Assembly: GCA_950295325.1 (NCBI GenBank)
Contig: OX485807.1
Location: forward strand, 3,226,501-3,290,500
From: Polytrichum commune
Taxonomy: Eukaryota > Streptophyta > Polytrichopsida > Polytrichales > Polytrichaceae
Direction: 5' to 3'
Length of the DNA stretch: 64,000 bases
A model generated the notes under the pieces. That model was not told the origin of the DNA. It ran no database searches and was given only the letters and a program-made list of their open reading frames with translations. This document shows positions 1-64,000 of this stretch, in pieces. Position 1 is the stretch's first letter. Each line of letters starts with the position of its first letter. The translations under genes were made by a program, and so were the position numbers.

Positions 1-2460
1 AAGGACACTGTAGGGTAGATAGTTGAGGTTATGTCAATTTTATGCAGGTGTGGTCCATGGAGATGGTGAAAAATTGGACATGCAGGCAGGTCGCAGTCAT
101 TGAGGCAAGCTAGGGCAATGCAAAAACTTGGCATGTGGGTTGCCACATGCTGGATGTGAACAATTGAGCCATTGAATAGTAAGGACTGTGTTGCGAAGAG
201 CTGGGCGTACAAACGGTGGATATGCATGTGCAGTTCGTTAGATTCCATGAATGTTTGTGAGTTGTGAACATGTGCCTGGCAAACAGATTGATGTCCATGT
301 GATCGTCCTTGTAAAAGACAACGCAGTGGGCAAGACTGTGTAGGGCGACCTCGCATGCACTGTGCAAGCACATGCCCACCAAACCTAAACGAGAATAACG
401 ATTGGACAAACACGAGGAATGGGCAGCAAGCCCAAACCAGGCGTGGAAATTGCAGACGCAATGTGGGGATACCCAAAACTGCGCATCGATGTGAAGAATT
501 GTTTTCTGGTTGTCAGCGCGTCCCACACATCGAAGGGGTTTGGCAGGCAGGCAAACAATTCAAACAGACACGAACTCCCGCCCACATGCTGAACCCAAAG
601 GGACGTAATGCGGCAGTCCGCGAGCAGAGGAAGCCAAATGCACGATACCATGTGGAAATGGCATGTCCAAATGATAAACATGCACATAGTTGCGAATGTA
701 TGAAGTAACGAAACAGAAATCACACCGGGAATCATACATTCATAAGCACAGACAAGCATCGTGTCGTGGGAATTACAAGAAAGACCAACCTAGAAACAGA
801 ACCCCATAAACAATCCAAAGAACGCACGGCAGACGCCTATGGAAACACACTGCGTGCGCAGACACTGCAGAACACCACACGCGAACAACTCGTGTGCAGA
901 GGCCAATGCCATTACAAACGATTGTAAACAGCGGGTGTAAAATGTAATGCCATTGTATTATTGTGGTGAAGGTTACATGTTGAACAAAACCCCACAATTA
1001 AGTGCACATGCGTATGGAGGCCGCGAATTGCGAGGTCAATCGTGGACAGCCTCGCCCTAACGGCGTCAAACGGGTTTGGCGGAGGAACAATCTGAATGCG
1101 CGGAGGCACATTTTCAAACCCGCCATCCCCATCCCGGACCAGCAACAGTAGGGAGCGCCCCAACGCATGGGACTCCAACTCGGCCTCGCAGTCAAACCGC
1201 AGCATCAGAGATCGGAGGTCACTACAATCCTCTTCCAGTTCCCACTTGTAGAACATCTCCACGAGTGGGAGAAGTTGTGTGCATGTGGCAAGGATCCACT
1301 GACGTGAGGGCGCGGGCAATCCCGCATGCCGCCTCCATACAAGTTGCCCTGTTGAGAACAAAAACCAAGTGGGTGCCTCAGAAACCAGCCCACACCAAAC
1401 ATGGAAGACAACGCAAAACTGAATCAAAAGCAACCCCCAATAACCACAGAAGCCTGCTTGCAGGCAAACACCAATGTAGGAGCACGAACCTAGTTTGCAT
1501 AGTCAAAATTCAGTCTCGTGCTGCGACGAGTGCGAGTAGTACGCGTAGCAGAATGACTTGTAGCCCAGCCAAAAATCCTCCGCCCTGCAAAAAATGGTCC
1601 AGGACCTCAGCAAACAAAACCCATGTGCATGGTGTTTACGGGGGCGTGATGCCCATGCCAGCAAAGGAACATTGCGGTGGACGCGCTGAGAAAGTGTGGA
1701 CACACCTGTGCACTCTGAGTGCCACCAATGGCATGCACAGAGCAAACGGAATTGCAGACACAATTCCAAATCGACAAACATAAATGTAGAGCAGATCCTG
1801 GAAACCCATGGGAGGATGGACATGGTGGATGGCCACAACGCGCGAGCTAAAAAAGAAGACACAGAATTGAAGCTACATGTAGGTGAACACACGGCAGACA
1901 ACACCGCACTCCACAAATCCGACCGGGCACAGCGGTGACACAGCAGAGGCACGGATTTTTCTGCCCCCCTTTCGTCGCCTCTGCGAGGAAACCCCAAAAC
2001 CTGAATGGACACAAAAAATTGCTTACAAACCATAATCCACAACGGAACAACTGGAAGGGGGAAAAAGGGCTGGGTTTCTCGCCCGAATTCCAGCTCTCGG
2101 AGCTCGGCATCAATGGCAGTAGCGCGCCCCATCCACAGCAGCCACGGGAGGTCAGAGCATGGAGTTCCAGAGCGTGCGAAGCCGGGTGGACATTGCTGCG
2201 TCGACGGCGAAGAAGCCTTCCCCGGGGGGCCCTGGGCGACGGGCGCAGTTGGATGTAAATCGTGGCTATGGACAGAAAACAAAATGGATGGTAGTCAAGG
2301 TTGTCCGTCACAGACATGGTCGGTGCGGCCTCTGCCATTCCGACGGACCGGCATGCCACCTTACCCCCCCAACCTGGCCAGGCGGGTCCGCTTGGACCCG
2401 GGCTCCGTCCGGTCCCGCTCCAGCACCGGCTGGTGCGGCCAGGCCCTAAGTACTACACAA
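1..2460. other. GC-richer block without a recognisable gene
   Basis: The base composition is clearly GC-richer than the following 20 kb, and the block stops at a G-tract near 2469-2477. Several overlapping reading frames of 70-260 codons exist on both strands (the longest is minus 1503-2282), but none shows a domain I recognise. Their length is what low stop-codon density in GC-rich DNA would give. Short phrases recur: the minus-strand peptide around 385-560 (…QFFTSMRSFGYP…) resembles that around 1980-2060 (…QFFVSIQVLGFP…). The plus strand repeats a GAAATTGCAGACGCAAT-like phrase near 448 and 1749. This suggests diverged internal repeats. It could be a degraded mobile element or a gene edge whose body lies left of the window. 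Confidence 0.35.
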
Positions 2461-4215
2461 GAAGGGGAGGGGGGGGGAGGGAGGCTCTTCTTTCAGAGTC
2501 ATAGCCATTGTGCGTGTAGGAACTCCTTACTATTTAAAACCCCCTATATACAAGAATTTCACAAGCACAAATGAGACTACACATACAAATCATACATTAC
2601 ATAATAGCCTCATGCATGCATATGGAAATGTAGGACTCCTAGAGTAAGTTGCCTCAATTATGTATACAAAATATAAGCTTGATTGGATTCTTTTTTCTTC
2701 TTCTTATATTCCTTGGATATGTGCTCATAAATCACCTTGTATTGACAAAGTCATTGAAATATGGCGCAGGGGCATGACATGCATTGCCTTATGGATTAGC
2801 ACATATGAACTATCGGGGGTATAAGGTATATATGGATGAAATATACTACTTTTGTGAGAAACCTTGGGGGAGGGGGGGGGGGTTTAGGGTATACTTACCT
2901 CTCCCCAAAAACTCATAGTACCCTATGTAGTTGTACACAACCTCGGGGGGTGCACTGTACTAAACATGTACGAGTATACGTGAGTGCACAGGAGGGGTAT
3001 TGATTTGGACCTTGCCGTATTACGTATACATATGGTATACATGTTATAATTTATAGTTACGTACATATATGGAAGGCCTTGAAAAAGTATACAATAATTG
3101 TACTTGTATGGTACTGTTACTATACTACATATCATAAGTTTTCATATTGGATGAAATTAGGATTAACTAGGATTAACGATTTGCGTTAGCAACCTTATAG
3201 GGTAGTATGAACCATGTACAAGGTGTCAAGGTAATATCGGGGAAAGAGGCAGTATTAGGGTTTTGAAATGATTCGTTCAGCTCAAAGTAACAAGGAGATT
3301 GGTTTATGTTGATATCAAAAAGGGGCTAACAACAAGTGGACATATAATCTTACTGATCATTTGATGGTAGACTTAGAGATAATAATTGCATTGGCTACAA
3401 TGACATACATTGGTGAATCAAATGTTTATGAGTTACATCCGGGAGATGAAAAAAATTTCAACGACTTTGCTGATGAAAGCTAGGATATTTTCTTATACAT
3501 ATTATAGGGGTTGATTATTGTTCAAAAGTATATTTGTATACTTATGTTAATGACTATATATGAATGGATATTTTTTTGTGTATACATATTGTCACTTGTA
3601 TATTTATTGTTGCAATTGTATGTGTATTACTTCATTTCACAAAAAATAACTTGTATATAGGGGGTTTTTAGAGTATGCAATGAACGCACGTGATTCTAGG
3701 TTTTAATGAAAGGTGCACCCCCCGAGTACACAACTAGGTGGAACAATAACCCCCCTTTATGCATGCTTTGTAAGCCAAGTTTTGATCAAATACCCTTTTG
3801 TACATCCAGGTGGTATTGAACATGCTACATTGAATGCCCCCCTCCCTCCCGCATGAGAACTATTGCAACATAGAGTGCATTGCTTGAGTTTTAGGTCGAA
3901 TACCTAGTTTTCACAATTTGGAGGGATAAATTTATTTTATAATGAGAGTGAAAACCTTCACTATAATCTGTTACCATTTTTGCACCTCAATCCATCCCAA
4001 AATCTGAAATGACAAGCTTTGTGATTTGCAGTTACCAAAGAAAATGAAAAGAAAAATCATGATAAAATCCAATGTCTGCAATTATTTGTGGAGTTGAAAT
4101 TGTTATTCTTCAAGTCAAAATACCACAATTATAGGATACTAGTGGGCTTATTACCAAAAAAATTGCCTTCTTCACCACTCACAAGATAACACTCCCCCAT
4201 GTGCCCTCAATGTCA
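2461..4215. other. AT-rich intergenic DNA with G tracts
   Basis: No gene is visible. The stretch contains G runs (G9 at 2469-2477, G11 at 2872-2882) and degraded dispersed-repeat sequence. The part around 3300-3680 resembles 36950-37320 (shared phrases such as TTATGTTGATATCAAAAA and a CTTGTATATAGGGGG-like end), and the end motif recurs near 33410. It is probably the remnant of an old mobile element family. Confidence 0.4.
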
Positions 4216-4220
4216 ATATT

Positions 4221-4870
4221 GCTTCTTGATTGTCTTGCTATGTCATTTGGAATTTTAGGTTGTGAGTCCTTCACCCAATGATATGAACGTTTGAAGTTTT
4301 TTGAGGCCTTGAAAAGGCGGCTGCCATTGCTCTTAGTTTAGGCATGTCTATTTTTGCTCCCTTGAAATCTTTGAACGTGTGGCATCAATGTCTGATCTTG
4401 CTTCTTGATTGTTTTGCTCTGTTATTTGGGGTTTAAGTTGTGAGTCCTTCAACCTGTGATGTGAAAGTTTGAGGCCTTGAAAAGATGGCCGCCAACGGCT
4501 ATCATTTATGCATGTCTTTTTTTGCTTGCAAGAAATGTTTGAACTTATGTCATCAATGTGGACCTTGCTTCTTGATTGTCATGCTTTGTCATTTGAGGTT
4601 CTAAGTTGTGAGTCCTTCAACCTATGATATGAATGTTTGAAGTTTTTTTGAGGCCTTGAAAAGATGGCCACCAACGGCCATCATTTAGGTTTGTCTTTTT
4701 TTTGCTTGCAAGAAATCTTTGAACATGTGCCATTAATGTTGATCTTGCTTCTTGATTGTCTTGCTTTGTTATTTGGGGTTTTAAGATGCGAGTCTTTCAA
4801 CTTGTGATATGAATGTTTGAATTTTTTTTTGAGGCTTTGAAAAGATGGTTGCCAACGGCCATCATTTAGA
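4221..4870. repeat. Tandem array of about 175-bp units (4 copies)
   Basis: Four diverged direct copies are recognised by the phrase GCTTCTTGATTGTC, which starts near 4221, 4400, 4567 and 4747, so units are about 167-180 bp. Each copy carries the same order of phrases: a CTTCTTGATTGT start, then TTGTGAGTCCTTCA, then GAGGCCTTGAAAA. The last copy is truncated near 4870. No coding potential is evident. Confidence 0.85.
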
Positions 4871-6185
4871 CACAACTACTAGGTTGCTCAATTTGGGAGT
4901 TTGTTTGGTCTTAAATCCTAACAGTCAAAGTCCCTATTTCAAAACGCGGTGTATCTCTTGTAATTGCTTGCTATCCCATTTGGATCTTCACCCTAACTTC
5001 CCAAGCAACCAATTTTTGGTTGATGGATGATTTCTTCCCTACGTTAATCCCACCTAGTTCATTCATCCATAATCAAAGTAACTATGAACATCCCTATTGT
5101 GATTTGCACATTTCGGCATGAGAATATGTGGAGGTGCTAAGTTGTTGAGTCGTTCCCATCTAGAGGATCACACAAGCCTTCTACTCATTGGAGACGATGT
5201 TGATTAGGACTCCAAATCCTAGATATGGTATGGCAATTACTCCATCCACAAAATGACCGTCCATGAGTCCAGCGCGCTCCCATTTGTTTTCATAATATGA
5301 CGTCGGTGTTGTTGAATTGCGGCGCACTGTCCTTCAGAACCTCGAAGTTGAATGGGCATCCGGATTTAGTGGCACATGAAAAATCAGTCCAAGGGATTGG
5401 GAGCATCGCAATTGTGGAAAGCAACATCTTCGAACACCAATACCTCCTGCCTCAAGAGATTGGTACCTATCTTCACAGGCCATGTGCTAGGTACTACAAG
5501 CCAAACTAGTACTTCTTCTTATTGCCACTTATACAATGCTTAATGTCATCATGGCAAACCCAAAACTCATACTCCACATTGTTAGTGGAGTGGGTCCTTC
5601 TTCAATCCCTTGTAGGTGGGTAGTAGGGGTGCCATGTTTGCCAGTTCCGACTTTCACATTGCACAAAGTCTTTGTATTCGCTTGCATTGTCCAACATCTT
5701 TTGGCAAAGTTGGGGGGCAATCTTGCAATATGCCAATGGGAAGAAGGGCAATCAATCTCTAACACCGATGTGGTATGTGCGACATCATGCTATGCAGAAT
5801 TCAAGGACTCCTCTATACATGCCTTTTTAAGCCCTAATGTTAAGGGGTGGAACTGAGTAGTTCACTTTGTCAGATTGATATGACTCGCAATCCGCACCCG
5901 GTGGCACATTAAACTTTCCTTTGGTGGATCCAAACAACTCAAACCCCTCCAAAGCACAATGTCTAGTATTGAGATATTATGCCCCTAGATAGGACTTCAT
6001 GACATCTGCCAATAGCTTCGGATCTCCACACCTAGCAACATCCTTCAATTTTAAGGATGCGGAATCAAGGCCTTTACTAGTAGAACCACCTCTCTACCAT
6101 AATATGTAATTTGCAATTTGAATAGATACACGGATCAAATCGTCCACTGTCTCTTCATATAAACAAATCATCTTGTTTTCAAACT
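4871..6185. other. Intergenic DNA with two short plus-strand frames
   Basis: Two uninterrupted plus-strand frames (5297-5509, 70 codons; 5536-5856, 106 codons) lie next to each other. The composition here is slightly less AT-rich than the surroundings, which could be a decayed coding sequence, but I recognise no domain. A 78-codon frame on the minus strand overlaps the second. I do not call a gene. Confidence 0.25.
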
Positions 6186-6284
6186 GCTAGAGCCATTTGT
6201 TGTGCACCGTCTATATGAAGTTAACGTTGGTACAACGTTCATCCATAGTCATATTATGCAAACATTACATATATCATGACATTA

Positions 6285-6930
6285 CCAATATCCCTCGGAA
6301 TATGAAACGAAAAATATTTAGGAAAGCGCCATGGTTATTACTGGTACCGTCAATACCCTTGGGATACAAAATATTTTGTATTAATAAGAGCGCGAGGGAT
6401 ATTGGAGGTGCCGCCAATATCTTAAGGATACGAAATAAAAAATAGTTGCGAAAACGTCAATATCCGTCATTCAAATAATCTTGTCATCCAAATGGGTTTT
6501 ATTGTCTAATAAGATTCATTCAATAAAACATTATGTATAATACACAAGAAATGTTAATTTCATATTCTTTTTGTTATTGAACGTTGAGGAGAACGAGAAG
6601 CCGAAAAGAGGTAGTGATACAAAAATAGGTGTCGCTAGTTGTTGGAGGTTCGGACATAACAATGTATAAGGTAAATATCTATATTTTGTATATGTATAAT
6701 TTTGTATTCTATGTAAATATATGTGATTGTATTGTATATAAGCATATGTGACTATGTTCAGTTCAAACATATGTGACTGTATTTTATTAAAAAAATATGT
6801 AATTATATTTGAAGATATTGGTGCTTATGTCCTGGTGACAAACAATCATTCAAGTAGAGAAGAGTTTGATAATATAATAAAGCATCAACTACTATCTTAT
6901 TTACAGTCTTAAGATATTGGTGGCACCGCC
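6285..6930. repeat. Short direct repeats with near-palindromic cores
   Basis: Three diverged direct copies of a roughly 65-70 bp unit run from 6285 to 6460 (CCAATATCCCTCGGAATATGAAA-like phrase). Within the last copy, near 6395-6420, lies a near-palindrome of the form GATATTGG-GG-CC-CCAATATC. A closely related near-palindrome occurs alone near 6911-6933. These look like ends or relics of a small foldback element. Confidence 0.5.
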
Positions 6931-6933
6931 AAT

Positions 6934-9600
6934 ACTCTAGAAATGATTGAATTAAGAATGAACTGCTATCCCAAATTGGAGGATTAAAATTTTTGAAGAT
7001 GAATTTTTAAATTATGAGACAAACTTGGATGAAATATTTTAAACATCAGTACATAAATTTATTTTTTATTTTATTTATTTATTTATTATAGGTTTCTACA
7101 CATTAATGTCAATTTTTGGAAATTTTCTAAATTTTATTATTTTTATATGGACTTGGATATGTAATCTAATGTACATCTTTGGTACATTGTAAAATTTATC
7201 TTTTGTAATGCATATATTGGTTTAAAAACTTTGAAGGGCCACAACAATTCAAGATTTTAGTGAAAAATAATAAAATATATTCGATAATATTTATCTTATT
7301 CAATTTATTTTCATAATGTTTATTTTTATATGACTTAATCTTTTAGAGTCAATTAATTATTAATATTATATATATAATACATTTTAATCTTAATTTATTT
7401 TAAATGGATCAAGGGTTTCTTATTTTATAAGTTTTTCTTCATATCTTTGTTGTAAATACAAACTAACGATTCTTTAATGCATTTGGTTTCTAATAACAAG
7501 CTGTTGTTGGGGACATAGTCTTTAGAATTTATTTAGAAATAATTTTCTAAATTTTTTATAGAAAAATTCTTAAAATATTATAGGAATAATTCTAAAATAT
7601 TTTAAAATCTTCAAGAAATCTTATACAAATCTCCTAATAGTTGGTTGAAGTTTTTGAAAAACCCTTAACTCTAGTAGTAAAAAACTTGTTGGCACATGAC
7701 CAATACAAAAATTAGTCACAAAAACAATTGCAACATGGTACACATTTATACATGGTTTTTTCTAGATCACTTATATAATGTAATTTTCATATAAATATTC
7801 AAAAAATTCATGATCTTCATATAATATTTATGACTAATGTTATTTTTATTTTTCAATAAGACATTGCTGATGCAGGAGATTTGGCCAAAAAAATGTTTTG
7901 AGCTCACTGTAGAGCATGATAAGTCCTCTGAAGAGATCATTGTGTTTATGAATGCAACAATAATTTCTAAACGTGTCAAATGAGACTCTAGTACTACAAT
8001 GCATTTATTTATTGCGAATCATGTCGTAGTTTCATCCTCAAGTTAAATAACATTATGATTTATCTTTTGATAAGCCTCAAATGAATTAGGAAAAAACCTA
8101 ACATCTTATGAGACCAAAAGTAGATCCCCCACAAAATGTCAAGTGGTTGGAACTCTGGAATTCTACTCATACACTTCGTATATCATTGAAATTTCCAAAT
8201 ATGTTTATTTCTGACAAGGCTTTTGATCTTTGGTTATACAAAGCAAGATTTTGAAGTCATGTTTAAAAATCTTATCCAAATAATTTTTATTATATACTTT
8301 GGAAATTTTGTTTTCCTAAAACATTGTTTGAATATTTTTGGTTTTATTTGTATTGTTTTTGTGCAACAATTGAAGCTTTTGCATTTTATGCTCCTCCACT
8401 GCCTTTATTCTAGACTTTTTGTCACGCAAAACTTCACCATGGCTTCATGCTAGTTTGGAATTCAACGAGCCTTGGCTTTAAAATGATATATATATAAAAC
8501 CTCACAAAAACACAACAAGTTTTCATGGAAAAAACTCCCTTAAAAACTAGACACTCACATTGCCATGGCCATAGAACCCTTCTAATTTGAAAATTCACCA
8601 CAATTTCATAATAGCTCCTCTTGGAGCGTGTGATATCTTTTTGAAAAGCTTACAACAAGAAAATTGACTCTTCTAAAATCTCAAAACATAATTATGAGCA
8701 TGCTATTCCTCACCCTTGCGAAAAGTGCTCAGCTAAATAGAAAGGGGGATGGTATTAGCATGAGAGCAAGGAAAGAGGGCTCAACAATCAACATCACCCA
8801 TGTCACTCCACCTTAGCCCCTACCTAGACACCTCAGTGCCATGCCTAGCCACCTCAACCCAAATCCACCTATTTCTACCTTTTCTCCCCTTATTACTTGA
8901 CTTTCTTGCCAAAAAGAAATGTCATTGGCATAGTTCTAATCTATTTTCTTATAATTATTTTCTACATTTTATTTATTGCAAATTCATACTCAAATACATT
9001 TCTTTATGTTTTATTTATTTATTTCGTGTAGCATTTTACAATGCGACACCACTCACAAGTTTCCTCTCATCGCTCACCGCTTACTGCTCTCTGCTCATAA
9101 GATAGCACTTCCCATGAACACACTACCTCTCATGCAGGGGGATGTTCCAGGCAAACGGTTCCACCCTTTCTTTCTTTCACACTCATTTGATTTATTTCAT
9201 GATATTTGGCTTGTTTGGTCATTTTCTTTTTAAAAAATTGTTCCTTTTATTTGTGTTTCAAACTTAGTCTTTCAAAAGCACATGCATTTTGCAAGGATAT
9301 CTTGAACCATTTCAACAAGAATGATTGCAGTCCATCCTTGAACCTTGCACGAGGTGACGTGCCTACTAAATTTGACCATTCAAAGGGGATATAATTTTAA
9401 ATTATATGGAGGAGAAGAAGTTAAACAAGTCCATTGTGGGCTTGCCTTGGAAAGGTTCTCGTGAATAAACTCCAACATTCATATTGGGATTGTTACAATG
9501 TTGTAGCAAGGAAATTGACTTCGTCATTGACCTTGATGTCGGTACATGTATTAATCAAATCATCCTTTGTATTGTTGATGTTATAACTTTGTGAGAACCA
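6934..9600. other. Very AT-rich intergenic DNA
   Basis: I see no gene, RNA or well-formed repeat. Reading frames are short, and those near 8800-9230 are low-complexity and hydrophobic, as expected by chance in T-rich DNA. Confidence 0.5.
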
Positions 9601-9610
9601 TCAACCCTCT

Positions 9611-10132
9611 TTGGATGTCACTACATGTGCTACGATTCAGGTTGCTCAAACTATAGGGACACATTTATTTGGTTTTTCTCCCGATGTAGATATCCACACT
9701 TATGTGATTGAACCATTAATTTATGCAACAAATAGAAAGGAGGAGGATGAATCATGGTCTCAATATGAGAAGCACACCACTGATGATCATCTTGAGAGTC
9801 CTACATCTGACCTCGACAAATTCAAATGTTTGTCCCTCTTTCACTTGAATTTTTTTATTGGGTATCAAATGTGGTTTTTTTTATTGACTCTGATTTCTTC
9901 TTTTTGTTATTGTGTCCAATTTAGCTTGCAACATGGCATGTGCTTCCCCCACTTCCAATTTGCTCACTATTCTTATCCTCTACAAGTTTATCCATTGTTT
10001 TGCAGCTTCATTTCAGATTGCAATGAAGGTGTTGAAGATTCCAAGCAAGTTGACGTGATTGTTGGGAGTCGCGGGTCACTCTACAGCAAAATCCTTACAA
10101 CATTGAAGGGGCCATTAAGTTATGGATCCTAG
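9611..10132 (+). CDS. Open frame of 173 codons, unrecognised, probably not a gene
   Basis: This is the longest frame in the AT-rich left half. Residues 1-75 have a mixed, protein-like composition (…DVDIHTYVIEPLIYATNRKEEDESWSQYEKHTTDDHLESPTSDLDKF…). Residues 76-135 are T-rich and hydrophobic, and the DNA there contains intron-like pyrimidine tracts ending in TTTAG (about 9925) and TTTGCAG (about 10006). A small spliced or decayed gene fragment is possible. No family is recognised and no conserved neighbour helps. It may equally be a chance frame. Confidence 0.15.
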   Translation: MDVTTCATIQVAQTIGTHLFGFSPDVDIHTYVIEPLIYATNRKEEDESWSQYEKHTTDDHLESPTSDLDKFKCLSLFHLNFFIGYQMWFFLLTLISSFCYCVQFSLQHGMCFPHFQFAHYSYPLQVYPLFCSFISDCNEGVEDSKQVDVIVGSRGSLYSKILTTLKGPLSYGS

Positions 10133-13100
10133 AGAATCAAGAGTGTTTTGCCAACATTAGTGGATTATGTTGTTCAATTGCTCAATCTAGACATGCTCTA
10201 GTTGGTTCCCCCTTGTCCTCAAACGAGGGATGCTTGTCCAATAAAATGTCATGAAGGCAATGAACTCGCCATCGTGTGGGTTTATTGTGTGTGTTGTGCT
10301 ATGAGTTTGCATGAACAATGCGCCATGTGGGAGGTGGGCATCATCCCTCCTTAGATTCGTGACATTGTTGTAGAGCATTTCTTCAACTATCCACATGGTG
10401 GACCTAACTTAGAAATTTTTGATTATGAAGGATTTTCTAGCTATGACTACAAGGGCAAGAGTGATACTTCCATAGCGGCTATCTTCCATTGCAAAACATT
10501 TACTTGAATACATTGATGGGTCGGATTCATATTAGTTTACCTTTCCATTATATTTTGGTTGTCAAGTGTCATGGTGTAGGGGTTCCTCCCTTGGCCTCAG
10601 TTTCATTGATGGATTTAGCTTCTATAATTTTCCTCTATGCGGGTTTTTGCTAGGATATATAAAATAAGCTTCACTTTTGTTTTGTGTTATGTAGACTTGG
10701 ATCTAGTTGTTGGACATCTTTTGAATGTTTGAATGCTTGATGGAAATCTCTTGAATGTTTGCTAACAAATTTCTTGAGTGTTTGCTTTAAATCTCTTCAT
10801 TGTATGTTGCTACCTACTGAGTGGTTAATTTGGCGGCCACCCTCTTCCAATCGCCCCCTCTCGGTTGTTTTGGTGGCCCCTCTTACCTACCATGTGCAAT
10901 CATTTAAGCTTTATGCTCATTGTTTGATTTCATTGGTATGTGCCTCATTTTCCTCAATTCTTTTTAATAATTCCACAAAGTCCAGTATAGATACTTCATC
11001 CATGCCTTAAGGCAAATAATTGCACATGGGATCTCCTTGTAAACTACATCAAATAGTGTAGTGTAATAGAGCCATGTCCAAATGTTTTCGAGTGGAATCC
11101 TATCTCTTAGTATACTAGGAAATTTTGAAAAATTTGCGGGTAGTTTGTAAAAAAATAATATTTCCCAACTTATTTGAAAATTGCATGGAATCACAACAAT
11201 AATGCTTATATAAATCCAAAAAAAGGCCATAGGACCCTACTTTGCCAAACTAGGTTGCCAAAACATGAGCCTACTCATGAAATAGCATTCCTCAACTTGG
11301 GACCTTGTGACATCAAAACTTGCGCTATGCAACTATACCACCACCACCACCACCCTCACAGTTAGTTCAAACTTTCATCCCCATTAAGAAATAAGTTAGA
11401 TTGGATTCACAATTAAGAGTTGCGCCCTATAACTCTGCACATTGATTCATTAATCAAGATCCACTAAATGATGACACCTTGGGCGTGCATTCTACATTGC
11501 AATACCTATGCACATGGGTGCACATATGAGGTAAGTTTGAGCAAATCGTGTACATTGTACACAATGGATGATCATGTTTTGGAAAATAAGGTTTGGAGGT
11601 ATCTTTTAGGTTATCATGTGACATTTCTAGACTATAAAAACACAATAAGCACATCCTTAACAATATTCATATCCATAACAATGTTTTATGGGATTGACAA
11701 TATTCCACATAGTATTCCCATATATTCCCCACAATGTGTTTAATCTTTGTTGGTAGAAAATGATCTCCGTAATAAGAAGTTATAGGATTAAGAAATTCCA
11801 CATAGTAAATGACACTGAATACCATTGATAATGTTGTGTTGTTGTTTTGAATTTCCCCACTCACACTAAGTCAAGAACATGGTGTAGTACACCATTTATG
11901 GTATTTAGTGTCACGTACACTGTTTGCAAAGGGCCTAAACTAGATGCCTAGAGATCTCAAAGTGTCACGCCCACTAATTGCCAATATGATTCCATTTGTC
12001 AACATAAGTAACTTCTCTAAGTGAAAAAAGAAAAAAAATCTACATTTTGACATTTAGAGTAGCACATTGAGATACTTTACATGATAGTCTTGCGTTTTGG
12101 TATGCAAGGGGAAGATATTTTTTTTAGCATACTAATGGCAAGTGTCATGAGTTTAGGAGAAGCATTAGTAAGATATTATTATTTTTTGCAAAGAGAAACT
12201 AATTCTAAGGAGAATGCAAAAATAAATAATTGATTTTTCATAAATATGGAATTGCTACAAATTTTGAAGCGGTAAAGTTAGGGTAACACACATTCAATCT
12301 ATAGGCTAACCCATAACTGCTCCTCTAAATTCTAATCCTTGGCTATGACAATTGTCAAAACTCTTATGAGGGTAATCAATCACAAGCCGCCACCACATAA
12401 AATTGAGCTTTGGTCACTTAAAAATTATAGATCTCATCTATGTTGGCATTACAAGACCCTAGTGAGCGGCTAAATGGACATTATCGACATTGAATGCCTT
12501 GATCTTGATGGCAAGTGTCATTTGTGTACACTTTAGTCAACTTGTAAACCAGTATGTAACATAGGCATGCACGTCATAACACTAGTGACCATACTCATGC
12601 CAAGATATTAGTAAGTGCACTTGAACGCTAAGTGTCATGAGTTGACACTTATGATGAAGTTGTTAATCATCAGTGCATTTAGCATATGCCTCAAAATAGG
12701 GTAAGTGGCACTATTGTGTATGTGCCACTAAATACCATTAAATGGTGTAGTCATACTGAATAAATAAGCAAGACTATTGGGTGATGATATGTGTATTGGG
12801 CGTCTTGGGAGAGTCTTCAAATATAATATGAAATGCAATCATCTCAACTATGTTTGTACTAAATGTTTAACTAACATTTGATTTATGTGAACTCACACTT
12901 GATATGCCACGTTGAGTAGAGTGGTCTTCATGACTTATCATATAGCTCAACAAGTGTCATATGAAACCCTCCCTAATTGCCACCCAATGATTACAAGATA
13001 ATTAACATAGATCGGTGACGAATAGTGTGAGACCACACTAAATCATAAGTTTAGAATCCCTAGTGCACCGTTTTTGGGCATCCAAGACACTTAGTGGGCT

Positions 13101-14115
13101 CTTTATATCCCCACCCCACCTTTGGCCTCGGATGTCTTGGAGGTTGGAGCATCACATGGGAGGAAACGGATCCCCACGTCATCACAAGATAGAGGACTAG
13201 TGCAAGTGTGGCCCACACTATCCGTGGACCACTAATTGCACTCTTTTAGTGTACTTGTATGGCTATGTACAAGGGGGAGGGGGAGTCTCATCACAAGCTA
13301 ACATGCTTTCCAACATTGAGCTTAGTGGACCCATCACCACTCACATTCTACTTCCAATCTACGGCCTTTGCCTAGATCCATGTACAAATTTGGGAGTCAC
13401 AAGAGTTATTTGCAAGTAAAGCAGATGACACCATGGGGTTAGTCCCAAACCCTAACTTTATGAGAATCGACACAAAATCACCCAAGTTTTTTTTAATGTT
13501 CATTATAAATTCTCATACATAAACAATGGTGACATATTATTAAACAACGACTTTCTAGCTTGTTTTATTGGGATGGGTGGACCAAGCTAGTCTTACATAG
13601 GATGATCCAAGGCTTAGGATAACAGGTTCCATGCGCATACTTATCTTAGATCCTTTTTTTTTTTTTTTTCAAAGTTTGAGAGGTGGAAAGAGGAGGTCCC
13701 AAAAGTTTCACCCAACTTACAAAATAGGCTATGATACACAACAAGTTAACGAGCTCGCATTAGACTCTGAACATTGGTCCATAAAACCCATGTTGCCAGT
13801 TAGGCATTTTCATTGATCTTAAAATTGTTCACAACGGTGGTGTTCACGCCACCCTTCATGAAACTTAGATGGATCCAAACAACAATTGGATGATTTGGGT
13901 GGATGGGTGGACTCTCGTTACCTATCTCAATGACGCAACACTACACCTGTTACAGTATTTAGTGTCATTTACTATTTGGGGCTATGCAACTCTTTAATTT
14001 GTACTTGTAATGTAACTTTTAATCAAATATAGATGTTAACGTTTGACAATGTCTAAACAACCAAGTTGATTTTATTGGGGAAGAAATGACATCCATAGCA
14101 AATAGTTATAGCATT
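10133..14115. other. AT-rich intergenic DNA
   Basis: No gene is visible. A short array of diverged TTGAATGTTTG-type repeats lies at about 10700-10800. A fragment resembling the MITE at 38112-38265 lies at about 11655-11735 (shared phrases CCATAACAATGTT and GGGATTGACAATATTCCACA). A T18-19 run occurs at about 13652-13670. Confidence 0.45.
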
Positions 14116-14118
14116 GTG

Positions 14119-14600
14119 TTACTCCAAATAGAATGTGACACCAAACACCATAAAGGATGTGTACTTAGGTAACTTAGTTTTTGGGTTTTCAAATGAGAGC
14201 CACGCCAAGTCTCGAGAACCGAGACCGAGTTCATTAAAGCGCGAGTGGCGGGGCCTACCATCCACCCAGGCCAACAAGTGGCAGCTTAGGAAAATGGGGC
14301 CGGCCCCACCGCCCGGGGGGCATTTCTTCCGGCGACCTTTTTGCAAGTTTTTTTCCTTCACTAACTTATTCTATTCGGGAAAGAAGTATCGGGGATGTGC
14401 ATGGGAGTGGGTGGAGCTCTACTTACACTCTTTGTCGGCATAAAGAGTGGAGGCAATTGAAGAGCTTGCAAAGTATGTGTCTTTTTGCTCTCGTCCGCTT
14501 ACGTGCGGTTTTCCTCCGGCCCCAACAAGAGCCAAGTGCGAGAAAATAAAAGCAAGCATTTCGTTTCCCAAAACCCATCATCAGGAGTGCAGTAAAAACA
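14119..14600. other. Abrupt GC-rich patch, possible organelle-derived insertion
   Basis: A block of about 400 bp is much richer in G+C than everything around it. It includes stretches such as GGGGCCGGCCCCACCGCCC near 14297 and a hairpin-like CCGCTTACGTGCGG near 14497. In the noncoding AT-rich setting this resembles a piece of plant mitochondrial DNA with group-II-intron-like ends. I cannot match it to a known organelle gene by eye, so the origin is only suggested. Frames of 102 (plus) and 80 (minus) codons overlap it but look incidental. Confidence 0.3.
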
Positions 14601-17600
14601 TGTCCCTATAGGTTTATTGCTTATTCATATTATTTTTAATCTCAACACATTAGTCAGAGGTTTTTGAGATTAGATTAGGTGTTGATCTGGCTATAAATAA
14701 TAACCCCCATGCTCTACATACAAATCAACATTCTCCCCCCCCCCTCCTCTCCCCAACGGTAGGTGTTTTGAACATGTACCCGAAAAAAAATAGTCTTTCA
14801 TTCACTCAGGTAATGTTTCATAAGACTCACCCAAGTCAAAAACTAACTCCTGAATTGTGGTTAGAGACCCCAACAAAATCAAGCGGAAATCAATTGAATT
14901 GAATATAAAATCAACAAACTTGGGAAGGTCACATCTCTGATACACTCCCGATGGTAGGTGTCATGAATCGAAATCCTTCATTCATATGCGATGGGGAGGG
15001 AGAGGAGAAGAAGAAGGAATGATAAGCTATAACCATATGTACAACCTTCCTGAATTTGCGGTGTTTTGGAATGAATGCGATTGTTACATTGTAGAAGATA
15101 TTATTCATTCTAGGTCAAAGGTCATAATACTAGGTGCACGCTTGTGAGAGAATGTCTAAGGAGCCCATGAGGCGGCCGTGGACATAATTTTTAAACATGT
15201 GGCAAGTGCGGTGGGGCCGAGTTGGCAACATGGACCAAGTGGGACACCTTTGGATCTTGTGTTGGACGCATATGAATAGATAAATATGTACCTAGTTGTA
15301 CTAAAATAAATGGCTTTTCTTGTCTATACGCCAACCAACTGCATATATCAAGTACGCGGGAGGAAATACATGTAGAGAGGGAGAATTATTGCATATAAGC
15401 ATACCTCATCCATCCAAACATAAAAAACTTGACCCCTACTATGTTTGTGGTTGATTCATTGAAATAATTTGGATTTGACTAATTCAAGGTGTTCTAAGTC
15501 AAATCCAGTGTCAAATGAACTAAAAAAAACAACCCCCAGGGTGCATACTATTTCAAGGCTTTTACGTGGATGAACGACATGTACATTCATATGCAAGAAT
15601 GCTCTCTCTCTTTCTCTCTCTTTCTCTCTCAAATACATGACCTTAAGTTATAATTACACCATCTATGGTATATACCATGCATACTTATAGGGCTAGGGAT
15701 TTGTGGTGTCCACGTAAACTCATCCATTGCAAAGGTGAAACCATAGTGAACCATTTTATAGTCATGTTAGAGGAAAATTCCCTAGTGCTAGTACAAGTAC
15801 CAGTAGTACACCCACCAAGACATTAGAGTACCGGTTAGGTTAAGGTTAGATTTAGGGTTAGGATGAATAGGAAGATATTGCTATAAGAGAAGGTAGACGG
15901 AGAGTAAGAGCAATGGGCTTTCTTGCGTAGGATCATAGGCCATAGCAAACATTTCTTAGAGAGGAAGTAGAGAGACATCATGAGACTCTTTGTAATGTTA
16001 GAATTATCATATGGCCTATAGCCGAAGTATATACACATGCAAGTGCTTTTGGATGTATATTTGGTCTTGCAATGGTCTTTGAAGCACTTTGAAGTTTTGT
16101 GAGAAATAGCAAAACTCTTGGCTGAGATAGGATAGAGTAGCTGATTTGTACCATGATGGAACTAGGATTAGATTGAGGAAAACTAAACAAGTAAGGTTGA
16201 AGGCAACTTTTGGTCTCTCAAAGAGTATTCCAATCTATATGGTAGTAGGGGAGAACCCTTGTCACTAATAGTACCAACACGGTCATAGGTGGGTTGTATG
16301 TACATGGAGTTTAAACCACGTACATGTTCTTTACAAGTTTGTGACTCCGGAATAACATCAAAGACCCAAAATTAGTCTAATCACGAGTTAGGTTGGAATG
16401 CATCGGAGGGCATCGCAGCTCAACTTTGCAGGGGATTTGATTTCACTAGAGCCCCTTCATCCATGACGGATGAGTTTACATAGGCGCCATGAACCCCAAG
16501 CATACTTATAGTGCGCCTTACCTTTTGATACACTATAGTGTGAACCACAATATACACATCATGCATTAAAATAGTGAGGAATCCTATACTCGAGGGATTT
16601 TTTTGCATCAATCTTTTACATACCCGTCCTATCCATGTGGCTTCAATGAAAATTATGTTAGTTTGTGAATTATTAAAATTCTATATCTAGATTGATAGCA
16701 TTTAACAAGGAAATTTTTAAAGGACAATTTTCATATTTGTTGAAATGTATTTTTAGAGATGAAAAATGAGTTTTCAAATCTTAGACCAGAAACCTCTCAG
16801 GTAGGACATGCATGAAATGGATCTCATTTTGTTGGAAATCTCTCAAACTCGTGATATTTTCTATCCAATATAAATATTGTAACCTATAACGTAGACTTCC
16901 GATGTTGTATACTATGGGTTGGAATGTAGTGTGCACCCATAATATTATCCCAATGTTTTGGGTGTTGGTTTCCTTGTGTACATTGTCACCCGCAATTTGA
17001 ACCATGAACAATGTAATTAGGTAAAGGCCAGACCATGGGAGTCTCAGTTATCACACATCATCCAATTGGCAATGAAGATGTTAAGGTTGAAAAACAGGAA
17101 ACGTTAAATGACCAATACTGGTGCACTAGACTAGGAGTAGAATGATTCTTGTGTGGACTCATAATAGCTAATTGTAAAAGTGGTGGCTTCAAAAGGATGC
17201 AATGATAGGCCAAACGCAGTGGTTGGCCAGATAGGTCCTCTTTCACACCACTTGGATGCCTATTACTTTTGGATGCCATTGAGTTAACCATTTTGCGTGC
17301 ATTTGTATGTAGAGTAGGATTTTTCGATGCTCAAATTAGGGAAACTCTACTATACAAGCAGGGGGTTTGACTTGCTTGCCTCTTTTAGGAAAAATGTAAC
17401 GACTTAGTTACAGGGAATAAAACCACAAAACAACTGGCATTCCTCATAAATTCCTCTACTCCATCTCTTGGAAATATTGCACAGATTTCAAGTCACTCAT
17501 TCTGGCCGAATGAACTTATTTTCACCGTATCCCGTTTCTCTACCTTGTGGGAGTGTTTTGAGCCAAAGATTTTCGTGTCACGAAACTCTTTGAGGCATGT

Positions 17601-18219
17601 GCAATCAATCATGGCACAGTCTCTCATGCCCGCCCACGCCCAATCTAAAATGGGTGTCTCTTACCTATCCTCAAACTACACACAGACATACATACAACAT
17701 ACATGCATACATTTGGGAGATATCTCAAGGATATTTCAACAGGTCCTAAACCTGAGACTAAAACACGACAGTATATTCCCCCATATTCTTGAACAATCTG
17801 TGGTGGAATCTAAGCACATCTTGATGAATTTGGTCTTGCGCATTCAACTCCAGGTGATGATGATATAAGCTTAGAGGGTGTTGCATTTTGACTCCCAAGA
17901 GGGATTTGCACATGTCGGGCGCGGAATAAGTACACATCCAGAGGTTCAAACTTCAAATTCCTCCTCCTCTTCCTCTTCTTCTTCTCCTCCATCATCATCA
18001 TCATCACCATCATCATCATTGTTTGAAAATGCTGTACCACACCCAAAAACAAATTCTCAGATGAAGCGCCGCCAAGAATGCAGCAGATTGGAGGTACGGG
18101 AACGATCATTGGCCAATTCATCTCATCTCAATAACATGCCAAGGACCGCTTGAAGGTATATATATATATATATATATATATAAATGTTGGTTGGTTGGTT
18201 GGCTCATATTACTTACCGG
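14601..18219. other. AT-rich intergenic DNA with microsatellites
   Basis: No gene is seen. Simple repeats include C10 at about 14735-14744, a CT/TTTCTC tract at 15601-15630, TCC/TCA triplets at about 17960-18018 and (TA)n at 18157-18182. The phrase at 15832-15862 with several TTAGG/GGTTAG words is telomere-like but too short and irregular to call. Confidence 0.5.
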
Positions 18220-18229
18220 TCCTCAGTCC

Positions 18230-18456
18230 AGTGTCCGGGGAGATTTTGGGGCATAAGTGGTTGAGATCCTAGTTTTTACCAAGTCCACCCGGTTTGCATG
18301 TTGACATGTTTTGGTTTGTCTCTATGATTTTGAGGTATATTCTCTAAACTCTTCTAAAATGATTGGTAATTTTTCTTAATTTTTAATTTTTAACTATTTA
18401 CTTGTTATATGTAACTAGTACATTTGTAACTAGCGGTCAGTTCTCCCCATTCATTG
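18230..18456 (+). mobile_element. MITE family A, copy 1
   Basis: About 227 bp, starting AGTGTCCGGGGAGATTTT and ending GTTCTCCCCATTCATTG, so the ends are imperfectly inverted around GGGGAGA/TCTCCCC. The interior matches the copies at 20674, 21364 and 38920 through phrases such as GGTTGAGATCCTAGT and GTTGACATGTT. Flanking 10-mers at 18220-18229 and 18457-18466 agree at 8 of 10 positions, an aged target-site duplication. The size and the 9-10 bp duplication fit a Mutator-like nonautonomous element. No coding capacity. Confidence 0.7.
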
Positions 18457-18466
18457 TCTTAAGTCC

Positions 18467-20200
18467 CGCTTGCTAATCCACTACAAACGTGGACAAATTT
18501 CCTCCCGATTAGTTGTAGTTGTTAACTTGGGCGATCACTTAGGGTGGCTTTACATTAGGGTTCAGGTCCCAAAAAACTCAATGGGGTCCAAAGCACTCCT
18601 TGATGGATTTTATTTCGGACTGAAGATTGGTTTCTCAAGCTAGGAGTGTTGTTTTGAGTTAGGACTGCTGGGATTTGACATATTAGTGATGTCACATTAA
18701 CACCAATTCAATGTTTTTAATATCTTGGACCTGGACCTTGATGTAAACTCCTTGGATCCATAATAATCCTCTCGACCAACAAGATCATTCAATTTTGGAG
18801 TTTTTTTGATCTTGGACCTTAATTTGAACCCCACTATACTTGGGCCCACTTTATACATGGCTTGGGGCTTACCCAAGCACTAGCCTGATTCATGTGCATC
18901 AAGCCCTCAAATGACCCAACTTTATCAACTTTTTGCGGGCCCAACCTTGTCACATGCAAAGTGATGAGGCCCATATTTAGGTCTAAATGTTCTTTGATGG
19001 GAAAGTGTAGTGAAGAGAATCAACATTCCATGGACTCATGGTAGAGATGTTCATTAGCCCAATCTGGCCCATGTTGAGAGTTTGGGATGACGTAAAGCTT
19101 GTCCCAACTTCCCCAACCTAGCTCATGTTGAGAGCTTGGTATGAGGAATAGCTATTCCCAATTTCTTCAAGTAGGCCCAAAGGTTTGGCGCCAAAATTAT
19201 GGAATGAGTGAGTGTTCGGCCCAACCCTAGAATCTTGGGCTAGATTTGATGAAACCGAGTGATCCTCTTGGGCAAATTCTTTAGAGTTTGGGCTAGCCTT
19301 CAATCTAGCCCCAAGTCTGAAGTGGGCCTTAGTAGTCTTTAGGAATTGCTCTGTATAAGTGCATTGTGGTCGAGAGAGGGAAATTAGAATTTCTTGGTAT
19401 TTGGGTCAATTAATGTTCAAACATGTACATTCTACGAATAGTGTAGAACCAGTTATTTCCGATCAAGATCCCATCATGAATGTATAGGGTGCCGTTATTT
19501 TAATCATGCTAGGATTGAATTTCGATCAGGGCGGAATTGATAGTGCCATGACGCGTATCCCTGGTTTTGAGTGCTAAAGTGAGGAGGATTTTTTCCTCAA
19601 AAACGAGTGGTTATGGTAGGCTCTTGATATTGGTAATGTGTTTAGGCCAACTTCAAAAATTCAACAAACTCTTAACTTATATTTAAGTAAATTTGGACAT
19701 AGCTTCTAAAATATAGAATTTTAGTTGCTTCACTTCTATGGGCAGGTCCACTGATACACTTCTAACACACCTAAATTTTATGGGAGATTTATGAGTCCTC
19801 AGTGAAAATTTGAATGTTGTGCTATTAAAATGTGATGAAAAAATAAATATCAAAATAAATGTTGATTTTAAATCCATATAAATAAATGTGAATATTGAAA
19901 ATACAATCAAAACAATTGTTGTAATATTATCACAATCAACTCTGCATATTCTATCGGAGGATTTTACAATACAACCCTATCGTAGGATCCTTTGATAGAA
20001 TTCAACATGTTATAAATTCAGGCTTGGACTTGGACTTAGTCCAATTTTACTTAAATATCAGTTTCTTTGGAATGGATGTGTTGTCTTGTTACAAAACACT
20101 GAAGTTTCTTGGCTTAACTTGATGCCACTTGTCATCATATGCCAACTCGTAATCTATGTTCGTGGTAAATATCATGAGACCCACGATATTAGACATTTGC
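18467..20200. other. Intergenic DNA
   Basis: No gene is seen. A diverged two-copy repeat of about 70 bp (CATGTTGAGAG…TTGGTATGAGG type) lies at about 19065-19165 within a stretch rich in the word GCCCA. Confidence 0.45.
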
Positions 20201-20204
20201 AAGG

Positions 20205-20673
20205 AAGCTTGGTGGTCCTGAAAATATAATGTGGCTCATGACAATTAGTCTAGTGTGTTGGGATTCTTGTGGGTTGATGATGATCACCTAGTGTGGCCCA
20301 CACTAAATAGTGTAGTAGACCCACGACCATCTTAAAATGAGAGATGGGGAAGACACGTGATTGGGCAGCTCAAAACTGCCTGCATGAAGAAGCAAGACAC
20401 TTGGCATTTGTCCCGAAAACTAAGGTAAGATGAAATGCAGTCAAGTAAATGTAAGTCATAATAAACTAAGTTACGAGAGGAACTTGGTGGTACTAGAAAT
20501 CATATTATGGCCCACGACTAATCTAGTCTAAGTAATGTTTGGCATTGTTGTGGGTTAATGATGTTCACCTGATGTGGCCCACAATAGAAGAAAAAAAATT
20601 ATAGTGTAGTAGACCCCCCGTCATCAAATACTAGGAGATGGAAAAGAAAACACGCAACTGGGCAGCTCAAAAC
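20205..20673. repeat. Tandem duplication, about 277 bp period
   Basis: The segment starting GAAGCTTGGTGGTCCT near 20202 is repeated in diverged form starting near 20479 (GGAACTTGGTGGTACT). The shared order is a GTGGCCCACA word, GTGTAGTAGACC, then GGGCAGCTCAAAAC. The continuation of the second copy is found only after the MITE at 20674-21266, so the first copy serves as the empty site for that insertion. Confidence 0.75.
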
Positions 20674-21266
20674 AGTGTCCCGGGAGATTTTTGGGCACCA
20701 TCGGTTGAAATCCTAGTGTTTCCAAGTCCAACCAATTACATGTTGTGATCTCTCAGTTTTCCTTTATTAAATTGAGGTATATTTCATAGATTCTTTTAAA
20801 ATGGTCGGTAATTTTGTTACAGTCTTAAACTTGAACCGGTTATTTTTCAATCGGTTCATCTGTAACTACACTAAATATGATGTTCAGTGTCACCAATTCT
20901 CATTGTCTTGCTCAACACTAATTGTAAGTTGCAGTGTAGTATCACCAGCACTAAATGTTAAACCAACATATTTGTCATTCCTTGTAAATTTTTTGGGGGA
21001 TGATAGATTTATAGTGTTGCAATTACTGTCACTTACAAAGTGATTTTTTTATCCAAATTTCAATCATCCATGACAATAATTCATCACAAGTTGCTGACAA
21101 GAGAAGGTAGGGTTTCGGCCAATGGACGAACTCATCCATCATCCACGACAGTATTTGAAAACTTATTTATAAGAAGTGTCATCCAAAAAGTTACCATTGT
21201 GACATAAAATATCATATGACACTAAATATCATATTTAGTGTGGCGGTTGGTTCTCCCCGTTCATTG
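20674..21266 (+). mobile_element. MITE family A, copy 2, interrupted by MITE B
   Basis: Ends are AGTGTCCCGGGAGATTTTTG and GGTTCTCCCCGTTCATTG, inverted around GGGAGA/TCTCCCC. The 9-bp flanks GCTCAAAAC (20665-20673) and GCTCAGAAC (21267-21275) differ at one position, a target-site duplication. The paralogous unit at about 20376-20400 reads GCTCAAAACTGCCTGC without the element, so the insertion can be reconstructed. A second element (20868-21241) sits inside. No protein is encoded. Confidence 0.8.
20868..21241. mobile_element. MITE family B, nested in MITE A
   Basis: About 374 bp bounded by perfect 14-bp inverted ends, ACACTAAATATGAT and ATCATATTTAGTGT. It interrupts the family A sequence after …TCTGTAACT, and the A sequence resumes as GGCGGTTGGTTCTCCCC. 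The interior matches 22363-22640 (shared words CACCAATTCTCATTG/CACAAATTCATTC and GTTGCAATTACTGTCACTTA). The target-site duplication is not clear, because a few bases of A appear lost at the junction. Confidence 0.75.
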
Positions 21267-21363
21267 GCTCAGAACTGCTTGCACGAAGAAGCCTCAAGGC
21301 ACTTGGCTTTCATCCCGAAAAACTAAGTTAAGACGAATGCGTGTGCATGTGTGTGCCTTGTAC

Positions 21364-21805
21364 CAATGACCGACAGCTACACTGTTTTTGTCTAATTAGT
21401 GTGGGTTACCATTTCGAGCTACGCATTGCTGTCACATTTGATTAAGAGTATCGCTTTTTACCAACTACGCTACTTCATATTCTTCAATATGCATACTAAC
21501 TACCTGTGTGAATTGGCCAAACAAAATGAGAAACTGATACTAAAATGTTAAAGCAATGGTTAACTCCAAACGGTAACCCACACAAAATAGACAAAACAGT
21601 GTAGTTACAGATGAACTGGTTGAGTTTGAGAGAAATAACCAACTTACATACAAGACTTCAGGAAAATTACCGACCAATTTACAGAAATTGGCAGAATATT
21701 CCTCAAATTAATAAAGATTCACCGAAAGATGTCAACATGTAACCAGTTTATATTGGGAAAGAATAGGATCTCGATCGATTGTGCCCAAAAATCTCCCCGG
21801 ACACT
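21364..21805 (-). mobile_element. MITE family A, copy 3 (inverted), interrupted by MITE C
   Basis: The right half (21605-21805) is the reverse complement of the family A interior and ends GCCCAAAAATCTCCCC GGACACT. The left end has lost most of its GGGGAGA motif. The 9-bp flanks GCCTTGTAC (21355-21363) and GTCCTGTAT (21806-21814) differ only by three C/T transitions, consistent with an old, deaminated target-site duplication. A separate element occupies 21377-21604. Confidence 0.7.
21377..21604. mobile_element. MITE family C, nested in MITE A
   Basis: About 228 bp with long inverted ends: CTACACTGTTTTTGTCTAAT at the left is matched by the reverse complement of the right end for about 33 bp through a GTGTGGGTTACC block, with one gap and a few mismatches. 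The family A sequence continues on the right as TTACAGATGAAC. No coding capacity. Confidence 0.75.
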
Positions 21806-21814
21806 GTCCTGTAT

Positions 21815-22362
21815 GGCCTCGATGGATGCGAAGCTAGAAGCTTTTCTTTTGCAAGGCCATACATCCTTTTGAACACTTCTTCAAGGCAGCCGCTTCAATG
21901 CAGGCCGCTTTTATTTCTTTATGTTGTGTATACCTTTTTTTTTTTTTGGTTCGAGTACCATGAAACGTTACAGAGGTGAATTTTATAGGTGCTTATTAGC
22001 AGTCCCAATTATGCAATATTTTTCCAGGATTTTTTTAGTAGGCCGTCTCCGTGAATCCGAAGACGCCTCCTGTATTTTAATGCACACCCGTATCTTTAAT
22101 CGTTTCTTGAGGTAAGTATGTGAGTGGGAAACTCACAAACAGGCGGACAACCTTGCAGGAGTTCTGGAGGCGGTCGAGTGATGAAGCCGACCCTGACATT
22201 TTTTTTTATCCCAGCCTTGCCCTGGCCCCTGTGATAGATATTTTGTGGGTGCAATAAGTGGTAATATACTATGGCACTGGCGGCAAGTCGTCACCCCTTT
22301 TTGGGGATAAAACCAAAGCGGTTCTATAGAATAGATAATAAGGTTTAGAACGACCTCCACTA
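21815..22362. other. Intergenic DNA
   Basis: No gene is visible. Composition is mixed, with a T12 run near 21938. Short frames on both strands carry no recognisable domain. Confidence 0.4.
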
Positions 22363-22640
22363 CATATTGAATTGAGTGTCACAAATTCATTCTATTTGTG
22401 TTGGCTCGGTACTAATTGTAAACCACCAATGTAGTGTCACCAATACTAAATGTAAATGTAGCATTATTTATCATTCCTTGTAAATAGAGGTTGGCATTAT
22501 AGATTTACAATGTTGCAATTACTGTCACTTATTAAGTGTTTCTTCATCTAAATTTCAGCTATCCATGACAATATCTGTGCACTTATTCGTAAGAAAGTGT
22601 CATAAGATAAGTTGCCACAATGACACAAAATACCATTTGA
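22363..22640. mobile_element. MITE family B, copy 2
   Basis: It matches the nested element at 20868-21241 over most of its length: GTGTCAC near the start, TAGTGTCACCAATACTAAATG, TTGCAATTACTGTCACTTA, ATCCATGACAATA and a GTGTCATAAGATAAGTT phrase near the end. Its ends (CACTACATATTG… and …TTTGAATGTAGT) are imperfectly inverted. It is more diverged than the nested copy. Confidence 0.65.
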
Positions 22641-23962
22641 ATGTAGTTTGTAATGGACTACATGGAGTCCCACATGACATCCAATGAATAATATTTCATG
22701 GTCTACTAAATTCCCACCTCAAACCTTTTACAACCAAAATCTTAGACATGGATTTACACCATATAAAGATATTGAATTTAGATATCAACTTCAATGGATG
22801 TGCTTTGTAACATTATTATTATTATTATTATTATAACAACAACGACATTCGAGCATTGAAATCCATTCACCAGAAGTCATCCCACTTTTGAGAAACACCT
22901 GGTGGCCTTTAAGAATCAAGCGTAATTGAATGAGTGAGTGAGTGGGAGGGAGGGTGGTAGGAGATGGTTTGTACTGGCCTGCCATGGCCCTTTTTATTTA
23001 GCGTCCAAATTGTAGGCGTCCAAGACAAGGTTCACAGTTCGGATCCAATAGACAGGCAGATGTGCTCGCCTTACACCTTGCCTTTCACTCCAAAGGACAG
23101 CTTCAAAATGACAAGGGCCCACCCACCAACCCACCCCTGAGTCCCTCCACCCAGTTCAAAAATCTCTGAGAAGCCAACCCCAAATGTCTGCTTCGATGGG
23201 AAGCCTGTATCAGTCGTCCATAATAAGATCAACGTGGATTGTCTTGTTTCATACGAAGTCGATCAGGAAGAATTTGTCACCATCTTTAAGTCATGCATCA
23301 ATCACAGTGATGCACCAAACCCGGTTTGACCCCGAAAACAAGGTTGGCGGAATAGTGATAGCAACAGGAAGTAATGTGATACTGTGATGCTCCATGTCGG
23401 AAATCTCTACACATGGCACCAATATTGAGGGTTCGAAATACCCATCTTATCATTCTTTTGTTTGCCACCACATCACTCATGCCTGCATCAGAATGTATGC
23501 TATATTTTTTGGAAGGGAAAGAGTCTCAGCCCTATCTGTGCTTATGGTATTTACAACACTCATAAAGTATTATTTTCAGTTTGCAAACACAAAATATCTT
23601 GCAGCAAAAAACCTTACATTGCTTGTGAAATTAACTCCAAGCCATAGATAATCATAGCTCATTTAGCATGTAATTCAGGAAGTGTAAACCAGGCAAAGAT
23701 AAATTGATGGATGGTTCCAAAACAGCTGGTAATACATACAGATTAGGTAGGGGGTGCTAAAAGCAACACCCTAAAATCTTGCGAAATAAGTACATAATGT
23801 CTCTGAGATAGCATATGATCACCAATGTTTTAGGACCCAAGAGAAGGAATGGACGACAAAAAATCAAAATGAGGCGGCAAAGGGGAGCCCTTAATATGAC
23901 AAAAATTGGTGAAAATTTTGATGCCAAGAAATTGCAACACTAGATGTGCTGTCATCCAATAT
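22641..23962. other. Intergenic DNA downstream of the DEG8-like gene
   Basis: It contains an (ATT)n microsatellite at about 22813-22835. The last few hundred bases should include the 3' UTR of the minus-strand protease gene. No further gene is evident. Confidence 0.4.
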
Positions 23963-26900
23963 TTATCGCATGCTTTCTTCCAAAGTGAATGGCAATTCCT
24001 GAATTGAGTCATTCCTTTGGACCTTGAGCAGCACTTTGTCGCCCACTTGATAACTGTCCAACGCTTTTGCTAGCTCTTGTGAGTTCTTGATCTGCCACCA
24101 GATAGCAGAAAAGTACAAATTGGATAAATCTCAATGATCCTTCACACCAAGTTGCAAATGCATGCATTAGAATGAGCTGAATGAGATCTATCTAAAAATT
24201 TCGCTATTCAATTTTGGTGTGAAAGAAGTGACCTAGGATAATAAACATGTCACACATAGAATGTGGACCTTGTTTATCAATAATGAAAAGTACACCCAAA
24301 ACCCATTACAACTTATGTTCCAACTTCTAGCTCATGGCAACTAAGTATTTAGATTTCAATAGTCAGATTGCGAACTTACAGTAATTTCTCCAACGCCAAC
24401 AATGACATCACCAAGGACAATATTTCCGGTCAGTCCCCTTCTTGTTGGGTTCAACCCAGCCTTAGCAGCTGTGCTTCTATCTGGAACCTGGATATTTGAG
24501 AGCCACTAATTTGGTTAAATGTGGAGAGGATGGATTAGGAACACACAATAGGATAGAAAATCCTTTTATATTTAAATGCTGCAATTTGACATTTACCTTT
24601 CTATGTATGTTTGTTAACCCTTTAGAGGTCACCAGGTGTCTCTTTGAAGTGAGATGACTTAAAATGAACAACTTCAATGCTCAAATGTTGTTCACATAAG
24701 AAAGGAAGTTGCTACATGGTATAAATCCATGTATAAGATTTTGATTGAAAATATTCCTTAAACAATTCATATCAAGGTATTATATAATGAAGTTGTGTCC
24801 CAAGGCTCAAAACTAAACTGTGTACAACATAGTTTGAGGGGTGAAAAAATACAATCATGTGTAGAAATGGTGGCTAAAAATACTAGATATTGCATTGAAT
24901 TACACATTGTATTCCTTCACATATTTTTCCGTATTTCCCCTTTATTTCAACTTATTTCTTTAATCAAAGAATCTCAATAGAAGGATAAAGCATTTCAATA
25001 AGGGTTACTTTTCCTAAGAAATGAAGTTAAAGCCCTGTCGGGGCATTGGTGAAGTTCAAGGGCTTAAGGAAATATTAGAAGCTATCAAGGCTATTACTGC
25101 CATCAACCTCTCTGCCTCACTAAGATTAGAAATCATCGTTGACATTTCCGTAGGTAGAGAAACCTACTGTCAAAACCAGTGCACCACTTCGAACATTGAG
25201 TTGCTTCGCCACTTGCTCAGGTGCTAACTGCACATTTAAACCTGGACGTATAACCTGAAACAAGGAGCACTAGATTTTTGAAGTCCACTGCCAAAGCTTT
25301 CAATTTCCAAATGATGGGCGACCTGGACAAATAAAGACCACATTTGTCCAATCCTGTGGATTGGTATGGAATACTATATATATGTAGAAGTCAAAGAAAC
25401 TGAATTAAGTGAAAAAGATCAGGGCATTCCTACTGACCTTGCCGTATGCAATAATCTGAGGCACAAGTTTGGCCACTGTGTCGACAGGAATCGCAAACCC
25501 AACTCCAGCAGATGTCCCTACAACAATTTCACAAACAAAAAAAAACCAGCAGTAAACATCTCATTGTGTGGAAAAGTCGAGAATTGACCAAAACGAAACT
25601 TTGATAATTTTCCAAAGCAAAGACAAACTGACCTGTTCGGGTAAAAATCGCAGTGTTGATGCCGATGAGATTTCCCCTTGAGTCTAGGAGCACACCTCCA
25701 CTGCATTGCACAAATCTCAAAATTGAAGATTCTTAAGAAGATGCTGATAACTGGAACTTCCAATGGAGAGATAGATTAGTCCAGCTATTGCAACCTCTTC
25801 ATCATCTCTTCTTTACTACTCTGATGATAATACTGTAGGGTGCTATTTGGAGGAATTTGACCTGTGTCATATTCATATTTCTCAAGGCCGTATTTAATTG
25901 TATATGCAAATCACCTGTCGGCACTCAAAGTGTTGAACCAGAGATCACTCTACAGTAAGCTTTCTTACCTATTACCAGGATTTATGGCAGCATCAGTCTG
26001 AATGCCACCTCCGATGACCACACCGGTCTGGCTGAAAATGTCTCGATTTAAGCCACTTACAACACCAACAGTCAAGGTGTGGTCAAACCCAAAAGGATTA
26101 CCAATGGCAAGGCACCTCTGTCCCACTCTCAGCTTGGAAGACTCACCCAACTTCACCGGACGTAGTAGCTCAACTGGGGCGTCCACCTGCAAATTCATAA
26201 GCCATCTCTTGGATAAAAATTGTCATGTGACATAAGAGAAATCCAGAACATACCTGATGTAGGCATTATCAAGAACATCTGTCCAGGAGTCCAGTTAAGG
26301 CTTGAGATAGTTAGGTTTGGATTCATGGTTTCACTCTTGACATGGTTTCTGGGCAGGGTAAATATCAGAAGAATTTTGAGGTTAACCCCTAAAGGAGAGG
26401 GGGAGAGAGAGACACACACAAAATATATACACATCTCTCTCCCTCTCTCTCTCTCTCTCTAACATAAAGTGTGTAGCATCCGTCCTACATCTTGAATATA
26501 ATCAAAGCTCAAGTGAGAAACGACGTACATCCAGGACTGCAAGGTCTTTGGTCTTGTCAGCACCAACAAGCTTGGCCTCGAAATTCTTCTGATATCTACC
26601 CTGCCCAGAAACCATGTCAAGAATGAAATCGTGAATCTAAGTAAACCTCTCCCAGGCATGTCAAGCCTTAACTTTAAAATAGAGAATCGAATAAGGGTTT
26701 GAAGATATTACCCATCAGCACCCAGCAGTGTTACACGGGCAACAACCTGTCCAATAGGTGGATTACGTGCTAATGAGCTCCCAATCACTGCAATAACAAC
26801 AATGGCAGGGTTAAGTATTTCCTGATATCCATAAGGATTATTGACTCTTTGTTGATAGCTTCCTTTAGGACAACTGAGTGTCTAACACTCAGTTGTATGT

Positions 26901-29900
26901 GACACTCTGCTCTTCAAATAAACTGCAGACTTTATCCCTGGTGAGATATGAAAGAAAGTTAAGATGTGCATACCCAAAACCAACACCTGACCTGAACCCA
27001 ACACCTAGAAATCTTGTAGAACAGGTAAATATTGATTATGAGGATGTACACCGCCTGAACATCTGGTATAGGTGTTGGTTTTAGGTCGCCTACAAATAAA
27101 ACTTAAAACCCTTATAACTTTTGCATTTGGTATCCAGACAACGTCTGCACTGGAATCCTCTTGATCTTGGAAAGGTGAATTTATATAATTTCAAACGTTC
27201 TTAAAAAAAAATGTGTGTTCAGAGCTTATTAGGTCGGTTTTAGGTGTGCTTACCTTATGCATAGAGGCTTACCGTGATAATTTGTGACAATGTGGCCTTG
27301 CTCATCCCAAATGAAGCCGGAACCATTTCCCTCTGGGACCTGCACCATGGCCATTTCCACTCCAGATTTCAGCACAATCCATATTTGCAGACTAAGAATG
27401 TTTACATGACAAGATAGCAGCAAGACAAAGGAGTCATCCTTAAACTCAATGAGACTTTTCATCGAGGTTGGTCCCTTAAGATTTTTCATTAATTTTTTTG
27501 CATACAATATCAGTAATTTCTTTCCAATTGTGGTCCATGCTCAGAGGCACCTTTTGGCATGCCAAAATGAGTTTGACCCTCAATGAACCAATATAAAATG
27601 TTCTTTGTTGAAACGTCCACATCACTTTCAAGCATGCACCGGAAAACTCATCGAAGATAGAAAGTGTTGTATACAAAACAACGACCTCCAGACCAAAAGT
27701 TTTGTTGAATTTGAGGATAATAGCCTCATCAAACGAACAAAGAGTGTCAAACAGGAACAATGTGGAACAATGTGGCGTATGACATTGCTAAATAAAAACC
27801 AAAATTGCCAGGACACAAAAAGGTCAGGATAGAGAGTAACCTCTACAGAGCCCGTCATGTTGACTTGTGGTCGTAAGGATACATCAAAAATGTTGACAAC
27901 TGAGTAGGTGTTGCGTTCAAATAGCTCCACAGTGCGCTCCTAGATCATAGACACAAAAAAAATCACAGACGATTGTCTAAAGAAAAAACTCAAATCAGTC
28001 AATGAAACAACAGCCCTACTAGAGGTAAAAGATCAAGGGGGAATTTAAAACAATCAGAAGAACTCATACTAAGGCAGATATCAACTGGGAACTTCCCATC
28101 AGCTATCATTTTGTGAAGAACATATGTGGGACCATTCTACAGTTACCTATCTTTTGTCCAGACACCAGGTTTTCAACCCTATTAAAGGTTGTGCAAGAAG
28201 CTCCAAGTTTGGAGGTACCTCAGCAGAGGGAAGATCGCCGGAGGGAGCAATTGGTGGGGTCACTTCATCAATAGTCATTGTTGGATCCCCTAGAGCCCTT
28301 GCTGCAATCACAATCCAGTGTAAAACAATAGGGTTTAATGAAAGCATGCAAATCCAGGATACTTCCTTGGACATACTGCAAGTTTACAGTTTGCAGATTT
28401 AAGGATCTGCAAGGTTGACCTAGACATCTTTCCAAGCACTTGCATCACAAACACACCACTGTCACAAAATCTCAGTGTAAGGATGCTGGATGTGGAACAT
28501 GTAGTAAAATTGAAGACAAAGTCACATCGAACAACCCATTCACCAGAAGGCACTGAGCCAATTAAGCTGACAATTATCAATGTGGTATCCAACAGAAGGT
28601 GGCCTACATAGAGGACTGGTCCTTCTTACTCAGGTTATGAGGTCTCCATTCTAAAAAGATAGGCAACCAAAAAGACGGAAGACAGATTTCAGTCTAGGGT
28701 TTATGGATTTTTCAAAGAGAGGTTAAAAAGGGAAGGGCAGAGAAAAGAGAAAAGTGGCAGGAGACTTGAACGAGATAGCCAGGAATTTGTTTAATTTTTA
28801 AAAAAACTAAAACTAAAATTATTTAATAAATCAAAAATAAATATAAATAAAACCATATGCTTGTGAAAGTGGTATAAACCAATGTTGGACCAGTATATAG
28901 GTGAATGCATGGTATCAATACACACTGTCAATAAAGGTACCAAAGAATCTACCAATTGGTATCAAAATTGTAATACCAGTCATATATTGATGCGTGGTGG
29001 GTATTAATACCAGTCATATATTGATGCGTGGTGGGTATTATAAGATGTCCTAGGTATGGAGTTTCTTGCATGGTATACAGACCCAAACAATGTCAAAAAC
29101 AAAAAATATCATGAAACACCTGTACCCTACTGGTATTAAGTAGAAACTTGATACCAGTCCAGCACTGGTATAAACATATATCCTCATTATATGTACTTGG
29201 ATGGCATCCAAAAAAGGTGATACCAGTCCAACATTGGTATCAACTTGATGACTAACTTTCAACCTTCCACTGGATTATCTTATAACGAATCAGCATCTTG
29301 TGGCAAGTGGAATTTTGCACAGGCCAAAAGGGTAGGGGCAGACCTGGAGGGAATACCTGGAAGTTCCATTAGAGAGGGCAAGGCTGCTGTACCACCTACT
29401 ATACCAGCTCCAAATGTACGTCGCCGAATTCTCCCTCCCCCATTGGTTTCTTCAGTTCTCCTCTTTGCTTCTCCCTCTCCATCACTCAACCTGGACATTG
29501 AAACTGGTGGGCATAAGCCAACCTGAAACAACAACGACACAAAAGATAATTCCAAGAGACTTATGTATTCATTTAAAATTCCCAACACAGACTGACGTAA
29601 TATTAACCCCTGTACGATTTTAGCATGTTCATACTAATTGTGTATTCTCTTTTTATACTGGATGATTGAAATCTTCATTAAACTCTTTCCAACATACTTT
29701 GTGTCCAGGTGTCAAGATGAATAACCTTAGAATACAACAACCTATCGCTATCTACCAAAAATTTACATCACAATCCATATTCACGTTGTACAAATTTAAA
29801 ATGCAGTATGTGTGAGAGGCCCAAATCGGGCTCCAAAACCCTTCATGGGTGAACCTGATAATTTTACATCACATACTTCAAGGGAATAGCAATGTGATGG

Positions 29901-31149
29901 AAGAGGAAAATTTAAAAGGACAAAAACCCTCAGGCTCTTTGCCAAATCCATCTAATTGAGTTGATTCAAATCGTCGATGGGGGCAAAGGCAGCTTCGTCA
30001 TTATTACAAGCAGCATGCACTACAATGGGACCTGACGGAGCTTGAACCCAAAGCTGCAATAGTATAACTGAACCTTGTGATACAGACTCGTGATGAATCT
30101 TGCAATTTGTGTTTAGTTTAGTATCTTACAGTCATAGGACACACTGCACACCGTGGATAAGCTACCATCACTTTCCAAACAAATTCCTCGAAATTGATAT
30201 ACCTCTTTTGAGCTCCTAGCCCCTTAAGGGATAATCCTTTTTCAAAAGGGTAATACATTGCCAAGAAGCTCACTTGAAGCTCTGGGAGTCTTTGCCCGAA
30301 GGTAAGTAAACTGAGATACACGACATTAGAAGTTGATGGCATTGTCTGCAGTAATCCAGCAATTGCCAACAATGCCTACACCTCAATCCAAACTACACCA
30401 AACTACCATTCATAGTATATCTTTGCTCAGACTGGCCCAATCCACTTTCACAGGTAGATCATTCACTCGAATCGCGAAAGTCTCCAACACTTTCCAATCG
30501 AATTCTTTGAAATTGACATAACTCTATTGAACTCCTAACCCCGTAAGTAATAAACTTTACGAAACGGCAATACTGCGTCCAATGGCCCTAAGGTAGGTAA
30601 ACTGAGATACATGATGTTAGAAGTTATTGGCAATGCCTGTAGTATACAGCAATTGCCAACAATGCCTACACCTCAAAACCATATGAAACCAATACACCAA
30701 CCATAGTATATCTTTTCCCAGGCAGATCATTCAATCCACATCACCCATACCTCCATCACTTACCAATCGAATCCTCGAAATTGACATACCTGTATTGAAC
30801 ACTTAGCCTCATAAGGGATACAGAAAATCACAAAAGGGTAATGTCTAGCACGTCAAGAACCTCACACTCACCTGGAACTCTGGCAGTCTTCGCCCTTGCA
30901 TCGACAGACCACCTTCCCGCCATTCCTCCGACAACTAGTACAAGCAAACTCCCCACCACAAATTTTAAGAAACCCACGCCTCGAGGAGACGCTGAGAGTC
31001 AATCCCTGAGGTTGCAGGAGGCTGGTGGTGAGCACCCTCTCTTGAATGTGGGAGCCGGCGGAGGCGATGATTTTGGGCACGGTGAGGATGAGCGAGAGTG
31101 CGGACAGTGTTTGCGAGTTTAAGGGCAGGCCCTGCGACAACGGAGGCAT
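23963..31149 (-). CDS. DEG8: DEG8-like thylakoid-lumen serine protease, 13 exons
   Basis: Trypsin-like HtrA/Deg protease with one C-terminal PDZ domain. Plant DEG8 is known to act with DEG5 in the thylakoid lumen on damaged photosystem II protein D1. Exons on the minus strand: 31149-30913 (end uncertain), 29522-29357, 28301-28219, 27939-27841, 27339-27273, 26787-26712, 26595-26529, 26186-25969, 25700-25633, 25517-25438, 25254-25168, 24487-24380 and 24091-23963 (stop TAA). The phases join to 494 codons. All junctions are GT-AG. The catalytic triad is visible: His in TNYHV (exon 5/6), Asp in TKDLAVLD (exon 7) and Ser in NPGNSGG (split by exons 8/9), plus [22 protein letters not shown]. Exon 1 gives a Ser/Leu-rich transit region with a twin-arginine-like SRRGFLK. 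The strong donor at 30871 leaves the wrong phase for exon 2. Using AAG|GT at 30913, or the internal acceptor near 29494, restores the frame. Confidence 0.93.
26293..26672. repeat. Inverted duplication of the exon 7 start in the DEG8-like gene
   Basis: The minus-strand sequence 26672-26577 comprises the end of intron 6, its acceptor and the first bases of exon 7. It reappears on the plus strand at about 26293-26380 inside intron 7. Both arms contain CTTGACATGGTTTCTGGGCA followed by AGGGTA-ATATCAGAAGAATTT. The pre-mRNA could fold into a long hairpin covering an acceptor site. A (CT)n tract at about 26430-26460 lies in the loop. Confidence 0.85.
28868..29245. mobile_element. MITE-like inverted-repeat element in DEG8 intron 2
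   Basis: The left end (GGTATAAACCAATGTTGGAC) and right end (reverse complement GTTGATACCAATGTTGGACT) are inverted for about 25 bp around ACCAATGTTGGAC. Inside, related palindromes (ATACCAGTCCAGCACTGGTAT) recur, and a 34-bp unit containing TTGATGCGTGGTGGGTATTA is tandemly duplicated at about 28974-29041. A related fragment lies near 32482. It is intronic and noncoding. Confidence 0.6.
30130..30890. repeat. Three diverged copies of the exon 1/intron 1 boundary of the DEG8-like gene
   Basis: The real boundary segment (about 30740-30890) shares an ordered set of words with 30150-30400 and 30460-30660. These are TCCTCGAAATTGACATACCT, a CTCCTAGCCCCTTAAGGG-like phrase, AAAAGGGTAAT and, in two copies, GAACTCTGGCAGTCTTCGCCC/GAAGCTCTGGGAGTCTTTGCCC. 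The donor-proximal part of exon 1 has therefore been copied into intron 1 at a spacing of about 250-300 bp. Confidence 0.7.
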
Positions 31150-31260
31150 TTTGCTGCAATCCTAGGCTACGATACCAACTCACCTCACTTCAACTCAACT
31201 CTCTCTCTCTCTCTCGCTGTGTTTTGTGAAATCTAAGTCAAAATGTGGGTGCTGTGTAAG
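31150..31260 (-). promoter_or_regulatory. 5' leader of the DEG8-like gene with GA repeat
   Basis: Read on the minus strand, a (GA)n tract (31199-31215) lies about 50 bp before the proposed ATG. Such GA-rich leaders are common in plant 5' UTRs. I cannot place the transcription start. Confidence 0.4.
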
Positions 31261-31614
31261 TACGTTAGGAATTTGGAGTTTGGGGATGGTGACCCAGCTC
31301 AGCTCCCTCAATCGACCCACATTGCCAATTGGGAGGTGCGAGGGTGTGACGATGCCGTAAGAAACAATTGATGGGTAGCGCAGCTCCGGTGGATTGAAGT
31401 GGCGACACTTGTGTGAAGATGGGAAAAGAGAGAAACCCTGTGGATAGAAAGGCCAGCGTATGAGACTGGTATCGACGGGTATGTAAGATCTGCACAGGTC
31501 GTGCGAGAGCAGGTAAGAAGTGAAGATTCAGTGAAGTACATTTTGGGTATTATCAAGAAAAAGGTAAAGGTGAAGGTGGGAAAGAGAGAGCCGAAATGAA
31601 GAGAGAGGCCAGGA

Positions 31615-31860
31615 TGAGCGGGTATCTCGGGGGTATCATTATGCATGTGACATGCACTGGTAGAGCGGGTATCTAGGGCTGTCACTATGCAGGTGACATG
31701 CACATGTAGAGCGGGTATCTAGAGGATACCACTGTGCATGTTACATGCACAGGTAGAGCGGCTATCTAGGGGTATCCCTGTTGCATATGTCATGCATAGG
31801 TAGAGTGGCTATCTAGGGGGTATCCCTGTTGCATATGACATGCATAGGTAGAGTGGGGAT
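31615..31860. repeat. Minisatellite, about 47-bp units (5-6 copies), upstream of the DEG8-like gene
   Basis: Units start with AGAGCGGGTATCTAGG-like words near 31616, 31663, 31709, 31755 and 31803, with a degenerate end near 31850. Each unit contains a small palindrome of the GCATGTGACATGC type. The array sits about 470-710 bp upstream of the proposed start codon. Confidence 0.85.
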
Positions 31861-34800
31861 GGGTAAGAAGAAGATACCCTGGAGGACAACTAATAACCGG
31901 CATCATGAATGTGGGTGGAATGTTGGTTTTAATGCAAGGACGGTTTGGACAAAAGGTGGGGGTGGTCTGGGGAGAAAGCGGGGTTGGTTATGAGCAAGTG
32001 TAAGACGGTTTTGGAAGCCATATGAACTGGAAAAAAAGTGGGAGTCTAGGAAGGAATTTAAGAAGCTAGGGGTAAGTGATGTCAAATATTTGTAATATAT
32101 TCTTATGATATGTACTTTATTTTATCATTATGTTTCTACTATGTCTAAGCCAATTTCCTAAACCAATCATGCATATCACTAAACCAAATGGACTTCAAGA
32201 AATAAGCCAAATCGCTTAAAGTGTTGGTTTAAGCGCCCTCTACCTTACATTTGATACCGCTATCAAGAAAAAATGTGAAGTTAAAGGCGAGAAAAGAGGC
32301 ACCATGTGGATAGACAACAGAAGATAAATGATTATCACCGTGTTTATGGTGTATCTATATTATTTGGCAGTTACCCACTGCCATACAACCATGCATATCA
32401 TATGATTTGTCTATGATATGCATGAGTACATGATATGGGCAACAAGAAACTACCAAATATATCCTAAAGTGCCTAAAACACCAATGTTGGACTGGTACAC
32501 CTATATCTTGATAGCAGTTGAGATTTTGGTGCACAAATTATATATATATATGAATGGGATGGATATTTTATTTTATTCACTTAGTTTTGTAATCATAACT
32601 AAGGTACTAGTATACATTTTGAAGGAGATGTAAGTGTACCTTAACGCCCCTTAAAATTTCTCCTATGAGGATTTTATTCTATCCAAATATACCTTATACC
32701 ATCAAAAGTTCATATGTGTTCATTTATGAAGCAATACTCATCACCTCCCATCATTCAACTTCTTATGTTTTTGACATTTCTTTTCTTTTCTTTTTTGCTA
32801 GACCTACCAAAGTTGAGATTGTCATTGAGGGTTGCAAGCATTTTTGGAGTGTGCTCATAGCATCTAATTGATTTTGCTAGAAAAAACTTATGCTCATATC
32901 ATTCACGTGTTTTGTTTGCCTATGTGGGTTATAGAATTCATTTGGTTGTTAGTCTACCACGAATTAGTTCACAATGATACAAGTTGGTTCACCCTAAACC
33001 ATACTTTCTAAAATAATCTACTTAAATATTAAAAAACAAGAACAACAATGCATTGGATCTCAGGGCCTACCAATCCTAATCACTATCTTATTCATGGCTT
33101 TTTGCTACCGTGTATATGGGAGTATTACACCTCCACTTAAAAACAATTATGCGTAGTTGCTATGAAAGAATATGAATCCATAAATAAAGTATTTAGTAAG
33201 TAAGCATTCTTGTTTGTTCATGGTTTGAGGTGTTGGGAGCTCAATGCCCATGTTCTTGTAAGATAACTATCGGCATGTAGAGTTTAGAATTTGCATTGCT
33301 TATACTTTGTGTACACACAATTGAGGCAATTTTTCTTTAGGAGTTTAAAATTACTATACATTTACATGAGATTAATGTGTAGTAGTCTATGATTTTGTTA
33401 TAATTTTCTTGTATATAGGGGGGTTCAATAAGGGATCCCATACACAACTTCATGTAACACAGTCTAGATGTAGTAGGCATGCCACTCCAATAAGTTGAAG
33501 GGGAGAGGGAGGTGCAATGTTGGGAGGACTTCCTTTTTAAGTATATTTGACTCCGGGAATCAACCTCAAAGACCCCAAATTAGTCTAATTGTGGTATTAA
33601 TTCTTGGGTAGATTTTATTGGATCCTCTTACTTGAGTGGCACAAATTCTAAACCCTAGATGTAGAAGTTATAGGTACTAGATTCTTTTCTACATAAGAGA
33701 GATACATGAAGTCAATTCAATTTGTATCAGTTTTTTGTGGCTTGGGGCTTGTGACATCTATCAAAACTCATCCTTCCCAGATGAAGGGGATTTACTAAAT
33801 ATAAGCCCCTACATGTTGAGGGCCAATTCATTCCAACTCAATCATACTAGACTAATTTGGGGTCTCTAATGATATTTCGCAATAAAGATCATCTTAAATT
33901 GATCCTTTTCAAGATATAAAATGGCTTGTAGAGTTTTCACATCCCTCATGGATGAGTTTACGTAGACACCACAATCCTTGGCGACTTTTTGCAACCAAAC
34001 ATGTAACCTTCCATATGGTTACAAACATGGTATTCATGTACAAAATGATCTTTCTTAGCTGAAGAAATTCAATGACCCCATCAAAGTGCATCACAAAAAC
34101 TTGCAAACATATTTTAAATTAACGTGTGTGGTCCTAATTTGGACACTTCCAATTCCATAGACAAATATGATTGTTGGGTCAACTCTGGAATTGTCTCATT
34201 TGGTTATTGATTGTAAATCAAAAATATTGATCTCATTTCAAGTTTTAGGATCAAAGACTAGAGTAGACATGCAAAAGTTAAAAGAATCCAAATTGAAGAC
34301 TCGCTTACTCTTCAAATTATCATATATGCCCTCCCAATTGTATTCATCATCGAACCTAGAATGATATCTGAAGTAGAGCATGCTAAAACCCATTACCACA
34401 TTCAATAGCAATACCCTAAATTCTTGCATAATATATACACATTTATTTCAAGAATGTCCAACACCTAACACCATCCTTTCATGATGGGCTTTGGGTTGTC
34501 TACCAATAAGACTTTGAGCCCCTATAACTTTTGCAAATGGAATTCAAACAAGGCACTTTGGTGCACGTTGGAATCCCCATACAACTACCAACAAGGAAAA
34601 AAATTACATTTAATCAACAATAATAGTACTTATATCGAACACTTAAAGTGACAATTTTAGCATCATCCACTTTATATCTTGAGCACATAGTCCAATCTCA
34701 TTGTCCAACACATGTTTGTTTGGTGACCGTTCTTAATTTCAAGTCTTGCCGTATACACTCAAATATATGCATCCGATCAAGAAACTGACTACATAAGCCC

Positions 34801-36108
34801 CATGAGGCCCACATTGTATGATACAAAAAGTAGTAGAAACGATCACAATCTTGCAAATCTCACACCACATCTCATGTGTTAGGTTTCATGACACCTATGT
34901 AAACTCATCTTTTATGGGTGAAAGGAGTATGATCAAACAAACCCCTTATAAAGTTGAAAGACCGACCCATTCCAACTGGACCCCACTAAAGTAATTTTGA
35001 GAATTATGATGCCATTTTCGGAGTTGAATTGTCTAAATATGAACATTTAAAAGCTATAAAACAATTTGCTACATTTTTCACCTTCATAATGGGTGGCTTT
35101 ACAAAGCACCACAAATTCTTGGCCATGTTTCATCTTCAAACATATGTAGTGTCTATGCAACCTAGGCAAATGGGAGGTAAGTTTGATCTATAGATGCGAT
35201 TGTATTCTGTGCACACACATGTATTCATTTTCCAATAGCATAAAGAATGACAAAGCATTATTCAGCTGAATATGAACATTGGGTGGGGCCGGGAATAAGC
35301 CAAATTCTATTTGAAACTCGAGGGGGGGGGGTCACTCCCTCTTGTGTTATGTAACCATGTCACTGTGTACAAAAGGTATTTTTATGGGGGCTATGTACCT
35401 CCTCATTTGGATTTTAGGGAACCCTTTAAGAGGAAAAAAACAACTTCACCAAATATTCAGCACCCTATAGGTAATTATAAAAGAAAACCTAGACTATTTC
35501 AAATGATGCTAATTTACTAATAAATTTTTGATTTACTCATTCCGTACGGAGGCAAACTTAAGACTCCAATATCACATGGCGTATATTACATTAGTGATAT
35601 TAGTGAAAGAAGAGTGTACACATCATAACCCAGTTGTTCAAATTTCATTCATTTTGTATGTATTATATGTGAATATACTCATTCTATTTTTATTTTTAAA
35701 AATCCTCTATTATTTTTGTCATACTAATTTCTTTCTACCTCAAACCTAAAGTGGAGGTTTTCACCTTACGCTAAATTATATACCATCACATGTTTCGTAA
35801 TTTAAGTAGGCTATGGTAGATCCAAAGTTTTATAATCTTTCTTGCCAATGAATAAAAAACATCCTATGGTTGTTCTTACGTGGTTTCTACTTTTCGCCTG
35901 GTCAACCCCCCCCCCCCCACCCCGAGATTTGGAATTACACTCTGTTCATTCTCACAACATAGCACTGCATTGGTAGATCCAGGTTGAAAAACTTGGGTGA
36001 AGCCATAAATTGTTATTATTAAAATGGAACGGATGATAGTAATCTATGAACTTATGTTGTAGTAATCTATCAAGGTGGTTAGCCACGGCCAATGCGACAT
36101 TGATAAGC
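31861..36108. other. Intergenic DNA
   Basis: No gene is recognised. It contains a (TA)n tract near 32541, G10 at 35322-35331 and C13 at 35906-35918. A phrase at about 34500-34600 (CCCCTATAACTTTTGCAAATGG) resembles 27105-27135 in DEG8 intron 5, and the 33100-33450 region shares CTTGTATATAGGGGG with 3650 and 37300. These look like scattered old mobile-element remnants. Confidence 0.45.
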
Positions 36109-36109
36109 G

Positions 36110-36471
36110 ATGGTTCACATTGAGTCCCATGTCCCATTCATGTCAAGGAGTCCCAACAAGGAGGCGAGGTCCCAACTTTTGAGCCTCGAGAAACCATGAC
36201 AATATGGTTTACATTCAGTAAAGTCTAATCTTGATTATTTCATGCAAAGGAATTCTAGAGACTTGTGTTGAGAGTTGCATCTTACATTTTGCTCAACCCA
36301 AATCTCAACACAAGTCCCAAACCTCAGCACCAAAAAATTATTGTCATGTAAGCATCCATGTCATACTCGGGACTTGGGACCTCATGTGAAGTAGTAAACC
36401 TCAACTTCCATGCTCTCAATAGTCGAGATTCCTCAAGTGACTTGGGACTTTGGACATGTGTGAACCGGCCC
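36110..36471. mobile_element. MITE family E, copy 1 (5'-damaged)
   Basis: The right end is GTGTGAACCGGCCC followed by TAA. The left end keeps only GGTTCACAT. The interior has an imperfect hairpin, with GACTTGTGTTGAGA at about 36259 against TCTCAACACAAGTC near 36303. It also has the family core CCAAAAAATTATTGTCATGTAAGCATCCATGTCAT. Homologous to 38321-38699 and, in the core and ends, to 49527-49880. Confidence 0.6.
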
Positions 36472-37970
36472 TAAGATTCATTTCATATAAGACTCCTAAC
36501 CAAATTTTGTACAAAGAATTTAAGTTCTCACAAGGCTCACTCGAATATCTAGTGTACTCTACACCCATCTGAAGACAATTTTTGTGGTACAAGGACTATG
36601 CTGCACATAGGGCCAACTTGACAATCAAAAGAGCCACGTTAACTTTCATCTCACAATACTAGGAGATGTGAAAGAGCATGTGATCTTTGAAGTCAAGAAG
36701 TTTGAGGAGAGTGTTATTTCGGAAGTGAAAAAAGATGAAGATGAGGTAGTTGCAAAAGAGGTCAACAATTATAGCTATCAAGAACATCAAGAAAAGAGGA
36801 TGACCATCTACAACTACAAAATACTTGACTACCAAGACTTGGTATATTGAAAGGGTTTATGAAATGCGTAAAACATTTGGTCATAGGTGGGTATAATATT
36901 GAGAATCCAAAGACCTAATGCCCCGTCCTTTGCATATGGAGATAGGGTTATGTTGGTATCAAAAATCAAATGAGTCAAAGTGAACATATGTTTTAGCCAA
37001 TCATATGCTTGTGAATTTATTTGCTATTTAAATTGCCTAAGCTTCAATGACGTGTGTTTTGGGGTCAAATTATTATGAGTAACATACTATGGATGAAAAA
37101 GTGTTTAATGACTTTCTCATTGGCAAGTGAAAGTGGATTGATTATGTGATAAAGACTTACTTATTTTAAATTTTATGTTTTGTGTATGTATTGGAGGTAT
37201 TTATCACACTAGAATTAAAATCTTAGTATAAATACACAAGTCCATTTTATAGCCTATTATTAGTAGGTATTTATTTATTTTTCTTTATAAATTTCTTGTA
37301 TATAGAGGTTATATTTCATAGTCACCCCCCCCCCCCCGGTTTAAGAAATAGCTTGCTCATGTGTTGAAAATATTTAGACCTTGTCTCCTTATCTAAATTA
37401 CTCCATCTAGAAAAGTTAATCCCTCACTAACTACTATATTTTTTTAACACTTACTCCTCAATCCCACTATAATTATGATATACCACAATGATTTTGGTCA
37501 ATGTAGCTTTTATTGACCATGCCATTTTTGAGCCCACAATATCATAAAAATATCATAAATTCAAAAGTAGGAATATATAAAATCAATTTTTTTTACACAA
37601 ACATAAAATACTATGGGTTGAAAGATGTTATATCAATTTTATATTAAAAACACTAATATCTTGCTAACAAAACATCATTTCAAATTTGGATATAAATAGT
37701 TTAATAATCTATAAGCCACCCCAATTTTCAACCCACAAACATAATGAGCCTTAGAACTTTGTACCCACACTAACTTTCATCTCACAATACTAGGAGTGTA
37801 AAACAATGTAGTTGATAGCCCTTATGTGCGGCATGGCCCTAAGATGTAATACCCGATTGCAACTCCATCATCTTTGAGCAGGGGTTCTTAAGTTGATTCA
37901 CTTTCTTAATTGAAAATTGCCATCTGCAATGATATTAAAGAATTTAATGGCATTCTTATACAGCTCAATG
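36472..37970. other. Intergenic DNA with an old dispersed repeat
   Basis: No gene is seen; the 60-codon frame at 36668-36850 is Glu/Lys/Val-rich and unsupported. The 36950-37337 part is homologous to about 3300-3680 and ends with TTGTATATAG followed by C13 at 37325-37337. The phrase ACTTTCATCTCACAATACTAGGAG occurs twice (about 36640 and 37770). Confidence 0.4.
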
Positions 37971-37974
37971 AACG

Positions 37975-38060
37975 GGAAAGATCGGCTGCTAGTTACAAAT
38001 GAATCACTTGAGTTTGAGGAATAACTAGTTGAAGTTCAAGTACCAATTGCTTTATAGGAA
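37975..38060 (-). mobile_element. MITE family A fragment (inverted)
   Basis: The phrase GGCTGCTAGTTACAAATGAA followed by TTGAGTTTGAGGAATAAC and GTTGAAGTTCAAG is the reverse complement of the right half of the intact copy at 38920-39144. The left half is missing. Confidence 0.55.
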
Positions 38061-38111
38061 TTTATAGAATATGTCCCACCATGATATTGGATCGGTATGC
38101 GCAAAGATATC

Positions 38112-38265
38112 ATAACATTGTTCAGATCCATAACATTGTTATGCGGGATTGACAGTATTCCACATAATATTTTCACATTTAGTCTCAATGTGAGGAATAT
38201 CCAGGAATATTTTGTGGAATATTGTCATTCTCATAGAACACTATTATGAATCTGAATAATGTTAT
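38112..38265. mobile_element. MITE family D, a foldback with about 58-bp inverted ends
   Basis: About 154 bp, with the two 58-bp ends inverted to each other at most positions. The ends share ATAACATT, TTCAGAT-CATAA, GACA-TATTCCACA and AATATT, leaving only a short centre. A fragment of the same family is at about 11655-11735. Noncoding. Confidence 0.75.
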
Positions 38266-38320
38266 CATTCCTAGACATTGATACAATTCTTTCAAAAACT
38301 CTTCTACATGAGCACTTTAT

Positions 38321-38699
38321 GTTCACATGGGCTATCAAGTCCCAAGTCCCAAGTCCCAAGTCCCACTCATGTTAGCAAGTCCCAACTTTTGAGCCTCAAG
38401 AAACCATTGAAATATGGTCCATTATCATAAAAATCAAATCTTGAATATGTTTTACATAAATATTTGTAGATCTTGTGTTGAGAGTTGGGCCTAGCTTTTT
38501 TTTACTCGACCCAACTCTCAACACAAGTCTCAAGCCTCACCTCCAAAAAGTGTTGCCATGTAGGTATCCATGTCATACTCAGGACCCATGTGAAGTGGTA
38601 AGTCCCAACTCCCATGCTCTCAACTCAATGGTTGAGATTGCACGGATTGACCTCAACTGATTTGGGACTTAAGACTTGGAACCTTGTGTGAACTGGCCC
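38321..38699. mobile_element. MITE family E, copy 2
   Basis: The right end is GTGTGAACTGGCCC followed by TTA (38700-38702). The left end is reduced to GTTCACATGGGC. The subterminal region has four CAAGTCCCAAGTCCC-like words. A perfect 18-bp hairpin joins CTTGTGTTGAGAGTTGGG (38472-38489) and its complement (38510-38527). The core CTCCAAAAAGTGTTGCCATG is shared with the other E copies. Confidence 0.7.
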
Positions 38700-38919
38700 T
38701 TATTAGTCCACGTGCAACATTATCATGTGTGCCGAAACTTAACAAGGAGAATTTAGGAAAACGTCTATTTCCAAGTTTGTCTAAATCTATTTTTTGGAAA
38801 TAGAGTAAATATTCGATTCTTAGATTCGAAACCGCCCAGGTAGGACGGTAATCTCTTTCTGAACCAGGAGAGTCGGTATTGTGATGGCTGTGGACTTTTT
38901 GTCTCAAAGTGTTTCAGTG

Positions 38920-39144
38920 TAGTGATCGGGGAGATTTTTGGGCATAATCGGTTGAGATCCTAGTGTTTGCAAGTCCAACCAGTCACATGTTGACATCCTT
39001 CGGTTTTCCTTTATTAACTTGAGGTATTTTCCATACATTCCTCTAAAGTGATCGGTAATTCTCCTGAAGTCTTGAACTTCAACCAGTTATTTCTCAAACT
39101 CAACCGGTTCATCTGTAACTAACTGCCGGTTCTCCCCGATCGTA
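38920..39144 (+). mobile_element. MITE family A, copy 4 (intact)
   Basis: 225 bp. The ends TAGTGATCGGGGAGA and TCTCCCCGATCGTA are inverted with one gap. It is flanked by a perfect 9-bp direct repeat, GTTTCAGTG, at 38911-38919 and 39145-39153. This is the best-preserved member of the family and defines its limits. A 9-bp duplication is characteristic of Mutator-like elements. No coding capacity. Confidence 0.85.
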
Positions 39145-39190
39145 GTTTCAGTGCATGTTTTGGGTGGGCCGATGCTGTGAGTAGATTGTT

Positions 39191-39331
39191 ATGGTTGCAG
39201 AGATCGTCGACAATCTGTGTGGTTTATTTCTTCGTCCAGACGTAGAGGAGCGGCTGGTTGACCTTGTTCGGGCAGATAGACAGTTTATCTTCTTGGTGAT
39301 GGGCCTCCAATACTTGGTGTTCAAATCATGA
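39191..39331 (+). CDS. 46-codon open frame, possible gene fragment
   Basis: It starts ATG at 39191 and stops TGA at 39329-39331. The peptide MVAEIVDNLCGLFLRPDVEE… has a balanced, protein-like composition, unlike the low-complexity chance frames nearby, and the DNA from 39150 to 39430 is less AT-rich. I recognise no family. It could be an exon fragment, a small peptide gene or chance. Confidence 0.15.
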   Translation: MVAEIVDNLCGLFLRPDVEERLVDLVRADRQFIFLVMGLQYLVFKS

Positions 39332-39894
39332 CGTGGTACACTGCGACAGTAAATTCAGCACTGGTCGTAAGTAGAGATACTGGAGGCAAGAAATTCTAGC
39401 GCCATGGTAGGAAGCAATAATTGTCCTGCAGGCCACAGTTTAAACAGATTCAATTTGCGCACAACATAAGTTTCCTAAATACAAAATTTGATAAGAATGT
39501 TACGCCATCTATTCTCTGATGATCATATGTCATGCTTTGCCCACAAAATATCTGCTCCAATGGATAAGGACACGGTGCCATCGTCCGCATTTGAATAATT
39601 CAAGTCGATTGCAACTTGCTGGTCGAGCTGCATTAGTGCCAATCATAACTCGGGATCGGTTGCGTTTCTTTGGTATAATCTAATAACCATGGTGCATGTT
39701 CACATTCTTCATGGTCTGGTGAGTGCTTCCGATGCTGGGATTTGTCCCGACGGACCAAGTGGAAGAAGGCTCGCTCTTCTTGCTCCAGAAACTGGCCATG
39801 GGGAGTGGCCGTGTGGGGTTTAAAAGGTTATTTATCTATTTATCTATTAATCTATTTTTAATCTCATATATATATATACACTTCGGTACTTATT

Positions 39895-40390
39895 CCATAC
39901 TTCATGGCTCTTGGGACCGGTCAAAGGCGCATTGCAGGCGCCCCAATCATAGATTAAGTTCTTGCAACAACATTGCATCTTTTGGAATAAATTAGTAGGC
40001 TAGTTAGCCTAACAAATTTTTATCAACAGAAGGTGAGCTGGAACATATATATTTTGAATAGTTGCCCTACAAGAGGTAGAAAATATGACTCCCAAATAGG
40101 ATAGTCACCCCCATCAACATTTCAATGTATGAATATATCAAACAATGCTTCACGGTTTGTGGGACCGAACAAAACCGCATTGCAAGTGCCCCAATGGTGG
40201 AACAAGGTCCTTTTTGCAATAGCACTGCATCTTCTGGAATAATTTGTAGACTAGCCTAGCTCAAATTCATCATCAGCAGGTACACAAGTTAGTCTTGAAC
40301 TAACATGTCGATAATTGTCCTGAAGTAAGTAAAGAATATGGTTCCCAAATAGCTTAGTCACCGTCAAAACTTCAAATGGTAGATGAATGG
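39895..40390. repeat. Tandem duplication, about 248 bp period
   Basis: The segment from about 39895 (CTTCATGGCTCTTGGGACCGG … GCATTGCAGGCGCCCCAAT) is repeated from about 40145 (CTTCACGGTTTGTGGGACCG … GCATTGCAAGTGCCCCAAT), and both continue to a CCCAAATAG-TAGTCACC phrase. It lies directly downstream of the first U2 gene. No coding potential. Confidence 0.75.
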
Positions 40391-40532
40391 AAGGTGTTAT
40401 TACAGTGATCATAGAGTATTCTCTTGCTAAGTAAACCGCATAAGCACTCCCATAGAGAACACCGATCTCCCATGATGAAACATTGACACTGTTGATTCCA
40501 ATTTCTAAGTTGCTTGGATCCCCAAGGGGAGA

Positions 40533-40724
40533 GGGTTGCACCAGCCAAAGAAGTAGTGCAATACCACGGCAATGCTTGCAGATTCTAACAGCAAGTTGTC
40601 TAATGAACCCGCACCCTTAAAATATTAGATTAATATCATGAGACTCGATGAGTCTCGTATCAGATATTAAACTGATAAGAACAGATACTACACTTGATCT
40701 TAGCCAAAAGGCCGAGAAAGGTAT
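40533..40724 (-). ncRNA. U2: U2 spliceosomal snRNA, copy 1
   Basis: U2 pairs with the intron branch site in the spliceosome. Read on the minus strand, the gene starts ATACCTTTCTCGGCCTTTTG at 40724 and keeps the branch-site-recognition word GTGTAGTATCTG. It also keeps the stem IIa/b region and the Sm-site region, where this copy reads AATATTTTAAG. Stem-loop IV has the conserved GGTATTGCACTAC loop, and the RNA ends near GGTGCAACCC. The length of about 192 nt fits the family. The first ~100 nt are identical to copy 2, while the 3' half differs at many positions, so one copy could be a variant or pseudogene. Its promoter element lies at the correct distance. Confidence 0.93.
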
Positions 40725-40784
40725 ACTTCGTGATGTGCCATCCTTCCCTCTCTGTATCCCTCCTTCGCCCCAGCAGGTCCCCGA

Positions 40785-40795
40785 GTGTATGGGGC
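40785..40795 (-). promoter_or_regulatory. USE-like element of U2 copy 1
   Basis: The minus-strand word GCCCCATACAC starts exactly 71 bp before the U2 5' end. The plant snRNA upstream sequence element is RTCCCACATCG at about -70, so this is a degenerate match in the right place. The flanking promoter sequence is conserved with copy 2. Confidence 0.65.
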
Positions 40796-41455
40796 AAACA
40801 GCTTGTTTGAAATACCTCACTTGGACATGTACTCTAATTTATCAAACTTATCTCTAGGCCATTTTCAACCAGATCGGACTCAATATTTGCATGTTGAACT
40901 ACCACTCCAGACTTTGAGCCACTTTATGAATATATTTAGGTGTCGCTGCGTTCAGTAACATGGAAAAATATTAAGGTCAAGTTCTCATCAAATAGAGTGT
41001 GCATGTGAAGCCTTCATGATCACCCAGTACAGAGTATGCTTTAGAACTTCCATTTCACCCAATGCATGTAGGCCCCTTTGCGTTGAGGTATTCACGCCAT
41101 TCCCTTTATTTACATTCTATAGCACCAAGAATGTCGACAGCCCAGTTCGTGCCTTTTATGTTCGACCTAAGTGGAAGAACTCCAAAGCACTGTCTCCTCC
41201 GGAAGTGGATGCTCTGAATGGCACTTAAAACATGATCCCTCATCGTTTTTCTAAATAGGTGTCTAAATATACTTAGGCTTACGTACTGGAAAGTATGTTA
41301 CCAAAGGGAAGGTTTCCAATATCTTTACTGATGTGTTCAACTTTAAGGTGTTCTTTGGGATATTGTTCCCGTTCAATATAGAACTCTGCATTCCTATACA
41401 ATTGTCGATTGATCCTAGGTGCGTTTTCAAGACTTTTTGGGTTCCCGGAGGAAGA

Positions 41456-41647
41456 GGGTTGTGCCTGCAAAGGAAGTAGTGCAATACTAATGCGACACTG
41501 CAGGATCCTAACAGCAAGCTGTCTGGTGGACCCGCACCCTAAAAAAATTAGATTAATATCATGAGACTCGATGAGTCTCGTATCAGATATTAAACTGATA
41601 AGAACAGATACTACACTTGATCTTAGCCAAAAGGCCGAGAAAGGTAT
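41456..41647 (-). ncRNA. U2: U2 spliceosomal snRNA, copy 2
   Basis: Second U2 gene, 923 bp from the first and in the same orientation. The 5' ~100 nt (cap-proximal stem, branch-site-recognition word, stem II) are identical to copy 1. The Sm-site region reads AATTTTTTTAG, closer to the usual A-U-rich consensus. Stem-loop IV keeps the GTATTGCACTAC loop, and the end is near GCACAACCC, giving about 192 nt. Downstream, CAAAAAGTCTTGAA resembles the plant snRNA 3'-end box. This copy looks the more canonical of the two. Confidence 0.94.
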
Positions 41648-41707
41648 ACTTCTCAATGTGCCATCCTTCCCTTTGTGTATCTCTCCTTCGCCCCTGCAGG
41701 TCCCCAA

Positions 41708-41718
41708 GCGTATGGGAC
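41708..41718 (-). promoter_or_regulatory. USE-like element of U2 copy 2
   Basis: The minus-strand word GTCCCATACGC starts 71 bp before the 5' end. It matches the plant USE consensus RTCCCACATCG better than copy 1 does. A TATA-like GATACACAAA lies about 30 bp upstream of the start, the arrangement expected of RNA polymerase II-type plant snRNA promoters. Confidence 0.7.
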
Positions 41719-42090
41719 AAACAAGTTGTTTGAAAAACCACCACTTGAAAAGGTACTGCGAATTTTCAAATGCTCTAAGGCGGACTCAATAGGTACCCCC
41801 TTTGATAAGCTGTGCAGTGTTGAACTTCCACTGCTAACAACCTCACTGTGCATACATTCAACCGGTAGTTCTACTTCAATCGAGTGCATTTGAAGCTTTT
41901 GTAATCATTCAGTACAGATTCTCTTTTTTACTCGATGCATGCGGCACCAACATGCTTTCTTTCGAGATTTATCCTAGAGCCCTTGAATATCATTTCATTT
42001 CACTATGTTCTATAGCTTGGAAGATTGTTGACAGCTCAGTTTGTGCCTTTTATGTGCTGACCTGAGTGGAAGATGTGGGAGCAACTGAAT

Positions 42091-43267
42091 CCCATATTGG
42101 GGCTTCAATATTTTGGCTTCTCCACAATCGAATGTATCACCTGAATTGTGTTTCTAGACTGCCAATCAAAAGCCCAACAAACAGAAATGAGGAGTCCGTT
42201 CTCTCATCCTCGCATCTTGCCACATAACAACCAAAATGATGAAAGCAGGGTGTTATAATACAATTCAGGAAGGGCCATTACAAAAATCCAGAATCCCAGA
42301 TATCCAACTATATGTACATTCAATTTATTGTACGGCTATCACAGTTTACATTGACAGAAGGCATTCTATGGTAGTTCCCGAATGAATAACATCGAACTCC
42401 AATCTTCCATTTTGATACTTGGATAATAGAACGCTATAAGGAATTCGCTTCTTATGTTCCAAAGATACCCAGTTCTTGTGGAATCAGTCAACACCCTCAT
42501 GAGCTCTCCTACAACCCTTTAAGCAGGACTTCATTTTAATTCTACTTATGCGAGATTGGAAGTATTCATTTTGGAGTCACAGAAAGACTTCAATGGGCAG
42601 CAGAGGGATCAACCAACCCAAATCTGAATACAACCCCACTTTGTGTGTAATGGCTCAACAAATCTACATAAATGTAGCACTCTTGCAGTGGCTGCAACAC
42701 AACCATTTCCCTCTTGCTAAATCTTTGTTGAAGTCGATAATAACAGAAAGAGAGTGTATTAAGCATCAGCTCTAAGTTATGTAATGTGTTTTGCTATAGC
42801 TCCCACACTCAGCTACATTATCTCTAAAGCCATTCATGTATCATACATTTTGACCCTATTCTCTTATTGCGTCAATCGAAGACATTGTAACTGCTCACAC
42901 AGCATTGGAACTCCTGAGCATAAGGAACGGCAAACTTGTGAAACACTGAAGCTCTAACAACAAACACAGACGCCTGTTGTACAGATATGCACATCCATCC
43001 TGTGACTCATCTTTCAAGTGGCTCCAATATGCCTGCAGATCCTGATGTGGGTATTTTCATTCTATGAACCATCAACAATTACTAACTAAAGTCTATGCTG
43101 GCGGCAAGTATCCACCCATAACAATAAGTAAAAACGTACAAAAATGTCCTCCCTGTACACTGTCAACTGCAGTTGCCTCTGTGAGCTCAATACCAAAAAT
43201 TTAGCAGCATATATATGCTGCAGAGCACCATGTCTTGTTAGACACCAAATCTGTTTCATTATTGGGG
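42091..43267. other. Intergenic DNA and 3' flank of the GPN1-like gene
   Basis: No gene is recognised. The part nearest 43268 should hold the 3' UTR of the minus-strand GTPase gene. Confidence 0.4.
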
Positions 43268-43355
43268 CTAGAGGCGACCACCAATCTCATGGAACACCTC
43301 ATTGTGATCCTCTTCTCCGTATGCATCTTCGTCATCCTCAACTTCTTCCTCTTCG

Positions 43356-43388
<33 letters not shown>

Positions 43389-45964
43389 ATGCGGCGAGGG
43401 GCACTAAGAACTACATTTTGACCTTTGGATTCTGCCAGATCTTTCTGTAACCGGGCAAGGTTAGCTTCCTGACGTCTTGCGTCAAGATCCGCACGATCTT
43501 TCTTTCTCTTTTCCAGCTCAGGCCTGCATTCAACATAAACCTATATAAGGAAAAGCACAACAATGTTCTCTTGACAGCCATAACTAAATCATCCAGCATC
43601 AAAACTGCCATCCCCTCTAATGCCAGATATTTCACTAAGTAGTAGCTTCATCCTTACTGCAAGAGGTAGCTGATACATACAGAACGAAAACATTGAGAAC
43701 CTAGAAAAAACGACTTTGTAATTCAAAGAATATAACGTCGTGAAGCAGACATCAGATGTTAGATATAGAGATTTAACATTTCTTACCAGAACATCCAAAT
43801 CAACCAATAACTTTGAAGAAAATGGATTACATACCAGTATGTTTCCATGTATTCATCGGCACAAGAGTCCACTTTGGTGAAGAAGTCTGCAACACCTTCC
43901 CCAGTAATTGCTGACACACCTGCACTACGAAGGTTTTTGTAGAATTCATCCAGGACTAAACAAAGACTACGGCTCAGACTCGAAGAATATGATTCATCGC
44001 CCTCCACAGCTGCTTGGAATGCCTCAAAGTCCTCCATCCACTGCAGAAAACAAAAACACACATCAATTAAGAAGTGTTGCAGGGGTTCCTTGCATTAGCA
44101 TAGAGTATTTAGAGGTATTCTAAAATTCCAAACATTAGTATAACAGTCTGGAGTGCTGAACTAGCAAAGGTGATGAAGTCCCTCCTGAAAGTAGCGTTAA
44201 ACCGTCACCATCCCTTTTAGCAAAATCCTTAAATGCTTACTATGCCCAGCTAGAATTAGGTTGCAGATTGGAAATTGATGACCCTATAAGAGTGGGGATG
44301 AGGGGTTGAAACTAACCTCAAGTGCAAACTGATGTTTAGCAACATCCACCTTATTGAAAGCAAGTAAAAGTGGGAGTTGTGTCTTGTACAGTATACCACA
44401 TGCATAGAGCATGTTACTCATAAATGTGACCGGGTTTACAGAGCGTGGAGTGTCCACAACATAGGTGACAACCGTTGGAAACGTCGATGCAAACGCTTCA
44501 GTCACAATTGCTCCCGATGCTGACCATGTAAAAATTTCAATCTGCCCTGGTGTGTCAACTAGGACATAATCTAGATTCGCAGCCCGTTTCTCCACCAATC
44601 CAACAACCTGCCATCCATTGACTGATGAGTTTTAAAGAAGAAATTCAAGAATAATCTCTATCTGCAGAAGAGCTTCCATACTTGTGTTATATAAACCTTG
44701 CAAGGGCACTACTGGAGTACTTCTACATGCTAAAAATTAGTCAGAATAGAGACAGTGAGAATTGCAAGAGAAGAAGATGGATCTTAGTGAAACAAAAACT
44801 TACGTTAATAGATTTTCTCTGCACACACACAGAGCAAGAAGAAGCAGGGATAATAATATGCTTCGCAGAATATTCTAGGACTAAACTTTTGGAGATGTTC
44901 TTGTGAAATGGGGTTACATACAATTTATCAACATTAGACCTTAATTTTTATCATCATTTGCCACAGCCCACAAAAAGTACCTTATCAAACTTGGTGACGA
45001 ACACATTGAGGGAGGTGAGCATGAGGGCACTATTGGACTACTTCTAGTTGATTAAATAATTAGATGACTAGATGATTAGATGATAAAAGTGGCCAGAAGA
45101 CAGACAGATTGCAACAGAGAAAGATGGATCTTAAAGAAACAGAAACTTATGTTTATATTTTTTCTCTGTCCCCACACACACACAGAACAAAAGAGAAACA
45201 GGAATAATAAGATTCTTCGCAGGCAATTCATTACTAGCGTTTTGCATACATTCGTATAACATAGGGTTACATGCAATTTAACAACATTCAGACCTTAATT
45301 TTTATCATCGTTTGCCACAGCCCACAAAAAGTACCTCATCAAACTTGGTGGCGAACAGATTGAGGGAGGTGAGGATTCCTCCATTAGGACCCAAGTGATA
45401 CTCCTTCATCACATTCTTATAATTCACAGTGTCCCGAATGTCAATATTTGCAGTGAATGGAAGTGACGTCACTGCGGGATCAAGGTTCAGGACATAGCCC
45501 CTCTTTTTGGAGCTCTGTAGATGCGCCACCAGCCTTTGCATCATAGTGGTTTTCCCGCTTCCTACGAACCCAAGCAACACACGTGACTCTCCACACATGA
45601 AGAAAAGCATGTACGAAACTCGGGCAAATTATCAGAAGAGGGTCATTCCATATATTCCTACAAAAAATGGAGCTGTTGCTCCTGAATTACCATATGCCGA
45701 CAACCACTTACAAAATTCGCATACAGCTCAAGAAGGCTAGGTTTGGGACCCTGTCAGACCATAACATCACATTTCGGGAAGAAATTAAGTGCAAAATCCA
45801 TGATCCTGCTCTAAAACTTGAGCTGAGAATTTCAAAAATGCCTTACCAGCCATGCCAATGACAATGATAACAACGGGTTTCTTGTGTTCTGTAGCTTTGC
45901 GTGGGGTTGGGCCACTACTGGACGGCTTCTCAGAATCGTCCACGATCATCTTGTCCTTGTCCAT
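43268..45964 (-). CDS. GPN1: GPN-loop GTPase 1 (GPN1/QQT2-like), 5 exons
   Basis: GPN-loop GTPases help assemble and import RNA polymerase II; the plant members QQT1/QQT2 are needed for embryo development. Exons (minus): 45964-45847, 45561-45335, 44607-44317, 44040-43835, 43523-43268 (stop TAG). All have GT-AG borders and join to 365 codons. Motifs: P-loop GMAGSGKTT formed across the first splice junction, NLDPAV, the GPN signature in [16 protein letters not shown] (G3), FNKVDV (G4) and SAITGEG (G5). The C-terminus has a Lys/Arg-rich helix ([20 protein letters not shown]…) and then a long Glu/Asp run before the end …FHEIGGRL, as in the family. The start is chosen because [14 protein letters not shown]… leads in frame to the P-loop with a short tail. 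Intron 2 contains a duplicated exon edge. Confidence 0.95.
44695..45385. repeat. Tandem duplication in GPN1 intron 2 that copies the exon 2 edge
   Basis: About 345 bp of sequence, including the 3' end of exon 2 and its donor (45335-45385), is repeated at about 44690-45035. Shared words include TTTGCCACAGCCCACAAAAA, CAAACTTGGTG-CGAACA and TTGAGGGAGGTGAG. The copied exon edge (about 44992-45030) is a potential cryptic donor region inside the intron. Confidence 0.85.
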
Positions 45965-46145
45965 TCTCTCACTACACTACACTACACTACAAATAATGAA
46001 TCAATCACAAGAATCTTGAGATTGTAATGTATGAATTCGCTCGAAGTGTCGGAGGGAGAGGAAGCGAATGAACTAGAGGGAGAGGAAGCGAATGAACTAG
46101 AGCGAGAGGCACCAACGTAGGAATTGCAAAACCCTAGACATTAGG
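45965..46145 (-). promoter_or_regulatory. 5' leader of the GPN1-like gene
   Basis: Just upstream of the ATG is a (CACTA)n-type run at 45972-45991. A 25-bp unit (GGGAGAGGAAGCGAATGAAC) is repeated twice at about 46051-46110. The transcription start cannot be fixed. Confidence 0.4.
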
Positions 46146-49100
46146 CTCCAGAAGGTCCACTACTTTCGTGTTCACACTACCAACAACAGGTTCATAATTC
46201 AAGACGTGGATTTCCTTTTGGATATTTTAACTTTTGCTCTTTTTTTCTTTTTTTACTTTTTAACACATGAGGCACTTGACCACCTGGCTACAGTAGTATT
46301 CTGTCAAGTAGAGAGAAGAGTTTACATATAGGAATTGAATTGCCAACCACTCTGTTTTGTTTATCTTTTGTATTTCAACAAGTTGATCTTCATAACATTA
46401 CTCAAGTGGAGAGTTATGTTCATGAGGCCAACAATAGATTTGAGAATAAAAATGCATGATGTTGGAATCCCATTATATCAAACTGAATATGAAGTTAGGA
46501 CAACTGAACACAACTCATTAGCTGAGTAATGTTATGTTCAACTCCCTTTACACTTGATTTTGAAAATACACAAAATCTTGGGGATGATAAGGGTTAAGGT
46601 ATGTGCGTTAAAACTAGAAAATTTCTTAATTTTTTCTCCAATGTCGGATATTTGTAGATTGCAATTCAATGTGAAATTATGTTTACATTTAAATAAATAA
46701 TGACCATTATAGGCAAAGTCTGTTGTAGACAAACAAAGTTTGCTATAGGCTCATATAGATAGATAGATACATGCATACGCCGGCTCCAAATGCCACCAAC
46801 ATGAATGAAGAACCTCTTCAACCCTCACATATCTTAAATAAGAAGATGTCTTCAAAATTTCATCAATTCACAAGTGAGTGTGAACTTAGGACCTTATGGC
46901 ACTGAACTTGTGGAGTCAAGGGGCTATCGCTTCCAAGATCATCATTTTAACTGGATTTCTTTCCACTTTTCTAGAGTTTAGACTTAAATTCAAATGCATT
47001 TTATTCGAGCATATAGATGAATTGCCCGAACTGTCCCATGCATTAATTACATAAATACGAGTACCACATTTGAAACTTGTTTTGACCTAAATTGAGTCCC
47101 AAAGAATTGCTAGTGATTCTTCGTTTTTAGGTTTTAGTTTGTGGTGCAACAAATGAAGATTATATTGCAAATTTGCTAAATAATCAAAAGGAACAGATCT
47201 CATGCGATCAGACTACTTACATGTGATTATCTTATATTCTAAATGCAATTTTCACACTTTATGTCATATGTGCGATAGCTTTGTTACTGAGTGGCATTTT
47301 AATAGATAGATTGATAGATAGTGGCTTACTAAATAGGATTCTCTTATTGGTGGAGGAGTTGAGGATACATTAAAGATGAAGCACGTCATGCGGGTTTTCG
47401 AGAAGAAGTCTATGGGTGATGAAAGCAGCTTCTGGCTTCTGGTGAGGCCACGTTGCATGTGCTTTCTCGACCGTCAGATTTGACCGATGTAACCCTCCTC
47501 CCCTGATCTCCTCCGTCCACTGCGTTATTTTTTTGATTTCTTAAGGTAGACCTCTTGTGCAATTTGACTTCCACACCAAATTCAATGTATTGATGGGTTT
47601 GTTGTGGGCAATTTTGTACTTTATGTTTATTCTCGATGTTTCTACAACAACCAGATTGCAAAAATAAACCAATTACTTTGCAATCACCATTTTCCCTTTA
47701 AGATCTAAGGGCTTTAATTGTACAACTTATATAAATTTCTAAGCCCTCAGATACCAAGTTTTGGAATCATGGTTTCTTTTTGGATTGAAACATTTTCCTA
47801 GAACATTATCTTATGCGACGGGGAATGCAAGAGTATGGTCCTATTTGACATTGACGATCGTTATATAAATACATGTTTGCATTCAAAGGCAACCAAGTTG
47901 TGGAATTCAAACCTGAACCCTCAAGTACATCATGGTGTTTAGCCAGTTGAAAGGTTCACTCGGTGAGCAAGCAAATTTTGGATATGGTGAATGAGTTAAT
48001 TGAATTTTGAATACAATTAGCTCTCAATGAAATATGCAACTCGTGTGTGTGTGAAGGATTGGGGGTTTACGCACTTGGTCCTCATTGTCATGAAAGGCTT
48101 CCCAGTAAGAGAACTACATTATAATCCTTAATGAATTATTTATCCATATTTATGGAAACTTTAATTATATTCAATAAAACAAGGTTCCATATCTTCCGCA
48201 TATATGTCCAAACATTAGAACACAAGATGTGACCCCCCCCCCCCCGGCGAAGCTCATGGCTTTCCAATGACGTAAAAAATGCCCAAGAACATAGTCTCCA
48301 AGACCTCAATCCCCTAGCATGTCTTCCCTATACTATCATTCCTTGTCAACCCATCCTCACACATATACCTATTACTCGAGCCCTCTCATATGCCCCCCTT
48401 GATCTCAACAATTTCCACTCATAAAATCACTTGACATAATCTTCAATGCATACAACAAGCAACACACCCCCCCCCCACACACACACACACACACACTCAC
48501 CATCCTCATCCTCCCCCATGCAAATTGATACAACGGATGGCATCAACTCCTTGGACCCCACATGGATACCCAAGTGTTAGCACACATTAGATTCCCACTT
48601 GTACACTCCCCCCAACTGGGATTCACACCATGTATGGCTCAAACATAACCCAAAATCACCACCATCTTATGCGTACACCGACACCTACATCCCATTATCA
48701 TACCCAATTTTATGGAAATATTCAATTATTGCCTCAAAGCCACCTCATGCCTGAGAGAATTTCCTTTCACACAAAACTCCACCCCCTATGCAACATCCAA
48801 CCCCTTGACAACCAAAAACACCCTTTGAGTTAAATCTATGGCCACGTTCACAACACTCCGGTTCACAAAGGATGACATGACGCACCCCCACATCTTCATA
48901 TATTGCCACAACTCTCTCTAACTCATCAACAACCACATTTGCCATCCGTCCTCCCAACATAACCACCTAGACAAATCTATATACATTGGAATATTTGGTG
49001 ATGGTGGTAGTGGTCAGCACCCATAATCCCCCCCCAAAAAAAAATTGCTTCTAAAACAAAAACAAAAAAAAACTCCAAAGCAAAAGGGCCATATGCCAAC

Positions 49101-49520
49101 AATTTGGACTCCCCGGAACTAACATGTAATAAAAAGAAGACGAAACAAATGTAGAGCGGTGGGGCACTACAAATGCAAAAAGGTGTGTATCCCAGGGGTG
49201 GACTCTACATTGGAAACCTAAATGACATGTGTGGGTCACTATGAAGCCAAACCCCATGTATACGAGAAGTTTATAGAGAAACAACAAATGTATACCTACT
49301 AAAGGCAAGCTAGAAAATGGCACAATAACTTGGCCACAGTCTAGAGAGCAAAACTCAAGGGAGCTCACAAGCACTTCAAGAGGTTCTAGCTTGTCCTAAA
49401 ATCCAAATGCAAACTGTAACAAGAATGGACAAGGGACTCATTGAGGACTATGACCATATGACAACAATGAATGAATGTGAATTGGATGACACTAACACAC
49501 ATTGTCAAAAATTTCTCTGA
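46146..49520. other. Intergenic DNA
   Basis: No gene is recognised. C13 lies at 48233-48245, a C-tract followed by (AC)n at about 48467-48496, and the plus strand is noticeably G-poor from about 48235 to 49050. Short frames there encode His/Pro/Thr-rich peptides, which I take as compositional. Confidence 0.4.
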
Positions 49521-49526
49521 ACCTTA

Positions 49527-49880
49527 GGGCCGGTTTACACTACGGTGGAGAAGGCCTCCGGTCAGTCAAGAATGCTTGGCCAAGACATGGTTATATGAGG
49601 CAAATGGTGGATGTGCCGGAGAAGAATTAAAGGCAATAAAATATTTTTATTGAGTTGGGCTTCTCCAGCCTCTTGAGGCCGGAGAAGCCCAACTCCAAAA
49701 AGTGCGGCCATGTAGGCGGCCATGTCATTTTATCATCCATGAGAAAAGTTCACCACCATTGTTTTCTTCACCTAGTGTAAACACCCACCGGTCAAGAGTT
49801 GCATTTTCGACCAATCACAATTGAGAAATGCCCTTTTTTTCATGACCGGTGGACTTCTCCACCGTAGTGTAAACCGGCCC
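49527..49880. mobile_element. MITE family E, copy 3 (intact, TTA target duplication)
   Basis: 354 bp with 38-bp inverted ends beginning GGGCCGGTTTACACTACGGT, with only two mismatches between ends. It is flanked by TTA at 49524-49526 and 49881-49883, the 3-bp duplication typical of PIF/Harbinger (Tourist-like) elements. An internal near-perfect hairpin of 19-bp arms (49654-49693, GTTGGGCTTCTCC…) has a 2-base loop. The core CTCCAAAAAGTGCGGCCATG is shared with copies at 36110 and 38321, although the hairpin sequence is different. Confidence 0.88.
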
Positions 49881-49883
49881 TTA

Positions 49884-51485
49884 TATTGGAATCAATAAGA
49901 GATAAGATTGCACAAGCATAGACACCTATACAAATTCATATGAACAATGCTTGGAGTGAGATGGTATGATGCTCTCTTTGCTTTGCCTTTTATTGCTTTT
50001 CTTCTCTTCATGGGTTCACACAAACAATATGGGATAACTCTTATCCCTCTTCAGACTAGCATGGGAGCCGTATTCCGACCTTATTCATTCTCGTGCATCT
50101 TCCATTATATTTCTATTGATTACGAGTAATCTAATGCTCTACCTTCTACACTAGAGAAAATTAATACATCTCCCCCCCTGTATGTTATGTACGTTAATGC
50201 CTCAAATAATACCTTTCGTACACTCACATTAGTTCATACATGGTATGAAAAGTCCCCCCCCCCCCCCCCCCGCACCCGGGGATGGGTAAGGTAGATGAGG
50301 CCAATTCTATTCGATTCCTTAATAGGACACTTATTTATGGTTCCTAATCAACAATACAATCGCTTTAACCGCCGCCTTGATGATATTTGGGTTAGTCATC
50401 TTTACAAAAGTCAAACTACCCACCATCCTCCATAACTAGGAGGCTATCCACCAAGCTATGGCACGCTTGATTTTTGTGCTTGAATTGGGCAAATTAAGAA
50501 GTGGCCTATGGCTATAAGGTGGTGACCAACTTGTACCATGAGTATTCTATAATGAAAAAACAATAAGGCAACATTTTATCTTACATGTGACCACTTTAGA
50601 GACATGACACAACCAATATTGGCATTAAATTTGGTTTTCATTGGCTAATGATGTTGTCCACTTACACAATATTGAGCGGTTAAAGAGTTCCCCCTATAAA
50701 CACCACATTGGCAAATATAGAATCTTTGATTCTAGAGCCTAGATCAACACCTTCCTCAACTCCGATTTTAGCAATTTCAAATTCCTTGGTCATGATTCAT
50801 AATTGCTAACATGCTAAAGCTTCTAATGTTGAAATCCATCGGCTAGATGATTCCACTAAGTTGGAAGTGTCCACATTAGGTTCATCTACTTATGGTGGAG
50901 AAACCTAGGGGGAGGTGGCAAAATGAAGCCAAGGTGGCGGCATGGCATGGGAAATAATATGAAGTAGGCCAAATTAATTTAGAAGAAAGGAATATTCATA
51001 TTCTCCCTTAAATTGCTCCATGCAAACATGGTGGCAAGTCATGGAGGCTCATGAGCATGGGCATGGATGCACATCCATATGCCAAGTACACACAAGAATG
51101 GGAGGCATATGGGCATGGCCATATGGTTGCATGGTGTGTATGGGGTTGGGTTCATCTAGGTACTGTAATGAATTCATATCACATGTGCAACGGCCAAGAA
51201 TGGCATGGATCCAACTTAGTTACTCCTACATGCCATCATTGGATACCTTTCCTTCCAAAAAGGCCTAATTAACCTCCAATAGATGTGCACACACTCAAGA
51301 TTTTATTATTACAACAGTGCCAATAACCTCGCCAAGTTTGGAGCTAACAAACCACCACAACCTACCACCCATGTAAAACACATAGCCCACACCAACCCCT
51401 TATAGCATACCAAGATACTCATAGAATACGCACATATTACACCTATCCGCCCACCATATATTGTACATACAAACAAAATACACCC
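49884..51485. other. Intergenic DNA
   Basis: No gene is seen. C18 lies at 50254-50271, the longest homopolymer in the window. Region 51010-51200 is rich in GCATGG/CATATG words. Confidence 0.4.
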
Positions 51486-52025
51486 ATGAACATCCACCAC
51501 CCTCCCCCTATACCCATATGTCACCAAATGGCTCAACACACCCCAAGTTTATTCAACCATTTCCAACTATTTATGGTCATTGCACAAAGTTGCACAAACA
51601 TTCAAATTGTAAACAAACACTCAAACTATGATACGGTTAATACATGGGCAATAAAAAGGAAACACACCACATGGCCCACTCATTTTCCATCCCCTCATGC
51701 CCACAACAAGCCCCCCTCTCCATGTACACCAACCCCACCATCAACAACATCCAAATTGTTAGACAAAAAATTACGGTTTGGTAAATCCATAAACTCCTCA
51801 TCTCTCACTCCAATACACAAAGAACATATTATATTAGTAAACGTCCAAATTGACTTAGATGCTCCTCCATACAAAAGAAAGAAACCAAAAAAAGAAAACC
51901 CCGTCAATGTTGTTACATTGACATGCGATGCCAAATTTACCACCTCCCTCCCATGCTTGCATGGACATGGGAATGGGGATGGTTTAGTGCATATTTTCAT
52001 AGGTGGACCATGTGGTGAGTGTTAG
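51486..52025 (+). CDS. 179-codon open frame, G-poor, probably spurious or element-derived
   Basis: The frame is rich in His, Pro, Thr and Asn, as forced by the AC-rich strand. Its last third (…PYKRKKPKKENPVNVVTLTCDAKFTTS…) is more protein-like. The composition resembles that of the retrotransposon further right, so it may be a fragment of a related element. No domain is recognised, and a minus-strand frame of 101 codons overlaps it. Confidence 0.15.
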   Translation: MNIHHPPPIPICHQMAQHTPSLFNHFQLFMVIAQSCTNIQIVNKHSNYDTVNTWAIKRKHTTWPTHFPSPHAHNKPPSPCTPTPPSTTSKLLDKKLRFGKSINSSSLTPIHKEHIILVNVQIDLDAPPYKRKKPKKENPVNVVTLTCDAKFTTSLPCLHGHGNGDGLVHIFIGGPCGEC

Positions 52026-52597
52026 GTCTATGTGTTCTATGTTAGTTTTAAGTTTTAGCGTCAGTGGGTAGTTAAGTCAAGTGGGACCGGGTTCTTTCTT
52101 TCTTTCTTTCTTTCTTCCTTTTTGTTTAGAATAATGAGCGTTAGGTACTTCATAACATTTTGTGAGAAGGATTCCATAAGTTTATGGATTTTGGAGTTGG
52201 AGATATGTAGGTCTTGGAGGTATTTGGCAATGATTGTGTAAATAGTGCCTCGTATTCCGCGTTTCCTATCAAAAGAACCCCACTAGAATTAGTGTGAAGA
52301 ACCAGAGATGAGAGAGTGCTGCTGAGATCTCCGCAATTCCTGGGGATGTGAAGTGATAAGAGAGGATGCCGCTGAAGACTAATGTGTGTACTGTTAGGAG
52401 CTGGCCTACAGTGACCCCGCACGCATTACGAACAGACGGTCAGAGTGCTTGGAGAGGAGTTGAATGTGTTGAGGGGTTTGTGTATGTCCAGTCTCAGATC
52501 TAGGAATGCAGAGCTTGTGAAAGAATTGTTAGATCTCAAAAATAGAGTAATCTGAAAGAGCTGGGGCTCTAGCTGGGTATGATTGAGGTAGTTAACT

Positions 52598-53941
52598 TTG
52601 TTTCCCTGCTTGTATTTGTTTAGATCTGAAACTGGTCATGTCACATTGGGGAAGGAAATATGCACCCATGACTCAAGCATTCTGATACTCCAGATCGCTT
52701 CATTGAACCAGGTTTACTTTAACAAAATAGCCAGAGAGTTGCACAAGAGGAGCCATAGGCTCCTTCTTCCATACACATACATTGTCATTTCATTGTTTTT
52801 GATCCTTACACATAACATAGATGCAGGACTAGATCTACACCCCGGCCACCCTACAGAGCCTCAAGTGGCGGACTCAGTCACGAACGGAGGAGAACCACAG
52901 CGCTACACCGAATGGAGCCGTGAAGGGGTCGTGAAAGAAGATTGGGGAAGCAGCAACGCGGGAGGGGATTCACTAAACCAGATCTGCTCAGCCCTACAGA
53001 AGTCAGCTCCCAAAAATCGCCATCAAAGTTGCAGCACAACACAACAAAGGCTCGGAGGAAGCCCACATCAAAAACCCAAAAAGACACATCCAAACAACAA
53101 AGGGCCGAAACAACATAGATCCACACCAGCCAAGGAGAGGAGACAAAACACCATAGATCTTCAGTACTGCACATCTGGACCCGAGACCCACATTCAAGAT
53201 CTGCAATCACCGATTTCGAAAAAATCAATAGCGGCGCTCAAATCAGGACGAGTTTGCTCAGCAATCAGCCGAGATCTGCAGACAGGGGGCAAAGGAGCGA
53301 CTCCGAAGAAACCAGTAACAATGCCGCGATCGAGGGGGGACTGCACTGCAACCAGGGATCGCAGCCAGGGGCAGGCTAAAACCAGTAAGATCGATAAAAC
53401 CAAAAAGAGTGCTCAAATCGGGAGGGGTTTGTGTAACCAGGGGAAGCCCGTAACCACTGCGATCACAATAACCAAAAGCAACATTCAAATAGGGAGGGGC
53501 TTGCACAGACAGGAGAAGCCAGCAAGCACCGAGATCGCAAAACCCACTGGCAGCTCCGAAAAAAGGAAGAGTCCAAGAAGAACAGGGGACCCCCGAGCGA
53601 AGAGAAGAGGTAGAATAGGAGCCGTAACCGGGAGGGGCCAACATCACAGACAGAAGAAGCCTACAACCATCGCAAAACCTGTGTGCAGCATAGAAACAAG
53701 AAGAGGCATACACCGCAGCCAAGGAAAGCCAGCAACTGCCGTGACTACACAACCTAAGAGCGACGTTAAAACCAAGAAGCGACTACGCCGTGGCCAAGAG
53801 AAACATACAAACACTTCGATCGCAACATCTAAGAGCAGCAGAGGAAAAACCAAGAGTTCGGGGAAACCAGGAGACACACGAGTGAAGAAACCAAGCAACA
53901 CAAGAGCAGCAGGAAAGGGGGGCTTGCGAACACGGAGCTAG
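52598..53941 (+). CDS. Element ORF1, N-terminal part: hydrophobic segment then basic tandem repeats
   Basis: 447 codons. Residues about 50-75 form a hydrophobic stretch (RLLLPYTYIVISLFLILTH) followed by AGLDLHPGHP, loosely reminiscent of the signal-like/2A-like heads of some LINE proteins. From about residue 105 the protein is very basic and built from diverged repeats of about 24-36 residues (…IGRGL-R/N-Q-KP-TT-I…). These correspond to DNA units of about 75 bp with GGGAGGGG and GAAGCC words, running on to about 54120. It is probably a nucleic-acid-binding ORF1 product. The frame is left at 53941 and continues in another frame. Confidence 0.5.
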   Translation: MFPCLYLFRSETGHVTLGKEICTHDSSILILQIASLNQVYFNKIARELHKRSHRLLLPYTYIVISLFLILTHNIDAGLDLHPGHPTEPQVADSVTNGGEPQRYTEWSREGVVKEDWGSSNAGGDSLNQICSALQKSAPKNRHQSCSTTQQRLGGSPHQKPKKTHPNNKGPKQHRSTPAKERRQNTIDLQYCTSGPETHIQDLQSPISKKSIAALKSGRVCSAISRDLQTGGKGATPKKPVTMPRSRGDCTATRDRSQGQAKTSKIDKTKKSAQIGRGLCNQGKPVTTAITITKSNIQIGRGLHRQEKPASTEIAKPTGSSEKRKSPRRTGDPRAKRRGRIGAVTGRGQHHRQKKPTTIAKPVCSIETRRGIHRSQGKPATAVTTQPKSDVKTKKRLRRGQEKHTNTSIATSKSSRGKTKSSGKPGDTRVKKPSNTRAAGKGGLRTRS

Positions 53942-54441
53942 AGGGCAGCCCTGAGAGCCCGAGGAGAAGTCTACACCGTAGAAGGAAGAGGTCGCCACCT
54001 GCCGAAACCACAGACGCGAGGTGCAGCTGGGATAGCACCAAGGAACTAAGGGGAGGTCTGCACAGCAAGAAGAAGAGACCCTCACCTACGGTGGCTACAG
54101 GTCCGAAGAGCGGCCAGGCTAGCACCGAGAGAACAAGGAGAGAACTAGGTAATACCCAGCTACCCCTTACCAGAGCCGAAGGCAGCAGAGTACCCATGTC
54201 GTCACAGAGAGCCTCCCGTAAAAGTAATGGGGCTGAGGGTAGTAGCCTAGCCCCAATTACTCTTTCAAAAATCTTTGGGGAGGAGGAGGACATTATGGAG
54301 ATAGACTCTCCAACTCAAAGTCTCAAAAGACTTTTGGAAGAAAAAGCAAAAAATCAAAGCAAAGGGGCAGCTCAAGGGAAGTGTACTAGAGAACCCATCA
54401 AGATGGAATCCGTTCTCACACACGTACCCAATGAAATTTAG
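53941..54441 (+). pseudogene. Element ORF1, continuation in shifted frame
   Basis: The plus-1 frame is open from 53941 (EGSPESPRRSLHRRRKRSPP…), so the basic repeat protein continues after a frameshift. It then becomes less basic (…LAPITLSKIFGEEEDIMEIDSPTQSLKRLLEEKAKNQ…) and stops TAG at 54439-54441. A further shift leads into the next segment, whose frame overlaps at 54431. It carries no motif of its own that I recognise. Confidence 0.45.
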
Positions 54442-55180
54442 ATTTTGGTTAGGCTTTGAGGTTATGGAAAAACTAGCTAAGGAGCAAGGAGTCGAGGAGC
54501 TCTTCAATGACGAATCCATTGCCGACCGCATCACAAGAGGAATCCCCCGCAAAGAGGCCGAAGAATTGGAGTGTGTAAGTATCTCTTACCCAAGAGTCCC
54601 TCAAACCCTATACCCAAGTGAGAGGAGTGATGGCATAAATGGGCAACATCTTAACCTAACCCAACTACCACAAGAAATAGAAATTGACCCAATTTCTAAG
54701 CTTTCCAAGGATTTTCACATTGCTATCCACTTTCAACTTCCCAACCACCCTCTTATGCACAATCATATCAAAGAGCTAGTACAAGAGAGGCTAGATGACA
54801 TGAAGATCGCACTAGGAACCAACCTTATAGAACCCATATCCGTTCTATGCATGAGTGTGAAAAGGGGAGGAATGAAAGGAGTGTGGGCCGGGATCATTAA
54901 ACTCCATCTCCTTAACCCTCACATTGACGGGATTGCCTTACTAACCAGGCTAAGGGCCTTTATCCTTCACCTTGAGCCACACTCAAGTGTTGGAAGCCTA
55001 GGCAAGGTTTGTAAGTCCTACCATACAATTGCTAGGAGTAACAACCTATCAATTAAAATTTCCAATGACACACTTGTGGGCATAACCGCTCATGACCTCT
55101 TTCTAGACATTCTAGAAAATAGCTTTAGGAGAGGGCACAAATTTGAAATAGTAGAAGTTCAAAAGGGTACCCCCCAATAA
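54431..55180 (+). CDS. Element ORF1, middle part
   Basis: 249 codons with normal protein composition (…KELVQERLDDMKIALGTNLIEPISVLCMSVKRGGMKGVWAGIIKLHLLNPHIDG…). It is probably an RNA-binding/alpha-beta fold of an ORF1 protein, but no defined family is recognisable by eye. The frame ends at TAA 55178-55180, right after a run of six C. With five C the frame would run on as …KGTPNNHAYIVTPTP into the next segment, so both were one protein. Confidence 0.5.
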   Translation: MKFRFWLGFEVMEKLAKEQGVEELFNDESIADRITRGIPRKEAEELECVSISYPRVPQTLYPSERSDGINGQHLNLTQLPQEIEIDPISKLSKDFHIAIHFQLPNHPLMHNHIKELVQERLDDMKIALGTNLIEPISVLCMSVKRGGMKGVWAGIIKLHLLNPHIDGIALLTRLRAFILHLEPHSSVGSLGKVCKSYHTIARSNNLSIKISNDTLVGITAHDLFLDILENSFRRGHKFEIVEVQKGTPQ

Positions 55181-55193
55181 CCATGCGTATATT

Positions 55194-55946
55194 GTGACCC
55201 CCACCCCTCTCCAAGCCAAAAAAAATCAAACTTTACAAGTCTCTACCCATCACCAAATTCTAGAGGGGCAAGTTACCAAAGGCCCCTCCCTCACCCTAGA
55301 GCAAAAGGCTAAAAAAGAGGCCCTCATCCTCACCTTTTACAACCTCCCTATTCTAATGAACATCGAGGATACCTCCCTAGAGATTTGTAAAATCCTAGGG
55401 ACCAAAAATGTTGTGTCAATATGGTTTCACAAGCAAGATGGGCTAAGGCATAACGGGAGTGCAAACGTAGAGTGTCTCAACCCCTATGTCTATAGGAAAT
55501 TCTTAGGCAAAGAGGCAAAAATCGGGGCCTACCACGTGGAAATTACCCCGCACCGAAGGAGCCTAGAAGGAAGTGAAAAACCATCCAAGGAGTTACTAGT
55601 CAAATTCGGCTTCGAAGACACTAATACGTGTTTGGTAAATACGGTTGAAGCCATCCAAAACCAAACACAAGGAGAGGTAAAAGTGACAAATGAGGATGTT
55701 CTTACCGTGATGAAAGAGGCCATAGAGGAAGGTAATAAAAAGCTCAAACTTGAACTCCACAAGGATATGAAGGAGTTAAAAAATGACATTGTAAAAGAAG
55801 CTCATTTATATGCGGATGAAATAAATGAAAAACTCAAAAAACAAATGATGGAAATTCAAAGTACCCTATCCTTGGCATTAACGGGGATGCAACAAATCAC
55901 GGGAGTGGTTAAACCAATGCTCAAAGACCAACCAAATGTGGAGTGA
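55194..55946 (+). CDS. Element ORF1, C-terminal part: RRM-like domain and coiled coil
   Basis: 250 codons in the frame reached by removing one C near 55168-55174. Residues about 45-125 (EALILTFYNLPILMN … VVSIWFHK … GSANVECLNPYVYRKFLGKEAKIGAYHVEITPHRR) have the beta-alpha-beta pattern of an RRM-type ORF1 domain. Residues about 165-245 are a Lys/Glu/Leu-rich coiled coil, which could mediate trimerisation or oligomerisation. The upstream context has no ATG, consistent with it being the end of a longer protein. The assignment to a LINE ORF1 is by position and architecture. Confidence 0.5.
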   Translation: MTPTPLQAKKNQTLQVSTHHQILEGQVTKGPSLTLEQKAKKEALILTFYNLPILMNIEDTSLEICKILGTKNVVSIWFHKQDGLRHNGSANVECLNPYVYRKFLGKEAKIGAYHVEITPHRRSLEGSEKPSKELLVKFGFEDTNTCLVNTVEAIQNQTQGEVKVTNEDVLTVMKEAIEEGNKKLKLELHKDMKELKNDIVKEAHLYADEINEKLKKQMMEIQSTLSLALTGMQQITGVVKPMLKDQPNVE

Positions 55947-55979
55947 CCACAAACCGCCAAGAAACCCAAAAGTATTTAC

Positions 55980-56125
55980 CTAAATACTATCATATACATA
56001 TATACATATATATACACGTACAATATATACAATATATATATATATTAAATACACAGATACAATACATACATACATAGTATATACATACATACTAAATATA
56101 CATATACAATATATGCATACTAAAA
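55980..56125. repeat. TA/TACA microsatellite after ORF1
   Basis: A mixed (TACATA)n/(TA)n tract. In many LINEs a microsatellite marks a 3' end, so this could be the tail of a separate 52-56 kb element. It could also be a spacer inside one element. Confidence 0.7.
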
Positions 56126-56342
56126 TAAATACAGTATACCGTACAAAAGGTATCATACAATACCACAAACCCCATTTGGTATACAAATACAATACCCACC
56201 CCCCTATATCCGAATACATACAAAATACAATACACCTACCCTATACTCAAACCAAAATACAATACCAAAAAACCCAAAAAATACCATCGTATTACACACA
56301 CCCAACTACCACCCACATTACAAAAAATACCCAAAAAATAAA

Positions 56343-57557
56343 ATGGCCTCGGCCTACCGGCCTCGCCATCAAACTAAATGCAAATACAACTCAACAACAA
56401 ACAACTATATTAAAATACACTTCATGCCTAAACAACTAAAACACATTATACCCACCCCACCCACCACTACCCCTACAACAAAATCTACACCTAACAAATA
56501 CCAAAAATCAAACAAGAAAAAACCAAAAAAACTCTCATACAAAACAACCCGGCCACACTTACAATATAGGTACCCCCCAAAAAACAAACTTCATCATACA
56601 TACAAACCGCATCTAAACTATAAGTTACATCCCAAACAAAGATCATACTCAAAACTAAATCTCCCCCGTACATCTAAACAATTAAATATCATAATACACA
56701 CTCCGAATTCCGTAAAATACTCAAAACCCATACAACACTCAAGGCACCTCCTTTACCCTAAACACGGATCCCATCCAAAACACATAAACTACTTAAAATA
56801 CATATCTCGTCCAATACATAACCCACCATATAAACTAGGAGCCTACCCTAACCTAAAGGCACGCCAACAAAATAAACTACATCCTAAACATAAACCCCAC
56901 CTAAAACCCATACTCTACCCCCAATCAAAATCCAACACCTACTCAAAATACAAACAACTTCCAACAAACAATGTGGCCTTGGCCTACCGGCCTCGCCACA
57001 AAAAGAACCGGAAAACTCACCTCACCAATTGGATACCCACCCTAATGACAAACCAAGTACCTAAACAATATACGAACTTATACACCTTACTCAAACAACA
57101 TAAAAACATAACACACATCCTACACCACTCCCCTTCCACAACAAAACTAACACCCCTCAAAAACCTAAATCCAAACAAAACAAAACCGAAAACAATTAAC
57201 ATATATAGATATTCACCTAATATTGCAAGCACCTCAAGGATAGAATTTACAAAAATACCAAATTACACCATTAACTACCCAAAACACAACCCCATAACAC
57301 AACACACTACGCATCCAAATTTTACCGATCACCCAAAAGTAAAAATACAATGGCCCCTCTCACAACACACTACGCATCCAAATTTTACCGATCACCCAAA
57401 AGTAAAAATACAATGGCCCCTCTCACAACACAAATACTTCCAAAGTAAAAAACTTTATACTAAAGTCAAAACACACCCAAGGCATAGATTACAACATCAA
57501 CACAAAACTCAACCAAAACCTAAAACAAGCCCTTTAACCAATCAATTAAAAATATAA
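56343..57557 (+). CDS. 404-codon low-complexity frame in the AC-rich spacer
   Basis: It opens with the 26-bp GC-rich motif (MASAYRPRH) and then encodes mainly Lys, Asn, Pro, Thr, His and Tyr in degenerate repeats (…YKPHLNYKLHPK…). The frame stays open largely because a G-poor, T-poor strand seldom makes TGA/TAG. It contains a second, diverged copy of the motif (…NNVALAYRPRH) and two perfect 21-residue repeats (QHTTHPNFTDHPKVKIQWPLS). Whether it is translated is doubtful. It may be the 5' leader monomer region of ORF2. Confidence 0.3.
   Translation: MASAYRPRHQTKCKYNSTTNNYIKIHFMPKQLKHIIPTPPTTTPTTKSTPNKYQKSNKKKPKKLSYKTTRPHLQYRYPPKNKLHHTYKPHLNYKLHPKQRSYSKLNLPRTSKQLNIIIHTPNSVKYSKPIQHSRHLLYPKHGSHPKHINYLKYISRPIHNPPYKLGAYPNLKARQQNKLHPKHKPHLKPILYPQSKSNTYSKYKQLPTNNVALAYRPRHKKNRKTHLTNWIPTLMTNQVPKQYTNLYTLLKQHKNITHILHHSPSTTKLTPLKNLNPNKTKPKTINIYRYSPNIASTSRIEFTKIPNYTINYPKHNPITQHTTHPNFTDHPKVKIQWPLSQHTTHPNFTDHPKVKIQWPLSQHKYFQSKKLYTKVKTHPRHRLQHQHKTQPKPKTSPLTNQLKI
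57298..57433 (+). repeat. Perfect 63-bp tandem duplication
   Basis: The unit beginning AACACACTACGCATCC at 57301 repeats identically from 57364, with a partial third start near 57427. Identity of the copies contrasts with the decay around them, so the duplication is recent. Confidence 0.9.
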
Positions 57558-58006
57558 CACTCCCCCCACCACAACATACTCACACAACACAAGAACCACC
57601 CTGGTCCCACTTAAAACACTTCCCCCACCCAAGATATAGCTCACAATTAAAACACGATCTCCATCCATGGAATAAGTTACACCCAAACTATAAAGGCCAT
57701 CTAGAACATAAACTTCACCCAAAAATCAAATTATACCCAAACCACAAACACCTTCAACCTCACTCAAAATACATATCTCATCTAAAACATAGACTCCCTC
57801 CAAGACACAATTCTCATCCAAAAAATAAACTCCATCCGAAAAACAAAGTAACCTCAACCTACCAACCCCGCCTCTCAACAAACATCAAAACACACCTAAA
57901 AAACAAATGCTCCAAAAATAAACCCTACCCTAACTTCGAACATCATAACAAAACCAAACAACTATTAAGCCCCCATATAAATTACCAACCCCACTCACAA
58001 AACACA
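57558..58006 (+). other. AC-rich spacer with degenerate short repeats
   Basis: It consists of loosely repeated words of about 18-22 bp (AAAC-TACATC-CAAAACATA type), also present at 56580-56960. No gene is seen. Confidence 0.45.
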
Positions 58007-58636
58007 ATGGCCTCGGCCTACCGGCCTCGCCACACATATAATAACAAATACCACTTCATAAACAATTGGAAACCTAAATCAATAACAAGCCAAAAATCTA
58101 CAAATAATACAAAACCACACTTCTCACCCATACAAATAGAAAAAACCATACCCGCTATACCTAACCTCTTTACCACAACCAAATTTACAATCACAATATA
58201 TCTAAAAACAAACATGAAAAACCCCAAAATAATTCACTTTCATGGATACTACTTCATTAACAAACTAGAATTACTAAAATGCGGAGACATAGAATCCAAC
58301 CCCGGACCAATGCCTAACATCCTACATACACATCCTGCCACACACAAAAAGAGAGCCAAGATATACTTCATCCCAAATACTATAAAACTACAACCTGAAT
58401 ACCAACACATAGCAAATACATTTGCTCCCATACTAAAAAATACACACCACCTACACCATCAAGCAATTATTACCCACCCACACCTACACCAATACATCCA
58501 AACACAAAGGCAATCACCACTAACCCATATACTATATGCCATAGTTATTACCATCCACCCCTCAATAGACACATGCAATAACATACTAGCCCGCCCCCAA
58601 AATACCACTTTAACAACATATGGACCAACACATTAA
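58007..58636 (+). CDS. Element ORF2, N-terminal part with 2A-like peptide
   Basis: 209 codons from the motif-borne ATG; an alternative start is 58214. The sequence LELLKCGDIESNPGP at residues about 87-102 matches the 2A consensus D-(V/I)-E-x-N-P-G-P, at which ribosomes skip a peptide bond between Gly and Pro. 2A-like peptides at the head of ORF2 are known from several non-LTR retrotransposons. The remaining residues are low-complexity. A frameshift in the region 58582-58636 (C-run) separates this part from the endonuclease frame, which is open upstream to 58582. Confidence 0.7.
   Translation: MASAYRPRHTYNNKYHFINNWKPKSITSQKSTNNTKPHFSPIQIEKTIPAIPNLFTTTKFTITIYLKTNMKNPKIIHFHGYYFINKLELLKCGDIESNPGPMPNILHTHPATHKKRAKIYFIPNTIKLQPEYQHIANTFAPILKNTHHLHHQAIITHPHLHQYIQTQRQSPLTHILYAIVITIHPSIDTCNNILARPQNTTLTTYGPTH
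58268..58309 (+). other. 2A-like ribosome-skipping motif
   Basis: Codons for ELLKCGDIESNPGP; the skip would fall between the Gly codon at 58304-58306 and the Pro codon at 58307-58309. All invariant residues (D, E, N, P, G, P) are present. Function is inferred from the motif only. Confidence 0.8.
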
Positions 58637-60456
58637 TTATTAGACTAGCTAACCTCACCAACCCCCCCGAAAGGCACATATTGACACCCCACCCCTACAC
58701 AACATTTGTAGAAAATAATCAAGATATAATACTTCCAAAAAACTCAATAAACACCAAAATATATGATTTCATCCACAACCAAGCTACCACACCCACATCA
58801 ATCATCCTCAAGAATGAATTCCCCTACCTTCCAAACCAGTTAATAACCGAAACACTTAGATGTCTAGAAAATATAAACGAATACTCACACCCACCCCCAC
58901 TCCCGGCCGCTCCCACTCCAATCACACGAATAAACTCTATCACCGAGTATGAAACAAACATAATAACTTGGAATGCGTCATTGCTCAACACATCACTACC
59001 AAACTTACAAGACTTAATCAACAACTCTCTAAATAACACAACAATCATTCATATCCAAGAAACCAAACTCACTGCAAACAAATCAACTAAATATATACAA
59101 AACTTATTTCCGGAATTCAAACTCATTTTCAACAATACACACGCACTCACAAGGTGCATCCAACAAAGAATGCCCTATACCCCCGAAAGAGGTGGCCTAC
59201 TCACACTTATCCATCACAAATATGCATTCCCGGGAAATGTCACCAAAATTCCCACACCAGCAAACATCTCCCCGTACCTACAAATAATAAAAATAAATAA
59301 CCATTCACTAACACCTTGGCTAATTATACACATGTATATGCCTACGCACCTAGAAGACACATGTCTTATCCCACACCTCAAGAATGAAATCACTAAACAA
59401 ATCACTACACACCCCAATCACATATACGCACTGTGTGACGACTTCAACATAGATATTGCACTTAGGGGCAGACAAAATAACAACACTACTACCCCCCAAC
59501 AAGAAGATGACCTCCAATGGAAAAATTTTACCACATCTCTCGACTTAGAATATATCACTACCAACACTAGTATTTCCAGACAAGGTGGCTACAACTACAC
59601 ATCAACAAGTCTAATAGATGGTTTCTACATTCACTCCCCTGACAACAACAAATTTACCTCCACTACAAACACAAACATGAATCTAAATTCATATCACTAC
59701 CCAGTCACATTACACATCCCACACAACACACTTATTGCCAGACCTCCGCCCTCTACAAACACCTCACCAACTAGGATACTGAATCCGATACCACCAGAAA
59801 ACCTAGAGAAATTTAACATAACATTCTTCGAAGAAAACTCCATTCAACTTAAAGAACTTACCACACTACTAGAAGACCACCAACACTTAACACCTGATCA
59901 ATGGCAAAATGCCTGCACATCATTGGATTACATTATAAACAAAATCTCAGAAACAATTGAAAAAACCTGCAGAGCTGACCCTCTACCCAACCTCACAAAC
60001 AGAACATCACAACAAGGCGGTTTTTTACCACGCAAACTAGCTAGAGAATGGAAAAGACACCTCAACACATATCACCTCGTCAGGAAAACCATTTACATTG
60101 TACAAAATGACCCAAGCTGGCAAGTGCACCCCATCCTAAACGATATACGAAACCACCAACACGTCAACATCCCACACCCACCTACTACAACAGCATCTCC
60201 TGTCGAATGGATTAACACCATAGCAACTATCGCAAAAACGGCAAATAAAGAAGCCAGGAAAATCACCACAAAATACACCAGAGATTGTATCCTAAAAGCC
60301 GTATCAAAATACCGTCAAATGTATGAAAAAAGCCCCAAGAAAATAAATCGGAAAGTTTTCAAGAACACTGGAACTTCACCTCTTGACTCCATCATTGATA
60401 GACAGAACAACATATTAACCAACCCTGAAGACATTGCTTCAGAGATTTACGCATAA
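58582..60456 (+). CDS. Element ORF2: APE-type endonuclease and linker
   Basis: The frame is open from 58582, without an ATG of its own. Endonuclease motifs in order: TWNASLL (residues from about 58960), IHIQETKL (about 59045), CDDFNID (about 59435; family norm GDFN), SLIDGFYIHS (about 59608) and NSYHYPV (about 59686; family norm SDH-P). The last lacks the catalytic-site Asp and the third has Gly changed to Asp, so nicking activity is doubtful. The linker after 59750 leads to the reverse transcriptase in the same frame. TAA at 60454-60456 is the first of two in-frame stops before it. Confidence 0.85.
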   Translation, partial: HTSPPPKYHFNNIWTNTLIIRLANLTNPPERHILTPHPYTTFVENNQDIILPKNSINTKIYDFIHNQATTPTSIILKNEFPYLPNQLITETLRCLENINEYSHPPPLPAAPTPITRINSITEYETNIITWNASLLNTSLPNLQDLINNSLNNTTIIHIQETKLTANKSTKYIQNLFPEFKLIFNNTHALTRCIQQRMPYTPERGGLLTLIHHKYAFPGNVTKIPTPANISPYLQIIKINNHSLTPWLIIHMYMPTHLEDTCLIPHLKNEITKQITTHPNHIYALCDDFNIDIALRGRQNNNTTTPQQEDDLQWKNFTTSLDLEYITTNTSISRQGGYNYTSTSLIDGFYIHSPDNNKFTSTTNTNMNLNSYHYPVTLHIPHNTLIARPPPSTNTSPTRILNPIPPENLEKFNITFFEENSIQLKELTTLLEDHQHLTPDQWQNACTSLDYIINKISETIEKTCRADPLPNLTNRTSQQGGFLPRKLAREWKRHLNTYHLVRKTIYIVQNDPSWQVHPILNDIRNHQHVNIPHPPTTTASPVEWINTIATIAKTANKEARKITTKYTRDCILKAVSKYRQMYEKSPKKINRKVFKNTGTSPLDSIIDRQNNILTNPEDIASEIYA

Positions 60457-60600
60457 CAATCCATCAGCAACCGCCCAACAGTCCACACATGCCACCATCA
60501 AAATATACATCCAATTCACTGTACATGCGGAGTAAGGCAATACCCTTGGCACGACTTAGATTGATACACAATAGACAGACGAGGAGAATCCCAAATTCCC

Positions 60601-61554
60601 TTGCACACATACTTTGATCAAGAAACATACGACTTCTGTCTTAAAAACCTAAGTAACAATAAAGCCCCAGGTCCAGACAAAATTCCCAACTCAATCCTAA
60701 AAAATATGCCTCCACGCTTTCACAAAATATTATTCTTATTCTTTAAACACTGCTATAAACAAAAACAAATCCCAGCATCATGGAAAACTAGCCTAACAGT
60801 TTTACTATATAAGAAAGGTAACCCATCACAACTAACAAACCACAGACCTATTGCACTAGCTAACACTATATATAAATTATACACAAGCACATTAACCTCT
60901 ATCCTATCAACATACGGAGAAAGATACCAAATATTACACGATAGCCAAGAAGGGTTCAGAGCAGAAAGAAGCACCTCCAGACAAATCCAAATACTAATTG
61001 CAGCACTTGAAGACGTCAGACTCACGAACCAAGATATATACATTCTTTACATTGACTTCAAAAACGCCTTTGGCTCCATTGACCACGCCAGACTATTACC
61101 CATAATGAAAGACCTGGGTTACCCCAATGACTTCATAAACCTCATAGGAAACATATACTCACAATCATCAACCATATTTACCGGGGAACACTTCGGTAAA
61201 ACCTTACCAATCCACATCCAAAGAGGTACAATACAAGGCGATACCCTTAGCCCATACCTATTTATCATATTCTTGGAACCCCTACTTAGATGGCTGCAAC
61301 AAGGAAATAATGGATATACCTTCGGTACGTCCAGAGTCACAATTTCATCAGCAGCATATGCAGACGATCTTGCAGCAATCGCCAACAAACTAAAAGCATT
61401 ACAAACACAAATAAACAAACTAGACAAATTCTGTGAATGGGCAGGCATGGACCTAGGTATACCAAAATGTGCAGTAACTGGATGCCCAAACAAATCTAAA
61501 CTCAACCCCACAACCTTCAAGGCCCTAATCACAATCCACCAACATAAATTATAG
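60601..61554 (+). CDS. Element ORF2: reverse transcriptase domain
   Basis: The same frame continues across stops TAA 60454 and a TGA at about 60562; the residues between (…CTCGVRQYPWHDLD…) read as linker. RT motifs are complete: NNKAPGPDKIPNSILK, LLYKKGNPSQLTNHRPIALAN, DSQEGFR, LYIDFKNAFGSIDH (motif A Asp), RGTIQGDTLSPYLFIIFLEPLL (motif B) and AYADDLAAI (motif C, 61357-61368). It is typical of LINE-type RT, with the longer insertions and no protease or integrase. The frame ends at 61552-61554 after a one-base shift around 61520-61550. Confidence 0.95.
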   Translation: MHTYFDQETYDFCLKNLSNNKAPGPDKIPNSILKNMPPRFHKILFLFFKHCYKQKQIPASWKTSLTVLLYKKGNPSQLTNHRPIALANTIYKLYTSTLTSILSTYGERYQILHDSQEGFRAERSTSRQIQILIAALEDVRLTNQDIYILYIDFKNAFGSIDHARLLPIMKDLGYPNDFINLIGNIYSQSSTIFTGEHFGKTLPIHIQRGTIQGDTLSPYLFIIFLEPLLRWLQQGNNGYTFGTSRVTISSAAYADDLAAIANKLKALQTQINKLDKFCEWAGMDLGIPKCAVTGCPNKSKLNPTTFKALITIHQHKL

Positions 61555-62140
61555 AAACCAACCTATACCAGTCCTAAACCAGCATGAACCCTATACATAC
61601 CTAGGAATAAATCTTGCACCATCATTCAAATGGAAAACACAAATAAATACCACCACAGCTAAAGTAATCAAACAGTGTCAAGCCCTAATAGCTTGCCCAG
61701 CTACTATGAAACAAAAAATCAACATGGCAGACACAGTCATACGTGCTGGAATAGCATATAGTTTTTATGCAGTACCATACTCCATATCAGCCATAAAAAA
61801 ACTAGACAAAAAGATCATCGCACTCCATAAAACAATATGCGGAATACCTAAATGCACACCTAATATTGCCACGCAACTCCCTCACAACTTATTTGGAATT
61901 GAAGCATTTTCACTACAAAATGCCTATCTAAGGTGCATTGGTGAACAATTACAAAATGCCCTCAATGACAAAGGGAGAATTGGGAAAATATATACTGGCC
62001 TAGTACAATTCATACTCGCTACACATGGGGGCTCTCAAGAAATCACTCGCATTAAATACCATCACTGTGTTAGATCACTCATCACTAGAACACTGTTCCT
62101 ACTAAAACATAAAGCCGGAGTCCATCAAAAAACACAATAA
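61555..62140 (+). pseudogene. Element ORF2: RT thumb/connection region in shifted frame
   Basis: In the next frame, …YRNQPIPVLNQHEPYTYLGINLAPSFKWKTQINTTTAKV… follows directly on the RT; YLGI is the usual post-palm motif. Residues …IAYSFYAVPYSISAIKKLDKKIIALHKTICGIPKC… continue the thumb-like part. The reading returns to the original frame at the A6 run near 62125, giving …SKNTINNFLLTPSSLETAWMQEAQVL. Confidence 0.8.
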
Positions 62141-62181
62141 ACAACTTTCTACTAACCCCATCCTCACTTGAAACTGCATGG

Positions 62182-63402
62182 ATGCAAGAAGCACAAGTGC
62201 TACATGGTCTAAACCCCAACATCTCACTTAAACTACTACACAAACTACTTATACATAATATAACAACACTAGACCAAATTACCATGCCTAATGGTATCAC
62301 TCTAATGAACAAGGACGAATTCAAAATATACCACTCCACTCCTTCTAAACTCATCCAAAACACACTTAACATAGCTAATGAACTATTCTGCCACCCCCCC
62401 TACAATCAATGCCCCCTACCCTGCCAACAACACCACCCACCAAGATCCCTTAAAAACAAATATATAATAAGAAATCACAACATCCTACCTCACACACCGA
62501 CCGCCCCCGTACACCCCCCTAACCCCCCCATCCCTCATCTACCTCCTCCCCCCAACAACATGCTTAAAGACCCCCGACAATTCCCGATACACAAAATACT
62601 CGATCACAAACAAAAACAATCTAATGACCACAATGGAATAAAAAGAATAGTCACGTCATACCGGTGTCAATGGACCACAACAAATAACAACACATATAAT
62701 AAATGGCGAACCCCAAGGGACCTATACCCCTACTGTGAAGCCGACATATGCAACCACAACACAAACCTACTTATCCAATATTACACAGAAAGACAACACA
62801 ATCATTTTCCAAACATCATTAACGCTTACTTCACCACGGAACAACACCGAGACACAAGATACGTCACACCACCCACAATAATTCCGCTAGCACATATTTC
62901 TATTAGTGAATGCAACCCAGAAAACAACATCGAAACAAATTCTGATACTATCCAAACACAATTCGATGTCGCCCACATATACGAAGACAATGGAAGGCAC
63001 CTCATCACCATCCCAAAAGCTAGACTAACATGGCTATGGAAACAATATCAATTGGCAAAAAATACCACACATGGTCTAGAACCATCTACCCAATCATTCG
63101 AAACTGAAATTGTTTGGCTATACCAGAGATACAAATACCGTATCCCAAAAAACGACCCACTCAAAAGAGCCCAATATACAATACCAACACAAATACTAGA
63201 TCTACTAATTATAACATTCAATATTTCTCATTCTTACTTTTCATCCCCAGTTACATGTCCTACACAATTCACCCAATTCTACTCACCCTTTTCACGAGAC
63301 ATAATATTTGGATCCTTAGGAAAAGTGTTTGACTATAAATGGCAAGGAATTGGATACGCATATCCTCACACCTCAACAGACCTACAACAAGCCATTCACT
63401 AG
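62182..63402 (+). CDS. Element ORF2: chromodomain-like and methyltransferase-fold-like region
   Basis: 406 codons. A Cys/His cluster (CHPPYNQCPLPCQQHH) and a Pro-rich linker come first. About 62584-62785 reads IHKILDHK … IKRIVTSYRCQWTTT … YNKWRTPRDLYPYC … LLIQYY, the pattern of a chromodomain (KILDH, Y-C-QW, W-P-DL, LI-Y). From about 63000, GRHLITIPKARLTWLW, FETEIVWLYQRYKYR and FSSPVTCPTQFTQFYSPFSRDIIFGSLGKVFDYKWQGIGYAYPHT resemble the PCIF1-type methyltransferase region, but the catalytic NPP motif is replaced by YPH. The frame stops at TAG 63400-63402 (after …DLQQAIH) and continues unchanged after it. Confidence 0.6.
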   Translation: MQEAQVLHGLNPNISLKLLHKLLIHNITTLDQITMPNGITLMNKDEFKIYHSTPSKLIQNTLNIANELFCHPPYNQCPLPCQQHHPPRSLKNKYIIRNHNILPHTPTAPVHPPNPPIPHLPPPPNNMLKDPRQFPIHKILDHKQKQSNDHNGIKRIVTSYRCQWTTTNNNTYNKWRTPRDLYPYCEADICNHNTNLLIQYYTERQHNHFPNIINAYFTTEQHRDTRYVTPPTIIPLAHISISECNPENNIETNSDTIQTQFDVAHIYEDNGRHLITIPKARLTWLWKQYQLAKNTTHGLEPSTQSFETEIVWLYQRYKYRIPKNDPLKRAQYTIPTQILDLLIITFNISHSYFSSPVTCPTQFTQFYSPFSRDIIFGSLGKVFDYKWQGIGYAYPHTSTDLQQAIH

Positions 63403-64000
63403 GCACGCATAGCGGCCCAAAATGACCCTTACACAATCACTATAATTATATCCCCAGACACTGACTGGTACCAAAACTCGAACCCACACACATGCTCATT
63501 CCCAGATACACATGTCATTGCCCATTTTGCCGCTGACACAATCACATACGAAGAACCAACAATACCCCCCGAGCTCAATACTACAAGGAAAGAACCATCT
63601 ACCATGCAAATATTTTGTATCCATCATCAAAATAATAACATAGGTACCTACGAACAAATGAAGCTAATACACGACACAACGAATAACCTCCAAATACTAC
63701 AAAGCCACACTCAAATTGCACCACCCACCCCCCCGAACATCACCGTTAACCCTAGTAAAAAATGGGTTAAATCAAACTACCCAAACACACCCCTATACAA
63801 TAATAACCCCACCCCACAAATCCCAAACTACCAAACCAACTTACCGCTAAAATTCCACCCCCAATTTAGCTACTACACAGATGGATCCTTTATAAAACCC
63901 AAAGAAATTGCCCCTGGAGTATGGAGAAGAGAAAGAGCTGGATATGGTATCTATAGCCCCAAAGGCTTAAATATCGCCAAAAGACTCCATGGGCATCAAA
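63403..64000 (+). pseudogene. Element ORF2: end of methyltransferase-like region and start of RNase H (truncated by window)
   Basis: In the same frame after the TAG: ARIAAQNDPYTITIIISPDTDWYQNS … THVIAHFAADTITYEEPTIPPE, the second half of the methyltransferase-like fold with alternating hydrophobic strands. Then from about 63871 comes SYYTDGSFIKPKEIAPGVWRRERAGYGIYSPKG, the first strand of RNase H with its catalytic Asp in TDGS. The remaining RNase H residues and the 3' end lie beyond the window. Confidence 0.7.

Follow-up and report, generated by a model that had tools for sequence, protein, structure and literature searches.

LINEs of the Dualen/RandI kind, known from green algae, have an APE-type endonuclease upstream and a PD-(D/E)XK restriction-like endonuclease (RLE) downstream of a reverse transcriptase (RT) whose phylogenetic position is between R2 and L1. 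To our knowledge R2 elements possess neither an APE endonuclease nor a PCIF1-type domain. In the parts of the published accounts used here, Dualen encodes both endonucleases together with RNase H (PMC4640811, PMC3636483), and R2 has N-terminal zinc fingers, a Myb domain and, after the RT, a CCHC motif and an RLE, with 28S rDNA as its target (PMC6895275). Orchid Ty3/Gypsy elements provide a precedent of another kind, as plant retrotransposons with a captured RNA-modification domain, an AlkB m6A demethylase that is encoded in a separate ORF and whose activity, according to the sections consulted, was shown in vitro (PMC9289625). For PCIF1/CAPAM itself, a cap-specific adenosine N6-methyltransferase acting on mRNA, it is reported that mutation of the NPPF motif lowers activity (PMC6318281), that Drosophila PCIF1 has the F of NPPF changed to H in flies without m6Am, and that the honey bee, with NPPY for NPPF, is also without m6Am, for which the authors do not credit the motif (PMC9479742). 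The honey bee case makes the motif state an imperfect guide.

Here we describe a LINE from the window (the whole stretch of 64,000 nucleotides that was analysed) that resembles Dualen/RandI in its APE endonuclease upstream of the RT, its RNase H and its C-terminus with a CCHC motif and an RLE-like region. It differs from Dualen, compared by partial published description only, in having a PCIF1-type domain, a chromodomain-like stretch, and a 2A motif with a long leader. The element is like R2 in its CCHC motif and putative RLE-like region after the RT and in that three R2 proteins are the best matches of its RT among solved structures, and unlike R2 it has 3' flanks that vary. Its likeness to PCIF1/CAPAM lies in a match to PF12237 over the cut-off and in the kept SP-x-x-C and FG-x-x-G; however, it is without NPPF (mostly H-P-x-x) and without a recognised N-terminal WW domain, and it is part of a LINE polyprotein where PCIF1 is a cellular gene. 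The orchid elements differ in being LTR elements and in carrying an eraser rather than a writer fold.

Results

The window copy is a full-length, decayed LINE on the plus strand at 52259-65818 (13,560 bp, or 13.6 kb), as delimited by a target-site duplication (TSD) and by alignment to other copies; the window holds 52259..64000, and what remains of RNase H lies outside it, together with the CCHC motif, the C-terminus, and the 3' hairpin and (CTAT)n tail. The 12-bp TSD GCCTCGTATTCC matched exactly on both sides of the element, its 5' copy being at 52247..52258 and its 3' copy beyond the window at L010:3638-3649. The first-pass annotation had placed the element at 58007-64000, an extent that has to be replaced by these limits, which include ORF1. 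ORF2 of this copy is broken into at least six open pieces, and one TAG (63400-63402) falls inside the PCIF1-type domain.

ORF1 (54305..55946, plus strand) consists of two overlapping frames with a frameshift near 55155 and is 38-42% identical to its counterpart in copy C1_17, a frame of 595 codons. By eye it contains an RRM-like part followed by a coiled-coil, and comparison with Pfam gave weak matches only, none over the cut-off. The leader motif GGCCTACCGGCCTCGCC occurs three times in the window on the plus strand (56351..56367, 56981-56997 and 58015-58031) and 300 times in the genome, with a count of 0 in the reversed control; in family L029 it is in a different reading frame. The 2A ribosome-skipping motif GDIESNPGP, which had been recognised at the outset, is present by motif match at 58283-58309 (plus strand), and a degenerate 2A pattern was found at 255 genome sites, with synonymous changes among them and 0 sites in the reversed control. 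This motif would split off an N-terminal leader peptide.

The APE-type endonuclease (58942..59733, plus strand) has altered catalytic residues in the window copy (GDFNRD to DDFNID and SDH to SYH) and intact ones in other copies, the catalytic motifs being invariant in four of four aligned. In the relative L029 the domain was over the cut-off (Exo_endo_phos_2, PF14529, E 5.6e-8; PF03372, E 3.4e-7); in C1_17 (1.3e-4) and C4_34 (1.2e-5) it was below the cut-off, with the catalytic motifs present. The RT (60601..61714, plus strand, with a frameshift near 61531) gave an RVT_1 match (PF00078) within 60565-61551 at E 3.8e-28; the APE endonuclease and the LINE RT initially proposed both stand. The post-RT region (61715..62373, plus strand), placed by alignment to an intact copy, has a frameshift near 62130-62149. 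When the RT profile was compared with solved structures, three R2 sequences were the best matches at 104-114 bits, L1 ORF2p reached 70-72 bits, and two entries named 'Reverse transcriptase-like protein', which we take to be R2Bm, reached 68-72 bits.

The window ends within RNase H and holds its first part at 63826..64000 (plus strand); this block, too, had been correctly proposed, since PF00075 matched at 3.1e-13 in an intact copy and at 1.3e-14 and 3.5e-11 in others. It is followed by a conserved C-x2-C-x9-H-x4-C and then R-x2-PD, E and K-x2-KY, an RLE-like C-terminus that had no match in Pfam and only weak unrelated matches in PDB (E 0.53 or worse). Because of the CCHC and RLE-like region after RNase H, the element most likely belongs with the dual-endonuclease LINEs of the Dualen/RandI kind and not with plant L1, the RLE being predicted only; the RT comparison leans towards Dualen/RandI over L1 and is indecisive. 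The earlier comparison with plant L1-type LINEs thus probably does not hold; its author had no view of the C-terminus, which lies past position 64000, the last of the window.

The RT, the TSDs, the fixed 3' end with a short tail and the 5' truncation identify the element as a LINE, and its family is large and recently active, in a photosynthetic eukaryote. In other copies ORF2 is a single uninterrupted frame some 2,600 codons long, and stop-free frames of at least 2,625 codons were present in 5 of the 107 scored places. The domain order in these copies is 2A, APE endonuclease, RT, chromodomain-like stretch, PCIF1-type domain, RNase H, CCHC and RLE-like C-terminus, which was read completely in C1_17, C4_34, C1_51 and L029 (in the last of which Pfam names APE, RT, PCIF1 and RNase H) and partly in further copies. 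The six-block ORF2 order first proposed was therefore recovered in other copies, with its chromodomain block only suggestive. Families sharing the domain order are 57-64% identical to the reference copy. TSDs were found in three of the four copies examined and none was found for the truncated copy C3_2.7. The 3' end, a hairpin with a (CTAT)n tail, was identical in the eight copies that reach it among 12 fetched, two copies were 5'-truncated, and the eight 3' flanks of element copies differed among themselves. Scanning viral contigs with three queries from the element revealed no relative. A LINE relative without the domain was not found either; as only the best candidates were scored and most queries were the domain itself, this says nothing on the existence of such relatives.

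At 62560..62808 (plus strand) lies a chromodomain-like stretch, unproven as such, which was delineated by weak Pfam Chromo matches and profile-profile tests. Chromo was the commonest weak match, present in 5 of the 19 members with E 0.014 at best, where 0.001 or better was required (DUF6805, 4 of 19), and in an earlier Pfam pass it was found in 2 of 8 aligned members (best E 0.11). Profile-profile comparison with the chromodomain gave P values of 0.0036 and 0.0057; the real score was equalled by none of 150 shuffles in one test and by 2 of 200 in the other, and the stretch was the best of 79 windows along ORF2. In the run with 20 sequences the real score was 18.2 versus 15.5 for the reversed-template control; the frameshifted L042 was left out of this run and of the comparison of cage residues and H-P. 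PDB profile searches with the chromodomain-like part found nothing. The pattern I-x-x-I, Y-x-C-Q-W, Y-x-K-W is kept in the alignment of the stretch (L037, with a stop in the stretch, left out; L043 and L050 shortened before their stops), and the third position of the aromatic cage (W+3) is usually occupied by T, P, Q or H and is not aromatic in most copies. The stretch evolves more quickly than the methyltransferase part, by a factor of 1.4 to 2.1 in three pairs of distant families. These results are suggestive of a chromodomain; the chromatin reading that had been proposed may or may not apply, the chromodomain match being weak and the third cage position mostly non-aromatic.

The PCIF1-type methyltransferase-derived domain was placed at 62986..63639 (plus strand) by PF12237 and alignment. 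PF12237 (PCIF1) matched the 62113-63399 frame of the window with E 2.3e-11 and 44.1 bits (cut-off 31.1), exceeded the cut-off at every one of the 150 places scored, a lower bound given 697 candidates, and matched 8 of 8 aligned members; in an earlier scoring, 107 of 107 places on several contigs carried the domain. In PDB profile searches two PCIF1 sequences ranked first and second, at E 0.017-0.091 only. Most other copies were found by the domain itself and are not independent with respect to its presence; three of three elements chosen via the 2A site carry it, between the RT and RNase H. None of 14 well-known control genomes yielded a match in the search for scored places, which says little because these genomes are bacterial or archaeal where named. 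The dN/dS of the domain was 0.095, that of the RT 0.054, of APE 0.075 and of RNase H 0.058, and two loose stretches gave 0.44-0.48. Thus, the PCIF1-type domain is under purifying selection like the element's other enzymes. The first-pass annotation had postulated a PCIF1-type methyltransferase block, acquired by a LINE lineage as a derived module; PCIF1 was over threshold in several copies with the same order, with Chromo below it, and the acquisition is borne out by recurrence in divergent families, selection and the 2A-chosen elements. At the level of the element, the most likely reading of the sequences is that the gain of the domain predates the split of the families present in this genome.

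A search for a PCIF1 gene of the host used 104 aa of PCIF1 from the 6irx alignment, presumably of zebrafish origin, and none stood out: 125 of 125 scored places matched, at E 9.9e-4 to 1.9 and 30-42% identity, many of them being LINE places found before, and an intron-split gene could be missed. AlphaFold, run on the single window sequence, gave no usable model (pLDDT 33), and Foldseek with that model found no match at E <= 0.001.

At the position of the PCIF1 NPPF motif, located by alignments to PCIF1 and among copies, the window copy has YPHT (63361..63372, plus strand), and most other copies have H-P-[H/P/Y/N]-[N/T/S/P]. None of the 31 distinct strings read at this position had NPPF; among them one genomic copy may appear under two locus ids and copies with a stop inside the pattern (e.g., C1_38) went uncaught. 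H was kept in 30 strings and H-P in 28, the exceptions to H-P being Y-P in the window copy, H-L in L050 and H-A in L056. The SP-x-x-C and FG-x-x-G stretches were conserved in alignment to PCIF1, and conservation sits in the core aligned to its methyltransferase part (L028, L033, L037, L042, L043 and L045 were left out of the domain alignment). Since no copy read has retained NPPF, a working normal N6-adenine methyltransferase is unlikely.

Discussion

The explanation to which, taken as a whole, we give an even chance is that the element is an autonomous LINE, in all likelihood a dual-endonuclease one, with a PCIF1-derived domain in ORF2 acting as a cap-binding pseudo-methyltransferase. Our best guess for the domain is a cap-proximal RNA-binding module, its cap binding being suggested by PCIF1 ancestry only. 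The APE endonuclease would nick the target and the RT would prime on the nick using the 3' hairpin and tail, after which RNase H would remove the RNA and the RLE-like end would cut the second strand. As the least certain step, the PCIF1-type domain would bind the element RNA at its capped 5' end without methylating it. Keeping that end next to the RT could promote retrotransposition that is full-length and acts in cis, or could protect the cap. If the chromodomain-like stretch is real, it would contribute to tethering the protein to chromatin.

It is rather unlikely that the domain is an enzyme with a reshaped active site (HPH for NPPF) which methylates a cap-adjacent or other RNA nucleotide, or DNA, and helps to evade host RNA surveillance. 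The near-invariant H-P with variable following positions, the strong constraint and the kept SP-x-x-C and FG-x-x-G would all fit such an enzyme, as would the active m6A demethylase reported for a plant LTR retrotransposon in the study cited above (PMC9289625). However, both the N and the F of NPPF are replaced, and the effect of NPPF mutation on PCIF1 and the altered motif in flies without m6Am argue against it. Given the strongly conserved H-P, the active site may be altered but living. The boldest form of this idea, which we consider doubtful, is that the active site has evolved anew, with HPH for NPPF, and that the LINE encodes a living modifier of the cap end of RNA that marks or protects its own full-length transcripts, no separate host PCIF1 having stood out; if true, it would be a retrotransposon-encoded epitranscriptomic writer acting on its own 5' end.

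A purely structural or protein-contacting role (e.g., contacts to the tails of RNA polymerase II or to cap proteins of the host) and none with nucleic acids is likewise a reading of low probability. The lost catalytic motif would agree with it, and PCIF1 is itself named after a protein contact (phosphorylated CTD interacting factor 1), which is made by its WW domain. However, no WW family turned up when ORF2 frames were scanned at E up to 10, and conservation sits in the methyltransferase core.

We consider it improbable that a plant L1-type LINE gained the extra region and that its C-terminus merely resembles an RLE. The host is photosynthetic, and L1 ORF2p scored as well as the presumed R2Bm entries; the three R2 sequences scored higher, however, and a conserved CCHC with RPD...E...K follows RNase H. 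Plant L1s can also carry RNase H, according to the parts of the reports drawn upon (PMC4640811, PMC5348765). Finally, a chance insertion, gene fusion or assembly artefact in the window copy, to which its broken state and the stop inside the domain might point, is of negligible probability and is refuted by the 107 of 107 places carrying the domain, its recurrence in families of 57-64% identity and in 2A-chosen elements, and selection.

A literature search yielded no described PCIF1-bearing retrotransposon among the matches listed. In the family studied here a PCIF1-type domain is kept in many copies without the NPPF motif. The element would add LINEs to the LTR retrotransposons in which RNA-modification domains have been captured. 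The recognition and completion of the 5' end by LINE proteins is poorly understood, and this LINE makes the question testable.

The LINE and its copies

The genome searched comprised 408 Mb in 64 contigs, with the window at G000:C5:3226501-3290500. The window copy of the LINE was delimited to 52259-65818 (13,560 bp, the last 1,818 bp beyond the window) because GCCTCGTATTCC, found directly 3' of it, recurs with the same letters at 52247-52258. A separate 12-bp duplication, GAAAAACGGTGA, surrounds a second near-identical copy (C1:38.07 Mb), and about 12 bp are common to both flanks of a truncated copy on C7; a target duplication was also looked for at a truncated C3 copy and none was seen. In the eight copies whose sequence reaches the 3' end (12 searched), this end is the hairpin GGCCCCTAAAAGGGACC, with a single-base difference in one copy, followed by TTT(CTAT)n, beyond which the flanks differ. 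Over 6.1 kb, the truncated copy on C3 matches C1_17, our reference copy with an unbroken ORF2, at 99.3% identity, which suggests that the family has been recently active.

The element's 5' end holds an open frame of 449 codons (52592-53941) whose composition is basic and repetitive; this frame aligns poorly between two copies that are elsewhere 97-98% identical. ORF1 (54305-55946) shares 38-42% identity with the 595-codon ORF1 frame of C1_17. The leader motif GGCCTACCGGCCTCGCC occurs at 56351-56367, 56981-56997 and 58015-58031, and at 300 sites in the genome versus none for the reversed control. Since its reading frame differs in the more distant family L029, the motif looks to be conserved at the DNA or RNA level, not at the protein level. 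A 63-bp unit is also duplicated exactly and in tandem within the leader (57298-57432), and the strand bias of ORF2 plus leader (56001-64000) is very strong (GC skew -0.40 to -0.64, AT skew 0.30-0.37).

Elsewhere in the window, two U2 snRNA genes lie close together, both on the (-) strand (40531-40724 and 41454-41647; Rfam RF00004, 168 and 161 bits). Chlorophyll a/b-binding genes are arranged in arrays in this genome, and one stretch (G000:C5:1751760-1846160) holds 14 such matches with identical domain scores. For cox1, the best matches were split into several stretches of contig C9, and one 836-codon frame holds two of these. On these grounds we consider the host to be a photosynthetic eukaryote.

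A PCIF1-type domain between RT and RNase H

Pfam searches of the window frames identified RVT_1 (E 3.8e-28) and PCIF1_WW (PF12237; E 2.3e-11), the latter scoring 44.1 bits where the cut-off is 31.1. The stretch matched by PF12237 aligns, in the PCIF1 structures 6irv and 6irx, with the part running up to the catalytic motif NPPF and, judged from this alignment, is the methyltransferase core, although the family title names a WW domain. ORF2 of the window copy is broken into at least six open pieces, with one TAG and changed APE residues, and that of C1_17 is a single frame of 2,625 codons. When a chromodomain-plus-methyltransferase piece was used as the query, five of the 107 places scored (from 2,299 candidates) had frames of 2,625-2,924 codons in which the query piece was stop-free; two of these were read whole and a third, C4_34, over 2,790 of its 2,924 codons. 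In C1_17 numbering, 2A lies at 277, the APE motifs at 504 and 746, the RT motifs at 1068 and 1302, the start of the chromodomain-like stretch at 1703, FSSPVTCP at 1929, the start of the NPPF equivalent at about 1969, RNase H YTDGS at 2141, CCHC at 2402, FRPD at 2490 and FIEF at 2518.

In a genome-wide scan, PF12237 was above the cut-off at all 150 places scored from 697 candidates, which is a lower bound. Across the frames compared, the families fetched share 57-64% identity with C1_17, and L029 (a 2,646-codon frame within the fetched stretch) has the Pfam order Exo_endo_phos, RVT_1, PCIF1_WW, RNase_H. Because these places and families, including L029, had been found through the domain itself, three further elements were selected by their 2A site, from sites without a listed PF12237 place nearby; in all three, RT and RNase H are separated by the chromodomain-like part and the methyltransferase part. 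The 2A pattern occurs at 255 genome sites, whereas its reversed control occurs at none; the places listed show many synonymous differences. The domain order described in the first-pass annotation thus recurs in other copies, with the name of the chromodomain as its less certain element.

Over the chromodomain-like stretch, Pfam reported Chromo in 5/19 members (best E 0.014) and DUF6805 in 4/19. Profile-profile comparison with six chromodomain sequences gave P 0.0036 (8 sequences) and 0.0057 (20 sequences). Column shuffles reached the real score in 0/150 and 2/200 cases, the reversed template scored 15.5 versus 18.2, and the stretch ranked top of 79 windows along ORF2; no match was found among the PDB chains searched. 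We regard the chromodomain identity as suggestive.

Place among LINEs

The element had at first been compared with L1-type LINEs of plants. With the RT profile, three R2 sequences scored 104-114 bits (6e-32 to 8e-29) and L1 ORF2p 70-72 bits. This ranking leans towards R2 but leaves the clade unsettled, because two 'Reverse transcriptase-like protein' entries, presumably R2Bm, scored only 68-72 bits. C-terminal of RNase H, a CCHC motif is followed by a conserved R-x2-PD ... E ... K-x2-KY region, for which neither a Pfam match nor a meaningful PDB match was found; the two together have the form expected of CCHC plus RLE, and we regard the latter as a putative RLE. Dualen/RandI elements are described as encoding both APE and RLE, and RNase H (PMC3636483, PMC4640811). 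Judged from these descriptions and with the RLE taken as putative, Dualen is the best architectural fit.

Selection and the active-site motif

Between C1_17 and C4_34, dN/dS was 0.054 in RT, 0.075 in APE, 0.058 in RNase H, 0.095 in both the methyltransferase part and the CCHC-RLE region, and 0.039 in the chromodomain-like part, compared with 0.48 upstream of 2A and 0.44 in the linker preceding RNase H. In the distant family pairs synonymous sites are near saturation; dN between C1_17 and L029 was similar in the methyltransferase part (0.25), APE (0.25) and RNase H (0.26). The chromodomain-like part evolved faster (0.52), its rate being 1.4 to 2.1 times that of the methyltransferase part across three distant pairs.

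At the position of NPPF the alignment places H-P-H-N and its variants, and NPPF was present in none of the 31 distinct motif strings from the copies. The first position is H in 30/31 strings and Y in the window copy; H-P occurs in 28/31 (H-L in locus L050, H-A in L056), followed by H, P, Y or N and then N, T, S or P. The stretches aligned with SP-x-x-C and FG-x-x-G of PCIF1 are retained. According to published work, full PCIF1 activity requires NPPF (PMC6318281), and in Drosophila a change of F to H in NPPF accompanies the absence of m6Am; honey bees also lack m6Am, where F to Y is thought an unlikely cause (PMC9479742). When the genome was searched with the PCIF1 piece from the 6irx alignment, no host cellular PCIF1 gene stood out, although an intron-split gene could escape such a search. 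All 125 scored places matched (best E 9.9e-4, identity 30-42%), many being already listed LINE places.

Proposed working

Target nicking, target-primed reverse transcription, RNA removal and second-strand cutting are established for R2 and L1. Given this and the domains present, the element would nick its target, prime reverse transcription there from the 3' hairpin/tail, remove the RNA and cut the second strand. Among the matches listed in literature searches, no retrotransposon or transposon with PCIF1 or PF12237 was described; the closest published idea among them is an orchid Ty3/Gypsy m6A demethylase (PMC9289625). The main rival for the role of the PCIF1-type domain is an enzyme with an altered active site. 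Considering its ancestry, this domain, constrained yet without NPPF, would most likely bind the capped 5' end of the element's RNA.
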